NCBI RefSeq assembly: GCF_900112135.1
Contig: NZ_FOLC01000016.1
Span: 1-64,000 of the forward strand
Direction of reading: 5' to 3'
From: Collimonas sp. OK412
GTDB lineage: Bacteria; Pseudomonadota; Gammaproteobacteria; Burkholderiales; Burkholderiaceae_D
Length of the DNA: 64,000 nucleotides
The notes under the pieces are model-generated. The model searched no databases. It was not told where the DNA came from and saw only the letters and a program-made list of their open reading frames with translations. This document shows positions 1-64,000 of the stretch, in pieces. A program made the translations under genes and the position numbers. The stretch's first letter is position 1, and every line of letters begins with the position of its first letter.

Positions 1-532
1 ACTGGTTGAAGATGCGCACGCCCTTGGCGAACAGGTCCTGGTAGATCTGGCTGCTGAGCAGCAGGCTGTTGCCGGTGGTGCCGGCGGCGGCGGCCTGCAC
101 GAATACGCCGGGGGCGATCCCCAGGGTGCTGCCGGCCAAGGCCTGCGCCACTTCGGCGCCGTGCATGTTGCCGTTGGCGCCGCCGCTGCTGTAGACGGTC
201 TTGCTGATGCGGCCGGCCAATTGGGGATCGCTGACGTCGAAATCGGTATCGACCACGCCGACCGCGACGCCGGCGCCGGTCATGCCTTGTGCGTGGGCGG
301 CCTTGGCGTTGCTGGGGTCGAGTACGTCCAGCATGGCCGTCGGCGCCACTACCGGCGGCGTGATCGCATTGCCGTTGTTGTCAGTTGCGGGAGGCGGGGT
401 GGTCGGCACCGCGGGCGCCGGCGGATTAGCGTTGCCGCTGCCGCCGCCTCCCCCGCCGCAGCCTGAAACCATGACCGACACGGCCATGGCGATCACCGAC
501 AATGAATATCCGGCAGACAGTTCCTTGTTCAT
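1..532 (-). CDS. Subtilase-family (S8) serine protease lipoprotein, N-terminal part only
   Basis: The first 177 residues are present; the rest lies beyond the window edge. The start is ATG with GAGGA 6 bases upstream. A signal peptide ends in a lipobox (VSGC, Cys25), so the protein is probably lipid-anchored. A Gly run and a Pro/Ala-rich linker follow. The mature part carries a V-D-T-D motif that fits the catalytic Asp region of subtilases, and an N-M-H-G-A-E motif that fits the catalytic His region. The Ser region and any autotransporter barrel would lie outside the window. Such proteins are exported proteases or autotransporter passengers. No link to the flagellar genes is visible. Confidence 0.75.
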   Translation of the reverse strand, partial: MNKELSAGYSLSVIAMAVSVMVSGCGGGGGGSGNANPPAPAVPTTPPPATDNNGNAITPPVVAPTAMLDVLDPSNAKAAHAQGMTGAGVAVGVVDTDFDVSDPQLAGRISKTVYSSGGANGNMHGAEVAQALAGSTLGIAPGVFVQAAAAGTTGNSLLLSSQIYQDLFAKGVRIFNQ

Positions 533-689
533 GACATCCTCAGAATATTTGCTTCAATCATTGGCCAGGCAGGCCATCCGTTTACTGTATTAACGGACGT
601 CGCCTGGCTTTCTTGAACGGCAAATCACGAGTTTGTCGGAGCTGTCTTTCTACATTTTCATTTCAAAAAATAACGCATTCCGGCGTCGG

Positions 690-1142
690 TCAAACAGGCA
701 AGCCTCGCATCACCAGGCCGACCCAGTGCGAGGTCGATTCATCCACGCCCGGCGAATTTTTCCTGGCGCCGCCGACCTTGCCCAGCGATGAGTTATAAAC
801 CACTTTATTGGCGCGCCGCGCCAGCCTTTGCCTGATGCGTCCGGTCTGCCGGTCGCCGTATTCAACGATCTCGTGGAACATCGATTTCAGCAGCGGATCG
901 TCGTACATGCCTTGCTCCAGCTGGCGCCAGACGTCGCACTCGTTCCAGCGCCGGAAGCGCATGTAAGTGGTATTCCATTTGCCGAATTCGGCAGGCAGGC
1001 TGCGCCAGATGGATTTACTGCTGATGATCCAAAGCACGGCATCGATAAACAAGCGGTTGTCTCGGCCTTTGGCGCCGGGATCGCCCTGCTTGCCGATCAA
1101 CAGAGGCTCCAGTTTCTGCCATTGGCTATCTAGAAGTTTCAT
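690..1142 (-). CDS. Orphan IS5-type OrfA-like protein (DUF4096-like N-terminus)
   Basis: 150 residues. Residues 1-90 follow the N-terminal DNA-binding region of IS5/IS427-group transposases: a W-x-x-L-E-P-L-L start, an I-D-A-V-L-W-I segment, W-R-S-L-P, then F-G-K-W-N-T-x-Y-x-R-F-R-R-W. Residues 91-150 are basic, unlike a DDE catalytic domain, and I do not recognise them. No OrfB, terminal inverted repeats or target duplication is visible around it. It has its own AGGAAA ribosome site 7 bases before the ATG and follows cheW on the same strand after 36 bases. It is either an IS remnant or a domesticated DNA-binding protein; the clean reading frame mildly favours the second. Confidence 0.6.
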   Translation of the reverse strand: MKLLDSQWQKLEPLLIGKQGDPGAKGRDNRLFIDAVLWIISSKSIWRSLPAEFGKWNTTYMRFRRWNECDVWRQLEQGMYDDPLLKSMFHEIVEYGDRQTGRIRQRLARRANKVVYNSSLGKVGGARKNSPGVDESTSHWVGLVMRGLPV

Positions 1143-1178
1143 CTTTGATTTCCTGTCTTTGCCTATCTCGCCGTTGCC

Positions 1179-1679
1179 TCAGGCAAGTTCAGCGTTGTCA
1201 AACAAAGCCATGTCCGCGCTGCACATGAGTTTTTCTATATCGATCAGGATCAGCATGCGCTGTTCCACCGTGCCCAGGCCGCTGAGATACTCTGCCGACA
1301 GCGCCGCCCCGAATTCAGGCGGCGGCTTGATTTCGTCGCGGCTCAACGTCAGCACATCGGATACGCCGTCCACCAATATGCCGACCACACGCTCGGCGAT
1401 ATTCAAGATGATCACGACGGTCTGGTGGTTGTACTGGATGTTTTCAAGGCGGAACTTGATGCGCAGGTCGACGATAGGCACGATGATGCCGCGCAGGTTG
1501 GTCACGCCCTTGATGAAGTCCGGCGCATGGGCAATCCGCGTCACGGCTTCGTAGTCGCGGATTTCCTGCACTTTCAATATGTCGATTCCATACTCTTCGC
1601 TGCCAAGCGTGAACACCAGGAATTTCTGTCCTTCCGACTCATCCTGTCCTGCTAGAATTTTATTGTGATCGTTGACCAT
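1179..1679 (-). CDS. cheW: Chemotaxis coupling protein CheW
   Basis: 166 residues, normal for CheW, a cytoplasmic adaptor joining chemoreceptors to CheA. The single CheW fold is recognisable by the [11 protein letters not shown] segment, the [12 protein letters not shown] strand pair and the [10 protein letters not shown] segment. It follows cheA by 55 bases and ends the flhDC-motAB-cheY-cheA-cheW run. A close paralogue sits at 11666-12178 beside a receptor gene; this copy, next to cheA, is the probable core coupling protein. Confidence 0.95.
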
Positions 1680-1734
1680 TTTATTTTCTCTATCCTTTCA
1701 AAATTTCTTGCCAGGCGCCGGCCGGCGCCATGCC

Positions 1735-3756
1735 TCAGGCCGCTGCCAGCAACGGCGCCTTCTCGCGGCCGGCGCGCTGCAGCGCTGCGACATCGACAAT
1801 CAGGGCAACGCTGCCGTCGCCAAGGATGGTGGCGGCGGAAATGCCCGGGACCTTGCGGTAATTGGTTTCCAGGTTCTTCACCACCACCTGGTGCTGCCCG
1901 ACCAGCTGGTCCACCAGCAAGGCGAAGCGTTTCCCCTCGCCGTGCAAGATCACCACGATGCCTTGGGTCGGATCGGTGCGGGCGTCGGCGACGCTGAATA
2001 CCCGATGCAATTCAGTCAGCGGCAGATATTCGCCGCGCACGTGCAGCACCTGTTCTTCATTGCTCACGGAATGGATGTCTTCAGCGCGCGGCTGCAAGGA
2101 TTCGATCACGTAATTCAAGGGCAGGATGTAGACTTCATTGCCGACCTTGACCGACATGCCGTCCAGGATCGCCAGCGTCAGCGGCAATACGATCTTGGTA
2201 GTGGTGCCGTTGCCTTGGCGCGATGCGATTTCGACATGGCCGCCCATCTCCTGGATGTTGCGCTTGACCACGTCCATGCCGACGCCGCGTCCCGAGACAT
2301 CGGTAATTTTTTCAGCGGTGGAGAATCCCGGCGCAAAGATCAGTTGCCAGACTTCGTCGTCGCTGATGGTGTCGCTGATCGCCATCCCTTGCTGGATCGC
2401 CTTTGCCAGGATCTTTTCGCGGTTCAGGCCGGCGCCGTCGTCGCTGACTTCGATCACGATATTGCCGCCCTGGTGCTGGGCCGACAACAGCAGCTCGCCG
2501 ACCGGATCCTTGCCGGCGGCGATGCGCTGTTCCGGCTGTTCGATGCCGTGGTCCAGGCTGTTGCGCACCAGGTGGGTCAAGGGATCGATGATGCGTTCGA
2601 TCAGGCTCTTGTCCAGTTCCGTGGCCTTGCCGAAAGTCACCAGCTGCACCTGCTTGCCGAGCTTGTCGGTCAGGTCCCTGACCAGGCGCGGGAAACGGCT
2701 GAATACGTAATCCATCTGCATCATGCGGATCGACATGACCGATTCCTGCAGGTCGCGCGCGTTGCGTTCGAGCTGCCCCATGCCGTTCAGCAGGCGCTCA
2801 TGCAGCACCGGATCCAGCGTCGCCGCGGTCTGCGCCAGCATCGACTGGGTGATCACCAGTTCTCCCACCAGGTTGATGATCTGGTCGACCTTTTCCACGT
2901 CGACGCGGATCGAGCTGGATTCCTTGGCGGCTGCAGGCGCTGCAGCAGCGGTAGCAGCGGTTGCAGCGGCGGCAGCCTTCGGCGGCGTCGTGGCTGCCGT
3001 GATGGCAATCACCTTCGCCGGCGTTGGTTCTGGCAGTTCAACCGGAAGCGGTTCGGCTGCCGGCAGCGCTGGCGTCGCCGCTTCCTGCGTGATGTCGATC
3101 TGGTCGATATCGATGATGAAACAGCACACGGCGATGATGTCGTCCGCCTCGCAGCTGGTTTCCAGCCACAGGGTCAGGCTGTCCTCGCTTTGCGTCTGCG
3201 CTGCCACGGTTCCCAGGTTTTCCAGCTCCGCGCTCAGCAGCTTGCGGTCGCTCTCGGATATCCTGGAAAAACGTACGCGCAGCTGCGCGTTGCCGGCAGC
3301 AGCGGCAGCCGGCGCCGGCACTGACGCCGCCACCGCCACTGGCGCCGGCGCCGCAGGCTTGGCGCCGGCGCTTTCCTCCTGCGCCAGCTGTTGCAGCACC
3401 GCGCAAATCCGCGCGACCATGTCGGGATCGGGCTCGGCGCCGGCCCGGTAAGCACTTATCTGTTCTTGTAGCACGTCTTTGGTTTCCAAAAAGGCATCGA
3501 TCATTTCCTTGCGCAGTCGTATTTCCTGATGACGGGCACGGTCCAGTAAATTTTCCAAGAGATGCGTGGTGTCGGTCAGCGCGACAAACCCGAAGGTAGC
3601 TGCGCCGCCCTTGATCGAATGCGCGGCGCGGAATATGGCGTTCAGGTGCTCGCTGTCGGGCGCGTCCATGTCGAGCCCCAGCAGCAACTGTTCCATTTCG
3701 GCCAGCAGTTCATCCGCTTCTTCAAAGAAGGTCTGGTAAAACTCGGTGATATCCAT
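1735..3756 (-). CDS. cheA: Chemotaxis histidine kinase CheA
   Basis: 673 residues. CheA autophosphorylates in response to receptors and passes phosphate to CheY and CheB. The order is an HPt domain (residues 1-105, phospho-accepting His46 in A-A-H-S-I-K-G-G), a P2-like response-regulator docking region flanked by Ala/Pro-rich linkers (about 150-290), a dimerisation domain, the ATPase core (N box with V-R-N-S-L-D-H-G, G1 D-D-G-A-G, G2 G-R-G-V-G-M-D) and a C-terminal CheW-like domain. All expected catalytic motifs are present. It lies 47 bases downstream of a CheY-like gene. Confidence 0.97.
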   Translation of the reverse strand: MDITEFYQTFFEEADELLAEMEQLLLGLDMDAPDSEHLNAIFRAAHSIKGGAATFGFVALTDTTHLLENLLDRARHQEIRLRKEMIDAFLETKDVLQEQISAYRAGAEPDPDMVARICAVLQQLAQEESAGAKPAAPAPVAVAASVPAPAAAAAGNAQLRVRFSRISESDRKLLSAELENLGTVAAQTQSEDSLTLWLETSCEADDIIAVCCFIIDIDQIDITQEAATPALPAAEPLPVELPEPTPAKVIAITAATTPPKAAAAATAATAAAAPAAAKESSSIRVDVEKVDQIINLVGELVITQSMLAQTAATLDPVLHERLLNGMGQLERNARDLQESVMSIRMMQMDYVFSRFPRLVRDLTDKLGKQVQLVTFGKATELDKSLIERIIDPLTHLVRNSLDHGIEQPEQRIAAGKDPVGELLLSAQHQGGNIVIEVSDDGAGLNREKILAKAIQQGMAISDTISDDEVWQLIFAPGFSTAEKITDVSGRGVGMDVVKRNIQEMGGHVEIASRQGNGTTTKIVLPLTLAILDGMSVKVGNEVYILPLNYVIESLQPRAEDIHSVSNEEQVLHVRGEYLPLTELHRVFSVADARTDPTQGIVVILHGEGKRFALLVDQLVGQHQVVVKNLETNYRKVPGISAATILGDGSVALIVDVAALQRAGREKAPLLAAA

Positions 3757-3803
3757 ATCGTTTGTGATCTCCTTACTGCGTTCTTTGATTGTCCGGCTTA
3801 TCG

Positions 3804-4175
3804 CTATTCGGCCAGCATGCTGGCGACCACTTCGAGCAAGGTTGCAGGTTCTATCGGCTTTCTCAGCCAGCCGCTGGCGCCCGCCGCGCGCGCATCGGAT
3901 TTTTCGGCATCGCTGGCTTCGGTGGTCAGCACCAGGATCGGCGTCTCGGCATGGTTTTCCAGCTGCCGCAATGCGCGAATCAGCTGGTGGCCGCCCATCG
4001 CCGGCATGTTCCAGTCAGTCAGCACCAGGTCGACCGCTGCCGTTCGGGCATGCAGCATCGCAGCCGTGCCGTCAGCCGCCAGCAGGACCTGGTAGTCGCC
4101 CTCGGCCAAGGCTGCTGCAATCAGCTTGCGCATGACCGCCGAGTCGTCCACCACCAGTATTGTCCTAGTCGTCAT
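3804..4175 (-). CDS. Single-domain CheY-like response regulator
   Basis: 123 residues forming one receiver domain: the acidic pair D-D near residue 10, phospho-acceptor Asp in L-T-D-W-N-M-P, the conserved Thr in L-T-T-E-A and Lys in R-K-P-I-E-P. There is no output domain. It sits between motB and cheA. A second CheY is encoded at 53371 next to cheZ; that one keeps the motor-binding features more closely. This copy could be a phosphate sink or a second motor ligand. Its position next to cheA suggests it is a direct CheA target. Confidence 0.9.
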   Translation of the reverse strand: MTTRTILVVDDSAVMRKLIAAALAEGDYQVLLAADGTAAMLHARTAAVDLVLTDWNMPAMGGHQLIRALRQLENHAETPILVLTTEASDAEKSDARAAGASGWLRKPIEPATLLEVVASMLAE

Positions 4176-4187
4176 ATGCTTCCTGTG

Positions 4188-5102
4188 TCATGGCTGGGCC
4201 GCGGCAGCAGGCTTGGGCACGCTGTCCCGCAGCTGGCCGGCGCTGTCCTTCTGGCCGTCGAGCTTGAGGCCGGCGCTGCTGCCGCTGCTGTTTTCCTGTT
4301 CGATCTGCGCCTGCGCGCGCCGGTTCAGCACCACGATGCTGATGCGGCGGTTGATCGGATCGAGCGGGTCGGCCTTGTTCAAATCCATGGTCGACGCCAC
4401 GCCCATCACGCGCAGCACCTTTTGTTCCGTCATGCCGCCGCTGACCAGTTCGCGCCGCGATGCATTCGCCCTGTCGGCCGACAGCTCCCAGTTGCTGTAA
4501 GACTTCGAACCAGGCACATAAGGCGTTGCATCGGTGTGTCCCGCCAGGGTGATCTTGTTCGGCAATTCATTGAGCACCGGCCCGATCTCGTGCAGGATGG
4601 TGCTCATGTACGGCTGCACCTTGGCGCTGGAAAGATCGAACATCGGCCGGTTGCGGTTATCGACGATCTGGATCCGCAATCCTTCGCTGGTGATGTCGAT
4701 CAGCAGCTGCGGCCGGAACTGCTTGAGCACCGGATTCGCATCGATCACCTGCTCCAGCCGCTTCTTCAGCTGCTTCAGCCGGTCGGCATCGGCGCTATCC
4801 GGGTTGCTGCGCTTGTCGTCGCCGTCGACCTGGGTAAAATCGGTGCCGCCGCCGGGAATCACGCTGCTGCTGGTGCTGCTTTTTTCACCGCCGCTGATGG
4901 CGACCTTGAGCGGCATCTTGAAATACTCGGCGATCCCCTCCCTTTGCTTGGGAGAAGAAATCGACAGCAGCCACATCACCAGGAAAAAAGCCATCATCGC
5001 CGTCATGAAATCGGCGTAGGCGATCTTCCAGCTGCCGCCATGCGCCTGGTGCTTGGCGGCGCTTATCCGCTTGACGACAATGCGCTGCTTGAGCTTGCTC
5101 AT
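4188..5102 (-). CDS. motB: Flagellar stator protein MotB
   Basis: 304 residues. MotB pairs with MotA to form the ion channel that drives rotation and anchors the stator to peptidoglycan. One transmembrane helix (about 27-50) begins with the ion-conducting Asp31 in [11 protein letters not shown] periplasmic OmpA-like domain follows, with the L-A-G-H-T-D motif and [11 protein letters not shown] peptidoglycan-binding segment. Lengths and motifs match the proton-type MotB. It follows motA by 27 bases. Confidence 0.97.
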
Positions 5103-5129
5103 GCGGCCTCCGCACCGGGCCGGCAGGCG

Positions 5130-5990
5130 CTAGCGGCTTTTGACTTGGCGCACATGGTCATCCAGCTCCGTGAACGATGGGCGTTCGGTCGAGTACAGCA
5201 CCTTGCGGCCGAATTCCACCGCCAGCTGCGGCGCATAGCCGTTCAGGTTAGCCAGCAAAGTGACCTTGATGCACTGGTACACTTTCACCGATTCCGCAAC
5301 CTGGTGTTCGATCAGGGTCGCCAGCGGCGACACGAATCCATAAGCCAGCAAGATCCCCAGGAAAGTGCCCACCATCGCATGTGCAATCAGCTCGCCCATT
5401 TCCGACGGCGGCAGGTTGGCCGATGCCAGCGCATGCACCACGCCCATCACCGCCGCCACGATGCCGAACGCCGGCAAGGCGTCGCCGACCTTGGCCAGGC
5501 TGTGCGCCGGCACCTCGGCCTCGTGCTTGTAGGTTTCTATCTCGTGGTCCATCAGCGATTCGATTTCAAACGCGTCCATGTTGCCGCTGACGATCAGCCG
5601 CAGGTAGTCGGTAAGGAATTCGATCACGCGCGGATCGTGCTGCACCAGCGGATACGGGGCGAAGACGGGGCTGTTCAAAGGGTCGTCGATATCCGCTTCC
5701 AGCGCCAGCATGCCGTCCTTGCGCGCTTTCGCCAGCAACACGTAGAGCAAGGCCATCAGCTCCATGTACAGGGCCTTGTCGTGCTTGGAACTGCGCAGCA
5801 GTTTCGGCAGCTCCCTGACGGTGGCCATGATGGCCTTGCCATCGTTGCCGACCACGAAGGCGCCGACTCCGGCGCCGCCGATCATCAGCAGTTCGATCGG
5901 CTGGAACAACACGCCGAGGTGGCCGCCCATCATGGCATAACCGCCAAACACAGAAGCTATGACAACGATATAGCCAACAAAAACTAGCAC
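5130..5990 (-). CDS. motA: Flagellar stator protein MotA
   Basis: 286 residues, the usual length. Four hydrophobic segments are visible: two at the N-terminus (about 1-20 and 32-50) and two in the middle (about 170-220), separated by the long cytoplasmic loop that contacts FliG. The P-S-E-M-G-E and V-G-T-F-L-G-I-L segments are typical of MotA. The start codon is GTG, preceded by AAGGGG at a normal distance. It lies 59 bases after flhC, so the stator genes are probably read with the master regulator operon or from a promoter in that gap. Confidence 0.96.
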   Translation of the reverse strand: MLVFVGYIVVIASVFGGYAMMGGHLGVLFQPIELLMIGGAGVGAFVVGNDGKAIMATVRELPKLLRSSKHDKALYMELMALLYVLLAKARKDGMLALEADIDDPLNSPVFAPYPLVQHDPRVIEFLTDYLRLIVSGNMDAFEIESLMDHEIETYKHEAEVPAHSLAKVGDALPAFGIVAAVMGVVHALASANLPPSEMGELIAHAMVGTFLGILLAYGFVSPLATLIEHQVAESVKVYQCIKVTLLANLNGYAPQLAVEFGRKVLYSTERPSFTELDDHVRQVKSR

Positions 5991-6049
5991 TTTTGATTCC
6001 CCTTGAAATAAACCTTATGCAGCCGCAGCCGCCACTGTCGCCACCAGGC

Positions 6050-6670
6050 TCAGGCCAGCCCGCCGTTAGCAAGGCCGGCAACCTGCCGCACCGGAAGCGG
6101 CATATACCCATGCGCCGGAACAAGATCTGCTCCGGGCAAGGCCGGGGATTCCAGCTTGCGCGTCTTGCCGGCGCGCGACGGCGGCCGGCACAGGACGCAG
6201 ACGAAACCGTTCTGCAAGTCATGGGCATGGGCGACGAAGCGGCCGTTGCAGCGGCTGCAGGTGCTGAGCTGCAGCATGCCGCTGTCGAAGAAACGGGTCA
6301 GCGTCCAGGCCCGCGTGAAATCCAGCACCGGCTTGCCGCCTTGCCGCTCGACCTGCTCCAGGTAGAGCCGGTAGCTCTTGACCACCGCAACGATCTGCTG
6401 GCCGTCGCCATGCGCCACCATGAAACGGTAAATGTTGTAGAACATCGACGAATGGATATTCGATAGCCAGGTCATGAACCAGTCGGTGGAAAACGGCAGC
6501 AATCCCTTGGGCGGCGAAATGCCTTTGATTTCCTTGTACAGCTTGATCAGGCGGTCGCGGCTCAAGGAGGTTTCGGCTTCCAGGAACTGCAGGCGCGCGC
6601 CGAGCTTGATCAGGTCGATCGCGAGCTGGATTTCCTGGGCTTCCAGGATCACGCTTTTGTTAGTAGCCAT
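6050..6670 (-). CDS. flhC: Flagellar master regulator subunit FlhC
   Basis: 206 residues. FlhC joins FlhD in the FlhD4C2 activator of early flagellar operons. The four zinc ligands are present in the family pattern: Cys138, Cys141, Cys158 and Cys161 (T-C-S-R-C and V-C-V-L-C). The N-terminal helices (E-A-Q-E-I-Q-L-A-I-D-L-I-x-L-G-A-R) are strongly conserved. The C-terminal 40 residues after the zinc site are family-variable. flhC follows flhD by 51 bases on the minus strand. Confidence 0.97.
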   Translation of the reverse strand: MATNKSVILEAQEIQLAIDLIKLGARLQFLEAETSLSRDRLIKLYKEIKGISPPKGLLPFSTDWFMTWLSNIHSSMFYNIYRFMVAHGDGQQIVAVVKSYRLYLEQVERQGGKPVLDFTRAWTLTRFFDSGMLQLSTCSRCNGRFVAHAHDLQNGFVCVLCRPPSRAGKTRKLESPALPGADLVPAHGYMPLPVRQVAGLANGGLA

Positions 6671-6721
6671 GGTTGCCGGCCTCGACAGTCAACGCCATGG
6701 CGGAACATGAATTCGGCAGCT

Positions 6722-7039
6722 TCATCGGATGCCTTCCAGCGGTTGTCCTGCCAGCAGGATGGAAGCGTGCGCCTGTTGCAAGGCATGGTCTTTGTCGGTA
6801 TGCGTCAAAGATGAAAGAATCGCGTGGTCGTCGAACCGGAAACGGCACAACAGGAGGCTGGACGCGGCCAGCTTCACCACCTGCGACAAAGAGAGGTTGC
6901 CGAGCAGCTCGGCCAGTTCCCGGCTCAATCCCATACGAAACATGGCTGTCGCTTTATCCTCCCGCAACAGACGTTGTGCCAGCAGCAGATAAGAAAGATT
7001 CACTTCGCTTATCTCGTTTACAAATCCATTACTGTCCAT
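6722..7039 (-). CDS. flhD: Flagellar master regulator subunit FlhD
   Basis: 105 residues, close to the family norm. The diagnostic E[13 protein letters not shown] helix is at residues 12-25, and the Met-rich F-R-M-G-L-S segment and hydrophobic C-terminal half follow. FlhD alone does not bind DNA well; with FlhC it activates class 2 flagellar genes. The 244 bases upstream hold no gene and should contain its promoter and operators, including the inverted repeat at 7199-7223. Confidence 0.96.
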
Positions 7040-7198
7040 GCTTTCCCCCAGACTGAAACTACTTATGAATGTTTACGGCACTTGGTGAGCAATCTTTTAG
7101 TTTTTGTCTTTTTGCGCTGCTTCAAAGCAATTATGAAATGTTTCAAAAAAGAAATAAGTCGGTAAGGTTCTCGATATGGATGAAATATTTGGCTGAGT

Positions 7199-7223
7199 CG
7201 ATGTAGGCATTGTTCCTACGTCG
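7199..7223. promoter_or_regulatory. 25-bp inverted repeat upstream of flhD (candidate operator)
   Basis: The arms CGATGTAGG and CCTACGTCG are 8 of 9 complementary, around the 7-base centre CATTGTT. It lies about 160 bases before the flhD start. No T-run follows in either direction, so it does not look like a terminator. The TAGG...CCTA core resembles the inverted sites of NarL/RcsB/BvgA-type response regulators, one of which is encoded at 12313-12966. The function is inferred. Confidence 0.45.
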
Positions 7224-7283
7224 GCACCGCATTGCGCGGCTGCCAGGGAGAGTGGTGAAAACAGAGGGCGTATAACGGTTTTG

Positions 7284-7976
7284 TCAGGGCATTGAGTGGC
7301 TTGCCTTGAGCTGCAAAGCAAGCCGGTCCAGCGCATTTTGCAGACGGTCGTAGACGACTTCCATAGCCTCTGACGGGTTATTGCGCGATTGGTTCTCGAT
7401 TTCCGCTGCGGATTGCGAAATTTCTTTTTGCTGCAATACCGCCGCCGCGCCGCGCAAGCCATGGGCGATGCTCGCGGTCTCCGCCCAGCGCCGGTTTTTT
7501 ATGCTGAGCTTGAGCCCGGCCAGCTGCAGGTAACCGAACTGCAGCAGGTCGGCCAGCAAGTCGTCGGGCGCAGCAGGCGTTACGGCGGCAGGTTTCTGCG
7601 GCACGATCGGCGCCAGCGTTTGCCGCAGCTGTGCGCGGCTGATGGGCTTGGTCAGGATGGCGGTGCAATCCAGCCCCCTTGATTCACGCTGCAGGTAGTC
7701 GAGCGACATGCCGCTGTACAGGATCATCGGGATCGCCGGCAAGGCCGACGTGTCGGCTTCCCAGCGCCTGACCCGGTGCAGCAGCTCGACTCCGGTCATG
7801 TCTTCCAGCACGTAGTCGGTGATGACCGCCGCCGGCCTGGTATGCGTCAGCCATAGCAAGGCCTCGGCGCCGGTGGCGACCAGTTCGCTCTGCCAGCCTT
7901 CGGCCGCCAGCTGCGCCTGCAGCATGCGACGGTTGATAGGATGATCTTCGACCACGAGAATTAAAGCGGAACGCAT
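7284..7976 (-). CDS. Response regulator with C-terminal HPt domain
   Basis: 230 residues from the ATG at 7976; an in-frame GTG two codons earlier is excluded because AGGAGG sits directly against it and 5 bases before the ATG. Residues 1-125 form a receiver (V-V-E-D-H-P-I-N-R-R start, acceptor Asp in V-I-T-D-Y-V-L, Lys in L-T-K-P-I-S). A Pro/Ala linker leads to a helical HPt-like domain with H-G-L-R-G-A-A (phospho-acceptor His near residue 175). There is no DNA-binding output, so it is a phosphorelay intermediate. It follows the histidine kinase gene by 148 bases and precedes flhD. Confidence 0.85.
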   Translation of the reverse strand: MRSALILVVEDHPINRRMLQAQLAAEGWQSELVATGAEALLWLTHTRPAAVITDYVLEDMTGVELLHRVRRWEADTSALPAIPMILYSGMSLDYLQRESRGLDCTAILTKPISRAQLRQTLAPIVPQKPAAVTPAAPDDLLADLLQFGYLQLAGLKLSIKNRRWAETASIAHGLRGAAAVLQQKEISQSAAEIENQSRNNPSEAMEVVYDRLQNALDRLALQLKASHSMP

Positions 7977-8124
7977 CGCCACCTCCTAGGAAAGGAGAAG
8001 ATATCCTGTTTTGGCGATGGCCACGGGGCGCAGCAAGCCGGCTGCAATGCCAGCCCCGGGAGCCGTAACAGCATCGCCGGCATCCAGTGTAGCAAACCCG
8101 CGATCCGCCGCGGAGAGGACGGGT

Positions 8125-9849
8125 TCAGCGCGCATTCAGCGGAATGCTGAGATTGACGACGGTGCCGATCCCCACTTCGGAGTCGATGCGGATGCTGCCG
8201 CGTATCAGGTCGGTAAACTCCTTGGCCAGCGACAAGCCCAGGCCCAGCCCGCGGCTGCGGCCGGCGCGCACCGATTCCGCCTGGTAGAAGTATTCGAACA
8301 GATGTTTCAGCTCGGCTTTGGCGATGCCGGGGCCGGTATCGAGCACCCGGATCTTGAGCTTGTCCCTGAACGTGGTCACTTCCATCGTGACGCCGCCGGT
8401 GACGGTGAATTTGACGGCGTTGTCGAGCATGTTGTTCAGTATCTGCGACAGCCTGACGCGGTCGCACAGGAAATTGCCCGGCAAATCCGGCGCCAGCCGC
8501 ATCTGGAAACTCAAGCCCTTCTTGTCGGCGTTGATTTTATGCATCGACCCGACGTACTCGAAATAGCTGAGCGTATCGATATTCTCGTGGAATATCACCA
8601 CCCTGCCGGCTTCGATGCGCGCCAGGTCGAACAGGGTGTTCAGCAAGCCGTGCAGGTAGATCGCGCTTTGATGGATCAGGTCGCCGAACTCGCGGCTCTG
8701 CGGATCGCTGCTGGTGTCGCGCACCAGCTCGGAATAGCCGTGGACGCCGCTCAGGGGCGTGCGCAGTTCATGCACCACCGTCGCCAGGAAACGGGATTTC
8801 CGCTTGTTGGCGTCGCTCGCGCGCCGGCGCATGACGTCGTATTTGCGCACCACTTCATATTGCCGCTTGATGGTGCGGTAGGCCAGGCTCATCAGCAGCA
8901 GGATCAGCGCGGTCGGCACGCAGGCGTACATCACATAGCCCATCAGCTTGGGGCTTTCCTGTCCCGGCAACGGTTCCGGGTCGGGCAGCTTCACCGACAG
9001 CAGCAGCGGATAAGGCTCCAGCTTGCGCGACACCCACGAATGCTGGTCGGCCGGCGCTTTCTGGTCGGCGAAAGGCTGGCTCTTGCTCAGCTCGCTATCG
9101 TCCAGCTCCATCACCGTTTCATCGATGCGGCGCAGGATCATCCTTTCATTGGCCGGCGGTCCGTCGGCGGCAATGCCGTCGCTGCCGACCACTTGCCGCT
9201 CGCCGGCGCGGATCCGGTCCAGGCTGGCATACAGGGCCGGCAGGCGGTCCACCGCAAACTCCAGCTCGACGATGCCGGCGAAATCGCCGCGCGCAGAAAA
9301 AATGCGGCGCGCCACATGCATCACCCATTGGCCGCTGCCGGGCAGCTTGCGCGGGCGGGCAAAACGCAAGGCGTCATCCAGGTGATCGCGCTGCGCGACA
9401 TACAGTTCGTTGCCGCTCCAGTCGGCGGCGGCGCCAGGCTTGGTCGAGGCCAGCAGGCGGCCGCCCTGGTCGACGATGTTCAGCTGGGTATACAGGCTGC
9501 CGAATATCTTCGTATAGCGCAGCAGGTCTATTTTTCCATCCGCCATCTGGAAATCGTCACGCACCAGCCGCAGCAGGCGATCGCGTTCGTCGATGGAACG
9601 CAGCAGCCGCTGGGTGAAATCGCGCACCACGATGGTATGGCTGAGCTGGATGGTCTTGACGTCTCGCTCGTAGTCGGAACCTATCTGGTAACCGGCGTAC
9701 AGCCAGACGTAGCCGATGACCAGGATGGCTGTGATGGTGATTGCGTAGACGAGGCGCATGAAACGCGAGCCGCAGAAAATGCCATCCGTTTTTGAAGCGG
9801 CTAGCAGGCGACGCCAGGCAGAGGTAAATCTTTGCATTACGATGGGCAT
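8125..9849 (-). CDS. Membrane sensor histidine kinase
   Basis: 574 residues. Two transmembrane helices (about 32-52 and 304-324) enclose a periplasmic sensor of some 250 residues, probably of the Cache type. The cytoplasmic part has the H box with His360 (V-H-E-L-R-T-P-L-S-G), N box (N-M-L-D-N-A-V-K-F), G1 (D-T-G-P-G-I) and G2 (G-L-G-L-G-L-S-L-A-K). It has no attached receiver. With the REC-HPt protein just downstream it could form a phosphorelay. The ligand is unknown. No strong ribosome site is visible; ATG at 9837 is an alternative start. Confidence 0.92.
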   Translation of the reverse strand: MPIVMQRFTSAWRRLLAASKTDGIFCGSRFMRLVYAITITAILVIGYVWLYAGYQIGSDYERDVKTIQLSHTIVVRDFTQRLLRSIDERDRLLRLVRDDFQMADGKIDLLRYTKIFGSLYTQLNIVDQGGRLLASTKPGAAADWSGNELYVAQRDHLDDALRFARPRKLPGSGQWVMHVARRIFSARGDFAGIVELEFAVDRLPALYASLDRIRAGERQVVGSDGIAADGPPANERMILRRIDETVMELDDSELSKSQPFADQKAPADQHSWVSRKLEPYPLLLSVKLPDPEPLPGQESPKLMGYVMYACVPTALILLLMSLAYRTIKRQYEVVRKYDVMRRRASDANKRKSRFLATVVHELRTPLSGVHGYSELVRDTSSDPQSREFGDLIHQSAIYLHGLLNTLFDLARIEAGRVVIFHENIDTLSYFEYVGSMHKINADKKGLSFQMRLAPDLPGNFLCDRVRLSQILNNMLDNAVKFTVTGGVTMEVTTFRDKLKIRVLDTGPGIAKAELKHLFEYFYQAESVRAGRSRGLGLGLSLAKEFTDLIRGSIRIDSEVGIGTVVNLSIPLNAR

Positions 9850-9977
9850 ACAATCTATTGGAAACTGTGACAGATATTACCGCCACAATACGTGAAGCCC
9901 GCCGGCAGCCACGATGTCAGCACCGGCGCAACTTAACGTATCCGCTATTATCCAGCATCGTACAAGCCCGTCACCTG

Positions 9978-11636
9978 TCAATTTATGCTGACCAGGACAG
10001 GCCGGCTGCCGGCATGATGTTCTTCTGGCATGTCTGCAGCGGCCTCGGCCGGTCCGGAATCTTGTCGTTCAGGCATGCCTGAATAGGCAGCGTCCTCTGC
10101 CAGTTGAAAGATGCTGACCGCCTGCAGCAATTCTCCCGCCTGTTCCTGCAAGCTGTGCGCGGCAGCGGCGGCCTGCTCTACCAGCGCCGCATTCTGCTGG
10201 GTAGCCTGGTCCATTTGCCCTACCGCCTGGTTGACCTGCTCGATGCCGCTGCTCTGCTGCTCGCTGGCGGCGGCGATTTCAGCCATGATGTCGACCACGC
10301 GCCGTATCGAGGCGACGATCTCGCTCATCGCGGCGCCTGCCGCGTCGACCTGCCTGCCGCCGGCATCCACCTTGTCGACCGATGCGCCGATCAAGACCTT
10401 GATATCCTTGGCCGCGACCGCCGAACGCTGCGCCAGGTTGCGCACTTCGGCCGCCACCACCGCAAAGCCCCGTCCCTGGTCGCCGGCCCGCGCCGCTTCC
10501 ACCGCCGCGTTCAGCGCCAGGATATTTGTCTGAAAAGCAATGCTGTCGATGACGCCGATGATGTCGCTGATCTGGTGCGAGCTGTCCCTGATCAATGCCA
10601 TGGTGGCAACCACCTCGGACACCATCTGGCCGCCGCCCAGCGCCACCGACGCGGCGTTTTCAGCCAGCTGGTTGGCTTGCCGCGCGTTGTCGGCATTTTG
10701 CCTGACGGTCGAAGTCAATTGCTCCATCGACGCCGCGGTCTGTTCCAGGCTGGCGGCCTGTTCTTCGGTGCGGCTCGACAAATCCTGGTTGCCGGCCGCG
10801 ATCTGGCGCGAAGCGGTGACAATGCTCTCGGTTCCGTTGCGTACCCGGCTGACCGTATCACGCAAGGAAAAAATCATTTCCCTGATCCCCAGCAGCAGCT
10901 GTCCGGTTTCATCCTTGCCCTTGACTTCGATGCTGGCGCCAAGGTCGCCCTTCGCCACCCGCTGCGCCACCGCGACAGCCGCATGCAGCGGCTTGACGAT
11001 GCCGGCGGTCAGGCGCCATGCGAACGCCGCGCCGAGGAAGATGGCGATGGCGCCGAACGTCACCAGCAGGTTGCGGCCGGCGCGATAGTTGGCAGCAATA
11101 TCCAGCGCCGCCTCATCGATTGCCTGGCGCTGGACGCCGACAAATTTCTGCAGCTTTTCCAGGTACTCCTTGCGCGCCGGATCCAGGTCTTTCTCTATCA
11201 TGGCCACCGCGCTTTCAGCGCTGCCGTACTGGCGCGTGGTCAGCACGGTGTCGCGCATTTCCGTATAGGCCGCGCGCGCCGCGGCGATTTCTCCCAGGGC
11301 TTGCCGGCCCTGGTCGTCGGACAGTCCATGCAGCTTGGTCTGCAGCGCCGATGCGCGCTCGGATGTCGCGCTCATTTCGGCCTGGAAAATCTTCTGGGTC
11401 TTGCTGTCGTCGCTGCGCACCACCGCCATCGTGCGCACCGCGTTGACCGCCACCGCATCCTGCCATTCCGCCGCCAGCCGTTCACGCACCAGGAACTGCG
11501 AGACCATGGCGTCGACCGCGGCGCCGGTCTGCTGCAAGCGCCAGATGCCTATTCCTGTGATTGCCACTACCAGCAGCAATATGGCGGTAAATCCGATACT
11601 CAGCCGGACCCCTATTCTTGTATTGGCGAAATTCAT
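9978..11636 (-). CDS. Methyl-accepting chemotaxis protein
   Basis: 552 residues. A transmembrane helix at about 10-33, a periplasmic four-helix-bundle ligand domain of some 150 residues, a second transmembrane helix at about 190-210, a HAMP domain (around 212-265) and the long MA signalling coiled coil. The receptor hairpin tip ([25 protein letters not shown]) is exact. There is no C-terminal CheR-tethering pentapeptide. The gene follows the second cheW by 29 bases, so the two are probably translated from one message. Confidence 0.95.
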
Positions 11637-11665
11637 GTCCCCTCCTCTTTTTTAGCTCCCGCCCG

Positions 11666-12178
11666 TCACGCCGTCAGCTTGTTGATCAGGCCGATCTCGT
11701 CGCTGGACATCAGCTTGTCTATATCCAGCAAGATCAGCATGCGGTCGTCGAGCGTGCCCAGGCCGATCAGGTAATCGGTATTGAGGACCGTGCCCATTTC
11801 CGGCGCCGGCTTGATCTGCTGGCTGGACAGGGTGATCACATCGGACACGCCGTCGACCACCATGCCTACCGTGCGCTCGCCGAGGTGAAGGATCACGACC
11901 ACCGTAAACTGGTCGTAGCTGGAAGCCGCCAGGTTGAACTTGATGCGCATGTCGATGATGGGTGTGATCACGCCGCGCAGGTTGACCACGCCTTTCAGGA
12001 AATCGGGCGCGTTGGCGATCTGGGTGACATTGTCGTAACCGCGCAGCTCCTGCACCTTGAGGATATCGATGCCGTACTCTTCCTTGCCCAGGGTAAAGGT
12101 CAGGAACTCCTGGCCGGCTACCTCGTGTTGAACGGTTGAACGGCGCATCTGCGTCGGCGTTTGAGCGGCAAGCGTCAT
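11666..12178 (-). CDS. cheW: CheW coupling protein, second copy
   Basis: 170 residues from the ATG at 12178, chosen because AAGGA lies 8 bases upstream; an in-frame start 32 codons earlier would add an unconserved tail. It shares most of the CheW core with the copy at 1179-1679: [23 protein letters not shown] and [10 protein letters not shown]. Its immediate neighbour is the receptor gene at 9978, which suggests a dedicated coupling protein for that receptor or a dosage copy. Confidence 0.93.
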
Positions 12179-12312
12179 GAACTTGATCCTTGAGAATTGA
12201 AATGCACCTGTCGCGCCGGACAGAGGAAATCCGGCGCGCGCAGCACTTGGGTGATTCAATATAAACAGGAGCAAGCGCTATCGATATAGCGAAAAGGGAT
12301 TGAAACAGCCCT

Positions 12313-12966
12313 CTATTCGAGCAAACCGTGCTCGATCACGTAGCGGGTCAGTTCAGCGTTGGTGCGCACCCCCATTTTCTCGAACACGCGGGAACGATAG
12401 ACGCTGACGGTCTTGGGGCTGATGGAGAGGTTTTTGGCTATTTCGGTGCGGGTCTGGCCGGAGGCGATCATGCGCACCGTCTGGAATTCGCGGTTGGACA
12501 ATTGTTCGTGCGGCATCAGGTCGTCTTCCTCGATGACGTGGTTCGCCAGCGATTCCGCCAGGCCCTTGCTGATGTACTTGCGGCCGCGCGCCACCACCCG
12601 CACCGCTTCCACCAGTTCATCCGGCGCGCCGTCCTTGGTCAGGTAGGAAGCAGCGCCGGCTTTCAGGGCGCGCACCGCAAACTGTTCCGGGCCATGGCTG
12701 CTCAGCACCATGATGCGCAGCATCGGCTCGCGCTTCTTGAGCAGGTGCAGGATTTCAATGCCGTCCTTGCCCGGCATCGAGATATCCAGCAGCAGGACAT
12801 CGCACGGCTGCTCTCTCAGGATGTCGGTAATGCCGTTGTAGTCGCTGGCCTCGCCGATCACGGTGATGCCTGGGCTGGCGTTCAGGATATGCAGTAGCCC
12901 GCGCCTGACAATGCGATGATCATCAGCGATCAATACCCGAATCGGTGATGCAACTTTCATTTCCAT
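12313..12966 (-). CDS. NarL/FixJ-type response regulator
   Basis: 217 residues. Receiver domain at 1-125 (A-D-D-H-R-I-V-R-R-G start, phospho-acceptor Asp in L-L-L-D-I-S-M-P-G-K-D-G, Lys in L-T-K-D-G) and a LuxR-type helix-turn-helix at about 150-215 (L-S-N-R-E-F-Q-T, I-A-K-N-L-S-I-S-P-K-T-V-S-V-Y-R-S-R). It resembles UvrY/BvgA/RcsB-type regulators. Its kinase partner is not adjacent, but the kinase and REC-HPt genes lie 2.5-5 kb downstream on the same strand. The gene has 166 bases of leader and is separated from cheW by 134 bases. Confidence 0.92.
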   Translation of the reverse strand: MEMKVASPIRVLIADDHRIVRRGLLHILNASPGITVIGEASDYNGITDILREQPCDVLLLDISMPGKDGIEILHLLKKREPMLRIMVLSSHGPEQFAVRALKAGAASYLTKDGAPDELVEAVRVVARGRKYISKGLAESLANHVIEEDDLMPHEQLSNREFQTVRMIASGQTRTEIAKNLSISPKTVSVYRSRVFEKMGVRTNAELTRYVIEHGLLE

Positions 12967-13132
12967 GACTCTTTGAACAATCTCATTTCACAACCGATGA
13001 CTGTGCATTATCGATCTGCGGCCAGGTCCGCACAATACGGGAGCGCAACTATATCAACAATACGCACACATTTTGCTCCGGTGCAGATGAGCGATATTAA
13101 ATAATCAATATCTGCATGCACTATCGCGGTAT

Positions 13133-13441
13133 TCAAGCAGGCAGCGGCGGCTCCTGCCCATTTTCCAAGCTATACACCCAGGCCAGCAACTCGGCCACCG
13201 CCACATACAGCTGCGGCGGAACCTGCTGGTCCAGGTCGACATGCATCAGCAGCTTCACCAGGTCGGGCGACGCGTGCACATACAAGCCGTGTTCGCGCGC
13301 CTTTTGCATGATGGCGTCGGCCACCGCGCCGTAACCTTTCGCCACCACCAGGGGCGCCTGGTCGTGGCGCGCAGGTGATAACGCTACCACGCTTTTCCGA
13401 AATGCGTCCTCAGTTTCCACTGTTGCCCGCCCCTCGGCCAT
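13133..13441 (-). CDS. Mini-FlhB: stand-alone FlhB C-terminal-domain-like protein
   Basis: 102 residues with no membrane segment. It aligns by eye with the cytoplasmic switch domain of FlhB/YscU after the cleavage site: P-L-V-V-A-K-G-Y-G-A-V-A-D-A-I, E-H-G-L-Y-V-H, L-V-K-L-L and the end L-Y-V-A-V-A-E-L-L-A-W-V-Y. Compare the end of full-length FlhB here, A-L-Y-T-A-V-A-E-V-L-A-W-V-Y-Q-L. The N-P-T-H cleavage motif is absent. Such proteins are known as FlhX/YlqH or FlhB-like; FlhX can replace the cleaved fragment in some bacteria. It follows the second fliK-like gene by 65 bases. Confidence 0.8.
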   Translation of the reverse strand: MAEGRATVETEDAFRKSVVALSPARHDQAPLVVAKGYGAVADAIMQKAREHGLYVHASPDLVKLLMHVDLDQQVPPQLYVAVAELLAWVYSLENGQEPPLPA

Positions 13442-13506
13442 TGCTATCTGCCGATTCCATGCCAGCCGGACGTGTGCTGCCGATAAAAAACATTACTCTA
13501 ATATAA

Positions 13507-14487
13507 TTATTTATCTTTGTTGTCATTTTTTGTATCCAATTCATCATCTGGCGCCGCTTGTGGCAATTGCACCACTTGCAAGCCGCCCAGATGCAAGCCG
13601 GCGGTCGAAAACCGCTGCAGCAATCGAGGGCCGCCGCCCTGCATGGATGTGATCGTGGCCGCCTCGGCCGCGCCCAGCTCGGCGCGCCAGCTGTGGTGCG
13701 CCAGGCTCAGGCGCAACTCGATGCGGCCAAGCCGGGGCAAGGTCATGCTCAGGCAGGTGCTCCAGCTGCGCGGCGTGTCGTCGTCGGGCTGGCGCCGCCC
13801 CTGCTCTGTAATTTCCCATTCCATGCCGGCATCCGGCCAGGCTTCTCCGCTCCAGCGGAATTGCGACAGCGCCAGCAGCTCGAGCTGCTGGCGCACCAGC
13901 GGCATCGCTTCAGTAGCGATGCTGGCGGCGGCATGGCTCGCGGCGGGAACATGCGCCGGGGCAGCTTCTGCATCGGTCGTCGCCAACGACAGGGCCAGCC
14001 CGGACTGCGGCTCTTGCTGCAACTGGGCCAGCGAGCGTTCGCCGGTGAAAAACTGTAACAGGTGGGATTCGTAAAACAGGCCGCTGTCGGCAACGCTGCG
14101 CGCCAGGGTCGCCGCCAGGTGCTGCGGTTGCGGCGCCGCGGCGGCGTCCGGCCATAGGGCTGCGCTGCCGCTTACCGCCTGTCCCTTGGCCGGCGCCGCG
14201 CCCAGCAGCTCGCTGATGACGCGCGCTGCCGCACTCAGGCTGGCGCCGTCGGCAACGCCTGGCGCCGGCCGCAGGTTGCCCGCCTGCGCCGGCTGGGCCG
14301 GATCGATCCCCAGCTGGCGGTCGATCGCCGCACGCGACGGCAGCCGGGTATCGTTGGCAATCGCCTCGATGTCGGTGATCACGTCCGGCGCATAGATGGC
14401 CAGCTGGCCTTTCAACGGCACCAGGTCCGAACGCTGCAGCGCCGCCGGCGCCAGCAGCTTGTCGACCAGGGGCGTGCCGCCGCTCAT
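13507..14487 (-). CDS. Second FliK-like (hook-length control type) protein
   Basis: 326 residues. The N-terminal 200 residues are Ala/Pro-rich and of low complexity. The C-terminal part (about 225-310) has the pattern of a FliK C-terminal domain: a strand ending L-G-R-I-E-L-R-L-S-L, a second strand S-W-R-A-E-L-G and a helix leading to L-H-L-G-G-L-Q-V. It differs from the canonical FliK at 25444. The start lies 15 bases after fliT and it precedes the mini-FlhB gene, which matches the FliK-FlhB partnership in substrate switching. Role inferred. Confidence 0.65.
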   Translation of the reverse strand: MSGGTPLVDKLLAPAALQRSDLVPLKGQLAIYAPDVITDIEAIANDTRLPSRAAIDRQLGIDPAQPAQAGNLRPAPGVADGASLSAAARVISELLGAAPAKGQAVSGSAALWPDAAAAPQPQHLAATLARSVADSGLFYESHLLQFFTGERSLAQLQQEPQSGLALSLATTDAEAAPAHVPAASHAAASIATEAMPLVRQQLELLALSQFRWSGEAWPDAGMEWEITEQGRRQPDDDTPRSWSTCLSMTLPRLGRIELRLSLAHHSWRAELGAAEAATITSMQGGGPRLLQRFSTAGLHLGGLQVVQLPQAAPDDELDTKNDNKDK

Positions 14488-14502
14488 GATGCTCGCCCAG
14501 GC

Positions 14503-14829
14503 TTACTGGCCGTATGCATGGTTGAGATGCTGCTGCCGATGCATGTTGCCCAGCATGCTGCTCAGCTGCGCCAGCTCAGGCGTCACAATATCGCGGATTT
14601 CGGCGTCGGCAGCCAGGATCCGGCTCAGCAGGCTTTGCTTGCGCGCCAGCTGCAGCGGCTCCAGGGGTTCGGCCAGCTCGATGCCTTTCAAGCGTTCGAC
14701 ATAAGAGCGGAACTGCTGCCCCAGCTGCACCAGGCCATCCCAGTCGCCGGCGCGCGCCAGCTCCAGCATGCGGCCGGTCAGCGGCGCGATCTTTTCGTAG
14801 CACTCCATCACTTCGTGTTGAGGCGTCAT
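14503..14829 (-). CDS. fliT: Flagellar export chaperone FliT
   Basis: 108 residues, starting at the ATG one base after the fliS stop, so the two are translationally coupled. The protein is helical (Y-E-K-I-A-P-L-T-G-R-M-L-E-L-A, D-W-D-G-L-V-Q-L-G, then helices to I-L-A-A-D-A-E-I-R). FliT binds the filament cap protein FliD before export and, in enteric bacteria, restrains FlhDC. Sequence conservation in this family is low, so position after fliD-fliS carries much of the assignment. Confidence 0.85.
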   Translation of the reverse strand: MTPQHEVMECYEKIAPLTGRMLELARAGDWDGLVQLGQQFRSYVERLKGIELAEPLEPLQLARKQSLLSRILAADAEIRDIVTPELAQLSSMLGNMHRQQHLNHAYGQ

Positions 14830-14830
14830 C

Positions 14831-15307
14831 TCATCCCCTTGCGGAGCGGTCGCCGGCAACCGGACCGGGAGACGCCGCATGCATCTGGCCGCCGCTGATT
14901 TCGCGCCAGGCGGAAGCGATGTTTTCCAGCAGCCGGTCAGCCTCCTCCAGCAAGGCGGGATCGTTGCGCAGGTTGGCGTACAGCAGGCGCTGGTTGATGT
15001 AGTCGTAGAGGGCCGACAGGTTTGCCGCAAGTTCGGCGCCGGCGCTGCCGCCGGCCTCGGCGTCCAGGCTGGCCTTGAGGCCGCTGTCGATGATGCTGAC
15101 CGCCTTTGAAATGGCGTTGCCTTTGGCGACCACATCGCCGTTCGCCATATGGTGGCGCGCCATGCTGATGGCAGCTTTGGCGCCGTCGAACAGCATGCTC
15201 AGCAGCTGCTGCGGTGAAGCGCTCATGACCGCGCTCTCGATGCCGACCCGGGCATAGGCGCGCGCGCCGGAATTAAGTGTCGGCGCGGCGGCTGAAGATG
15301 TATACAT
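14831..15307 (-). CDS. fliS: Flagellin export chaperone FliS
   Basis: 158 residues. The FliS four-helix core is clear: A-Y-A-R-V-G-I-E-S-A-V, S-P-Q-Q-L-L-S-M-L-F-D-G-A, A-I-S-K-A-V-S-I-I-D-S-G-L and L-Y-D-Y-I-N-Q-R-L-L-Y-A-N. FliS holds flagellin soluble in the cytoplasm and hands it to FlhA. The C-terminal 20 residues are a loose, basic tail. It lies 11 bases after fliD. Confidence 0.95.
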   Translation of the reverse strand: MYTSSAAAPTLNSGARAYARVGIESAVMSASPQQLLSMLFDGAKAAISMARHHMANGDVVAKGNAISKAVSIIDSGLKASLDAEAGGSAGAELAANLSALYDYINQRLLYANLRNDPALLEEADRLLENIASAWREISGGQMHAASPGPVAGDRSARG

Positions 15308-15318
15308 GAAACCTCGCC

Positions 15319-16779
15319 TTATTTGGAAGTAGTCGTGCCGTTGATGGCGGCAAATTGCTGGGTCAGGTAGCTGCTGGTCTGGTTCATGCCGGCGATCAGC
15401 GTATCAAGATCGGTAAATTGCTTGGTATAGCGCGCAATCGTCGTGCTGATCAGCGACTGGGTGCTGGTCATCTGCGTCGCCAGCGTTTTCAAGGAACTGT
15501 TCAAGCCGTCGGTGGCCGATTTCAGCGGCCCGTTGCTGGCCGTGAAACCGGTCAGCAAGGTCGACATGGTTGAACCGAAGCCGGTGGTGCCGGAGGTGCT
15601 GGAGAACAGGTTTTGCACGCCGCTCAGGTTGGTGCTGAGCGCGCTGGTCAGCTTGGTCGAATCGATCGCCATGGTGCCGTCGGCCTGGAACGTCACGCCG
15701 ATCTGGGCCAGCATGGTCAAGGGTGCGCCGCTGCCGCTCGCGGGTTGCGGCGTGTTCATGGTGTCGCGGATGCGGGTCTGGATATTGCGCAAGGTCGCAT
15801 CGCCGGTCAGCGGCGCCTGCGTCTGCGCCGTCGTGTCGAATGCGGTGTATTGCTTGGTGAGGGTCTGCAGGCTGTTATAGGTAGTGACAAAATTCGAAAT
15901 CGCGGCTTGCACGGCGGCCGTATTGCTCTGCAACGACAATGTGCTGGGGCCGGTGCCGGTCAGCGTCATGGTCACGCCCTGCACCGCTTCCTTGACGGTG
16001 TTGCTGGCGCTGGTGATGGCGATGCCGTTGACCGTCAGCTGCGCATTCTTGCCTTCCACGGTCTGCTGCAGGTTCTGCGTGCCGGCAGGATCGTTGGACA
16101 GCAGGTTCGACAGCGCCGCGTCGCCGCTCACGCTGATCTTCATGGTAGACGCCGCGCCGGTCTGGGTGGATGTCAGGACCAGGCGGTTCGGTGTGTTGCT
16201 GCCGTCGTTGACGATGGTGGCCGTGACGCCAAGGGCCTTGTTTTTATTGATCGCGTCGCGGATGCCAGCCAGCGTGTTGTTGCTGGAATCGATAGTGATC
16301 GACGCCGCGGCGCGCGTGCTGTCCGCGGTAAACGTGGCGCCGCTGTATTTGCCGGACGCCGGATCCAGCGTGCCGCCCGAGATGCTGCCGAACTGCAGGG
16401 TGACCGTGCCGCTGCCGATGGCCGCGGTAGTGCTGGCGACGCCGCCGGTCGCCAGCGACTGCGCTTGCGCCAGCTGGCCGACGTTGATTGCGTAATTCCC
16501 TGCGCCGGCGGTGGCAGTCGCGGTTGCGCTCAGCACCGAGGTGGCGCTCGAGGTCGCCGTCACATTCTGGAACAGCGTGGGATTGCCCAGCTGCGCTGCG
16601 GCCGCCTGCAATGTGCTCAAGGCGTTCTGTATGACGCCGTATGCCGACAGCTTGGCGTTGTACGCGCTTTGCTGGTTGCTCATGGCGGTGAGCGGCATGT
16701 TTTCGGAGACCGTAATGCTGCTCAGCAGAGTTGCCAGCGGCAGTCCGGATGCGGCTCCCAGGTTGGTCACTAAAGTCAT
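15319..16779 (-). CDS. fliD: Flagellar filament cap protein FliD
   Basis: 486 residues. FliD forms the cap that folds flagellin at the filament tip. The N-terminal (about 1-100) and C-terminal (about 390-486) helical regions are conserved, including the T-L-Q-A-A-A-A-Q-L-G-N-P N-terminal segment and the C-terminal coiled coil ending in Y-L-T-Q-Q-F. The middle is rich in Thr, Ser and Ala as expected for exposed domains. It follows flaG by 54 bases and begins a fliD-fliS-fliT run. Confidence 0.95.
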   Translation of the reverse strand: MTLVTNLGAASGLPLATLLSSITVSENMPLTAMSNQQSAYNAKLSAYGVIQNALSTLQAAAAQLGNPTLFQNVTATSSATSVLSATATATAGAGNYAINVGQLAQAQSLATGGVASTTAAIGSGTVTLQFGSISGGTLDPASGKYSGATFTADSTRAAASITIDSSNNTLAGIRDAINKNKALGVTATIVNDGSNTPNRLVLTSTQTGAASTMKISVSGDAALSNLLSNDPAGTQNLQQTVEGKNAQLTVNGIAITSASNTVKEAVQGVTMTLTGTGPSTLSLQSNTAAVQAAISNFVTTYNSLQTLTKQYTAFDTTAQTQAPLTGDATLRNIQTRIRDTMNTPQPASGSGAPLTMLAQIGVTFQADGTMAIDSTKLTSALSTNLSGVQNLFSSTSGTTGFGSTMSTLLTGFTASNGPLKSATDGLNSSLKTLATQMTSTQSLISTTIARYTKQFTDLDTLIAGMNQTSSYLTQQFAAINGTTTSK

Positions 16780-16833
16780 GTCAATTCCTTTGCATTGAAT
16801 ATCGTTTTCGGTCGGCCGGACTGCCTGCAGCTG

Positions 16834-17208
16834 CTATGCGGTCTTTTCCAGCAATACACCCTTCATCTGGTCCATGACCTTGGCGATCCGCACTACTTCT
16901 TCGCTGGGGATCTGCAAGACCACCTTGCCGTCCTGCTGGTCTACCACTTTCAGGATCACGTCCTTGTAGCCAGGATCGATCTGGAACTGCACGCTGACCG
17001 CCCTCAGCTGCAGCTGGCGATTGATGTCGTCGATCTTGCTCTGGATCTGCGAGCGCTCGGGCACGCCGGCAAACTTGCCGTCGCCGCTTTCCTGCGGCTT
17101 CTGCGCAAGCGCGCCGGCATCCTTGGCAACCCTGTCATTCGCAACGGCGGGCGTGCCCTCGGCTGGCGCGGTCCTGCTTGCAGCATCCATATTGATCGCA
17201 TTCGGCAT
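16834..17208 (-). CDS. flaG: FlaG family flagellar protein
   Basis: 124 residues from the ATG at 17208, supported by GAGGA 4 bases upstream; a longer frame to 17349 would run through the hairpin region. The C-terminal FlaG domain is recognisable: I-D-D-I-N-R-Q-L, V-Q-F-Q-I-D-P-G-Y-K-D-V-I-L-K-V-V-D, then V-V-L-Q-I-P-S-E-E-V-V-R. FlaG-type proteins influence filament length in several bacteria. It sits between fliC and fliD. Confidence 0.9.
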   Translation of the reverse strand: MPNAINMDAASRTAPAEGTPAVANDRVAKDAGALAQKPQESGDGKFAGVPERSQIQSKIDDINRQLQLRAVSVQFQIDPGYKDVILKVVDQQDGKVVLQIPSEEVVRIAKVMDQMKGVLLEKTA

Positions 17209-17294
17209 CACGTCCTCACGTCTTCTTTCGGCTGTACCCTGTCCACTCGGGTCTGGCGCGCCAAACCCGACTGGACAAAACATCATGGAACCGT

Positions 17295-17318
17295 GGGCGG
17301 CCGCAACAGCGGCCGCCC
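17295..17318. repeat. Perfect 10-bp GC inverted repeat between fliC and flaG
   Basis: Arms GGGCGGCCGC and GCGGCCGCCC with a 4-base loop, so the RNA from either strand could fold into a very stable hairpin. The nearest T-run on the minus strand is 14 bases further on. It lies 17 bases past the more conventional fliC hairpin and may reinforce termination or set the level of flaG-fliD read-through. Confidence 0.55.
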
Positions 17319-17334
17319 CCCGGATCGGCAAATC

Positions 17335-17363
17335 CCGCAGACGCCTCAAGCAGGCGTCTGCGG
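17335..17363 (-). terminator. Probable fliC transcription terminator
   Basis: A perfect 12-bp stem (arm CCGCAGACGCCT) with a 5-base loop starts 15 bases after the fliC stop on the minus strand. The following bases are only weakly T-rich (GATTTGCC), so termination may be partial, which would let some transcripts reach flaG-fliD. Position right after the most highly expressed flagellar gene supports the call. Confidence 0.7.
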
Positions 17364-17377
17364 AACCGGCTCATGGC

Positions 17378-18466
17378 TTATTGCAGCAATGTCAAAACGC
17401 TTTGTGTCGACTGGTTCGCTTTCGCCAGCACCGAAGTGCCTGCCTGTTGCAGGATCTGCGAACGTGTCATGTTCGACACTTCAGTCGCATAGTCTGCATC
17501 CTGGATGCCGGAACGCGAGGAAGACAGGTTGGTGACTGTCGTGCCCAGGTTAGCGATAGTCGAGGCAAAACGGTTTTGCACGGCGCCCAGCGAGCTGCGC
17601 AGGCTGTCAACTTGCGACAAGGCGCTGTCCATTGCTGTCAGCGGGCTGCCGCTGGCGGCTGTCAGCGATTTCGACGAGTCGTAAGTCACGGTGGCTGTCG
17701 GTGTCGCTGCGGTTGCGCCTTGAGTCGCATCAGCAACAGTCACGGTAGCGGCGTAGAAGTTGGCGCCGTTCTTGACGTAAGTATTGCCACGTGCATCTGT
17801 CACCAGGTCAGCGACTGTCGCGGTGAAGGCGGCAGCAGCATCGCGGTTGACGGCAGTGAAGCCGCCGGCGACGACGGCAACCGAAGCGCCGGTGTTGTCT
17901 TTGCCGGTAGGCGTCAGGGCAGCTGTCGCGCCGGAAGGGCCAGCCAGGTTCAGCGTATTCAGCTTCAGCGCTGTCGAATCGATCTTTTGCAAATCGATGC
18001 CGATGGTCTGGCCATCGTTGGCGCCGACCTGGATGTTCAGGGTCTGGTTGGCTGCGAGGACCTTGACGCCGTTGAAGTCGGTTTGCGAAGAGATGCGGTC
18101 GATTTCTTTCAGGCGCTGGGTGACTTCATCCTGGATCGATTGCAGGTCGCTGGAAGAGTTCGTGCCGCTGGCGGCTTGCACCGACAGTTCACGGATACGC
18201 TGCAGGTTGTTGTTGACTTCAGTCAGCGCGCCTTCAGTGGTTTGCGCCAGCGAGATGCCGTCGTTGGCGTTGCGCGATGCTTGTGTCAGGCCGGTGATGT
18301 TGGCTGTGAAGCGGTTCGCAATGGCTTGGCCGGCAGCGTCGTCCTTGGCGCTGTTGATGCGCATGCCGGACGACAGGCGCTGGATGGCCGAGCTCAGCGA
18401 AGATGCCGATTTGGTGAGGTTGTTTTGAGCTACCAGCGAAAGAATATTGGTATTGATGACAGACAT
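17378..18466 (-). CDS. fliC: Flagellin
   Basis: 362 residues. The conserved D0/D1 ends are complete: [16 protein letters not shown] at the start, [16 protein letters not shown] near residue 32, and a C-terminal helix ending [10 protein letters not shown]. The central variable part (about 170-280) is short and rich in Ala, Thr and Val, giving a compact flagellin. AGGAGT stands 7 bases before the ATG. It is the only flagellin gene in the window and is driven by the sigma-28 promoter at 18575-18601. Confidence 0.98.
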
Positions 18467-18574
18467 GGCATGACTCCTGTTGCTAAAGTTTATGGGTTCC
18501 GGCTAAGCCGCCGTAACGCTGGACTCGCTCCCGGCCAGACAACAACCGGGATAAGCAAGCCACCGTTATTCAGG

Positions 18575-18601
18575 TTATCGGCACTTGCCTGGAAAACATT
18601 T
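18575..18601 (-). promoter_or_regulatory. Sigma-28 (FliA) promoter of fliC
   Basis: On the minus strand the -35 element AAATGTTT matches the consensus TAAAGTTT at 6 of 8 positions and the -10 element GCCGATAA is a perfect match, with the standard 11-base spacer. It lies about 110 bases before the fliC ATG, which leaves a leader of roughly 100 bases. Confidence 0.88.
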
Positions 18602-18625
18602 AGGGCCTGCCGCAAAATAAAGGCC

Positions 18626-19321
18626 CTAGGCGCCTAGCAGCCCGCCCAGGCTCTGCCTGGCCTGGTCGAGGTCAACGTAATAGCAGCCGAAATGGTTGAT
18701 GACGCCATCCGGCCCGTGCACGCTGCGGCTGAACACTACCCGCAAATCCACCAGCAGCCGTCCCGAAGAACGGAAATCCAGCACCGCCGCCGGCAACACC
18801 GTGCCCACCGGCAGCGCCTGCAGCGCGACATAGGCTGAACGCAAGCCGATGCCGCGCGCGCTCAGGTCGTGGACGTCGAGCACAAAATCATTGCCGTCGC
18901 GCCGTTTGGCGCGTACTACGCAAGCTTCCACCGGCTGCATGCCGATGCGGATGAATTTCTGGTGCGGAAAATACGCAATGCAGGTCGGCAGCGCTGCCGC
19001 CAGCGCCGTCGGCCAGGGGCTCACGCTGTTGCGCGCGACGCTGCTCACGAAACGCACCCCGGCGCCGTCCAGCGCGCCGTCAAAACACAGCAGGTCGCCC
19101 GGCAGGTAATGCGCACCGTTGCCGTCGGCGTCGCCTGCATGGATGAAAATGTCGTGCGCCAGCGCTACCGCCACCAGACGCGTGGCGACGCTTTCGCCGC
19201 CGCCCAGCAGCCGCATGGTCATGGTACTGTTCTGACGCTCCAGCTCGCGCAAGATACTTTCGATATCGGCCGCATCCTGCAACAGATAACTAGTGCCCTG
19301 CTCTAAACACGCATGTTCCAA
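18626..19321 (-). CDS. YcgR-like PilZ-domain flagellar brake protein
   Basis: 231 residues. An N-terminal YcgR-type domain (about 15-120) precedes a PilZ domain with the c-di-GMP ligands R-A-K-R-R (Arg137/Arg141) and D-L-S-A-R-G (Asp152, Ser154, Gly157), at normal spacing. YcgR proteins bind c-di-GMP and slow the motor. The start codon is TTG, with AAGG 6 bases upstream, and follows the fliE stop by 9 bases. The pairing with fliE and a sigma-28 promoter upstream fit a late motility gene. Confidence 0.85.
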   Translation of the reverse strand: MEHACLEQGTSYLLQDAADIESILRELERQNSTMTMRLLGGGESVATRLVAVALAHDIFIHAGDADGNGAHYLPGDLLCFDGALDGAGVRFVSSVARNSVSPWPTALAAALPTCIAYFPHQKFIRIGMQPVEACVVRAKRRDGNDFVLDVHDLSARGIGLRSAYVALQALPVGTVLPAAVLDFRSSGRLLVDLRVVFSRSVHGPDGVINHFGCYYVDLDQARQSLGGLLGA

Positions 19322-19330
19322 AACTTACCT

Positions 19331-19651
19331 TCAAGCTGGCATATTCATGATTTCCTGATAAGCGGCAACCACGCGGTTACGCACTTGCAGCCCCATCTGG
19401 AAACCGACGTTGGCCTTTTGCAAATCAATCATCACGTCGTTCAGCGACACGCCTGGCTTGCCCAGCTCGAATGCTTCAGCCTGGCCGGCCGCATGCTGCT
19501 GGCTATTGCTGATGCGCTCCAGCGATTTTTTCATCTCGTCGGCAAAACCGCCGCCGGCAATGCCGTTGCCGGATGCTGCTGCGCCGCTGCCGGCGATTTG
19601 CGCTGTCGCCGTTAATTGCTGTAATACCGATTCGATTGCCGAAATCGCCAT
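19331..19651 (-). CDS. fliE: Flagellar rod / MS-ring junction protein FliE
   Basis: 106 residues from the ATG at 19651, preceded by AGGTGG. FliE connects the MS ring FliF to the proximal rod and is exported early. The conserved C-terminal half is clear: F-A-D-E-M-K-K-S-L-E-R-I, P-G-V-S-L-N-D-V-M-I-D-L-Q-K-A-N-V-G-F-Q, then V-R-N-R-V-V-A-A-Y-Q-E-I-M-N-M. It is transcribed away from fliF and appears to share a message with the ycgR-like gene. Confidence 0.95.
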   Translation of the reverse strand: MAISAIESVLQQLTATAQIAGSGAAASGNGIAGGGFADEMKKSLERISNSQQHAAGQAEAFELGKPGVSLNDVMIDLQKANVGFQMGLQVRNRVVAAYQEIMNMPA

Positions 19652-19991
19652 GTTCCACCTCTTTCCTGTTTTGAATTCTCGCCATCGCCCTGGAACCCGG
19701 CCCATGCGCTGCCCGGCCCGGGCGATAACGTTTCACTGCTGCCAGCCAGCGTAACAGCAATGATTTTTTTACATAGCGTCAAATGATGGGGAAAACCCCG
19801 GCTATTCGAGCGATCGAAATAACGGCCAGCCGTTGACAATCATTAGCGTCGACACAGGCTGCCCCGGCTTGGCCCGGTTTACCTTTGTTGACATCTGTTA
19901 CCCCATTCAAAGGAAAGCTTGTGTCAGATACACAGAAGCGCATAGCGAACACCAACCGCGGCCATAGTCCGTCGTCATCCGGGGTGGCAGC
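19652..19991. other. fliE-fliF divergent intergenic region
   Basis: About 340 bases without a gene. It holds a sigma-28-type promoter toward fliE (19819-19845), a small GGGG-AAAA-CCCC hairpin at 19788-19799 and a perfect TTGACA hexamer at 19833-19838 on the plus strand without a matching -10 box, which could be part of an activator-dependent promoter for fliF. FlhDC sites are expected but I could not define them. Confidence 0.5.
19819..19845 (-). promoter_or_regulatory. Sigma-28-type promoter toward fliE and ycgR-like gene
   Basis: On the minus strand TAATGATT (6 of 8 to the -35 consensus), an 11-base spacer and GCCGTTAT (6 of 8 to the -10 consensus). The same -10 octamer occurs at flgM and flgK. 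The start of fliE is about 165 bases further on. It overlaps the plus-strand TTGACA hexamer, so the two directions may compete. Confidence 0.6.
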
Positions 19992-21710
19992 ATGAATGCT
20001 GCCGCAAGCGGCGCCAACCTCGCCGGCGACAGGAAGCCGCCGCTGCTGGAGCAGCTGCGCGCCAATCCAAAGCTGCCGCTGATCATCGGCGCCTCGTTTG
20101 CCCTGGCCGCCATTGCAGCATTCTGGCTGTGGAGCCGGGCGCCCGACTACCGCGTCCTCTACAGCAACCTGTCGGACCGCGACGGCGGCGCCATCATCGC
20201 CTCGCTGCAGCAGATGAACATTCCCTACAAGTTCGCCGACGGCGGCGGCGCGGTGCTGGTTGCCGCCGACCAGGTGCATGAAGCGCGCCTGCGGCTGGCG
20301 TCGCAAGGTTTGCCCAAGGGCGGTTCGGTCGGCTTTGAACTGATGGACAACCAGAAATTCGGCGTCAGCCAGTTTGCCGAACAGGTCAATTACCAGCGCG
20401 CCCTGGAAGGCGAGCTGGCGCGTTCGATCGAATCGATTTCGGCGGTAGAGGCGGCCAGGGTCCACCTGGCCTTGCCCAAGCCGTCGCTGTTTGTGCGCGA
20501 CCAGCAGAAACCGAGTGCCTCGGTGGTGCTCACCTTGCATCGCGGACGCTCTATCGATGACGGCCAGGTCAGCGCCATCGCCCACCTGGTGTCGAGCAGC
20601 GTGCCGGAACTGAGCGCCAAGAATGTGACGATAGTCGACCAGAGCGGCAACCTGCTGTCGACGCCGGCGGCCGGCAACCGCGGCCTGGATGCGAGCCAGC
20701 TTAAATACGCGCAGGAAATCGAGCAGAGCTATATCCGCCGCATCGAAGCCATCCTGCAGCCGATCGTCGGCGCCAGCAATGTGCGCGCCCAGGTAGCGGC
20801 CGACATCGATTTTTCGACGGTCGAACATACCGACGAAAAATACAGCCCTAACCAGGATCCGGCCAAGGCCGCCATCCGCAGCCAGCAATCGAGCGACGCC
20901 AACCAGCAGGGCGCGAGCCCGCCGGGCGGCGTGCCGGGCGCTTTGTCGAACCAGCCGCCGGTCAATCCGACCGCGCCAATCAGCACTGCCCCGGCGAACC
21001 AGCAAGGAGCAGCCGGCGCGCAGGCAAATCCCGCCGCTGGAGCAGGAGCCGGCACCAACACCGCCAGCAACACGGCGCGCAGCGGCGGCTCCAGCAGCGT
21101 ACGGCGCGACGTCACCACCAACTATGAGGTGGACCGCTCGATCAGCCATGTGCAGCAAAGCGCCGGCGCAGTCAAGCGCTTGTCGGTCGCGGTGGTGGTG
21201 AACTACCGCGGTACGGCCAATGCCCAGGGCAAGGTAGCCGCGCAGGCGCTGCCGGCGGCCGAAATGGAACAGGTGAAAAACCTGGTCAAGCAAGCGATGG
21301 GCTATAGCGCCGACCGCGGCGATTCGCTGAATGTGGTGAACAGCCAGTTTGCCGGCGAGGCGCCGGAGCCGGAATTGCCTGTGTGGCGCCAGGCCGACAA
21401 TATCGAACTGGCCAAGAGCGTCGGCAAGTACCTGCTGCTGGCCATCGCCGCCCTGTGGCTCTGGTTTGGCCTGGTGCGGCCGCTGCTGCGCAAGCACCTG
21501 CAAGGACCGCGAGCCGCAGCTGCCGCCGCCGGCACAACCGCCAAAGCCGCCGCCGAGCCGACTCCCGAGCAGGTCAAGCTGAACGACGAGGCCAAGCAAC
21601 GCCAGGCCGACCGCCATCAGGACAACCTGCAGCACGCACAGAGCCTGGCCGAGAAAGATCCGCGCCTGGTCGCCATGGTAATCAAGAACTGGATGGGCAA
21701 CAATGAGTGA
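19992..21710 (+). CDS. fliF: Flagellar MS-ring protein FliF
   Basis: 572 residues. Two membrane helices (about 36-54 and 478-496) frame the periplasmic ring-building domains; the first has the Y-S-N-L-S-D-R-D-G-G-A-I-I and L-A-S-Q-G-L-P-K-G-G-S-V-G-F-E-L segments. An insertion rich in Pro, Ala and Gln lies at about 295-365, in the variable part of the family. The C-terminal cytoplasmic tail after residue 500 binds FliG. GGGGTGG precedes the ATG. The stop overlaps the fliG start by 8 bases. Confidence 0.97.
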   Translation: MNAAASGANLAGDRKPPLLEQLRANPKLPLIIGASFALAAIAAFWLWSRAPDYRVLYSNLSDRDGGAIIASLQQMNIPYKFADGGGAVLVAADQVHEARLRLASQGLPKGGSVGFELMDNQKFGVSQFAEQVNYQRALEGELARSIESISAVEAARVHLALPKPSLFVRDQQKPSASVVLTLHRGRSIDDGQVSAIAHLVSSSVPELSAKNVTIVDQSGNLLSTPAAGNRGLDASQLKYAQEIEQSYIRRIEAILQPIVGASNVRAQVAADIDFSTVEHTDEKYSPNQDPAKAAIRSQQSSDANQQGASPPGGVPGALSNQPPVNPTAPISTAPANQQGAAGAQANPAAGAGAGTNTASNTARSGGSSSVRRDVTTNYEVDRSISHVQQSAGAVKRLSVAVVVNYRGTANAQGKVAAQALPAAEMEQVKNLVKQAMGYSADRGDSLNVVNSQFAGEAPEPELPVWRQADNIELAKSVGKYLLLAIAALWLWFGLVRPLLRKHLQGPRAAAAAAGTTAKAAAEPTPEQVKLNDEAKQRQADRHQDNLQHAQSLAEKDPRLVAMVIKNWMGNNE

Positions 21711-22701
21711 CGACGGAATCAGAAAGAGCGCCATCCTGCTGATGTCGCTGGGCGAAGACGGCGCTGCCGCCGTGTTCCAGCACCTGAACCCGCAGGACGT
21801 GCAGAAGCTGGGCATGGCGATGTCCAAGCTGCGCCAGGTGACGCGCGAACAGATTGCCGAAGTCATGGAAGAGTTCCGGCTTGAAACGGAGCAGTTCTCC
21901 GCGCTCAACCTGGATTCCAGCGGCTACATACGGGCCGTCCTCAACAAGGCGCTGGGTAGCGACCGCGCCGCCAGCCTGATCGAAGACATTCTCGAGTCCG
22001 GCAACAACTCCACCAACGGCATCGACACCCTGAACTGGCTGGAAGCCAACGAAGTGGCCGAGCTGATCCGCGACGAGCATCCGCAGATCATCGCCACCCT
22101 GCTGGTGCACCTGGACCGCAGCAAGGCGTCCGAAGTGCTGGAGCTGTTTACCGAACGCCTGCGGCACGACGTGATCCTGCGCGTCGCCACCTTCGGCGGC
22201 GTGCAGCCGGCGGCGCTCAGCGAACTGACCGATGTGCTGTCCGGCCTGCTGTCCGGCCAGGGCGTCAAGCGCAGCCGCCTGGGCGGCGTCAGGGCCGCGG
22301 CGGAAATCCTCAACCTGATGAGCAGCACCCAGGAAGAAAGCGTGATCCAGCATGTGCGCGAGCACGACGGCGACCTGGCGCAACGGATCATCGACGAGAT
22401 GTTCCTGTTCGAAAACCTGCTGGAAATCGAAGACCGCGGCATCCAGCTGTTGCTCAAGGAAGTGGAATCGGAATCCCTCATCATCGCGCTCAAGGGCGCG
22501 GCGCCGGAACTGCGCGAGAAATTCCTGCGCAACATGTCGCAGCGTGCGGCCGAAATGCTGCGCGAAGACCTGGAAGTGCGCGGCCCGGTGCGGGTTTCGC
22601 AGGTCGAGAGCGAGCAGAAAAACATCCTGCAGATCGTCAGGCGCCTGGCGGATTCCGGCGAAATCGTGATCGGCGGCCAAGGCAACGACGCCTATGTCTG
22701 A
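21703..22701 (+). CDS. fliG: Flagellar motor switch protein FliG
   Basis: 332 residues, the family length. FliG sits on the MS ring, converts stator force to rotation and switches direction through FliM. The A-I-L-L-M-S-L-G-E-D-G-A-A N-terminal segment, the E-H-P-Q-I-I-A-T-L-L-x-H-L middle motif and the charged C-terminal helix (E-x-E-S-L-I-I-A-L-K-G-A, then M-S-Q-R-A-A-E-M-L-R-E-D-L-E) are all in place. The stop overlaps fliH by 8 bases. Confidence 0.97.
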   Translation: MSDDGIRKSAILLMSLGEDGAAAVFQHLNPQDVQKLGMAMSKLRQVTREQIAEVMEEFRLETEQFSALNLDSSGYIRAVLNKALGSDRAASLIEDILESGNNSTNGIDTLNWLEANEVAELIRDEHPQIIATLLVHLDRSKASEVLELFTERLRHDVILRVATFGGVQPAALSELTDVLSGLLSGQGVKRSRLGGVRAAAEILNLMSSTQEESVIQHVREHDGDLAQRIIDEMFLFENLLEIEDRGIQLLLKEVESESLIIALKGAAPELREKFLRNMSQRAAEMLREDLEVRGPVRVSQVESEQKNILQIVRRLADSGEIVIGGQGNDAYV

Positions 22702-23428
22702 TCCAATCCAAGCGCGCGAACGGTTGTCGCCCCAGCGCAAGCTGAAACCGCAGATGAGCGCCTGGCAGCGCTGGGAAATGGCGGACGTGCTGCAAGCAGA
22801 TGCGCAGCAAACGGCAGGCGACGCAGAAGCGCCGGCGCCGCTTGCGGCCGGACCGGCGCTGGCGGAGCTGGAACCGAAGCTGCTGATCGACGAAACCGAA
22901 CTGCAGCGGCTGCGCCAGCAGGCGCAAGAAGACGGCGCCGGCGAAGGCTTTCGCCAAGGCCATGCCGAAGGCTGGCAGGAAGGTTATCAAGCCGGCCTGG
23001 AGATGGCGCAAACCGAAGCCGGCAGCCTGCGTGCGCTAAGCCTGGCCTTGCCTGACGCCCTGCGCCTGGCGGAAAAAGAACTGGCCGACGACCTGCTGAC
23101 GCTGGCGCTGGACATTGCGCGCCAGGTGGTGCGCCAGGCCCTGGCCGTGGAACCGCAGCTGATCCTGGCCGCGGTGCGCGAACTGCTGCAGACCGAGCCG
23201 GCGCTGAGCGGCACGCCGCGCCTGCTGCTGCATGCCGACGACATGGCGCTGGTGCAGCAGTACCTGGCGGAAGACCTGCAAGCCGCCGGCTGGCTGCTGC
23301 GCAGCGACCCCGCCATCACGCGCGGCGGCTGCCGGGTGCAAGCCAGCAGCGGCGAACTGGACGCCACCATGGAAACCCGCTGGCAGCGCGTCGCGGCGGC
23401 GCTTGGCCGCAGCCAGGCCATGCCATGA
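22694..23428 (+). CDS. fliH: Flagellar export ATPase regulator FliH
   Basis: 244 residues. An N-terminal variable region with W-Q-R-W-E-M (FlhA/FliN-docking Trp residues in this family), a central G-x-x-x-G region ([18 protein letters not shown]) and a C-terminal FliI-binding domain. FliH dimers hold the ATPase FliI and link it to the C ring. The stop overlaps fliI by 4 bases (ATGA). Confidence 0.94.
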
Positions 23429-24873
23429 GCGACAACCGCAGCCAGGCCGGCGCCGAGCCGGCCGCAAACAACCGCCACCTGCAAGCCTGGCGCAATACGC
23501 TCGGCAACGCCAGCACCAGCGTCGGCCGCAGCATCCCGATCCGCACCTACGGCCGCCTGACCCGGGCCGTTGGCCTGGTGCTGGAAGCGGTCGGCTTGCG
23601 CTTGCCGGTAGGCAGCGACTGCCTGATAGAACTGCCGCCCGGCTATGCGCAACGCACCACCGAGGCCGAAGTAGTCGGCTTCGCCGGCGACCGCCTGTTC
23701 CTGATGCCGCAAACCGAAGTCGCAGGATTGCTGCCGGGGGCGCGGGTCTATCCGCTGGAAGCCGTTGCAGTTGCGAATAACAACGGCAATCCGCCAGCCG
23801 AACCCGGCAGCAAGCGCCTGCCGGCCGGAGCGGGCATGCTGGGGCGGGTGGTGGACGCCGCCGGCCGGCCGCTGGACGGTCTCGGCCCCCTCGATTTCAG
23901 CCGCGAAGTGCCGCTCTCGGCGGCGCCCATCAATCCGCTGGCGCGCGCGCCTATCGACAGCGTGCTGGACGTCGGCGTGCGCGCCATCAACGCCCTGCTC
24001 ACGGTAGGCCGCGGCCAGCGCATGGGCCTGTTCGCCGGTTCCGGCGTCGGCAAAAGCGTGCTGCTTGGCATGATGGCGCGCTATACCAGCGCAGAAGTGA
24101 TCATCGTCGGCTTGATCGGCGAACGCGGCCGCGAGGTCAAGGATTTCATCGAAAACACCCTGGGCGAGGAAGGCCTGGCGCGCGCGATCGTGGTCGCCGC
24201 CCCGGCCGATACCTCGCCGCTGCTGCGCCTCCAGGGCGCGGCCTACGCCACTTCGCTGGCCGAATATTTCCGCGACCAGGGCAAGGATGTCTTGCTGATC
24301 ATGGATTCGCTCACGCGTTACGCCATGGCGCAGCGTGAAATTGCGCTGGCGGTGGGCGAACCGCCCGCCACCAAAGGTTATCCGCCATCCGTGTTCGCCA
24401 AGCTGCCGGCGCTGGTGGAACGCGCCGGCAACGGCGCCCGCGACGCCAACGGCAAGGGCGGCGCGATTACCGCTTTTTATACCGTGCTGACCGAGGGCGA
24501 CGACCAGCAAGACCCGATTGCCGACGCCGCGCGCGCGATCCTCGACGGCCACGTGGTGCTGTCGCGCAGCCTGGCCGAATCCGGTCATTACCCGGCGATC
24601 GACATCGAAGCGTCGATCAGCCGCGCCATGACTTCGCTGATCGAGCCGGCCCAGTTCGATGCGGTGCGGCGCTTCAAGCAGATGCTGTCGCGCTACCAGC
24701 GCAACCGCGACCTGATCAGCGTCGGCGCCTATGCCGCGGGGCATGACTTGCAGCTGGACAAGGCGATTGCGCTGTACCCGGAAATCGAAGCTTTCCTGCA
24801 GCAGGGAATGGCGGAACGCGCCGGTTATAGGGAGGCAGTGACGCAGCTGGAGCAATTGTTCCAGGCCGATTAA
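23425..24873 (+). CDS. fliI: Flagellar type III export ATPase FliI
   Basis: 482 residues, slightly long because of an N-terminal extension of about 30 residues. The catalytic F1-like core has Walker A G-S-G-V-G-K-S near residue 207, the G-E-R-G-R-E-V signature, Walker B ([10 protein letters not shown]) and the [12 protein letters not shown] loop of the T3SS ATPase family. FliI energises delivery of export substrates with FliH and FliJ. Confidence 0.98.
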
Positions 24874-24970
24874 GCAAGACCGCCGGTTCCGGCTCTATAG
24901 ATTTCCTGAATGCCGCCGTTAACACAAAGATAAGGCGTCATAGATAAGCCGCAAACCCTGAGAGAACATC

Positions 24971-25426
24971 ATGTCAAACACATTGCCGCTCGCCATGTTG
25001 ATTGAACTGGCCCAGAACAAGACCGACGAAGCCAGCCGCCGCCTGGGACAATTGCAGCGCGCCCAGGTCGGCGCCGCGGAAAAGCTGGAGATGCTGATCC
25101 GCTACCGGCAGGAATACTGCGACCAGCTGCAGAGCCAGATGCAGGACGGCGTGTCGTCTTCCCGCTGGCGCAATTTCCAGCATTTCATCGGCACGCTGGA
25201 CGGCGCCATCGAGCAGCAGCGCGCAGTCGCCGGCCAGGCCGATTCGCGGCTGGCGCGCGGACGCAGCGACTGGCAGCAGAACAAGCGCCGCCTGAGTTCC
25301 TTCGACACCTTGGCTGAACGCGCCAGGCAACAGCAGATGCAACTGCTCAACAAACGCGAACAGCGCGGCAGCGACGAACATGCTGCCCGCCAGTTCCAGC
25401 TGCGCATGCGCGCCGCCGCAGAATAA
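24971..25426 (+). CDS. fliJ: Flagellar export stalk protein FliJ
   Basis: 151 residues, almost entirely helical and rich in Gln, Arg and Leu, forming the two-stranded coiled coil typical of FliJ (Q-N-K-T-D-E-A-S-R-R-L-G, Y-R-Q-E-Y-C-D-Q-L-Q, then W-R-N-F-Q-H-F-I-G-T-L-D). FliJ sits in the FliI hexamer and contacts FlhA. It follows fliI by 97 bases, a gap that holds no gene. Confidence 0.93.
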   Translation: MSNTLPLAMLIELAQNKTDEASRRLGQLQRAQVGAAEKLEMLIRYRQEYCDQLQSQMQDGVSSSRWRNFQHFIGTLDGAIEQQRAVAGQADSRLARGRSDWQQNKRRLSSFDTLAERARQQQMQLLNKREQRGSDEHAARQFQLRMRAAAE

Positions 25427-25443
25427 CCAATCAAGGAACCGCC

Positions 25444-26805
25444 ATGTCTTTACCTGTTTCATCCAGCACAGCCGCCCTGCAGGCCGCGCCGCCAAACGGC
25501 AACGCCGCCGGCAATGCCAATCCGCAGCAGGACGGCGCCGATCATTTTGGCAAGGTCCTGGACCGCTCCCTGGCAAGCGCCGGCCAACCCCCTGAAAAGA
25601 TCGCCGACAAGGCCAGCGCCGGCGCCAAGCCAGCCGAGCGCACGGCACCCCGGCGCCAGGCCGGCACAGACAAGGAACAAGATCCAGGCGCCGTACCGGC
25701 CTTGGCGTTCCTGGCGTTGCCGCCGGCTGGGGCGAAAGCGATCGAGGCCCATCCCGAATCCGGCAGCGGCAGCCAGCCAAAGTCAGCGGCAGAAGAGCAG
25801 CTCAACGCGGCGATTGCCGCTGCCGGCGGCAAACCAGCCACATCCGCGGTCGTCGCTGCCGCAGTCGCAGAAAATCCCGGCAAGAACGCTATTCCGACGG
25901 CAGCGGCTCCGCCCGCTGTGGCACAGCTGGCAACGCCAGCCGGCCCGGTTGAGGCCGCGCCAACCAAGCCAAGCGCCTCGGCACGCAAGGAAACCACCAG
26001 CGGCGAATACACGCCATTGGCGCATAACCCGCAGCCGTTGGCCAGCCAGGCCGGTGCAGCCGATGCCGCCGGACAGCAGGCAACGCAAGACGACGCTCAT
26101 GCGGACCAGCACGGCAAGCTGGAAAAAGCAGAGCGGAAGGATAGCCTGGACGCAGCCAAGATCGCCTCAGGACCGGCGCAGGCCAACGCCAATACAAACG
26201 CCAGCGAGATCGCCACGGCCAAAGCCGCCGCCGGCAGCAGCGGCCAACCCGGGCTCGCCGTCACGGCGCAGGCAAATCCGGTGCTAGCGCATACCCCGTC
26301 TGCGGTAACTGCAGCCGACACCGCACCGCCGCCTGCCGTCAAGCTGGCGCTGTCGCCGGCGGTCGGCAGCGACGGCTGGGGCGCAGCGCTTGGCAAGCAA
26401 GTCGTCTGGATGGGCAACACCCGCAACCAGAGCGCCGAACTGCATCTCAACCCACCCGACCTGGGGCCCCTGAAAGTCACCTTGACCATCAATGACAACC
26501 AGGCCCAGGCGACATTTGTCTCTGCCCACCAGTCGGTGCGCACGGCGCTGGAAGCGGCCTTGCCTCAGTTGCGCACCAGCCTGGCGGAAAGCGGCATCAG
26601 CCTGGGCAACACATCGGTCAGTTCCGACGCCCAGCAGCCGCAGCAACAGCAGCAAGGAACGTTTGCCCAGCACCAAGGCAGCCAGCGCGGATCGGGCAGC
26701 CCGTTCCAGGCTGGCGCAGCGGCGGGCGAACTGGCCGCCAAAGTTGAACGCAGCACTGCCGCCGCCGGCAGGAACGGCAACGGCAAGGTAGATATTTTTG
26801 CTTGA
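25444..26805 (+). CDS. fliK: Hook-length control protein FliK
   Basis: 453 residues. The first 290 residues are a disordered Ala/Pro/Gln-rich ruler. The C-terminal FliK domain (about 300-400) is canonical: A-E-L-H-L-N-P-P-D-L-G-P-L-K-V-T-L, then H-Q-S-V-R-T-A-L-E-A-A-L-P-Q-L-R and L-A-E-S-G-I-S-L-G. FliK measures the hook and makes FlhB change specificity. It begins 17 bases after fliJ. A divergent second FliK-like protein is encoded at 13507-14487. Confidence 0.95.
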   Translation: MSLPVSSSTAALQAAPPNGNAAGNANPQQDGADHFGKVLDRSLASAGQPPEKIADKASAGAKPAERTAPRRQAGTDKEQDPGAVPALAFLALPPAGAKAIEAHPESGSGSQPKSAAEEQLNAAIAAAGGKPATSAVVAAAVAENPGKNAIPTAAAPPAVAQLATPAGPVEAAPTKPSASARKETTSGEYTPLAHNPQPLASQAGAADAAGQQATQDDAHADQHGKLEKAERKDSLDAAKIASGPAQANANTNASEIATAKAAAGSSGQPGLAVTAQANPVLAHTPSAVTAADTAPPPAVKLALSPAVGSDGWGAALGKQVVWMGNTRNQSAELHLNPPDLGPLKVTLTINDNQAQATFVSAHQSVRTALEAALPQLRTSLAESGISLGNTSVSSDAQQPQQQQQGTFAQHQGSQRGSGSPFQAGAAAGELAAKVERSTAAAGRNGNGKVDIFA

Positions 26806-26932
26806 CAGAAAAAAACAGACTTTCCCGGCGCGACAAACGCAGGATCTGAAGCGCTTTCTCCCTTTATATCAGCAGATGGTTCGAAGCCTTTTTGGCAAAG
26901 AATGGACGCTGGAATCTGATGCAGGAAAAACC

Positions 26933-27406
26933 ATGGCAACCATCACTAACGAAGCAGTGGCAACACCCAAAAAAAGCAAGCTCGGACTGATATTGATCGT
27001 GCTCACCGCAGCCCTGGCCGCGGCGGGCGCTGCTTATTACTTCACCAGCATGCAGACGGGCAGCAAAAGCGTCGCCGCGCCGGTCCCGGAAACGCCGATC
27101 TTTGTCGCGCTCGATCCGTTTACCGTCAACCTGCAAGCGGACGACCGCGACCGTTTCCTGCATATCGGCCTGACCTTGAAAGTGGCGGACGCCAAATCCC
27201 AGGCGCAGATTGCCGAATACCTGCCGGAAACGCGCAGCCGGGTCCTCAGCCTGCTGTCGAACCGCGATCCGAATTCCCTGATCACCGCCGACGACAAGAA
27301 CAAGCTCGCCGCCGAAATCCTCAAGGCATTGAACAAACCCCTGGCCAGCAGCCAGCCGCCGCAGCACATCGTCAATGTGCTGTTCACCGCCTTCGTGGTG
27401 CAGTAA
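26933..27406 (+). CDS. fliL: Flagellar basal-body protein FliL
   Basis: 157 residues from the ATG at 26933, supported by AGGA 7 bases upstream; the frame is open for 45 more codons upstream but that part has no family match. One membrane helix (about 20-42, L-G-L-I-L-I-V-L-T-A-A-L) and a periplasmic FliL domain (L-D-P-F-T-V-N-L, L-H-I-G-L-T-L-K-V, R-S-R-V-L-S-L-L-S-N-R). FliL forms a ring around the stator and supports torque at high load. The 127-base gap after fliK may hold a promoter. Confidence 0.95.
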   Translation: MATITNEAVATPKKSKLGLILIVLTAALAAAGAAYYFTSMQTGSKSVAAPVPETPIFVALDPFTVNLQADDRDRFLHIGLTLKVADAKSQAQIAEYLPETRSRVLSLLSNRDPNSLITADDKNKLAAEILKALNKPLASSQPPQHIVNVLFTAFVVQ

Positions 27407-27421
27407 AACCGAGACCCAGCT

Positions 27422-28423
27422 ATGGCTTATGAACAGCTACTGTCTCAGGACGAAGTAGATGCACTGCTGCAAGGCGTCACCGGCGAGACCGATGCCGCCG
27501 CGGCGCCGGCGCCGAATCCGGAAGGCGTGCAAGCCTACAACCTCGGCACCCAGGAACGTATCGTGCGCGGCCGCATGCATACGCTGGAAATCATCAACGA
27601 GCGCTTCGCGCGCCAGTTGCGCAGCTCCCTGTTCAATTTCATGCGCCGCAGCGCCGACATTTCGGTAGGCGCGGTCCATGTCCAGAAGTACAGCGAATTC
27701 ATCCGCCACCTGCCGGTGCCGGCCAATATCAACCTGCTGCACATGAAGCCCTTGCGCGGCACGGCGCTGTTCGTGTTCGATCCGAACCTGGTGTTCCTGG
27801 TGGTGGACAACCTGTTCGGCGGCGACGGCCGTTTCCATATGCGGGTCGAGGGCCGCGATTTCACCCAGACCGAACAGCGCATCATCACCCGCCTGCTGAA
27901 CCTGGCGCTGGATAGCTACGGCAGCGCCTGGAATCCGATCTATCCGCTCGAATTCGAGTACGTGCGGGCGGAAATGCATACCAAGTTCGCCAATATCGCG
28001 ACGCCGAATGAGGTTGTGGTGAACACCACTTTCCACATCGAGTTCGGGCCTATCGGCGGCGCCCTGCATATCTGCATCCCGTATTCGATGATAGAACCGA
28101 TACGCGACCTGCTGTCCAATCCGGTGCAGGATGAAGTCGAAGTCGACAAGCGCTGGGTCAAGCAGCTGTCGCAGCAGGTGCAAAGCGCCGACGTCCAGCT
28201 GAAAGTGGATTTCATGCATATCCCGTCGACCATCGGCCAGCTGCTGAAACTGAAGGTCGGCGATGTCCTGCCGATAGAAATGCCCGAAACCATCGTTGCC
28301 AAGGTGGACGGCGTGCCGGTGATGGAATGCGGTTACGGCACTTCCAACGGCCGCTACGCGCTGCGAGTTGAAAAAATGATCAATCACCGCGATGGTGATT
28401 TAAAAGGGAATGATAATGAGTGA
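27422..28423 (+). CDS. fliM: Flagellar motor switch protein FliM
   Basis: 333 residues. The N-terminus has the CheY-binding peptide L-S-Q-D-E-V-D-A-L-L. The middle domain (E-R-F-A-R-Q-L-R-S-S-L-F, then L-N-L-L-H-M-K-P-L-R-G-T-A-L) contacts FliG, and the C-terminal SPOA domain contacts FliN. It begins 15 bases after fliL and its stop overlaps the fliN start. Confidence 0.98.
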   Translation: MAYEQLLSQDEVDALLQGVTGETDAAAAPAPNPEGVQAYNLGTQERIVRGRMHTLEIINERFARQLRSSLFNFMRRSADISVGAVHVQKYSEFIRHLPVPANINLLHMKPLRGTALFVFDPNLVFLVVDNLFGGDGRFHMRVEGRDFTQTEQRIITRLLNLALDSYGSAWNPIYPLEFEYVRAEMHTKFANIATPNEVVVNTTFHIEFGPIGGALHICIPYSMIEPIRDLLSNPVQDEVEVDKRWVKQLSQQVQSADVQLKVDFMHIPSTIGQLLKLKVGDVLPIEMPETIVAKVDGVPVMECGYGTSNGRYALRVEKMINHRDGDLKGNDNE

Positions 28424-28835
28424 CGAAAACAAGCCGGATCCAAACGCCGAAGCCGCCGACGACTGGGCCAGCGCGCTCGCGGCCCAGACCGCGGCATCGC
28501 AGCCTGCGCCGGAACCGGCGCCTGCCGCCAAGGTGTTCCAGCCTCTCAGCGGCGACGCCGCCGAGGTCGCCAAGACCGATATCGACATGATCCTGGATAT
28601 CCCGGTGCAGATGACCGCGGAACTGGGGCGCACCAGGATCACCATCAAGAACCTGCTGCAGCTGGCGCAGGGTTCGGTGGTCGAACTGGACGGCCTGGCC
28701 GGTGAGCCGATGGATGTGCTGATCAACGGCTACCTGATCGCCCAGGGCGAGGTGGTGGTCGTCAATGACAAGTTCGGCATCCGCCTGACCGACATCATCA
28801 CGCCGTCGGAACGCATACACAAGCTGAACCGATGA
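28416..28835 (+). CDS. fliN: Flagellar motor switch protein FliN
   Basis: 139 residues from ATG 28416, placed 6 bases after GGGA; an ATG two codons earlier lies too close to that site. A variable acidic N-terminus precedes a SPOA domain (D-M-I-L-D-I-P-V-Q-M-T-A-E-L-G-R, L-A-Q-G-S-V-V-E-L-D-G-L-A-G-E-P, V-V-N-D-K-F-G-I-R). FliN forms the lower C ring and docks FliH. The start lies inside the end of fliM. Confidence 0.97.
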   Translation: MSDENKPDPNAEAADDWASALAAQTAASQPAPEPAPAAKVFQPLSGDAAEVAKTDIDMILDIPVQMTAELGRTRITIKNLLQLAQGSVVELDGLAGEPMDVLINGYLIAQGEVVVVNDKFGIRLTDIITPSERIHKLNR

Positions 28836-29302
28836 AATTTCTGCCCTTGGCGCGGCGCGCGCTGCTGCTGTCGGCATGCCTGGCCTTGCCCGCCTCGGCC
28901 ATGATCGCCGCGCCCGCCGCCACAGCAATACCGGCGACGCCGTCATGGGGCGCGAGCGGCCTGTTGCAGGCGGCTTCCGGCCTGGCCGTGGTGCTTGCGC
29001 TGATTTTCTTTTGCGCCTGGGCGGCGCGCCGGATGGGGCTGCAAAAGCACAATAGCGGCCGCCTGGTAAAAGTCATCGCCAGCACCGCCATCGGCCAGCG
29101 CGAACGGGTGGTGGTGGTCGAAATCGGCGGCACCTGGCTGACGCTCGGAGTTACTCCCGGACAGATCCAGTCGTTGCACAGCATGCCGGCGCAGGAACTG
29201 CCGGAAGATCCCAAGCTGCCGATCAGGCAAAGCGCCATCGCTGCCGGCAACGCTGCCAACGCCTTTGCGCAAAAGCTGCGAGAGTCGCTAGGCCGCAAAT
29301 AG
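28832..29302 (+). CDS. fliO: Flagellar export gate protein FliO
   Basis: 156 residues. It has an N-terminal signal-like segment (about 8-30), a periplasmic stretch, one membrane helix (about 50-66, [12 protein letters not shown]), and a cytoplasmic domain with [16 protein letters not shown], as in the FliO/SctO-like family. FliO helps FliP assemble. The start overlaps the fliN stop by 4 bases. Confidence 0.92.
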
Positions 29303-29372
29303 GTCCATCGCAATATTGCACTCGGCCCAAGCCATTTACCCCTCATTGACTCCTCAAGAACCGATCGGCAGA

Positions 29373-30134
29373 ATGCGTCCCCTTTCCTTCCTCGCGCAAC
29401 ACCGCAAGCTGCTGACAGCGCTATTGCTGACCGCGCTGCCTGCCGTCGCCGCCGCCCAGGCGCTGCCCGGCATCACCAGCACCACCGGCCCCGGCGGCAG
29501 CCAGACCTGGTCGCTCAGCGTCCAGACCATGCTGCTGCTGACTTCGCTGTCCTTCCTGCCGGCTCTGCTGCTGGCGATGACCAGCTTCACCCGCATCATC
29601 ATCGTGCTGGGCCTGCTGCGCACCGCCATCGGCGCCCAGAGTTCGCCGCCCAACCAGATCCTGGTCGGACTGGCGCTGTTCCTGACTTTTTTCGTGATGT
29701 CGCCGGTATTCGACAAAGCCTACAGCGATGCCTACAAACCCTTTTCCGACAACAAGATCAGCGCCGAACAGGCGCTTGAGCGCGGCATCCAGCCGTTCAA
29801 GCAGTTCATGCTGAAGCAGACCCGCGAAGGCGACCTGGCCCTGTTCGCCAAGCTGGCGCAGACGCCGCAGATGCAAGGGCCGGAAGAAGTGCCGCTCAGG
29901 ATACTGGTGCCGGCGTTTGTCATCAGCGAATTGAAAACCGCGTTCCAGATCGGCTTCACCATCTTTATCCCGTTCCTGATCGTCGACCTGGTGGTGGCCA
30001 GCGTCCTGATGTCGATGGGAATGATGATGGTGCCGCCCGCCACAATCTCACTGCCGTTCAAGCTGATGCTGTTCGTGCTGGTCGACGGCTGGCAGCTGCT
30101 GGTCGGCGCCCTGGCCCAAAGTTTCTATACTTGA
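29373..30134 (+). CDS. fliP: Flagellar export gate protein FliP
   Basis: 253 residues from the ATG at 29373, which gives a clean signal peptide ([18 protein letters not shown]); an upstream in-frame TTG would bury it. Four membrane helices follow. The [12 protein letters not shown] and [16 protein letters not shown] segments are the family signature. FliP forms a pentameric core of the export channel with FliQ and FliR. Confidence 0.97.
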
Positions 30135-30147
30135 GGTTGCCCAAAAA

Positions 30148-30417
30148 ATGACTCCCGAATCGGTAATGGCGCTCGGCTACCAGGCCATGAAAATGACGCT
30201 CCTGCTAGGCGCGCCGCTGCTGCTGGTGGCCCTGGTCAGCGGCTTGATCATCAGCCTGTTCCAGGCCGCCACCCAGATCAATGAAATGACCCTGTCGTTC
30301 ATTCCCAAGCTGCTCGCGGTATGCGCCACCATGGTCATCGCCGGGCCGTGGATGCTCAATTCCATCCTGGACTACATGCGCCAGCTGTTTTCCAGCATTC
30401 CGCAGCTGGTTGGCTGA
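30148..30417 (+). CDS. fliQ: Flagellar export gate protein FliQ
   Basis: 89 residues with two membrane helices, exactly the FliQ pattern: M-T-P-E-S-V-M start, L-V-S-G-L-I-I-S-L-F-Q-A-A-T-Q-I-N-E-M-T-L-S-F-I-P-K and W-M-L-N-S-I-L-D. Four FliQ copies cover the FliP-FliR core. It begins 13 bases after fliP and shares one base with the fliR start. Confidence 0.97.
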   Translation: MTPESVMALGYQAMKMTLLLGAPLLLVALVSGLIISLFQAATQINEMTLSFIPKLLAVCATMVIAGPWMLNSILDYMRQLFSSIPQLVG

Positions 30418-31211
30418 TGTCGCCGGTGCTGTCGGTCACGTCCGCGCAGCTGAGCGCCTGGATCGTGGCGTTTGTGTGGCCATTCGTCAGGATGCTGGCG
30501 CTGATCAGCGCCAGCCCCATTTTCGGTGAGAAAAAAGTGGCGCGCCAGGTCAAGGTCGGCCTGGCCGCGCTGCTGGCGATCGCCATCGCCCCTACCCTGG
30601 GCGCCATGCCGGCCGTGCCGCTGGTCTCGGCCGGCGGCGTCTGGATCCTGGTCCAGCAGGTGCTGATCGGTTCGGCCATGGGATTTTCCATCCGGCTGGT
30701 GTTCGCCGCGGTGCAAGCGGCCGGCGACTACGCCGGCCTGCAGATGGGCTTGTCCTTCGCCTCTTTTTTCGATCCCAACAGCGGCGGCAACACCATGGTG
30801 CTGGCCAGCCTGCTCAACATGCTGGCGATGCTGATCTTCCTGGCGGTCGACGGCCACCTGATGGTGATCAGCACCCTGGTCGAGAGTTTCCACGTCCTGC
30901 CGATTTCGGACGCGCCGCTGGCGGCGGAAGGCTGGCATTTCCTGGCGCTGGCCGGCGCCAACGTCTTTTCCGCCGGCCTGATGCTGGCGCTGCCGCTGGT
31001 CGCCGCCCTGCTGACCCTGAACCTGGCGATGGGCATCCTCAACCGGGCGTCGCCGCAGCTGAGCATTTTCGCCGTCGGCTTTCCTTTGACTTTGCTGGGC
31101 GGGATCCTGATGCTGCAGCAGCTGATGCCGCACCTGGCGCCATTCCTGGAACAGGAATTTGCGCTTGGCCTGGCAAACATGCTGCACCTGGCGCAAGCGT
31201 TGCGGCCATGA
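30417..31211 (+). CDS. fliR: Flagellar export gate protein FliR
   Basis: 264 residues from the ATG that overlaps the fliQ stop (TGATG). Six hydrophobic segments are visible, with R-M-L-A-L-I-S-A-S-P-I-F-G-E near the start and S-F-A-S-F-F-D-P-N-S-G-G-N in the middle, both typical of FliR. One FliR closes the FliP5-FliQ4-FliR1 gate. It ends the fliF-to-fliR run. Confidence 0.96.
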   Translation: MSPVLSVTSAQLSAWIVAFVWPFVRMLALISASPIFGEKKVARQVKVGLAALLAIAIAPTLGAMPAVPLVSAGGVWILVQQVLIGSAMGFSIRLVFAAVQAAGDYAGLQMGLSFASFFDPNSGGNTMVLASLLNMLAMLIFLAVDGHLMVISTLVESFHVLPISDAPLAAEGWHFLALAGANVFSAGLMLALPLVAALLTLNLAMGILNRASPQLSIFAVGFPLTLLGGILMLQQLMPHLAPFLEQEFALGLANMLHLAQALRP

Positions 31212-31315
31212 GACAAGTTGGGCCGGCTGTCCGTCAAAGACGGGACGGTTATGCCAAAATAGCCCGGGATTTGATCCGCGCCGACCTACGTTGCATCTTC
31301 ACTGACAGGATACCG

Positions 31316-31825
31316 ATGCTTAAGCTGACCCGATGGCGAGCAACACTCATTCTTGCAGCCTGTTCGGTTTTGACCCCGGCCAGCGCCTATGCAGGACAAG
31401 GCGACCTGTTTGGTTTGCTGGACAACAAGCCGCTCAGTGAAACATGGCTCAATGCCGGCTTCTATTCCTATCATTTCAATCGCGATAAAGGACTGAACGG
31501 CAACAACCTGGGATTCGGCGCCGAATACCGGTTTTCGACCGTGGCGTCGGCCACTGCCGGCAGGTTCTACAACAGCGACCGCGAGTACTCGAATTACGTC
31601 GGCGTGTATTACCAGCCCGTATATATCGGGCCGGTGCGCCTGGGCCTGGTCGCCGGGGGATTCAACGGCTATCCGAAGATGCGGCGCGGCGACTGGTTCC
31701 TGGCCGCCATTCCGGTCGCCAGCATCGAATACAAGAACGTCGGCTTGAACCTCGCGGTTATCCCGAGCTACAAAGACAGGTTGTATGGCGCCCTGTCGTT
31801 CCAGCTGAAAATCAAGGTTTTCTGA
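31316..31825 (+). CDS. Small outer-membrane beta-barrel protein, PagP-like?
   Basis: 169 residues from the ATG at 31316 with AGGA 6 bases upstream. A signal peptide (about 1-26, ending A-Y-A) precedes alternating hydrophobic strands rich in Tyr, Gly and Phe, and the chain ends in Phe, the usual signal for outer-membrane insertion. Size and pattern fit an 8-stranded barrel; the S-Y-H-F-N-R start recalls PagP-like lipid A acyltransferase relatives, but I cannot place the catalytic residues with confidence. No flagellar role is evident. It lies 104 bases after fliR. Confidence 0.6.
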   Translation: MLKLTRWRATLILAACSVLTPASAYAGQGDLFGLLDNKPLSETWLNAGFYSYHFNRDKGLNGNNLGFGAEYRFSTVASATAGRFYNSDREYSNYVGVYYQPVYIGPVRLGLVAGGFNGYPKMRRGDWFLAAIPVASIEYKNVGLNLAVIPSYKDRLYGALSFQLKIKVF

Positions 31826-31856
31826 TCCCGGCCTGGAAGGCTTGCAGGTAATAAGC

Positions 31857-33068
31857 TTACAGGTAGTTCAGCAGTGAAATCTTGCGGATCTGCACAAAAG
31901 TCTGCTGCGTCGCCTGCAACGCCATCTGCCGCTGGTACAGCTCGGTAATCGCGCTGCTGTAGTCCAGGTCCTGGATATCCGACAGATAGCTCTTGTCCGA
32001 CAGGTTGCGGGCGTCGCCATTGGTGTTGAGGGTATCCAGCTCCTGCATGCGCGAGCCCACCGACGAGCGCACCGTCAGCACATTGTCGAGCGAGTTGGAC
32101 AGCTTGACGTTTGCCGTGCTCAAGGAATTCTGCAACTGCGCCTTGGCAGCCGGTGTGCCGTTGTCGATCGGCGTCTTGAGGGCACCGATCAAGTCGCTGA
32201 GCGCGCCGAACATGTCCGGATTGGCATTCTTTGCGGTGTTGACATTGAAGCTGTCGCCGCTGGCAGGGGCGCCGGTCAGCACGATTTGCAAGCCGCCGAA
32301 CTGGATCGGCGTGCCGGAGGTATAAGTGCCTGCCGTCACCACCGGCGGCGTATCCGAATTGGTCACGGTAAACGTCGTGGCCGAAGTAAAACTGATCGAA
32401 AAATTCTTGCCGAAATCGGGATTGGTAGCGTCGATCACAGAGGTGGCGCCATATACGCCGTCGCCGCTGTTGGCGGCGGCAGAAGTCGTGACGTAGCCGG
32501 AGCTGGTCTGCGCGGTCTGGAAAATGCTGCGGCCGTCGTCGGTGCCCGCCATCTGCCGCGAGATGTCGACCTGCAGCAGCTGCTGGCCCTGGTCGCCGAC
32601 ATATTGCACGCCGCCGCCGGCCTGCTGCACGAACGGCGCGCTGCCGCTCTTGAAGCCGGCGAACAGGAACTGGCCGTTGCCGTCGTCGGTATTGGCCAGG
32701 CCCAGCAGCTGGTCGTAATTGCTTTGCAAGGTGGTGGCGACCGACGCGCGGTCGGCGTCGGTCATGGTGCCGTTGCCGGCCTGCACCACCAGCCCTTTGA
32801 TATTTTGCAGCAGCGTGGTGACGCTTTGCAGCGCATTGTCTTCCAGGCCCAGCGTGCGCGACGCCTGGGCGCGGCTGGTGGAATATTGATCGTTAAGGGA
32901 AATCGACTGCGATGCGCTCAGCGCCCGGGTCGCGCCCAGCGGATCGTCGGACGGCGTGAGTATTTTTGACATGGCGCCTATCTGCTGTTGCACCCGCAAC
33001 AGGCTGGTTTGCTGGGAGCCCATCGCGGACAGGCTCTGGTCATAAAACGACTGGGTACTGATACGCAT
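31857..33068 (-). CDS. flgL: Hook-filament junction protein FlgL
   Basis: 403 residues, longer than the enteric protein because of an enlarged middle domain. The N-terminus (R-I-S-T-Q-S-F-Y-D-Q-S-L) and the C-terminal helix (D-Y-S-S-A-I-T-E-L-Y-Q-R-Q-M-A-L-Q-A-T-Q-Q-T-F) are conserved with flagellins. FlgL adapts the hook to the filament above FlgK. It follows flgK by 45 bases. Confidence 0.95.
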   Translation of the reverse strand: MRISTQSFYDQSLSAMGSQQTSLLRVQQQIGAMSKILTPSDDPLGATRALSASQSISLNDQYSTSRAQASRTLGLEDNALQSVTTLLQNIKGLVVQAGNGTMTDADRASVATTLQSNYDQLLGLANTDDGNGQFLFAGFKSGSAPFVQQAGGGVQYVGDQGQQLLQVDISRQMAGTDDGRSIFQTAQTSSGYVTTSAAANSGDGVYGATSVIDATNPDFGKNFSISFTSATTFTVTNSDTPPVVTAGTYTSGTPIQFGGLQIVLTGAPASGDSFNVNTAKNANPDMFGALSDLIGALKTPIDNGTPAAKAQLQNSLSTANVKLSNSLDNVLTVRSSVGSRMQELDTLNTNGDARNLSDKSYLSDIQDLDYSSAITELYQRQMALQATQQTFVQIRKISLLNYL

Positions 33069-33113
33069 CTTGTTTTCCTTGTTTATCGTCTTGCTGGCGA
33101 GTCCGGCGGCCGG

Positions 33114-35087
33114 TTAAGCAACAATCCCCAGGATTGCGTCGAACATGGTCGACGCCGTCTGGATCACCTTGGCATTGGCCTGGTACATCTGCTGGTACAT
33201 CAGCAGATTGGCGGTTTCTTCATCCTGGTTGACGCCGGACACCGACTGCTGCGCCGCCTTGATCTGCGCCGCCAGGCTGGTTTGCGCGGTATTGGCGATG
33301 GTGATCTGGTTGGCCTTGTTGCCGATGCTGCTGACCAGCTGGCCATACGCATCGGTATAGCTGGCGGTGCCGCCGGCCAGGGTTTTCTTGTTTTGCAAGG
33401 CGCCCAGCAGCAAGGCGTTGCTGCCGTCCGAAACGCCGCCGGTATTCGGCCCGATGGTGAACGTATCGCCGTTCACCGGCTTGCCGCTGATGGTGGCGCT
33501 GATGCCGTTGAAGCTGTAGGACGCGCCGTCGGTATACGTGACGGCAGCGCCGGCTGCATAGTTGACCACCGTGCCGTCCGGGTTGGTGACGGTCACCGCG
33601 GCGGCGGCCGGAAAGCCGGACAGGCTGGCAGGCGTGGTGGTGCTGTCGTATTTAAGCGTCAGCGGGCTGGCCAGCGGTGTCGGCAGGTACGAGGCGTCGA
33701 CCTTGCCGGCGCTGATGCCGGCGCTGCCCTGGTTGGTGGCCGTCTTGCCGGTGACGATAGGTGAAGCCGCCGCTATCTTGGCCGGATCGGTCACCGTCAC
33801 CGTCAGGTCGCGCGCGCCGGTGCGGGTCGGCTGGACCAGGAAGGAATCGCCGATTTGCGGCGTGCCGCTGGTCGCCTGCAGCGATACGCCGTCGAAAGTC
33901 ACCGGCAAGCTGGGATAGCTGCCGAGCACCTTGTTATCGGACAAACGGGTCACCGAATATTGCGGCGTGCCGGCGACGTTGACAAAATCGACCCGGTAAT
34001 CGCTGGTGGTCAGCTGGCTGGTATCGCTGAACGAAGGCGTGACCAGCAGGTTGCCGGTGTTGCGGGAATTGGCAGTCGCCGCCGGACTGGCTTGCGAAAA
34101 GAAATCCTGGCCGGCGGCGCCGTTCAGGTCAATGCCCAGCTTGTGCTGCGCATTGAACGTATCGGCCAGGCCGATCGCCATCCGCCCCAGTGCGTTCTGG
34201 GCCTCGCCCAGGGTCTGGTTGCGAAACTGCATCAGGCCGCCCAGCGAACCGCCGCTGATCACGCTGTCCTGCATTTCAACCGCGACGCCGGCAGCGTTCA
34301 CCAGGGCCACCGAGGTGCGGCTGGGATCGGCCGCCGAGGTGACGGCCTTCAGGGTCGATGCCTTGTCGCCCAGCACCAGGGTCTGGCCGGTGCCGATGAA
34401 TACGTTGTACTGGCCGCCGTCCTGCACCACCACCTTGGTCGCCACCAGCTGGCCCAGGCTGTTCACCAGGCTGTCGCGCTGGTCCAGCAAATCGTTCGGG
34501 GCCTGGCCGCCGGCAGCGTTGCTGAGCAAGGCGATCTGCTTGTTGATGCTGGCGATCTGGGTGGCGTAGGTATTGATCTGGTCGATCGAACCGGAAATCT
34601 GGTCGTTGACGTTGCCGTTCAGGCCGGTCAGCACCTGGCTCATGGTGCGGAACTGGTTGGCCAGGGCCTGGCCGGAACTGATCAGCTGCTGGCGCGCGGC
34701 GGAATCGGCAGGCGTGTTGGCGACTGCCTGCACGCCCTTGAACATGGTCTGCAGCATCGGCGCCAGGCCGGTGGTCTGGTTGGCCAGCAGGTTGTTGATC
34801 TGGTTGATCTGGGTCGAGTAAGCCCCCAGCGCCTGGTTGGTCGACTGCGCCTGGTTCAGCTGCGAACTCAGGAACTGGTCGTAGCTGCGGGTGACGTCGA
34901 CCACCTGCGCGCCGTTGCCGAAGAAACCGACGCTGGGAGTGTATGTACCGCCGGCGGACACCACCTGCGCCATTTGCCGGCTATAGCCGGGCGTGTTCAC
35001 GTTGGCCGTGTTGTGGCCGGTGGTCACCAATGCCGCTTGCGCCGCGTTGAGCCCGCTGAGCCCGGTAAAAAACAAGCTGTTTCCCAT
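33114..35087 (-). CDS. flgK: Hook-associated protein FlgK
   Basis: 657 residues, above the roughly 550 of enteric bacteria because of an extended central region (about 350-560) rich in Thr, Ser and Gly. The N-terminus has G-L-N-A-A-Q-A-A-L and T-G-H-N-T-A-N-V-N-T-P-G-Y-S-R, and the C-terminus has N-L-x-x-Y-Q-Q-M-Y-Q-A-N-A-K-V-I-Q-like residues. A sigma-28-type promoter lies 57 bases upstream, so flgKL can be read as late genes apart from flgB-J. Confidence 0.96.
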   Translation of the reverse strand: MGNSLFFTGLSGLNAAQAALVTTGHNTANVNTPGYSRQMAQVVSAGGTYTPSVGFFGNGAQVVDVTRSYDQFLSSQLNQAQSTNQALGAYSTQINQINNLLANQTTGLAPMLQTMFKGVQAVANTPADSAARQQLISSGQALANQFRTMSQVLTGLNGNVNDQISGSIDQINTYATQIASINKQIALLSNAAGGQAPNDLLDQRDSLVNSLGQLVATKVVVQDGGQYNVFIGTGQTLVLGDKASTLKAVTSAADPSRTSVALVNAAGVAVEMQDSVISGGSLGGLMQFRNQTLGEAQNALGRMAIGLADTFNAQHKLGIDLNGAAGQDFFSQASPAATANSRNTGNLLVTPSFSDTSQLTTSDYRVDFVNVAGTPQYSVTRLSDNKVLGSYPSLPVTFDGVSLQATSGTPQIGDSFLVQPTRTGARDLTVTVTDPAKIAAASPIVTGKTATNQGSAGISAGKVDASYLPTPLASPLTLKYDSTTTPASLSGFPAAAAVTVTNPDGTVVNYAAGAAVTYTDGASYSFNGISATISGKPVNGDTFTIGPNTGGVSDGSNALLLGALQNKKTLAGGTASYTDAYGQLVSSIGNKANQITIANTAQTSLAAQIKAAQQSVSGVNQDEETANLLMYQQMYQANAKVIQTASTMFDAILGIVA

Positions 35088-35143
35088 ACATTCTTCCTTT
35101 TAGAAAGCAACTGCCCGGCGTTGCTGCCAGGCTCACTTGAGGT

Positions 35144-35170
35144 ATAACGGCAGCAGCCCGGGAAATTTGA
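35144..35170 (-). promoter_or_regulatory. Sigma-28-type promoter of flgKL
   Basis: On the minus strand TCAAATTT (6 of 8 to the -35 consensus), an 11-base spacer and GCCGTTAT (6 of 8 to the -10 consensus), between flgJ and flgK. The -10 octamer is the same as at flgM. The flgK ATG is 57 bases past the -10 element. Confidence 0.75.
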
Positions 35171-35198
35171 GGGATATGAGCGGTTCCGCGCAAAAAAA

Positions 35199-36140
35199 TC
35201 AGAGGATCTGCTTGAGGATGCGCACCAGCTTCTCGCCATATTGCGGATCGGTGGCGTAACCGGCGCGCTGCAAGCCGTGCGCAGCCTCGGCCGGATCGCG
35301 CGTGGCCAGCACCTGCGCATAGCGCGGATTGCCGGCCAGGAAACGCGCATAGTCGGAAAACGCTTCCTCATACGATGCATAGGCGCGGAACGAGGCTTTG
35401 GTCTGCTGCGGCTGGCCGTCCACGTATTCGGTGGTGACGGCTTGCACCACCGCGCCTTTCCAGCCCTTGCCGGCCTTGATGCCGAACAGGTTGTGGCTGC
35501 TGCTGCCGTCCTCTCCCTTGATTTCGCGTTTGCCCCAGCCCGATTCCAGCGCGGCCTGCGCCAGGATCAGCTGCGACGGCACGCCGCTGCTGCGGCTGGC
35601 GGCTTGCGCCGGCGCGCTCATGCGCGACAGGAACTGGTCGACATATGCCTGCGGATTGCCGCCGGCGCCACGCCCGGAACCGGCAGCGGCGTCGTACAGG
35701 GACAGGTTCTGCACAACGCCGGGATTTGCCGGAGCCGCGGCTGCCGGCTGGCCGGGAAGCGGATCGGCGGCCGGCATCTTGCCCAGCGCCGCAGGCTGCT
35801 GCGGCGACTGGTCGACGGCGCGGCTAAGCTGGGCCTGCATCGCCTCGGCCAGGCCAAGGCCGCGGCCGGACAGGTTTTGCGCCAGCTGCTGGTCCAGCAT
35901 CGAGGTGTACATTTTTTCCTGCTGGCTATCGAACATGCCGTCCGACGGCGTCGCCTCGCGCATGCTCTTCAACACCATCTGCATAAACATCGCTTCGAAC
36001 TGGCGCGACACCTGTTTCAAGCCGTCTTGCGGCGAATTCCTGGTAGTGCGGCGCAAGGCGTCCACGCCTTGCACATCCAGCGCAAAACGCTGGTCAAGGT
36101 CGCCGCTGCGACTGCTGTTGATGGGACCGGGGACGCTCAT
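35199..36140 (-). CDS. flgJ: Rod-cap protein and peptidoglycan hydrolase FlgJ
   Basis: 313 residues from the ATG at 36140, with GAGG 5 bases upstream; an in-frame TTG 7 codons earlier lies within flgI. Residues 1-110 are the rod-cap domain (F-E-A-M-F-M-Q-M-V-L-K-S-M-R). After an Ala/Pro linker comes a glucosaminidase/GH73-type domain (about 155-310) with L-A-Q-A-A-L-E-S-G-W-G-K (catalytic Glu), N-L-F-G-I-K-A and Y-A-S-Y-E-E-A-F. It is thus the two-domain form found in beta- and gamma-proteobacteria. Confidence 0.95.
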   Translation of the reverse strand: MSVPGPINSSRSGDLDQRFALDVQGVDALRRTTRNSPQDGLKQVSRQFEAMFMQMVLKSMREATPSDGMFDSQQEKMYTSMLDQQLAQNLSGRGLGLAEAMQAQLSRAVDQSPQQPAALGKMPAADPLPGQPAAAAPANPGVVQNLSLYDAAAGSGRGAGGNPQAYVDQFLSRMSAPAQAASRSSGVPSQLILAQAALESGWGKREIKGEDGSSSHNLFGIKAGKGWKGAVVQAVTTEYVDGQPQQTKASFRAYASYEEAFSDYARFLAGNPRYAQVLATRDPAEAAHGLQRAGYATDPQYGEKLVRILKQIL

Positions 36141-36147
36141 GCCGGCC

Positions 36148-37287
36148 TCAGATGATTTCAAGTTCGGCGCGCAAGGCGCCGGCGGCTTTCATCGCCTGCA
36201 AGATGGAGACCAGGTCCTGCGGATTGGCGCCCAGCGTATTCAAGCCCTTCACCACATCGGCCAGCGATGCGCCGTTCTTGACTACCTGCAAGGCGCCGCC
36301 CGCCTGGTTCAGCTGGATTTGCGAAGTTTGCGCCACCACCGTGCTGCCGCCCGAGAACGGTCCAGGCTGGCTGATCACAGGCTGGGTATTGATCACCACC
36401 GACAAATTGCCATGGGCTACCGCGCAGTCCAGCACGCGCACGGTCTGGTTCATCACCACCGAGCCGGTGCGGGCGTTGATCACTACCCGCGCTGCCGCTT
36501 GCGCCGGCGTGATGTCGAGATTTTCCATGCGCGCCAGGAAACTGACCCGCGCTTCCGCCTGGGCCGGCGCGGCGACCTGGATCACGCGCGCATCGAGCGC
36601 GCTGGCAGTGCCGGCGCCAAAACTGCGGTTGATGGCCTCGACGGCTTTCTGCGCCGTGCCGAAATCGGATACATTCAGTTCCAGCGTCAAGCTATTCGCG
36701 TCGCCCAGCGGCGAACTGACCGCGCGCTCGACAATGGCGCCGGCAGGAATCCGGCCGGAACTGAGCTGGTTGATCTGCACCTTGCTGCCGTTGGCCGAGG
36801 CGCCGGCGCCGCCGACCACCATGTTGCCCTGCGCGATCGCATACACCATGCCGTCGGCGCCCTTGAGCGGCGTCATCAGCAGGGTGCCGCCGCGCAGGCT
36901 CTTGGCGTTGCCCATCGACGATACGGTGACGTCGATGTTCTGGCCCGGACGGGCAAACGACGGCAAGGTAGCGGTCACCATCACCGCCGCCACGTTCTTG
37001 AGCTGCATGTTGGTGCCGGGCGCCATTGATATGCCCAGCTGCGACAGCATGTTGTTGAGGGTCTGGGTGGTGAACGGCGTCTGCATGGTCTGGTCGCCGC
37101 TGCCGTCGAGGCCGACCATCAGGCCGTAGCCGATCAGCGGATTGTCGCGCACGCCCTGGATGCTGGCCAGTTCCTTGAGACGCTCCGCCTGCGCCGGCGA
37201 CACGGCGCAGGCGAGGCAAAGCGACAGGAATACAGCGCCGCGGCTGCGCCGCGCGCGCCGCAAAAAAAACTGGAATGATGATCGCAT
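36148..37287 (-). CDS. flgI: Flagellar P-ring protein FlgI
   Basis: 379 residues. A signal peptide (about 1-34, basic start then [15 protein letters not shown]) leads to the conserved body: [39 protein letters not shown] and [11 protein letters not shown] at the C-terminus. It forms the bushing in the peptidoglycan layer. It starts 2 bases after flgH ends. Confidence 0.97.
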
Positions 37288-37289
37288 GG

Positions 37290-37970
37290 TCAGAACGGTA
37301 AGACGTTGAGGAAGAAACGCTGCAGCCAGCCCATGGTCTGCGCTTCGTCGATATAACCCTTGGCGCTGTATTCGATCCTGGCGTCGGCCACCTGGGTCGA
37401 GGCCACGCTGTTGTTGCCGCTCACCGTGCGCGGATTGACCACGCCGGAGAAACGGATGAATTCGGTGCCCTGGTTGATCATCATCTGCTTCTCGCCGCTG
37501 ACCATCAGGTTGCCGTTGCCCAGCACCTCGGTCACCGTCACCGTGATCACGCCGTTAAAGGTATTGGTCGCATTGGCGCCGCCCTTGGCGGTCAATGCGT
37601 TGCTGGCCTTGGCGTCGGCGTCCAGGTTGCCGAACAGGCCGCCGAAAATCTTCGGTATCGCCGCCAGCGCGCTGCTGGTGCTGCCGTTGCGGCTGGCGTT
37701 GGCCGCCGAATTCTTGCTGGCGTTAACGTTTTCGCTGACGATGATGGTCAGGATGTCGCCGACATTGCGCGGCCGCCGGTCTTCGAACAAGGCCTGGCTG
37801 CTGGAGCCGGACTGGTAGATGGCGCCATTCACCGGCGCCGCCGGCCGCACTTCCGCACGCGCGGTCATCGGCTGCTGCACCAGCGGCTCGCGCGGCAATT
37901 GCGCGCAGCCGCCTAGCAGCAGCGCCGCCAGCAGCAGGCACCTGGTGCAATATTTCATCGGCGCCGCCAT
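37290..37970 (-). CDS. flgH: Flagellar L-ring lipoprotein FlgH
   Basis: 226 residues from the ATG at 37970, which shares one base with the flgG stop; an ATG 4 codons later is possible. A lipobox L-G-G-C follows a short signal peptide, as in all FlgH. The body has [22 protein letters not shown] and [11 protein letters not shown]-like segments. FlgH forms the ring in the outer membrane. Confidence 0.95.
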
Positions 37971-38752
37971 CACAACTGCGTAAGGCGCTGCAACATCTGG
38001 TCAGAAGTCGTGACCGCCTTGCTGTTGATTTCGTAAGAACGCTGGGTCTGAATCATGTTCACCAGTTCTTCCACCACGTTCACGTTCGACGATTCGACAT
38101 ATCCCTGGCTCAGCGTGCCGGCGCCGTTCTGGCCCGGCGTGGTCTGGTTGGCGGTGCCGGAAGCATTGGTTTCGGTGTACAGGTTTTCGCCATTGCTTTG
38201 CAAGCCGGTCGAATTCAGGAACGTCGCCAGCTGGATCTGGCCGACCTGCACGCTGGCGGTGCTGCCGGCCTGGGTCACCGATACCGTGCCGTCCTTGGCG
38301 ATGGTCATGCTGGTGGCGTTTTGCGGGATGGTGATGGCCGGCTGCACCGGGTAGCCGCTGGCGGTGACCAGCTGGCCGGTGGAGTCGGACTGGAACGAAC
38401 CGTCGCGCGTATAGGCGGTGGTGCCGTCCGGCATTTGCACCTGGAAGAAACCGTCGCCGGTAATCGCCACGTCCTTGGTATTGTCGGTCTTGGTCGGGTT
38501 GCCCTGGGTATGAATCCGCTCGGTCGCCACCAGCCGCACGCCGGTGCCGATCTGCAGGCCGGATGGCAGGTTGGTCTGGTCCGAAGTCTGGCCGCCTACC
38601 TGGCGCAGGTTCTGGTACATCAGGTCTTCGAACACTGCGCGGCTGCGCTTGAAGCCGGTGGTGCCGACGTTGGCCAGGTTGTTCGATATCACGTCGAGCT
38701 GCTGCTGTTGCGCGTCGAGGCCGCTCTTGGCGATGGAAAGGGAACGTATCAT
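37970..38752 (-). CDS. flgG: Flagellar distal rod protein FlgG
   Basis: 260 residues, the usual length. The N-terminus ([30 protein letters not shown]) and the C-terminus ([25 protein letters not shown]) match FlgG closely. It follows flgF by 34 bases. Confidence 0.97.
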
Positions 38753-38786
38753 GGTGAAATTCCTGTCGAAAAATGGATTAGCTGCT

Positions 38787-39533
38787 TTAGCTGCTCATGC
38801 TCAGCAGCTGGTTGGCGCGCTGGTCGTTTTCATCGGCGCTCTTGACCGCCTTCATCTGCATTTCAAAACTGCGCGCATTGGCGATCATTTCCACCATCGC
38901 CGACACCGGGTTGACGTTGCTGCCTTCCACCACGCCGGTCTGCAGCGTCACCGCCGGATCGGCGTCCGGCGCGGCAGCCCCGGCGCGCATGCGAAACAAG
39001 CCGTCGTCGCCGCGCAGCAAATCGCCGGCAGCCGGATTGACCAGTTTCAAACGGCCGACCTGGGCCACGTTGGTAGCCGGATCGCCGGCGCCGATGGCGC
39101 TGACCAGGCCGTCGGTCGATATCATCACAGCGGCGCCGGGCGGCACCGCCATCGGTCCGGCGTCGCCGATCACCGGCAGCTTGTCCATCGTCATCAGCTG
39201 GCCGTCGGCGCCCACCTGCAGGTTGCCGACCCGCGTATACGCTTCGCCGCCGTCCGCGGTCTGCACCGTCAGCCAGCCGTCGCCGCGCACCGCTACGTCC
39301 ATCGGCCGCCCGGTTTCGGTCAACGGCCCGGTGCTCATGTCGGCGCCGGGCGTCGAAGTCACCACGAAAGCGCGGGTCGCCGCTTCCTCGCCGACTACCG
39401 GCACGGCGCGGAAATTGTTCAGCTGCGCGCGGAAACCGGGCGTCGATACGTTGGCCATGTTGCTGGCCACCGAGGCTTGCTGCTCCATGGCTTGCTTGGC
39501 GCCGCTCATGGCAATGTAGATCATGCGGTCCAT
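38787..39533 (-). CDS. flgF: Flagellar proximal rod protein FlgF
   Basis: 248 residues. It shares the rod/hook N- and C-terminal motifs ([16 protein letters not shown] near residue 20, [10 protein letters not shown] at the end) and begins [12 protein letters not shown], the FlgF signature. It lies between flgE and flgG, as in most flg operons, 52 bases after flgE. Confidence 0.96.
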
Positions 39534-39585
39534 GGATTCTCCAGGCCGGTTCCCGCCGCCGCGCTAATGACGAAAAAATCCATCA

Positions 39586-40788
39586 TCAGCGCATGCTCAC
39601 CAGGGTCTGCATGACCTGGTCCTGGGTCTTCACGGTTTGCGCGTTGGCCTGGTAGGTACGCTGCGCAATGATCATGTTGACCAGTTCGGCGGTGAGGTCG
39701 ACGTTGGACGATTCCAGCGCGCCCGAAGTCAAGGAACCAACCTTGGTGCCGGCGCCCGCCGTCCCGACCAGCGGCTGGCCTGACGCAGCGGTTTCAGCCC
39801 AGACATTGCCGCCCTTCGATTGCAGGCCGTCCGGATTGGCAAAGGAAGTGAGGACGATCTGGCCCAGGGTCTTGGTCTGTTCGTTCGAGTACTTGCCGGT
39901 TACGGTGCCGTCCGGATTGATGGCGAACGCAGTCAGGCTGCCGGAGGTATAACCGTCCTGGGTCTGCTTGGCGACCGCATTGTCGTTGCCGAACTGCGTA
40001 GTGCCGGTCAGGTTGATCGTGAAGTTCATCGGCGCCGCGCCGTTTGCCAGCGGCACTGCGGCAGGAGCCAGGGTGCCGGCGGCAGGCGTCAGCATCTTGC
40101 CGGCCGTATCGAAGGTCAACGAGCCGATATTGCTGCTGGCGCCGCCGTCGACGGTCTGGTAGACATCCCAGGCGTTCGCCGCGGTCTTCACGAAGAAATT
40201 CGTGATTTCATGCGGATTGCCCAGCGAATCGTAGCCGGTCACCGCGTTCTGGTAATTGAAACTGGTGGAATCGGTCGCATTGAACGGCGCCGTGACGGGC
40301 ACCGTGCTGCGCGAATCGATGTTGTATTGCGCATTGATCTTGGTGGTGGCGTTCGGCGTCATCGCCGCAGCCGGCAACTGCAAGGCTGCCGGTGTGCCGC
40401 CGGCGATGCTGCCATTGGCGCCGACCTGATAGCCGGTCACGCGCAGGCCGCCGGAATTGACGATGTAGTTATCCTTGTCGATAGTGAACTGGCCGTTGCG
40501 CGAATAGGATACTTCGCCGGATGGGCTGGCCAGGCGGAAAAAACCGTCGCCGTTGGTGATCGCCACGTCCAGCGCGCGGGTGCTGGTCTGCACCGCGCCC
40601 TGGGTGAAATTTTGCGAAACGCCGGCTACCTGGGTGCCGAGGCCGACCCGCGAACCCGCATATACATCGGCAAACAGGACACTGCCAGCCTTGAAGCCCA
40701 CGGTGCCCGAGTTGGCGACATTATTGCCGATCACATCGAGATTGCTGGAACTTGCATTCAATCCGCTTACGCCTTGTTGAAACCCCAT
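39586..40788 (-). CDS. flgE: Flagellar hook protein FlgE
   Basis: 400 residues, near the family mean. N-terminal G-F-Q-Q-G-V-S-G-L-N-A-S-S-S-N-L-D-V-I-G-N-N-V-A and C-terminal V-D-L-T-A-E-L-V-N-M-I-I-A-Q-R-T-Y motifs are conserved; the middle contains the exposed hook domains. It is the main substrate measured by FliK. It follows flgD by 78 bases. Confidence 0.97.
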   Translation of the reverse strand: MGFQQGVSGLNASSSNLDVIGNNVANSGTVGFKAGSVLFADVYAGSRVGLGTQVAGVSQNFTQGAVQTSTRALDVAITNGDGFFRLASPSGEVSYSRNGQFTIDKDNYIVNSGGLRVTGYQVGANGSIAGGTPAALQLPAAAMTPNATTKINAQYNIDSRSTVPVTAPFNATDSTSFNYQNAVTGYDSLGNPHEITNFFVKTAANAWDVYQTVDGGASSNIGSLTFDTAGKMLTPAAGTLAPAAVPLANGAAPMNFTINLTGTTQFGNDNAVAKQTQDGYTSGSLTAFAINPDGTVTGKYSNEQTKTLGQIVLTSFANPDGLQSKGGNVWAETAASGQPLVGTAGAGTKVGSLTSGALESSNVDLTAELVNMIIAQRTYQANAQTVKTQDQVMQTLVSMR

Positions 40789-40866
40789 GGTCCACTCCTT
40801 TTGAAATCAATTTGCAGCATTTTTTTCAGCTTCCGGGTTGCGGAAAAATAATGAAAAAAGCCGGAT

Positions 40867-41526
40867 TTATAGAAACTGCTTAACGTCGCTCAATGCCGCC
40901 GTGCCGGCCGCACCCAGGTTCAACGTCACGCCGCTGGCCGTCTGCGCCACGCTGGCAACCTGCGAGTACGTCAGCGTGTTCGCCGCGACTGCGCTGCCGC
41001 CGACGGCAGCAGCCACGCTGATTTTGTAGGCGCCATCGCCCATCGCGGTACCGGTGTCGTTCTTGCCGTCCCACGACAAGGTCTTGGTGCCTTGCGGCAG
41101 CGCGCCGACATCGATCGTGCGCACGGTATTGCCGGCGGCGTCGGTGATCGTGACCTTGACCGTATCGGCCGCGCCTTGCATGTCCAGCCCGAAGGAAGTA
41201 GCGGCGCTATCCTTGAGCGCGACGCTGCTGCCTGGCGTCAGCACCGTATGGCCGATCAGCGAGGCGGCCTGCAAGGTCTGGCTGGAGCCGGTTTGCGCCA
41301 CCAGCGAATTGAGCGTGCTGTTCAGGTTTTCGATGCCGCTGACGGTGCTCATCTGCGCCAGCTGCGAAGTCAGCTCCGCATTGTTCAGCGGATTCAGCGG
41401 GTCCTGGTTATTCAGCTGGGTGACCAGCAATTTAAGGAAGCGCTGCTCTTGGTCGGAACTGCTGGACACGGCTCCTGCCAGCGCTCCTGCTGCACTGTTG
41501 TCGGTTGAAACTCCCGATACTGCCAT
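40867..41526 (-). CDS. flgD: Flagellar hook-capping protein FlgD
   Basis: 219 residues. The N-terminal region has the FlgD motif F-L-K-L-L-V-T-Q-L-N-N-Q-D-P-L-N-P; the C-terminal half has a FlgD Ig-like domain with F-G-L-D-M and T-L-S-W-D-G-K-N-D-T-G. FlgD caps the growing hook and is later replaced by FlgK. It lies between flgC and flgE. Confidence 0.96.
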   Translation of the reverse strand: MAVSGVSTDNSAAGALAGAVSSSSDQEQRFLKLLVTQLNNQDPLNPLNNAELTSQLAQMSTVSGIENLNSTLNSLVAQTGSSQTLQAASLIGHTVLTPGSSVALKDSAATSFGLDMQGAADTVKVTITDAAGNTVRTIDVGALPQGTKTLSWDGKNDTGTAMGDGAYKISVAAAVGGSAVAANTLTYSQVASVAQTASGVTLNLGAAGTAALSDVKQFL

Positions 41527-41604
41527 GATGGTCTTCTCCTGAAGCGCCGCCGCCGAGGCGGCCGCGGATTAATCGTTCAAATCGGAACTGCAATCGGTGC
41601 TTTG

Positions 41605-42030
41605 CTACTGGCCGATGGTCAGCGTCTTCAGCATCATGTTCTTGGCGGTATTGAGCACCTCGACATTGGCCTGGTAAGAGCGCGAAGCGGAAATCATGTT
41701 GACCATTTCTTCCACCACATTGACGTTCGGCATGGTGACGTAGCCGCTGGCGTTGGCCAGCGGATGCTTGGGGTCGTACACCATGCGCAGCGGCGACTGG
41801 TCTTCCACCACGCCCGCCACCTGCACGCCGCCGACGGCGCTGGCCGGATCCTGCTGGTCTCCTGCCGCCACCGCAAACACCACCTGCTTGGCGCGATAGG
41901 GCTGGCCATCGGGCCCGGACACGCTGTCGGCATTGGCCAGGTTGCTGGCGGTGACGTTCATGCGTTGCGATTGCGCGCTCATGGCGGAACCGGCAACGTC
42001 GAAAATATTCATGGATACATTGGACGGCAT
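41605..42030 (-). CDS. flgC: Flagellar proximal rod protein FlgC
   Basis: 141 residues. GAGGAT stands 7 bases before the ATG. Motifs: [28 protein letters not shown] near residue 30 and the C-terminal [18 protein letters not shown]. It starts 31 bases after flgB. Confidence 0.97.
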
Positions 42031-42061
42031 GGCTTGATCCTCGCTGGCTAAAACTGGAAAT

Positions 42062-42469
42062 TCATTGCTGCACCGCCGACAGCAGCGACTTGATCTGGGC
42101 GCCGATGACGGTCAGGCCGGATTCATAGTGGACCGCGTTGTCGGTGAAATTGACGCGCTCGACATCCATCTCCACGGTATTGCCGTCGATGCTGGACTGG
42201 GTCGGCACCCGGTACAGCAAATCCGGTTCGCCGGCGGCCATGGCCTCGCCCTGGATGTGGCGCGCGGAAGTGGTCGCCATCGACACCGGCTGCGCCTGCC
42301 GGCCTTGCGCCATCGCTTGCGTCAGGCTGCTGCTAAAATCGAAATCGCGCGCCTTGTAATTGGGCGTATCGGCGTGTGCGATATTCGACGACAGCACCTC
42401 TTGCCGGCGCGCCCTCAAGTTCAGTGCTTCCTGCTGAAAGCGCAGTGCTGCATCCAGTTTGTCTACCAT
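42062..42469 (-). CDS. flgB: Flagellar proximal rod protein FlgB
   Basis: 135 residues, the usual size. It shows [31 protein letters not shown], diagnostic of FlgB, and a C-terminal helix with D-N-A-V-H-Y-E. It is the first gene of the flgBCDEFGHIJ run. The 117 bases upstream, up to the XRE gene, should contain the class 2 promoter. Confidence 0.97.
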
Positions 42470-42586
42470 CTTGTACCTACCCTCAACAGACCTTTTGATG
42501 AAAGCGATTATAGGTAGCGGCCGCCGGCGGCAATCAACGGAACAGGCGGCTGATTCGGCCTCAATTCAAGATACGCCATGCCGGCC

Positions 42587-42853
42587 TCATTTGGGACCGG
42601 GAAAATATTTTGCGACATCCTCGAAGCTCAGCCGGTAACCGTCCAGCACGCGCTTGATGGTCGATCCGCTGGGATCGGTGACCCTGCCGGTTTCGAGCTT
42701 GCTCAGCACCGGCACCGACAAGCCGCAGCGCCGATGCATCGCTGTCAGCGACAGCCTCTTGCCGTTCTCGCCGGTTTGCTTCAAACGCATCTGCCGCAGG
42801 AAATCCGCCAGGGTGGCCGGGACTTCTTCATCGAATTCGCTCACGTTCGCCAT
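42587..42853 (-). CDS. Small XRE-family DNA-binding protein
   Basis: 88 residues. A helix-turn-helix of the Cro/CI type spans about 18-75: the L-R-Q-M-R-L-K start, L-T-A-M-H-R-R-C-G-L-S-V-P-V-L-S-K-L-E-T-G recognition region, then I-K-R-V-L-D-G-Y. There is no other domain. It sits alone between flgB (same strand, 117 bases) and the divergent flgA, where it could regulate either operon. Not a known flagellar regulator; the role is inferred from position only. Confidence 0.75.
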   Translation of the reverse strand: MANVSEFDEEVPATLADFLRQMRLKQTGENGKRLSLTAMHRRCGLSVPVLSKLETGRVTDPSGSTIKRVLDGYRLSFEDVAKYFPGPK

Positions 42854-43068
42854 TGCATGTCCTTGATTTTCAGATCGCCTTCCGGCAGAATTTTTTGAAC
42901 CGGCGCGACAGGTTTCCGCAAACCATTATAGGCAGGGCATCGCAATCCAATACCCCAAACAGCACGCCAAACCGCGCCCAGTTCGGCGCTTGGCGACGAC
43001 GCGCGGTTGTCTAGAATCTGATGGCGGACATTCCGTCGCCATGAATTCCGATTGAGGGAAGATTCGAT

Positions 43069-43803
43069 ATGCATGCACCATTCTCCCGGCGCCGCCGGCT
43101 TGCGATTACCTGCCTGATCCTTGCGGCGGCGGGACCAGGCGTCGGCAGCCGGGCCGCATCCGCCAGGACAGCGGAACTGAGCGGCAGCGCCAGGCCGGTG
43201 ATCGAGCAGTTCCTGCTGGCCCAGGCCGGCGGCTTGCCTGGCAAGGTCAGCATCCGCGTCGAGACGCCGATGTCAGGCGCCCTGCCCGCCTGCGATGCGC
43301 TGGAAGCGTTCCTGCCCGCCGGCGCCCGGGTCTGGGGACGGGTCTCGGTCGGCCTGCGCTGCAACGGCGACGGTTCCACCACGCCGGCGTGGACGCGCTA
43401 TGTGCCCGCCTATGTGGCGGTGGTGGCGAACTACTATGTAGCCAGCCGTCCCATCAATGCCGGCGACACCGTCGGCCCCGCCGATATCCAGCTGCGCCAG
43501 GGCGACCTCAGCGCCCTGCCGCGCGGCGTGGTCACCAATCCGCAGCAAGCCGCCGGCATGGTAGCCTCGAACCGGATTGCCCTGGGCGCGCCGCTGCGGC
43601 TGGAACTGCTGCGCGGCGCCACCGTGATACAACAGGGGCAAAGCGTGAAAGTCCAGTCGCAAGGCTCGGGTTTCGTCGTCAGCACCGAAGGACGGGCGAT
43701 GACCAATGCCGCCGCCGGCGTGGCAATACAGGTGAAGACGCAGGCAGGGCAGATGCTGAGCGGCATCGCCCGTGCCGATGGCTCGGTAGAATTGCCGAAT
43801 TGA
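43069..43803 (+). CDS. flgA: P-ring assembly chaperone FlgA
   Basis: 244 residues. An Arg-rich start and a signal peptide (about 1-28) precede the SAF-containing FlgA body: R-P-I-N-A-G-D-T-V-G-P-A-D-I, I-A-L-G-A-P-L-R, I-Q-Q-G-Q-S-V-K-V and the C-terminal G-V-A-I-Q-V-K-T-Q-A-G-Q-M-L-S-G. FlgA helps FlgI fold in the periplasm. It starts 215 bases after, and divergent from, the XRE gene. Confidence 0.95.
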   Translation: MHAPFSRRRRLAITCLILAAAGPGVGSRAASARTAELSGSARPVIEQFLLAQAGGLPGKVSIRVETPMSGALPACDALEAFLPAGARVWGRVSVGLRCNGDGSTTPAWTRYVPAYVAVVANYYVASRPINAGDTVGPADIQLRQGDLSALPRGVVTNPQQAAGMVASNRIALGAPLRLELLRGATVIQQGQSVKVQSQGSGFVVSTEGRAMTNAAAGVAIQVKTQAGQMLSGIARADGSVELPN

Positions 43804-43845
43804 CTCTTGTTTTTACAGCAATCCAGGCATTTTTAGCCGGAACCC

Positions 43846-43872
43846 TAAACATTCCGCGCAAGCTGCCGTTAT
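43846..43872 (+). promoter_or_regulatory. Sigma-28-type promoter of flgM
   Basis: TAAACATT (6 of 8 to the -35 consensus), an 11-base spacer and GCCGTTAT (6 of 8 to the -10 consensus), in the 97 bases between flgA and flgM. It would let FliA raise its own inhibitor and FlgN late in assembly, in addition to read-through from flgA. Confidence 0.75.
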
Positions 43873-43900
43873 AACGAACAGATCCCTTAGAGGAAACATC

Positions 43901-44245
43901 TTGAAAATCGATCAACCTACAAAGCCGCTCAATAGCGTGTCAAGCCCAGCCAACGCGGCGTCCAGCAAGGATAACGCGGCGCGCGCCGCATCCGCCGACG
44001 CCGCTGCCGCCGGCACCGCCAACAGCGCCAGCCCGCCTATGCCAGCCGCCCTGAATTCACTGTCGGCGCAAGTGCGCCAGCTGCAAACCCAGTTGCTGCA
44101 ACCCGGCGCCGGCGATTTCGACGCCGCCCGGGTCGCCGAGATACGCCAAGCCATCAGCGAAGGCCGCTATCAGATCAATCCCGAAAAAATCGCCGACGGC
44201 TTGCTCGATACGGTACGCGACCTGCTGGGCAAGAAACCGTCATGA
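43901..44245 (+). CDS. flgM: Anti-sigma-28 factor FlgM
   Basis: 114 residues. The start codon is TTG, with a strong GAGGAA 6 bases upstream; no in-frame ATG fits better. The N-terminal 60 residues are disordered and Ala/Ser-rich, and the C-terminal FliA-binding helices are clear (A-R-V-A-E-I-R-Q-A-I-S-E-G-R-Y-Q-I-N-P-E-K-I-A-D). FlgM holds FliA until it is exported through the finished hook. The stop overlaps flgN by 4 bases. Confidence 0.94.
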   Translation: MKIDQPTKPLNSVSSPANAASSKDNAARAASADAAAAGTANSASPPMPAALNSLSAQVRQLQTQLLQPGAGDFDAARVAEIRQAISEGRYQINPEKIADGLLDTVRDLLGKKPS

Positions 44246-44700
44246 GCAGCGCGCTCTTCAAGCACCTGCAGCAGGAGCGCGCCGTCATGGACGCCTTTCT
44301 CGATCTACTGGACCAGGAAGCGGAGGCGCTGATCAAGAGCCGTTTCGATGTGCTGCCGCTGATCACCGAACGCAAGGCCCAGCTGGCGGAACGCATCACT
44401 GCGCTTGAGCAGGAACGGGAACAGCGGCAACGGGCAGCCGGTTTCGACGCGGGACGAACCGGCGGCGACGCCGCGGCGGCGGCCGGCGGCGGCAACCTGC
44501 AGCAAGCCTGGCAAGAATTGCTGGCGCTTGCAGCCCAGGCCCGCGACTACAACCATCGCAACGGCATCATGATCCACACCCACCTGGATTTTGTACGGCG
44601 CTCGATCAATTTCCTGCGCGCCCACGGTCAATCGCTGTATGGCGCCGACGGCAAGCACCAGGTCGGGCTCGGCAACGGCCATAGCCTGGCGTCGAGCTGA
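44242..44700 (+). CDS. flgN: FlgK/FlgL export chaperone FlgN
   Basis: 152 residues, helical, with L-D-Q-E-A-E-A-L-I-K-S-R-F-D-V-L-P-L-I-T-E-R-K-A-Q-L near residue 25 and C-terminal N-G-x-M-I-H-T-H-L-D-F-V-R-R-S-like residues, as in the FlgN family. It binds the hook-associated proteins before export. The ATG overlaps the flgM stop. It is the last gene of flgAMN. Confidence 0.92.
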   Translation: MSSALFKHLQQERAVMDAFLDLLDQEAEALIKSRFDVLPLITERKAQLAERITALEQEREQRQRAAGFDAGRTGGDAAAAAGGGNLQQAWQELLALAAQARDYNHRNGIMIHTHLDFVRRSINFLRAHGQSLYGADGKHQVGLGNGHSLASS

Positions 44701-44725
44701 ACGCCGCCGACCCCCATAGCCCGAT

Positions 44726-45286
44726 TTACTCGTAGCTGACCATCACCTGGCTGGCCGCCCCCTGCAATGCCGGGGCCAGGGCTCCGCGCCCGTCGATCAC
44801 AAAAGCAAACACGAAATTCGACCAGCCGTTGTCGCCGTCAAAGGCGGCGGTGCTGCCGCTGGCGCCGCTGAGAGCGGCGCACCTGGCGTAGTTGCACAGA
44901 TAGGCATGGATGCCGGCCGGCGGCGCCGTCAGGAAACTGTAGCGCCAGCCGACCCGGCGGGTCCTGGAGCCTGAAGAGACGCCGCTGCCGACCGGAGCTA
45001 CCTGAACCGACTGATAAGCCACCCCGCGGTAGAACAGCGCGGGCGTGGAAACCGAAGCGCTCCAGGAACCCGCCACCCTGCCCTTTCCGCCCGCGGCAGC
45101 GCCGCTGTCAAGCCGGACAGCGCCGGGCCCGGCCGGCGGATTCTCAGCGCGTCCCATATAGGTACTCAGACTGATTGCAGCCACCGGCGGTTCTCCGGCA
45201 AAAACAGCCGCAGGCGCCAGCCAGCCGGCCGCGCCGCAAAACAACAGCCGCCTCAGCCCGGACCCGAAGCCGGCCAGGTCGCTCAT
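44726..45286 (-). CDS. flhE: Periplasmic flagellar protein FlhE
   Basis: 186 residues. A signal peptide (about 1-30) is followed by a beta-rich domain that resembles enteric FlhE: G-W-R-Y-S-F-L-T-A-P-P-A-G-I, a Cys pair (Cys131, Cys136) in Y-L-C-N-Y-A-R-C, and L-A-P-A-L-Q-G-A-A-S-Q-V-M-V-S-Y at the C-terminus. FlhE limits proton leak through the export gate in enterics. Here it follows fliA by one base rather than flhA. It is longer than the enteric protein because of an N-terminal stretch. Confidence 0.85.
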   Translation of the reverse strand: MSDLAGFGSGLRRLLFCGAAGWLAPAAVFAGEPPVAAISLSTYMGRAENPPAGPGAVRLDSGAAAGGKGRVAGSWSASVSTPALFYRGVAYQSVQVAPVGSGVSSGSRTRRVGWRYSFLTAPPAGIHAYLCNYARCAALSGASGSTAAFDGDNGWSNFVFAFVIDGRGALAPALQGAASQVMVSYE

Positions 45287-45287
45287 C

Positions 45288-46031
45288 TCACGCTACCTCG
45301 CTCCGGCTGGTTTCATTCAAGCGCACCCGCAGGCGGCTGATGGCCTGGCTATGCAGCTGGCAGACGCGCGACTGGCTGACTTCCAGGATGGCGCCGATTT
45401 CACGCAGGTTCATTTCCTGCTCGTAATACAGGCTGAGCAGCAGCCGTTCGCGTTCCGGCATCAGGGCGATCGCCTCCACCAGCATATGGCGCATGCCGCT
45501 GTCCAGCAGACGCTGCAACGGATCGGCGACGCCGCTGCGATCGCTGCTGTCGTGCTGGCGGTCGAGAAACGAATTTTCATTGCTGCCGCCTTCGCAGTCT
45601 TCGTAGTACACCAGCTGCGAACCGTGGATTTCCTGCAGCAGATGCTGGTAGTCTTCCAGCGACAGCTGCATCGACACCGCGATTTCACGCTCGCTGGGCG
45701 GACGCGCCAGCTTCTGCTCCAGCGCCTGCACCGCAGCGTCGACCTTGCGCGACGACTGCCGCAAGCCGCGCGACAGCCAGTCGTTGGCGCGCAGCTCGTC
45801 CAGCATCGCGCCGCGGATACGCTGGCTGGCGTAGGTTTCGAACTGCGCGCCCTGGTCATCCTGGTAGCGGTTGGCGGCGTCCAGCAAACCCAACATGCCG
45901 GCCTGGATCATGTCGTCCAGCTCCACGCTGGCCGGCAATTTCGCGATCAGCTGCAAAGCCAGGCGCCGCACCAGCGGCGCGTATTGCGCCAGTGTGTCGG
46001 ATTTATCGATTTTTCCCTGAGCCGTATACAT
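45288..46031 (-). CDS. fliA: Flagellar sigma factor FliA (sigma-28)
   Basis: 247 residues. Regions 2, 3 and 4 of a sigma-28-type factor are present: the region 2 segment with D-D-M-I-Q-A-G-M-L-G-L-L-D-A, R-I-R-G-A-M-L-D-E-L-R, and the region 4 helix-turn-helix with L-R-E-I-G-A-I-L-E-V-S-Q-S-R-V-C-Q-L-H-S-Q-A. FliA transcribes late flagellar, motor and chemotaxis genes. Sigma-28 promoters with the expected form lie throughout this window. It follows flhG by 24 bases. Confidence 0.97.
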   Translation of the reverse strand: MYTAQGKIDKSDTLAQYAPLVRRLALQLIAKLPASVELDDMIQAGMLGLLDAANRYQDDQGAQFETYASQRIRGAMLDELRANDWLSRGLRQSSRKVDAAVQALEQKLARPPSEREIAVSMQLSLEDYQHLLQEIHGSQLVYYEDCEGGSNENSFLDRQHDSSDRSGVADPLQRLLDSGMRHMLVEAIALMPERERLLLSLYYEQEMNLREIGAILEVSQSRVCQLHSQAISRLRVRLNETSRSEVA

Positions 46032-46055
46032 GATGGATTCCTCTTCCTGCTTTAC

Positions 46056-46859
46056 TCACACAGTGTCCAGATTTCGGTTAACAACAGGGCGCGGCCATTG
46101 CAGCAGCTGGCCAGCGATGCGGCGGAAATCGATTGCCGCGGCGCTGGTCTGGAATGCTTCCACCACGCTCAACTTGAGTCCCAGCGCGCGCACCAGCTGC
46201 GGGTCTTCCGCGACGCAGCCGGCAGGCTCCAGCGCCAGCCCCAGGTAACGGCTGCCGGCGCCGGCCAGGTTGCCCAGCACGCGCTGCGCCTCCGGCATGC
46301 CGGCCGCCAGGTTGAGCATGATCCGCAGGCGCTGCAGGGCATGCGCGTAATGCAGCTGCTTGATGCAGGCGTAGGCAGCCGTGATGGAAGCCGCCTGCGG
46401 CCGCAGCAGCACCACCACATCGTCGGCCTGCGCCGCCAGCGGCGACAAGGCGCCGTCGCGGTCCAGGCCGGCGTCGACCAGGATCACCTGCCCCTGGAAC
46501 AGATTGCGCACCTCAGCCACGGCAGGGGCATCGCCCTGGCGCACCGCCAGCAGCAGCGCGCCGCACGCCAGGCGCGACGCCGCGGTTGACAGCGGCAGGC
46601 CGCCGGCGACATCGGACCAGCTGCACGCCGCGGCGCCGGCCCACATCGCCGTTGCCGACCGTGCGCCGCTCTGCTCGTCCAGCAGCAGCACTTCTTTTCC
46701 TTGCTGCACCAGGGCCGCGGCCAGGTTCAAGGCGACGCTGGTGACGCCTATCCTTGGACTGCTGCCGACCAGCGCGATGACGCGCGCCGCCTGCGTGCCC
46801 GAATGCTGCGCCATCAGGTTGCGCAAACCATCGGCCTGATCGCTGACTACTTTGCTCAC
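46056..46859 (-). CDS. flhG: FlhG/FleN-type MinD-like protein with altered P-loop
   Basis: 267 residues from a GTG preceded by GAGGGG at 6 bases; a longer frame would overlap flhF. Order next to flhF and fliA, and the MinD-like fold (R-V-I-A-L-V-G-S-S-P near residue 27, N-L-A-A-A-L-V-Q-Q-G-K-E-V-L-L-L-D, then V-I-L-V-D-A-G-L-D) identify FlhG. The P-loop is odd: positions 32-40 read GSSPRIGVT, so the conserved Walker A Lys is Val and the leading Lys of the MinD signature is absent. ATP binding may be lost. FlhG normally limits the number of flagella. Confidence 0.85.
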   Translation of the reverse strand: MSKVVSDQADGLRNLMAQHSGTQAARVIALVGSSPRIGVTSVALNLAAALVQQGKEVLLLDEQSGARSATAMWAGAAACSWSDVAGGLPLSTAASRLACGALLLAVRQGDAPAVAEVRNLFQGQVILVDAGLDRDGALSPLAAQADDVVVLLRPQAASITAAYACIKQLHYAHALQRLRIMLNLAAGMPEAQRVLGNLAGAGSRYLGLALEPAGCVAEDPQLVRALGLKLSVVEAFQTSAAAIDFRRIAGQLLQWPRPVVNRNLDTV

Positions 46860-46869
46860 AGACGTCCCC

Positions 46870-49290
46870 TCATCCGGGCAGCGCCGCAGTGCCCGGCGCC
46901 GGCGCCAGGCCGGGAACGCTATCGGCATCCAGCGCCAGCGCATCCAGCAGGGCGATCAGCTTGCCGAAGCCTTCAAACAGCGCTGCCGCGGAAGTGGCGC
47001 TGGCCGCGCCGGCACGGATCCGATGACCGGCCAGCTGCGCCAGCAGCGTGCGAGCGGCGCCGGCCCAGCTGTCGCGGTTGTGCGCCAGGCGCCAGACGGT
47101 GGTGCTGACTTGTGCAGCGACCAGCAGGCGCTTTTGCATCCGGCTGTCACCCGGCTCGGTGCAGGCATCGAGCTGCTGGACCGCTTTCTTGAGCAGCTTG
47201 TAGTAAGGATCGGCGGCTTGTTTCCAGCAGGCCCACGCGGCAAGCTGCGACGCCGTCGCCGATGGCGCAAGATTGGCCAGCAGGTACCAGCCGGCCAGCA
47301 ATTTTCCGCTGTGCGGATCGACGATGCGCACGGCCACGCAACGCAAATTGAATGCGCCCGCATCGTGCCGTTTATCGCCGGGCAAGGCGACTGTCGTCTC
47401 CGCCAGCATCTGTTGCGCCGGCTTGCCCTTGTAGAGCATCGCCTGGGGTGCATCGAACACCAGCCGCGCCGCCAGCTTCGCCAACGATGTCCTGCCTGCG
47501 CCATCCAGCACGCAAGTAGTGCCGCGCGCACGGGCCAGCCATGACATGCCTTCAGCCTGCCAGGATTCGATCAAGCCTGGCGCCGGCATTTTGTCGAGCA
47601 GGTGCACCACCGGCTTGCCGAAATCCTGGCCATGCACCCACGCCAGCTGGCGCAGCGCCGGCGTGGCTACAGCGCCGTTTGCCGCGGCGGCAAACACGGT
47701 GGACAGCAATTGATGCGGCGCCGCCAGCGGCATGCCGTCGCGATCCGACAGCAGCACGCTGGATTGCAAGGCATAGGCGTCGCCGCTGCGGCTGGCGGCC
47801 AGCTCGGTCTTGCCGCTGATTGCCAGCACATGGCTGTTGCAAGCAACGCCGATTTCCGTTTTCGCATGCGCCAGCAGCTTGTGAACCACCGCCTGGCTGC
47901 CGGTGCTGTCGTCCGCCAGGTCGCGCCATAACCGGCTGCTGGTCTCGAAGCCGATCCCGCCGCCGGCCAGCGCAGCGGCGTTGGCCGCCAGCTCTTCGGC
48001 GTCCTGCGCCAGCACCCGGATCAGTTGCCGGCATTGGCCGCGCAAGCGTTCGGTAGCGGCAGACGCGGCCGCCAGTTCGGCGTCGTTGTTCAATGCTGCC
48101 GGCAGCTCGCCCAGGTCAGCTTCGCCCGGGACAAACAAGGCGCTGCGGCTGGCGCTCTGGAACACGCTGTCGACCAGTTGCGAACGCTCGGCCAGCATCA
48201 GGTTTTCCGGCACTTTCTGGCCGCAAGAAACGTAGTGCACCGGCAGCCGGTGGCGGATCACGGTGTCCAGCAATGCGCCGGGATGGGTGGCTTCGTCGGT
48301 CTTGGTGAAGATGCAGCCCGCCAGCTGGTTGCCGCCGGCGCTGTCCTTGTAGGCATGCACCACCTCATTCAGGGTGTCGCCGTGGCTGGCGGCGTTCAGC
48401 AGCAGCAAGCGCTTGACCGGGCGGCCGGCGCCGCACAGCATGGCGACCTGCTCGGAGACGCTGCGGTCGCGCTGGCTCTTGCCGACCGTATCGATCAGGA
48501 CCATGTGCTTGTCGCGCAAATCCTCCAGCACCAGCCGCAGGTCGGCGGCGTCTTTCACCGCATGCACCGATACCCCCAGGATCTTGCCGTAGATGCGCAA
48601 CTGCTCGAATGCGCCGATGCGGTAGCTGTCGGTAGTCAGCAGCGCCAGCTTGTCGGCGCCGAAGCGCATCACGCAGCGCGCCGCCAGCTTGGCGGTGGTG
48701 GTGGTCTTGCCGACCCCGGTCGGGCCCATCAAGGCATAGACGCCGCCGCCATCCATCAGCGCATCTTCGTTTTCCATCAACGGCAGGTTGCGCGCCAGTT
48801 CGGCCTTGACCCATGCCATGCCGGAGGCAAAATTCTGGCCGGTCGGCAGGTGGTCCAGCATCGCTTTCGCCAGGCTGGCGCTGAAGCCGGCGCCCAGCAA
48901 GGTGCGCAGCAGATGGCCGCGCACCGGGTCGCGGCGCTGCTTGTCGTTCCACACCAGGCCGGCCAGCTGCTCCTCGATCATGCCGCGCATCGAATGGATT
49001 TCGCTGATAACGCTACCGTTGCTGTCCGTGCCGGATGGCGCGGCGGCGCTTGTAGCTGGCTGTATGACCACTGGTGCTGCCACCGTCGCCGGTACGGCAA
49101 CCACAGGAGCCAGGGTTGGTGCCGGCGCCGGCCGCGCATCGCCCGCGGTTTCCAGCATGGCGACGATTTCGGCGCCGGCGGCGGTCGCCCGGCTGGAAAC
49201 GATGATGGCGTCCGGCCCCAGCTGTTCGCGCACCAGGCGCAGCGCTTCGCGGCTGGACGGGGCGACGATGGTGACGCTGTCAGTGTGCAT
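46870..49290 (-). CDS. flhF: FlhF GTPase fused to a transposase-like C-terminal domain
   Basis: 806 residues from ATG 49290 (AAGG 7 bases upstream); a TTG two codons earlier with GGAGG is an alternative. Residues about 1-395 are FlhF: a basic N-terminus, a Pro/Ala linker, the N domain and an SRP-type GTPase with P-loop G-P-T-G-V-G-K-T (189-196), D-T-V-G (267-270) and T-K-T-D (329-332). The usual protein ends here. The remaining 410 residues read through in frame. By eye they follow a Tn5/IS4-type transposase: V-L-A-I-S-G-K-T-E-L (about 488-497), Q-S-S-V-L-L-S-D-R-D-G-M-P-L (509-522), V-V-H-L-L-D-K-M (561-568), G-W-Y-L-L-A-N-L (667-674) and Y-Y-K-L-L-K-K (696-702). Positions of the catalytic residues are changed, so it should be inactive. 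Confidence 0.9.
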   Translation of the reverse strand: MHTDSVTIVAPSSREALRLVREQLGPDAIIVSSRATAAGAEIVAMLETAGDARPAPAPTLAPVVAVPATVAAPVVIQPATSAAAPSGTDSNGSVISEIHSMRGMIEEQLAGLVWNDKQRRDPVRGHLLRTLLGAGFSASLAKAMLDHLPTGQNFASGMAWVKAELARNLPLMENEDALMDGGGVYALMGPTGVGKTTTTAKLAARCVMRFGADKLALLTTDSYRIGAFEQLRIYGKILGVSVHAVKDAADLRLVLEDLRDKHMVLIDTVGKSQRDRSVSEQVAMLCGAGRPVKRLLLLNAASHGDTLNEVVHAYKDSAGGNQLAGCIFTKTDEATHPGALLDTVIRHRLPVHYVSCGQKVPENLMLAERSQLVDSVFQSASRSALFVPGEADLGELPAALNNDAELAAASAATERLRGQCRQLIRVLAQDAEELAANAAALAGGGIGFETSSRLWRDLADDSTGSQAVVHKLLAHAKTEIGVACNSHVLAISGKTELAASRSGDAYALQSSVLLSDRDGMPLAAPHQLLSTVFAAAANGAVATPALRQLAWVHGQDFGKPVVHLLDKMPAPGLIESWQAEGMSWLARARGTTCVLDGAGRTSLAKLAARLVFDAPQAMLYKGKPAQQMLAETTVALPGDKRHDAGAFNLRCVAVRIVDPHSGKLLAGWYLLANLAPSATASQLAAWACWKQAADPYYKLLKKAVQQLDACTEPGDSRMQKRLLVAAQVSTTVWRLAHNRDSWAGAARTLLAQLAGHRIRAGAASATSAAALFEGFGKLIALLDALALDADSVPGLAPAPGTAALPG

Positions 49291-49292
49291 GT

Positions 49293-51398
49293 TCAAGCCT
49301 TGCCTCCGATAGTGGCGGTTACTTTGATGGTGCGGGTATCAGGAATTTCAGCGTGCGACAGCACCTTGAGCTGCGGCAGGCTGCGGCGCAGGAAGCGCGC
49401 CAGCAAGACCCGCAGCGGATGCTGCACCACCAGCACCGGCGACAGGCCGAACTGTTCCTGGCGCGCGATCGCGGCCTGGGTCTGCGCCAGCAGGCTGTCG
49501 GCCAGCCCCGGCTCGAGCCCGCTGCCGTTGCTCAATGCCTGCAGCAGGACGCGGTCGAGCGAGCCGTCGAGGCCGATCACCTGCAGTTCGCCGTTGCCGG
49601 GGAACAGCTGCTGGGTGATCGCCCGGCCCAGCGCCAGCCGCACCAGCGATGTCAGTTCGGTGGCGTCGCTGACCGTGCCTCCGTGCTCCAGCAGGACGTC
49701 GAGGATGGTGCGCATGTCGCGTATCGATACGCTTTCGTCCAGCAGGTTTTGCAATATTTTCTGCAGCGTCGTCAGCGACAGCAGCTTGGGCACCAGGTCT
49801 TCGATCAGTTTCGGCGCGTCCTTGGCGACCCGGTCCAGCAGCTGCTGCACTTCCTGCCGTCCCAGCAGTTCCGCCGAATGGGCATGGATCAGGTGGTTCA
49901 GGTGGGTGGCGATCACGGTGCTGGCGTCGACCACGGTGTAACCGTAGATCTGCGCCTGTTCCCGCATGTGGCTTTCGATCCAGACCGCCGGCAGGCCGAA
50001 CGCCGGATCGGCCGTCTGCACGCCGGGCAAGGTGGCGCTGACCTGCCCCGGATTGATCGCCATCCATTGGCCAGGCCAGGCTTCGCCATTGGCGATCTCG
50101 ACGCCTTTGAGCGTGATCACATAGGAATTCGGCTTGAGTTCCAGGTTGTCGCGGATGTGCACTACCGGCACCAGGAAGCCGATGTCCTGCGCGAACTTCT
50201 TGCGGATGCTCTTGATGCGGCCCAGCAGTTCGCCGTTCTGGCTGCGGTCGACCAGGGAAATCAGGCGGTAGCCGACTTCCAGTCCGAGCGGATCGACCAG
50301 CGCCACGTCGTCCCAGCTGGCGTCCGCCGGCTCGGCAGCTGCCGCGGACGGCGGCGGCGCCTTGGCGGCATATTCCACCGCCGCGTTTTTCTGCAGCAGG
50401 CGCCGGCCGAGATATACCAGGCCGCCGGCAATGATCAGGAACGCCACATGCGGCATGCCCGGCACCAGCCCCATCAGGCCGATGATGCCGGCGGTCAGGA
50501 ACAGCACCTGCGGATTGGAGAACAGCTGCCCCATCAGCTGCTGGCCAACATCTTCATCGGTCGTCACGCGCGAGACGATGACGCCGGCGGCGGTAGAAAT
50601 CACCAGCGCCGGAATCTGCGCCACCAGGCCGTCGCCGATGGTCAGCAAGGTGTAGTTCTTGGCCGCCACCGAAATATCCAGGCCATGCTGGGCGACGCCG
50701 ACGATCAGGCCGCCGACCACATTGATCACCATGATCAGCAAGCCGGCCACCGCATCGCCGCGCACGAACTTGCTGGCGCCGTCCATGGAGCCGTAGAAAT
50801 CCGCTTCCTGCGCGACCTCGGCGCGGCGCTTGCGCGCTACGTCCTCACCGATCAGGCCGGCGTTGAGGTCGGCGTCGATCGCCATCTGCTTGCCAGGCAT
50901 CGCATCCAGCGTGAAGCGCGCGCCGACTTCAGCAATCCGCCCCGCGCCCTTGGTGATGACCATGAAGTTGATCACCACCAGGATCACGAACACCACGATG
51001 CCGACGGCGAAATTGCCGCCCACCAGGAAATGGCCGAAGGCTTCGATCACCTTGCCGGCGGCGTCCGGCCCGGTATGGCCCTCCAGCAGCACCACACGGG
51101 TGGAAGCGACGTTGAGCGACAGGCGCAGCAAGGTCGAAAACAGCAACACCGCCGGAAAGGCGGCGAAATCCAGCGCTTTCATGGTGTACATGCTGACCAG
51201 CAGCACCATCACCGACAGCGCGATATTGAAGGTGAACAGCAAGTCGAGCAGGAACGGCGGCAGGGGCAGGATCATCATGCCCAGGATCATGACGATCAGC
51301 ACCGGACCGGCCATGCCCTTGACGCTGTTGCCGGCCAATATGGCGGCCCCCAGGCGGGGCAAGGAACTGAATGAAAAAGCTGGGCCTGCTGGCTTCAT
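49293..51398 (-). CDS. flhA: Flagellar export gate protein FlhA
   Basis: 701 residues. Eight membrane helices in the first 320 residues, with the family's FHIPEP-region features (D-A-M-P-G-K-Q-M-A-I-D-A-D-L-N-A-G-L-I and E-A-D-F-Y-G-S-M-D-G-A-S-K-F-V-R-G-D-A), followed by the cytoplasmic nonameric domain of about 360 residues. FlhA is the main export-gate component that sorts chaperone-substrate complexes. It overlaps flhB by 4 bases and its stop overlaps the flhF start region. Confidence 0.98.
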   Translation of the reverse strand: MKPAGPAFSFSSLPRLGAAILAGNSVKGMAGPVLIVMILGMMILPLPPFLLDLLFTFNIALSVMVLLVSMYTMKALDFAAFPAVLLFSTLLRLSLNVASTRVVLLEGHTGPDAAGKVIEAFGHFLVGGNFAVGIVVFVILVVINFMVITKGAGRIAEVGARFTLDAMPGKQMAIDADLNAGLIGEDVARKRRAEVAQEADFYGSMDGASKFVRGDAVAGLLIMVINVVGGLIVGVAQHGLDISVAAKNYTLLTIGDGLVAQIPALVISTAAGVIVSRVTTDEDVGQQLMGQLFSNPQVLFLTAGIIGLMGLVPGMPHVAFLIIAGGLVYLGRRLLQKNAAVEYAAKAPPPSAAAAEPADASWDDVALVDPLGLEVGYRLISLVDRSQNGELLGRIKSIRKKFAQDIGFLVPVVHIRDNLELKPNSYVITLKGVEIANGEAWPGQWMAINPGQVSATLPGVQTADPAFGLPAVWIESHMREQAQIYGYTVVDASTVIATHLNHLIHAHSAELLGRQEVQQLLDRVAKDAPKLIEDLVPKLLSLTTLQKILQNLLDESVSIRDMRTILDVLLEHGGTVSDATELTSLVRLALGRAITQQLFPGNGELQVIGLDGSLDRVLLQALSNGSGLEPGLADSLLAQTQAAIARQEQFGLSPVLVVQHPLRVLLARFLRRSLPQLKVLSHAEIPDTRTIKVTATIGGKA

Positions 51399-52537
51399 GC
51401 CGGGCTTCCTAAAGTGTCGAGTGAATCGGGAACCGGCAGGTCGGCCGGTGTGCGTGGCGCGATGCCGCCCTCGCTGCGCCAGCGCTGCAGCTGGTAAACC
51501 CAGGCCAGCACTTCAGCCACCGCGGTGTACAGCGCCGCCGGGATTTCTTCGCCCAGGTTGGTATGGCGATACAGCGCCCGGGTCAGGGGCGGTGCTTCCA
51601 GCATGGGAATCTTGTGTTCGGCGCCGATGGCGCGGATGCGCAGCGCTACCAGGTCGGTGCCCTTGGCAACCACCCGGGGCGCGCGCATTTCCTTGTCGCT
51701 GTATTTGAGCGCGACCGCAAAGTGGGTCGGGTTGGTGACCACCACGTCGGCGGTCGCCACCTCGGCCATCATGCGCCGCCGCGCCATCTGTTGCTGCTGG
51801 CGCCGGATCTGCCCCTTGACGTGCGGATCGCCTTCGCTTTCCTTGTGTTCCTGCTTCAGCTCTTCGCGCGTCATGCGCAGCTTGCGGTAATAACTCCACA
51901 GCTGGTAGGGCACGTCGATGGCTGCCACCAGCAGCAGCGAAGCAATGATCAGGCCGCAGCAATTGGCCACCAGCCGTACCGTATGCGCCAATGCGCCGTG
52001 CACCGGTTCGCTCAGCAAGCCCAGCAGCGTGTCCAGATTGCGCGACATGACCCAGTAGGCGATGCCGCCCACCAGTACCGATTTGGTGCATGCCTTGAAC
52101 AGTTCCGCCAGCGACTGGCTGGAAAAGATGCGAGCAATACCGGCCATTGGATTGAGCTTGGAGAATTTGGGCGCCAGCGCATCCGGCGCAAACAGCCAGC
52201 CGCCCAGCATCAGCGGCGCCGCCAGGGCCGCCAGCGCCAGCATGGCCAGCAACGGCAGCAAAGCCTGCAGCGCTTCCTGCCCGGCAGCAGCGGCCTGGGT
52301 CAGCATATAGGAGGTATCGAAGCCGGCGGCGCGCTTGAATTGCATGCCCTGCCGCAAGGCATGGCCGATATGCTCCGCCATCGGCACGGCCGTCAGCCAC
52401 AAGCCGCCTATGCCGGTGCTCAGCATGACAAACGTGCTCAGCTCGCGCGAACGGGCAACCTGGCCTTCTTCGCGCGCCTTTTCCAGGCGCCGGGGAGAAC
52501 CGGGTTCCGTCTTTTCGAGATCGCTTTCTTCCGCCAT
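51395..52537 (-). CDS. flhB: Flagellar export switch protein FlhB
   Basis: 380 residues. Four membrane helices (within about 30-215), a connecting helix, and the cytoplasmic switch domain with the autocleavage motif N-P-T-H in V-V-T-N-P-T-H-F-A-V-A-L-K-Y. FlhB changes specificity from rod/hook to filament proteins when FliK signals. It is the first gene of the flhB-flhA-flhF-flhG-fliA-flhE run, all minus strand with short overlaps or gaps. Confidence 0.98.
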   Translation of the reverse strand: MAEESDLEKTEPGSPRRLEKAREEGQVARSRELSTFVMLSTGIGGLWLTAVPMAEHIGHALRQGMQFKRAAGFDTSYMLTQAAAAGQEALQALLPLLAMLALAALAAPLMLGGWLFAPDALAPKFSKLNPMAGIARIFSSQSLAELFKACTKSVLVGGIAYWVMSRNLDTLLGLLSEPVHGALAHTVRLVANCCGLIIASLLLVAAIDVPYQLWSYYRKLRMTREELKQEHKESEGDPHVKGQIRRQQQQMARRRMMAEVATADVVVTNPTHFAVALKYSDKEMRAPRVVAKGTDLVALRIRAIGAEHKIPMLEAPPLTRALYRHTNLGEEIPAALYTAVAEVLAWVYQLQRWRSEGGIAPRTPADLPVPDSLDTLGSPA

Positions 52538-52654
52538 GCATGCTCCGAACCAGAAGGGACGAACAGCGCCCTATCAATATCGATTATTGATGCAAGGGCG
52601 CAGATGCAATCGGGCAAACAAGGCGGGGATAGCGGTGCTGCTCAGGCAATCGCT

Positions 52655-52696
52655 GCGGCCGGGGCGTGTTCACCGCCGCCCTGGCCGCTTTTGTTT
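52655..52696 (+). terminator. GC-rich hairpin with T-run between cheZ and flhB
   Basis: Arms GCGGCCGGGGCG and CGCCCTGGCCGC (11 of 12 paired) with a 10-base loop, followed on the plus strand by TTTTGTTT. This has the form of a rho-independent terminator for plus-strand transcripts, although the neighbouring genes are on the minus strand. On that strand the hairpin remains but lacks the T-run. Confidence 0.4.
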
Positions 52697-52727
52697 CAGG
52701 CGTGATGCGGATTCGCCATGATCCGGG

Positions 52728-53369
52728 TCAGAAGCCCAGGCTCGACAGCAGGTCGTCGACCTGCTCCTGGTCGGATACCGCATCGGGATTTTCATCCGCG
52801 TTCATTTGCGGACCGTTCAACAGGCCGTTGCCTTCACTGCGTTTTTCCAGCGGCGTGTTGTCGATCAGCACCTGCAGCAGCTGTTTTTCCATTTCCTGCA
52901 CGACTTCCATCATTTTCTTGATGACCTGGCCGGTCAGGTCCTGGAAGTCCTGCGCCATCATGATTTCCATCAGCTGCGCATTGATGGCCGAAGCCTGCTG
53001 CGGCACGTCTTTCAGGTAATTGCGGGTATCCAGCACCAGCACCCGGGCATCGTCCAGCTCGACCGGGCTGACAAACCATTCATCCCAGCGCTGGCTGAGC
53101 GTCTTGGCTTGCTTGCTGAGTTTTTCCTGGATCGGCTGGGCGACGTCGATCGCGTTCAAGGCCCGTTCGGCGGCGCGCTCTGTCATCGCCGCCACGTAGT
53201 TCAGGCGATCGCGGGCATCCGGGATCGCCTGCGCCGCCTTGGCGATTTCCTGGTCCAGGCCGAGTTCGCGCATGCTTTCGCGCAGCAGGCGCGTCAGGTG
53301 GCCGATGCGGTTGACCAGCTGCTCGGCGGAGTCGCCGGCGGCCGGCATCTGTAAGGCGTGCAGGCTCAT
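52728..53369 (-). CDS. cheZ: CheY-phosphate phosphatase CheZ
   Basis: 213 residues from the ATG one base after the cheY stop; a longer frame upstream lies in cheY. The catalytic region is exact: [16 protein letters not shown] (Asp and Gln of the active site). The C-terminal D-D-L-L-S-S-L-G-F peptide is the CheY-binding tail. CheZ turns off the run/tumble signal. It is cotranslated with cheY. Confidence 0.96.
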
Positions 53370-53370
53370 A

Positions 53371-53769
53371 TCAAGCACTCTCTTTCGCAATTTTCTCGAA
53401 TATCTTGGTGATCTTTTCCTCCAGCGTGGCCGCGGTAAAAGGCTTGACCACATAGCCGTTGGCGCCGGCCTGGGCGGCGGCGATGATGTTTTCCTTCTTG
53501 GCTTCGGCCGTCACCATCAGCACCGGCAGCCTGGACAGGGCCGGATCGGCGCGTATCGATTGCAGCATGGTCAAGCCATCCATGTTCGGCATGTTCCAGT
53601 CGGACACGACAAACCCGAAATTGCCGTCCTTTAGCTTAGCCAGTCCTGCCGCGCCGTCCTCGGCTTCGTCGACATTGACGAAATCGAGTTCTTTCAACAG
53701 GTTCCTTACAATCCGCCGCATGGTAGGAAAATCGTCCACCACCAGAATTTTGATACTTTTATCAACCAT
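53371..53769 (-). CDS. cheY: Chemotaxis response regulator CheY
   Basis: 132 residues, one receiver domain: [10 protein letters not shown] (acidic pair), phospho-acceptor Asp in [13 protein letters not shown], the Thr in M-V-T-A-E-A-K and Lys in V-V-K-P-F-T-A. These follow the canonical motor-binding CheY, and it is coupled to cheZ. It differs from the CheY-like gene by cheA at 3804-4175. Confidence 0.96.
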
Positions 53770-53883
53770 GATTACTCCACACTAAAAATAGGACCTGGCA
53801 CGCATGCCCGCATTCCTGACGCCATGCCTGTATAACGTCACAAATGTAAAAAAACACAGGGCGGATATTGTTCACACCGTTTT

Positions 53884-54963
53884 TTACACCCGGTTCGAGC
53901 GTTCGCCGTACGACATCAGGCGCGCCATCAGGCGTGCGCTCATTTCCGCTATGCCGGCTACCTCGTTGGCCGCCCCCATGGCGATCGCTTCGCGCGGCAT
54001 GCCGAACACCACGCAGCTGGCTTCGTCTTGCGCCAGGGTGTAAGCGCCAGCCTGGCGCAAGCGCAGCAAACCGGCCGCGCCGTCCCGTCCCATGCCGGTC
54101 AGGATCACGCCGATGGCGTTCTTGCCGGCATGCTGGGCGACCGAATCGAACAGCACGTCGATCGAAGGCCGATGGCGGTTGACCGGATCTTCCTGGTCCA
54201 GGTGGGCGACATAGTTGGCGCCGCTGCGCGCCAGCGACAGATGGAAACCGCCGGGCGCGATATAAGCATGGCCCGGCAATACCCGCTCGCCGTGCTCCGC
54301 TTCCTTGACGGTGATGCGGCACAAGCCGTCCAGGCGCTGCGCGAACGACCGGGTAAAGCCGGGCGGCATGTGTTGCGCGATCATGATGCCCGGGCAATCC
54401 GGCGGCAGCGGCTGCAATACTTCCCGGATCGCTTCGGTGCCGCCGGTGGAAGCGCCGATGATGATCAGTTTTTCAGTACTCAGCAAAGGACTGCGCAGCA
54501 GCGGCGCCTGTCCCGCTGCCGCCGCATCGGCCGCGGGCCGGCGCGCCGATTGCAGGCGGGCGCGGGCGGCGGCGCGGATCTTGTCGGCGATCAGGTCGGT
54601 ATATTCCAGCAAGCCTTCGCGTATGCCGAGGCGCGGCTTGGTGACGAAATCGACCGCCCCCAGCTCCAGCGCGCGCAGCGTGATTTCGGAACCGCGCTCC
54701 GTCAGCGAAGACACCATCAGCACCGGCATCGGCCGCAGGCGCATCAGCTTTTCCAGGAAATCCAGTCCATCCATGCGCGGCATTTCGACATCCAGCGTCA
54801 ATACGTCGGGATTGAGCTGCTTGATCAGGTCGCGCGCCACCAGCGGATCGGGCGCCGTCGCCACCACGGTCATGTCCGGCTGGCTATTGATGATTTCGGT
54901 CATCAAGCTGCGTATCAGCGCCGAATCGTCCACACACAATACTTTGATTTTTTTATCGCTCAC
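53884..54963 (-). CDS. cheB: Chemoreceptor methylesterase/deamidase CheB
   Basis: 359 residues. Receiver domain at 1-125 (acceptor Asp58, Lys109) and a CheB methylesterase domain with the catalytic Ser172 in G-A-S-T-G-G, His198 in Q-H-M-P-P-G-F and Asp in G-M-G-R-D-G. The start is GTG, with GGAGG 6 bases upstream, overlapping the cheD stop. CheB removes receptor methyl groups during adaptation. Confidence 0.97.
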
Positions 54964-55616
54964 GCGCTGCCTCCACCTTGTTTTACGGCTTTCTTGCCGA
55001 CTGCCGTATTGAATAATTCCACCTTGCTGCGCACCGGCTGCTGCGCCAGCGTCTGCACCAGTTTCTGTTCGTCGCGCTGGACCTGTTCGGCTTCGTTGAT
55101 GCGGTGCAGCCTGCGCACCATGACCTTGCCGCTCCTCGGGAAATAGCTGATCCGGCGCGGCAGGTTGCCGCGCAAGTCTTGCGCCGCCACCCGTACCTGT
55201 TCCATCTGCAGGTAACGCAATACAAAATCGGCATTGCGGTCGCCGATGTTGAGCATCGTCATGTTCGCCAGCACCGCGCCGCCGCCAAACACCTTGGCCT
55301 CCAGCCGTTCGCGGCGCGCGCCCGCCTTGAGCAGTTCGTTGAGCAGCATCTCCATGGCGTAAGCGCCGTAGCGCATGGAGGCAGACGCGCTGTTGCCGGA
55401 GTTGCCGTCATCGGGCAGCATGAAGTGATTCATGCCGCCGACTCCTGCCGTGCTGTCGCGCACGCAGGCCGCCACGCAAGAACCGAGCACGGTGCTGAGC
55501 ACCATGTCGTCGGGCGTGACGTAGTATTCGTTGGGCAGCAGCTTGACCGCCGCGCTGTCGAACTCGCGGTCAAAATAATGATGGGTCGCCACCGACTCTT
55601 CCGCCGCTGAAATCAT
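54960..55616 (-). CDS. cheD: Chemoreceptor glutamine deamidase CheD
   Basis: 218 residues, with [11 protein letters not shown] (catalytic Cys), G-G-M-N-H-F-M-L-P (catalytic His) and K-V-F-G-G-G-A. It extends about 40 residues past the typical C-terminus. CheD deamidates receptor glutamines and can assist CheC-type phosphatases. It overlaps cheB and cheR, so the three are translationally coupled. Confidence 0.95.
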
Positions 55617-56482
55617 GCGCCGCCCTTGGCTTGCCGGGAATCGAGTTCATAGACGGTCTGGCCGCGCAGCCGGAACGGCTGGCTGGCGTAGGAAAAATTC
55701 TCCGAATGCCCGGCAAACAGCAAGCCTTGCGGTTTCATCAAGGGCGCGAAGCGCTGCAGGATCCTGTTCTGTGTCGGCTTGTCGAAATAGATCATCACGT
55801 TGCGGCAAAAGATGACGTCGAACGGTTCTTTCAAGCCCCATTGCGTATCCAGCAGGTTGAGCTGGCCGAACTTGACCATGGCCGCCACTTCCGGCCGTAT
55901 CCGCACCTGCCCGGCACGGGCGCCGCTGCCTTTCAGGAAGAAGCGCTTGAGGCGTTCCAGCGGCAGCTTGCTGACCTGCTCCATGGTGTAGACGCCGGCC
56001 GCGGCCTTTTCCAGCACCTGGGTGTCGATGTCGGTAGCGATCACGCTGGCCGTGGCGGCGCGGCTGCCCAGCGCTTCGATCAGGGTCATCGCGATCGAAT
56101 ACGGCTCTTCGCCGGTGGACGCGGCCGAACACCAGACAGTCACCGGCGCCGCGCATTTTTTTGCGTGCTCCGCCAGCAGCGGAAAATGATGCGCCTCGCG
56201 GAAAAACGCCGTCAGGTTGGTGGTCAAGGCATTGGTGAAGGCTTGCCACTCGGCGCTGTCCTTTTCGCCTTCCAGCAAGGCCAGGTACGAAGTAAAGTCG
56301 TTCATGCCGAGTTCGCGCAGACGGCGCGACAGGCGGCTGTAGACCATCTCGCGCTTTTGTTCGCCCAGCGCGATGCCGGCGCGCTGGTGGATCAGCGCGC
56401 GGACCCTGGAAAAATCGCCGTCGGTCAGCAAAAAATCCCGAGCTGAAGCCGTCGCCGCCCTGGTGCTCGGTTTGATAGTCAT
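55613..56482 (-). CDS. cheR: Chemoreceptor methyltransferase CheR
   Basis: 289 residues from the ATG at 56482; the open frame continues upstream without similarity. N-terminal helical domain ([14 protein letters not shown]) and an S-adenosylmethionine-binding domain ([35 protein letters not shown]). It methylates receptors in balance with CheB. Confidence 0.97.
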
Positions 56483-56629
56483 TCGGTGCGCCTTAACATG
56501 GTTGGCAGCGCCGCCTGCTGCGGCAACTGCCCGTATTGCAATATAAACACGGCGGCCGCACGCCGATGCCGCGAACAAGAGCCTAAAACGCCGCTTGCTC
56601 CGGGCATGGCGGCGCCGCGCCGCGCCAGG

Positions 56630-58252
56630 CTAGGCAGCGGCGCCGCGCAGCATCTGCGCATGCGGCGTGATATCGATCATCCGGTTTGCCTGCGCCGCGC
56701 CATGCACGCGCTCCAGCTTGAAAGCGCCGACCACATCCGCCAGCACGCCGGCCTGGTCCTGCAGGCTGGCCGCCGCCGCCGCTGCTTCTTCCACCAAAGC
56801 AGCGTTCTGCTGGGTCACCTGGTCCATCTGGCTGATGGCCTGGTTGATCTGCTCGATGCCGGCGGTCTGCTCCTGGCTGGCGGCAGTGATTTCGCCCATG
56901 ATGTCGGTCACACGGCGCACGCTGGCCACGATTTCTTCCATGGTGGTGCCGGCCTGGTCGACCAGGCGCGAGCCGAGCCCGACTTTTTCAACCGAGTCGT
57001 CGATCAGTCCCTTGATTTCCTTGGCCGCGGCAGCCGAACGCTGCGCCAGGCTGCGCACTTCCGCCGCCACTACCGCAAAACCGCGCCCCTGTTCGCCGGC
57101 CCGGGCCGCTTCCACCGCGGCGTTCAGCGCCAGGATGTTGGTCTGGAACGCGATGCCGTCGATCACGCCGATGATGTCGACAATCTTTTTCGACGAGGTA
57201 TTGATCGCGCCCATGGTGCTCACCACCTGGGTCACCACCGTGCCGCCATGCAGCGCCACTTCCGAAGCGGACACCGCCAGCTGGTTGGCCTGGCTGGCGT
57301 TATCGGCATTCTGCTTGACGGTCGAGGTCAGCTGCTCCATCGACGCCGCGGTTTCTTCCAGCGAACTGGCTTGCTCTTCCGTACGCTGCGACAGGTTCTG
57401 GTTGCCGGCCGCAATCTGGCTGGAGGCGGTAGCGATGGTATCGGTGCCGCTGCGCACCTCGCCGACAATTTTCTGCAGGCTCTGGTTCATGTCTTTCAGC
57501 GCTTGCATCAGCTGTCCGGTCTCGTCCCTGGACCTGACTTCTATGTCCGCCGTCAAATCGCCGCCGGCAACGCGGCGCGCCACGTCTACCGCAAACCCCA
57601 GGGGCTGGGACACTACTCGCGCAATCCACAGCGCCAGGACGAAACCCAGCAGCAGCATCCCGATCATCAGCCCTATCATCCAGACCCGGGCCTTGTTATA
57701 GATGGCTTCGCCCTCTTTCGCCGAGGCGGCGCTGCCGTCGCTATTGATTTTCACCAGGCGTTCAACCTGCTTGTCCAGCTCGACGATGGCTGCCAGGGAA
57801 TCGCCGCGTATTTCCTTTGCCGCATCGTCTTTCCTGAAGGCGCGCGAGATGTCGACGATTTTCTTGTCCATCTCCAGGTACTGCGGGATTTTATCCTTGA
57901 GCTGGTCGTATACAGCGCGTTCCTGTTCCGACACCAAGGGCGCATATTCGCTCATGCTCTTTTGCAGGCCGCCCCGGATCTCGCTGATGAACTGGGCGCT
58001 CTTGTCCATGTCCGCCGCGTCATTCGACATGACGTGCTGCATTTCGACATTGCGCAGCAGCGCCAGGTTGCTCTTCATGGTCAGCAGCAGCCGCACGCTC
58101 GGCAGCCAGTTGGTGTTGATTTCGTTGGTGGTGGCGTTGACCTGCCCCAGTTGCGTGATCGAGGCCACGCCCAGCACCAGTGTCAGCATCAATATCAACG
58201 CAAACGACAGCAGCAGTTTGGTTGCGATTTTCAAGTTATAGAACCAGGTCAT
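56630..58252 (-). CDS. Methyl-accepting chemotaxis protein
   Basis: 540 residues: membrane helix at about 11-33, four-helix-bundle periplasmic sensor, second helix near 190-210, HAMP domain and MA signalling domain with the exact hairpin tip ([16 protein letters not shown]). It ends without a CheR-tethering pentapeptide. It precedes cheR by 147 bases and has a sigma-28 promoter about 100 bases upstream, so it may share a message with cheRDB. Confidence 0.96.
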   Translation of the reverse strand: MTWFYNLKIATKLLLSFALILMLTLVLGVASITQLGQVNATTNEINTNWLPSVRLLLTMKSNLALLRNVEMQHVMSNDAADMDKSAQFISEIRGGLQKSMSEYAPLVSEQERAVYDQLKDKIPQYLEMDKKIVDISRAFRKDDAAKEIRGDSLAAIVELDKQVERLVKINSDGSAASAKEGEAIYNKARVWMIGLMIGMLLLGFVLALWIARVVSQPLGFAVDVARRVAGGDLTADIEVRSRDETGQLMQALKDMNQSLQKIVGEVRSGTDTIATASSQIAAGNQNLSQRTEEQASSLEETAASMEQLTSTVKQNADNASQANQLAVSASEVALHGGTVVTQVVSTMGAINTSSKKIVDIIGVIDGIAFQTNILALNAAVEAARAGEQGRGFAVVAAEVRSLAQRSAAAAKEIKGLIDDSVEKVGLGSRLVDQAGTTMEEIVASVRRVTDIMGEITAASQEQTAGIEQINQAISQMDQVTQQNAALVEEAAAAAASLQDQAGVLADVVGAFKLERVHGAAQANRMIDITPHAQMLRGAAA

Positions 58253-58351
58253 GATTTTCTTTTCGAATGGGATTTCAGTTGCACGTGAGCCTTTAACTCA
58301 GGAATGGCGGATGCCAGCTAGCCGCCCTCCTGATCCTGTCTCCTGATCCTG

Positions 58352-58378
58352 TTAACGGCAAGCCGCATCGTTTCTTGA
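58352..58378 (-). promoter_or_regulatory. Sigma-28-type promoter of the receptor gene at 56630
   Basis: On the minus strand TCAAGAAA (5 of 8 to the -35 consensus), an 11-base spacer and GCCGTTAA (7 of 8 to the -10 consensus). The ATG is 100 bases past the -10 element, which leaves a leader of roughly 95 bases. Confidence 0.75.
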
Positions 58379-58411
58379 GGCCCCAGGCAGCCGGCCGCGC
58401 TTGCGCGCCCT

Positions 58412-58437
58412 TCAACTTTCGCGAAAGTTGTCGTTAT
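58412..58437 (+). promoter_or_regulatory. 18-bp perfect palindrome and possible sigma-28 promoter for the receptor at 58511
   Basis: Positions 58413-58430 are an exact palindrome (CAACTTTCG and its complement). It overlaps a candidate sigma-28 -35 box TCAACTTT (6 of 8) and GTCGTTAT (5 of 8) with a 10-base spacer, one short of optimal. The palindrome could be a repressor site or just place the same -35-like half-site on both strands. Assignment is tentative. Confidence 0.5.
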
Positions 58438-58510
58438 TGACTTTGATTGCCAGGAATTCGGCAGGACGCCACTCGCCAGCCCGGCCCATCCAACAAGAAA
58501 AGGATAGTCA

Positions 58511-60469
58511 ATGAACAATAAATTCTTCAACAGCCTCAACGTAGGCATCAAGCTCAGCTTGTTTACCTTTTTGCTGGCCGCCCTGATCTTCCTGGTCTAC
58601 GGCTGGGCCAGCGCCAGCGCCACTTCGCAATTGCTGGAGCAGCGCGGAGCGCGCGACATTTCCGGCAGGACCGGCACCATGATCCAGATGCTCGATACAT
58701 TCGACGCCAGCCATAAAAGCGAAGCCGACCGTTTCGCGCTGCTGCTGGCCAGTTATTTCCCCGGAAAATTTTCTATCGACGGCAGCAAGACCGTCGATGT
58801 CGCCGGCAAGCCGACGCCGCTGCTGAAAAACGGCAATGACGTGATCAACATGAATTTTTCCATCGCCGACCGCTTCACTTCGGCCAGCCGGGCGGTAGCG
58901 ACGATCTTCATCAAGAACGGCGAGGACTTCATCCGTATCTCGACCTCGCTCAAGAAAGAAAACGGCGAGCGCGCGATAGGCACCGTGCTTGACCACGGCC
59001 ATCCCGGCTATGCGCGCCTGCAGGGCGGCTTGCCGTATGTCGGCCGCGCCACCCTGTTCGGCAAGGAATACATGACCGCCTATAACCCGGTCAAGGACGA
59101 GGCCGGCGCCATCGTCGGCGCGCTGTTTGTCGGGGTCGACATCAGCAGCGACATCGAGACGCTGAAGACTCGCATCCGCTCGGTCAAGCTGGGCGAGTCC
59201 GGTTATTTCTATGTGCTCAATGCGGCCCAGGGCAAGGACCTTGGCAAGCTGCTGGTGGCGCCGGCCGACGAAGGCAAGAATGTGCTGGCGCTCAAGGACG
59301 CCGACGGCCGCGACTTCATCAGGGAAATCCTTGAGCACAAGGAAGGCAGCATGCGTTATGCCTTGCCGGAAGGCGCTGCCAAGGGACCGGAAAAAATCGC
59401 CGCCTTCGCGCTGTACAAGAACTGGAACTGGCAGATTGTCGGCAACGAGGACGCCGCCGAGCTGACGCAGGAAATCACCACGCTGCGCAACCGCAATGCC
59501 TTGTTCGGCCTGGCGGCGGTGCTGGTCATGGTGGCGGCGCTGTACTGGCTGATCCGCAACACCATCAGCCAGCCGCTGGAAAGAGTCAAGCAGGCAGCGC
59601 AGCAGCTGGCGGCGGGCGACCTGAGCGCTACCCTGGAAAGCGACCGGGGCGACGAAATCGGCCAGCTGGAACGCGCCATCAATGGCATCAGCCAGGGACT
59701 GGCCGGAGTCATCGGCAATGTGCGGCAAGGCACCGGCGAAATGGCGCGCGCCTCGCAGGAAATCGCGGAGGGCAACGCCAACCTGTCGGCGCGCACCGAA
59801 TCACAAGCGGCCTCGCTGGAACAGACCAGCAGTTCGCTGGAACAGCTGACGGCGGCAGTAAAACAAAACGCCGACAGCGCCCAGCATGCCAACCAGCTGG
59901 TGATCGGCGCATCGGGACAGGCGGTCGCCGGCGGTCAGGCGGTCGGCCAGGTGGTGGATACGATGAATGCGATCAAGGACAGCTCGCGCAAGATCCACGA
60001 CATCATCGGCGTGATCGACGGCATCGCTTTCCAGACCAACATCCTGGCGCTGAACGCCGCGGTGGAAGCTGCGCGGGCCGGCGAACAGGGACGCGGCTTT
60101 GCGGTGGTGGCGGCGGAAGTGCGCAGCCTGGCGCAGCGTTCGGCTGCCGCCGCCAAGGAAATCAAAGGCTTGATCAGCGACTCGGTGGAACAGGTAGATG
60201 CCGGCGGCAAGCTGGTGGATGCGGCCGGCCAGACCATGCAGGGCATCGTCGCCGCGGTCAAGCGGGTGGCGGACATCATGCATGAGATTACTGCCGCAAC
60301 CGGGGAGCAAAGCAGCGGCATCGAAGAGATCAACCGTGCCATGGGTCACATAGACGACATCACCCAGCAGAACGCCGCGCTGGTCGAACAGGCCGCGGCA
60401 GCCGCCCAAAGCCTGCAGGACCAGGCAGCGCAGCTGGCGCAGACCGCTGCCGTTTTCAAGCTTGGCTGA
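58511..60469 (+). CDS. Methyl-accepting chemotaxis protein with Cache-type sensor
   Basis: 652 residues: membrane helix at about 15-38, a long periplasmic domain (about 40-330) of the Cache_3-Cache_2 type (typical G-x-P-Y-V-G-R-A and G-V-D-I-S segments), second helix about 335-352, HAMP, and MA domain with the conserved hairpin tip. AAGGA is 6 bases before the ATG. Cache domains often bind small organic ligands; the ligand is unknown. It is divergent from the receptor at 56630. Confidence 0.95.
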   Translation: MNNKFFNSLNVGIKLSLFTFLLAALIFLVYGWASASATSQLLEQRGARDISGRTGTMIQMLDTFDASHKSEADRFALLLASYFPGKFSIDGSKTVDVAGKPTPLLKNGNDVINMNFSIADRFTSASRAVATIFIKNGEDFIRISTSLKKENGERAIGTVLDHGHPGYARLQGGLPYVGRATLFGKEYMTAYNPVKDEAGAIVGALFVGVDISSDIETLKTRIRSVKLGESGYFYVLNAAQGKDLGKLLVAPADEGKNVLALKDADGRDFIREILEHKEGSMRYALPEGAAKGPEKIAAFALYKNWNWQIVGNEDAAELTQEITTLRNRNALFGLAAVLVMVAALYWLIRNTISQPLERVKQAAQQLAAGDLSATLESDRGDEIGQLERAINGISQGLAGVIGNVRQGTGEMARASQEIAEGNANLSARTESQAASLEQTSSSLEQLTAAVKQNADSAQHANQLVIGASGQAVAGGQAVGQVVDTMNAIKDSSRKIHDIIGVIDGIAFQTNILALNAAVEAARAGEQGRGFAVVAAEVRSLAQRSAAAAKEIKGLISDSVEQVDAGGKLVDAAGQTMQGIVAAVKRVADIMHEITAATGEQSSGIEEINRAMGHIDDITQQNAALVEQAAAAAQSLQDQAAQLAQTAAVFKLG

Positions 60470-60471
60470 CG

Positions 60472-60496
60472 AAAAAAAAGCCTGGCAAGCCAGGCT
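60472..60496 (-). terminator. Rho-independent terminator of ohr
   Basis: On the minus strand an 8-bp perfect stem (AGCCTGGC / GCCAGGCT) with a 2-base loop is followed by a run of T. It lies 38 bases after the ohr stop and 3 bases past the stop of the convergent receptor gene, so it separates the two. Confidence 0.9.
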
Positions 60497-60533
60497 GGGC
60501 GGATGCGGATGCAGATGCGATTCGCCCGGTTGA

Positions 60534-60959
60534 TTACACCAAAGTCAGGGTAACGTCGATGTTGCCGCGGGTTGCATTGGAATAAGGGCAGACTTTGTGC
60601 GCCTTGTTGACCAGGTCTTCCGCAGCGCCGGCGTCCATGCCTGGCAGGGAAATGCGCAGTTCGACTTCGATGCCGAAGCCGCCTGGGATCTGGCCGATGC
60701 CTACCAGGCCGGTGATCGACACGTCTGCAGGCAGGGAAATTTTTTCTTGCGAGGCGACGAATTTCATGGCGCCGATGAAGCAGGCGGAATAACCGGCTGC
60801 AAACAATTGTTCAGGATTGGTGCCGACACCGCCGGCGCCGCCCAATTCTTTCGGCGTGGTCAACTTGACGTCCAGCACGTTATCGGATGACACAGCGCGG
60901 CCGTCACGGCCTCCGGTTGCGGTGGCTTGAGCGCGGTACAGAACTTTTTCGACTGACAT
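60534..60959 (-). CDS. ohr: Organic hydroperoxide resistance protein Ohr (OsmC family)
   Basis: 141 residues. Ohr is a thiol peroxidase that reduces organic and fatty-acid hydroperoxides. Both catalytic cysteines are present: Cys60 in Y-S-A-C-F and Cys124 in [19 protein letters not shown] is the family signature. It lies downstream of ohrR on the same strand with a 187-base gap that should contain its own promoter. This is not a motility gene. Confidence 0.97.
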
Positions 60960-61146
60960 GATGGTTTCCTTTATTGGCCGGTTGGAAAATCCTTTGGATC
61001 AGCGCAGTCGGCCGTACTGACGATCCGGATCAAAGGTACAACATTAAGATGACGCAAGAATGAAACGAGGTATAAGGAAATTCTTAATTACACAATCATA
61101 TTGCTCACAACTTATATTCCATGCAAAAGCGCACTCCCTATCCTTC

Positions 61147-61632
61147 TTAAGCGATATTGCCGGCCATCGCAGCGCGCAAGCGCCGCAACTCCTGGGTCAG
61201 CGCTTGCAGCTCATCCAGCGAACATTCTGCGCTGCAGCTTACCTGCGGCGGTATCGCTAGCGCCTGCTGGCGCAGGTTCTTGCCCGCCGCGGTCAGGCTG
61301 ACGATCACCTGGCGTTCATCGTGAGACGAGCGCTGGCGGCGCAAAAAACCGCTGCTTTCCAGGCGCTTGAGCAAAGGTGTCAGGGTGCCGGAATCCAGGA
61401 ACAGGCGCTCGCCGAGGGCAGACACAGTCAATTCGTCACGCTCCCACAGGGTCAGCAGCACCAGGTATTGCGGATAGGTCAGGCCCATTTTCTGCAGCAG
61501 CGGCTTGTATATCTTGGTCATGGTCAGCGATGCGGAATACAGCGCAAAGCATAGCTGATTGTCCAGCAGCAGGCTGTCCGGCCCGAATGATTCCGGGGCA
61601 AGGTTTGCAGTCGTCTGTTTGCTGGTGTCCAT
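61147..61632 (-). CDS. ohrR: MarR-family organic peroxide sensor OhrR
   Basis: 161 residues from the ATG at 61632; the open frame upstream runs through the operator and is not coding. The reactive Cys28 lies in [10 protein letters not shown], as in OhrR, and two further Cys (133 and 137) suggest the two-cysteine type that forms a disulphide on oxidation. Winged helix with [12 protein letters not shown] and [20 protein letters not shown]. It represses ohr until oxidised. Confidence 0.93.
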
Positions 61633-61658
61633 GGCTTGAATAATATATCGCTTAAAAT

Positions 61659-61676
61659 TAAATTGCAAGCAATCTA
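61659..61676. promoter_or_regulatory. Candidate OhrR operator
   Basis: TAAATTGC, 2 bases, GCAATCTA: an 18-bp inverted repeat matching at 7 of 8 positions per arm, in an A+T-rich stretch 27 bases before the ohrR start codon. MarR-type regulators bind such AATTGC-rich palindromes, so autoregulation is likely. Confidence 0.65.
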
Positions 61677-61927
61677 AATTGAATTTAAAACTATCGCCCG
61701 GATTGCGAATAACTATGGCGCCAATCCCTGGCGATTTTCCGGCTATCGCTTTGCCTTGCAAGCCCTCCTGCTCCGACAACGCGGCAACGGCCAGAGTTTC
61801 GGAATAATTGCATTCTTCCGGGCTGGCGTCGGCAGCAAAGTGCATTCATGAAATGTATCATTGCAAGACCTGGTCCCCAGCATCGCGTCGATGCGCAAAT
61901 GAGAGCAGTTCTATATAAGGCAGTAGC

Positions 61928-64000
61928 GTGGCACAACAAGGTTTCATCCTGACCAGGCACTGGCGCGACACTCCCGATGGCACAGAAGTCGAGTTCTGGC
62001 TGGCGACCGACAGCGGCCCGCAGCATGTCCGCCTGTCTCCCCAGCAGTCGGTGGCGTTCATCCCGGCCGCGCAGCAGCAACAGGCTGAAAGCGTATTGCG
62101 CAACGAACGCCGGTTCGAGCTGCGCCCGCTGCTCTTGAAAGATTTCCACTCGCGCCCGGTGCTGGGCCTGTATGTCCAGCAGCACCGCCAGCTGATCAAG
62201 CTGGACAAGCTGCTGAAGGAGCATGGCGTCGACGTCTACGAAGCCGACATCCGCCCGCCCGAACGTTATCTGATGGAGCGCTTCATCACGGCCCCGGTCT
62301 GGTTCGCCGGCGAGCCGAACGGCAGCGGGCCCATGCTCGACAGCTTCATGAAACCGGCAGCCGGGTATCGTCCGCAGCTGAAGCTGGTATCGCTCGATAT
62401 CGAGACAACGGCGCATGGCGATTTGTATTCCATCGCTCTCGAAGGCTGCGGCCAGCGCCAGGTGTACATGCTGGGGCCGCCCAACGGAGACGCCGGCGAG
62501 ATCGATTTCGACCTGGAGTATTGCGCCAGCCGCCCGCTCCTCCTGGAGAAACTGAACCAATGGCTGGAGCGGCACGATCCCGACGCCATCATCGGCTGGA
62601 ACCTGGTGCAGTTCGATTTGCGCGTCCTGCAAAAACATGCCCAGGAATACGGCATGCCGCTGCGCATCGGCCGCGGCGGCAGCCAGATGGAGTGGCGCGA
62701 ACACGGCTTCAAGCCGAACCATCATTTCGCGTCCGCCGCCGGCCGCCTGATCATCGACGGCATCGAAGCGCTGAAATCGGCGACCTGGAATTTTCCCTCC
62801 TTCAGCCTGGAGCATGTCGCCCAAACCCTGCTGGGCGAAGGAAAATCGATCACCAATCCCTACCAGCGCATGGCGGAAATCGACCGCCGCTTCGCCGAGG
62901 ACAAGCCGGCGCTGGCGACCTACAACCTGAAAGACTGCGAGCTGGTGACGCGCATCTTCGCCAAGACCGAGCTGCTGACTTTCCTGCTGGAGCGCGCCGC
63001 CGTCACCGGCTTGCCGGCAGACCGCAGCGGCGGATCGGTAGCGGCCTTCGGCCACCTGTACCTGCCCCATATGCACCGCCAGGGCTACGTCGCGCCGAAC
63101 CTCGGCGATGTCTCGGGCGAACCCAGTCCCGGCGGCTTCGTGATGGATTCGCAATCCGGCCTGTACGATTCGGTCGTGGTCCTGGACTACAAGAGCCTTT
63201 ACCCCTCGATCATCCGCACCTTCCTGATCGACCCGGTCGGACTGGTCGAAGGCATGCAGCATCCCGCCGACAGCGATTCCGTGCCAGGCTTCCGCGGCGC
63301 CCGCTTCTCCCGCACCAAACACAGCTTGCCGGCCATCGTCAGCCAGATCTGGCAAGGGCGCGAAACGGCAAAACGCCAGCACAACCAGCCGCTGTCGCAA
63401 GCCTTGAAGATCATCATGAACGCCTTCTACGGCGTGCTGGGATCGACCGGCTGCCGCTTCTTCGATCCGCGCCTGGCGTCGTCGATCACCATGCGCGGCC
63501 ATGAAATCATGCACAAGACACGCGAACTGATCGAGGCCAAAGGCTACCAGGTCATCTACGGCGACACCGACTCCACGTTTGTCTGGCTCAAGCAGCCGCA
63601 TACGGAGCAACAGGCGGCCCGGATCGGCAATGCACTGGCGCAGGACGTCAACGCATGGTGGCGGCGGCACCTGCGGCAAACGCTGGATATCGAATGCGCG
63701 CTGGAACTGGAGTTCGACACCCATTACCATCGCTTCCTGATGCCGACCATCCGCGGCGCCGAACTGGGCAGCAAGAAGCGCTACGCCGGATTGATCGTGA
63801 ACGCAGATGGCACGGAAGAGATGGTGTACAAGGGGCTGGAGTCGGTACGCTCCGACTGGACGCCGCTGGCCAAGCAATTCCAGCAGCAGCTTTACCAGCA
63901 CATATTCAAGCGCGAACCCTACCAGTCCTATGTGCGCGACTATGTCAGCCGCACGCTTAACGGCGAATTCGATGAGTTGCTGGTCTACCGCAAGCGCCTG
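61928..64000 (+). CDS. polB: DNA polymerase II (family B), C-terminus outside window
   Basis: The first 691 residues are present; the enteric enzyme has 783, so about 90 residues are missing past the window end. Start codon GTG with AAGG 7 bases upstream; the ATG at 61899 is out of frame. The 3'-5' exonuclease motif D-I-E-T is at 157-160. Polymerase motifs are D-Y-K-S-L-Y-P-S (about 420), K-I-I-M-N-A-F-Y-G (near 495) and Y-G-D-T-D-S (about 544). Pol II is a DNA-damage-induced repair polymerase. No clear LexA box is visible in the 295 bases upstream. Confidence 0.96.

Follow-up and report, generated by a model that had tools for sequence, protein, structure and literature searches.

Evidence for a domesticated IS4-type transposase domain in the flagellar GTPase FlhF of Collimonas and other Burkholderiales

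FlhF sets the place and number of flagella in many bacteria. We report that FlhF of Collimonas sp. OK412 carries, behind its GTPase domain, a C-terminal region (residues ~430–790, within what is called the tail from here on) that is homologous, as judged by sequence comparison, to a nearly full-length IS4/Tn5-type transposase, from the N-terminal helical region through the C-terminal helices, and we regard a transposase origin of the tail as very nearly certain. A preliminary description of the locus had proposed that FlhF is fused to a domesticated transposase of the Tn5/IS4 type whose catalytic site is broken, and the proposal holds on the sequence evidence presented here. Given the loss of a residue required for cutting and the retention of the domain by selection, it seems that a selfish gene has been taken into the machinery that assembles flagella.

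Results

The window FlhF is a long, uninterrupted protein encoded in a flagellar locus

The window, i.e. the whole stretch of 64,000 nucleotides analysed here, contains the following flagellar genes and domain.

51395..52537, minus strand: flhB (Pfam Bac_export_2)
49293..51398, minus strand: flhA, the upstream neighbour of flhF (Pfam FHIPEP)
46870..49296, minus strand: flhF open reading frame, 808 amino acids from a TTG codon or 806 from the ATG at 49290, two codons later
48160..48741, minus strand: SRP54-type GTPase domain of FlhF, residues 186–379 (Pfam PF00448, E 3.2e-34)
46056..46943, minus strand: flhG open reading frame, with the DQADGLR motif kept and without the Walker A lysines; its true start is probably internal
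45288..46031, minus strand: fliA-type sigma factor (Pfam Sigma70_r2, r3, and r4)

The protein is identified as FlhF by its GTPase domain, by the FlhF model TIGR03499 (252.3 bits against a cut-off of 174.15), and by the gene order flhB-flhA-flhF-flhG-fliA. Its frame (46870–49296) has no internal stop or frame change, in agreement with the ~806 residues in one frame given in the preliminary description. The window flhG was named from its DQADGLR motif and its position, and no Pfam family was found in its product. Further, the curated family NF011312/PRK14723 (768 positions) aligns to residues 10–787 of the window FlhF, tail included, and long FlhF is therefore already known as a family. The window protein scores 876.7 bits with this model, below the cut-off of 951, and a Cupriavidus-like FlhF (L094) scores 979.8 bits as a partial query. 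Four partial queries that begin 75 residues before the P-loop (two from family f4, one Cupriavidus-like, and one from g15) match PRK14723 from about position 118 to the end.

The tail is homologous to IS4/Tn5-type transposases over nearly their whole length

We note that no Pfam match was found in the last ~410 amino acids of the window FlhF and that the window tail alone retrieved no PDB sequence at E 10. A profile built from 12 tails likewise gave nothing convincing in the PDB, Tn5 included (three sequences at E 0.79–2.1). When these 12 tails were compared with Pfam, five families were returned with one member each (best E 0.032), and assignment of the tail to another domain family was rejected.

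46930..47997, minus strand: domesticated IS4-type transposase domain, residues 434–789 (hhalign match over 355 columns, given below)

Comparison with PDB sequences and Pfam thus gave no convincing match, but profile-profile comparison (hhalign) of the FlhF tails with three transposases did, with a probability of 100 and an E value of 1e-39 over 355 columns. The transposase landmarks that had been read in the tail in the preliminary description are present and fall on those of the transposases when the sequences are aligned. Three Tn5-type transposases of the L010 group were matched with a probability of 94.5 and an E value of 7.4e-8 over 151 columns. In the reverse direction, a profile made only from the three transposases found the window FlhF at E 8.2e-36 in a search of 299 genomes of the phylum. 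By BLASTP, the window tail matches the autonomous transposase L182 with 145 bits (28% identity over 381 amino acids) and the transposase L050 at E 2e-19; the tail of a relative, L023, matches L050 at E 1e-23 over 344 amino acids.

A single-sequence search of 100 related genomes with the tail matched 10, each with one match: nine of these are FlhFs, and the tenth, a weak match (E 2.3e-5), lies on a transposase of the Tn5 type that has both a Dimer_Tnp_Tn5 and a Tnp_DNA_bind domain. With the 12-tail profile, 12 of 399 genomes of the order were matched at E ≤ 0.001, seven of which carry FlhF (G000, G003, G537, G351, G502, G428, and G457) and five IS4-type transposases or fragments thereof (G536, G414, and G327, called by Pfam, and G514 and G090, called by eye; L054 and L058 were called transposase pieces by eye). 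The best free-standing match was L050, a transposase of 416 amino acids (E 8.9e-46), which matches Pfam DDE_Tnp_1 above cut-off and, among PDB sequences, Tn5 transposase at E 2.4e-6. Among 229 genomes of the class, the same profile matched G000 and four others (G1168, G1208, G1329, and the genome of L182, itself a free-standing transposase), and a tblastn search of plasmids with the tail returned 13 records, nine annotated as 'transposase' and four unannotated Cupriavidus loci. Chance or composition as the source of the match was rejected by controls: all six real transposases scored 64–145 bits against the window tail by BLASTP and 87–190 bits with the 12-tail profile, compared with at most 27.7 and 8.3 bits, respectively, for 1,206 control sequences (1,200 shuffled and six reversed).

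The nearest relatives found for the tail are the IS4-type transposases of the L050, L182, L107, and L109 group, found on chromosomes and plasmids, which are homologous to it over nearly its whole length but are free-standing genes, whereas the tail is part of FlhF. Tn5 transposase (PDB 1MUS and 3ECP) lies in the same superfamily as the tail via L050 and also via L010, which matches the tail directly. The superfamily named in the preliminary description is therefore upheld, but the closest relatives found belong to this group and not to Tn5 itself, which L050 matches.

The first catalytic aspartate is replaced in all aligned FlhF tails

47812..47814, minus strand: Gly495 (TTG numbering), aligned at the first catalytic Asp, with the stretch behind it shortened
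47593..47595, minus strand: Asp568, aligned at the second catalytic Asp
47209..47211, minus strand: Asp696, aligned at the catalytic Glu of the YREK-like helix

The catalytic positions were compared by aligning 20 FlhF tails to three transposases (L050, L107, and L109); the helix name YREK and the residue numbers of Tn5 are the customary ones or those of the preliminary description. None of the 20 FlhFs keeps the first catalytic Asp, which is mostly replaced by Gly and otherwise by Ala or His, and the stretch behind it is shortened, so that the DDE triad of an IS4/Tn5-type transposase is not present. Gly495 and Asp696 correspond to residues 493 and 694 counted from the ATG, where the preliminary description had placed a Gly instead of the first Asp and, probably, an Asp instead of the Glu. 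In L050 all three positions are acidic, unlike in the FlhF tail, which lacks the first acidic residue. Because L107, although annotated as a transposase, shows Asn at this position and L109 is too short, the comparison of the first Asp rests on L050, whose HDW motif is, by eye, also found in L182. In the Collimonas group, 12 of 13 tails have Asp or Glu at the second position and all 13 have one of these at the third, as would be expected if the tail were still an active DDE nuclease or transposase; this reading was, nevertheless, rejected on the alignment and has a negligible probability in our estimation, for the first Asp is missing throughout (though it is missing in L107, too), the third acidic residue is Lys, Gln, or Arg in five of five f4 tails, and each matched genome has one match only. 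In the f4 tails, the second position is acidic in four of five; the Cupriavidus-like pair has Ser or Asp at the second position and Glu at the third.

A tail that does not cut DNA might still bind it and thereby anchor FlhF at the nucleoid, at particular sites, or at flagellar promoters. This is the main rival to the interaction module that we discuss below, and we think it unlikely. IS4/Tn5-type transposases bind DNA, and in the YREK-like helix of the Collimonas group all 13 sequences have Lys or Arg at the K position and 12 of 13 have one of these at the R position. Two transposases of the nearest group, L050 and L107, have net charges of +11 and +9, and the 20 FlhF tails range from −6 to +4; however, the shorter transposase L109 has a net charge of −3 and the Tn5-type transposase L010 one of 0, which makes a near-neutral charge compatible with DNA binding. 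Against DNA binding, the share of residues that have ceased to be basic at 17 conserved basic positions is 38% in the Collimonas group, 59% in the Cupriavidus-like tails, and 67% in the f4 tails. Considering the charges of L109 and L010 and the 62% of basic residues kept in the Collimonas group, the charge argument is weak. The tails are also without a Pfam Tnp_DNA_bind match, which counts for little because the autonomous L050 itself reaches just E 0.043, below cut-off.

Long FlhF is conserved and under purifying selection in Collimonas

Nine of 15 Collimonas genomes carry flhF, and all nine encode the long form without an internal stop, so an assembly error or a frameshift in the window was rejected. 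The preliminary description had named, as a refuting case, normal-length FlhFs in related genomes together with an assembly error here; short forms do exist, but they are another form of FlhF and do not point to an error in this locus. The remaining six genomes (G001, G002, G005, G006, G010, and G013) have no such FlhF and, because they have no FlhA-type match above 50% identity, seem to have lost this flagellar system or never to have had it. In G005 and G006 we detected only distant FHIPEP relatives (35–50% identity), which perhaps belong to type III secretion systems.

Selection was estimated from dN/dS in 36 Collimonas pairs by the Nei-Gojobori method with Jukes-Cantor correction, which saturates for distant pairs. 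The median was 0.228 in the tail, compared with 0.036 in the GTPase and 0.382 in the linker-rich N terminus; the tail value was below 1 in all 36 pairs, with a maximum of 0.394. Constraint on the tail is, therefore, about six times weaker than on the GTPase, and the conservation of the fusion under purifying selection, a point raised in the preliminary description, is confirmed for the genus. The transposase domain thus occupies a fixed locus, is under purifying selection, and has a broken catalytic site, by which we call it domesticated.

Distribution of long FlhF beyond Collimonas

The genome searches described here were samples of each group. In the family of Collimonas, 164 of 195 genomes have a match to the window FlhF. 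Among the matches listed, the alignment reaches the end of the tail in 10 genomes (seven Collimonas, G107, G147, and G128) and stops at residue 440 or earlier in all others; normal-length FlhF is the rule in the family among these matches. In f31, 108 of 150 genomes match. The tail is covered in 14 of them, all from the Cupriavidus-like genus g133, and in the remaining 94 the alignment does not go beyond residue 393 of 714. One of the four Cupriavidus loci returned by the plasmid search, that of C. metallidurans CH34, was read and encodes an FlhF of the same long kind (825 amino acids). In f4, by a hand count of the match table, the alignment goes far into the tail (past residue 500 of 683) in 83 of 101 genomes with flhF; the other 18 comprise 15 short forms and three long frames whose alignment ends early (G789, G457, and G832). 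We take f4 to be probably Alcaligenaceae-like and the short f31 forms to be probably Burkholderia-like. A single stop lies within the match in 13 of the 83 f4 rows, and the four of these that were read as loci (L089, L142, L144, and L145) have a full-length tail before the stop. The fusion is thus older and wider than one genus, occurring in Cupriavidus and, within a third family of Burkholderiales, in most of the flhF-bearing genomes sampled.

We also considered that the tail might be a remnant that is tolerated, does little or nothing, and slowly decays. Its constraint, weaker than that on the GTPase, its strong divergence between families, and its absence from the short Burkholderia-like FlhFs are what such a remnant would show. 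However, the dN/dS values below 1 in every Collimonas pair, the residues conserved across families, and the f4 genomes that align into the tail (13 of these rows with one stop inside) argue against decay, and we consider this reading improbable.

As a separate observation, FlhF of G537 (f49; locus L096) is 74% identical to that of the Collimonas group over the first 400 residues (E 4.0e-164). Among the matches listed, eight other f49 genomes gave far weaker matches (E 7e-59 to 3e-69), which suggests horizontal transfer of the flagellar gene.

A single capture is the simplest reading of the tail's origin

47110..47112, minus strand: Gln729 of FlhF, invariant in 41 of 41 FlhF tails; of five transposases aligned, four have a residue at this position and none has Gln

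In a tree of tails and transposases, 16 FlhF tails lie on one side of a branch (100/98) and 11 transposases on the other. In profile comparisons, the f4 tails are closer to the Collimonas group (E 4.1e-24) than to the transposases (E 6.8e-15), which the Cupriavidus-like tails match at E 2e-12. The GTPase tree, which covers 49 of 51 named loci (L066 and L072 were left out because the P-loop pattern was not found), is less simple: three short Burkholderia-like FlhFs stand beside the Collimonas group (89/86), and two changes between long and short are needed, one sufficing in 6% of 200 bootstrap trees. A gain together with a loss in the short Burkholderia-like forms would, for instance, account for these two changes. 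Alternatively, flhF genes in different families might have captured transposases of the same group independently; the position of the three short FlhFs would fit this, but the single clade of FlhF tails, the Gln729 common to them, and the proximity of the f4 and Collimonas-group profiles all argue against it, and we think that independent captures are improbable. Single capture is the simplest reading, short of proof. One capture event would have placed an IS4-type transposase gene at the 3' end of flhF, in an ancestor of a Burkholderiales FlhF lineage, and the domain would have been retained in Collimonas and its kin, in Cupriavidus, and in the third family. In the short Burkholderia-like lineage it would then have been lost, or a second gain would have occurred.

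FlhG in genomes with long FlhF

The Walker A motif of the window FlhG reads SSPRIGVTS, without lysine, and DQADGLR is retained. Most FlhGs read in related loci are also without GKT, whether FlhF is long or short, those of L065, L070, L085, and L106 having it. A link between long FlhF and lysine-less FlhG was dropped because most short-FlhF loci read also have a lysine-less Walker A motif.

When 14 f4 genomes with long FlhF were searched with the window FlhG, none gave a clear match: 10 had no match at E 0.001 and four had weak ones (E 8.3e-5 to 9.5e-4), in a search by which a very divergent FlhG could be missed. In f1 and f31, the same search gave matches of E 1.6e-17 or better in five of five genomes. 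Further, no flhG neighbours the long flhF in the 12 f4 loci read (among L089–L093 and L140–L151). In these 12 loci, from 11 genomes, a flgN-like frame lies downstream of flhF on the opposite strand (flgN-like and flgA-like frames were named by eye). G332, also of f4, has two other small genes downstream of flhF, and by eye the pair of small open reading frames at L091 3738–4852 in this genome looks like an excisionase-type antitoxin and a PIN-type toxin.

These observations suggest that FlhF with a tail may be able to act independently of the polar FlhF/FlhG scheme. It is conceivable, though rather unlikely, that capture of the domain uncoupled FlhF from polar placement and from control by FlhG and so helped some Burkholderiales to flagellate elsewhere on the cell. 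Such uncoupling fits f4, because all 14 long-FlhF genomes are without a clear FlhG match, and it would fit Bordetella bronchiseptica, which is reported to have a predicted FlhF and yet to be peritrichous (PMC7064773), if f4 is the family of this species and its FlhF carries the tail.

Discussion

As a whole, the explanation that combines a single capture, loss of cutting, and a non-enzymatic interaction module is, in our view, the best and a somewhat probable one. A non-catalytic interaction module would be the most likely function of the tail, with a chance that comes close to even. The tail would no longer cut DNA and may instead form a folded, non-enzymatic interaction surface, either for self-association or for a partner at the flagellar base, which could give FlhF a second input on where, when, and how many flagella begin. 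Self-association is proposed because transposases dimerise: those of the Tn5/IS4 type act as dimers, and PF02281 is named as the Tn5 dimerisation domain. To our knowledge, binding partners of FlhF other than FlhG are poorly known, and a transposase-derived domain that is conserved across three or more families of Burkholderiales provides a defined, removable module of this protein. The tail may also help to explain the presence of FlhF in some bacteria without polar flagella.

The author of the preliminary description knew of no such fusion in the literature. The long FlhF itself is not new, being curated as NF011312/PRK14723. Among the open-access papers listed by our searches, subscription papers lying mostly outside this scope, none describes in its title or abstract a transposase-derived domain in FlhF, and the tail is not described in those on PRK14723 or on FlhF in Bordetella, Ralstonia, Collimonas, or Burkholderiales. 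Nor did we find, in these titles and abstracts, a DDE transposase that bacteria had domesticated by fusing it to a core cell-biology GTPase, of which the FlhF tail would be a case.

Compared with known FlhFs, the long form shares its GTPase with the short FlhF (TIGR03499) of other Oxalobacteraceae and Burkholderiales, which has an FlhG motif directly downstream in most loci read. The short form ends 219–234 amino acids after the P-loop in nearly all loci read (254 and 288 in two), whereas long forms extend 596–694 amino acids beyond it. The description of NF011312/PRK14723 speaks of FlhF only and leaves the tail unnamed. Mobile-element enzymes have been recruited by prokaryotes before, as described for Cas1 (PMC8987985) and for TldR, a recruited mobile-element protein that acts on flagellin (PMC13418256). 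Both resemble the FlhF tail in that a mobile-element enzyme was taken for another role, and TldR shares with it the link to flagella. Cas1 and TldR are separate proteins of other superfamilies, whereas here a DDE transposase would have become a domain of a flagellar GTPase.
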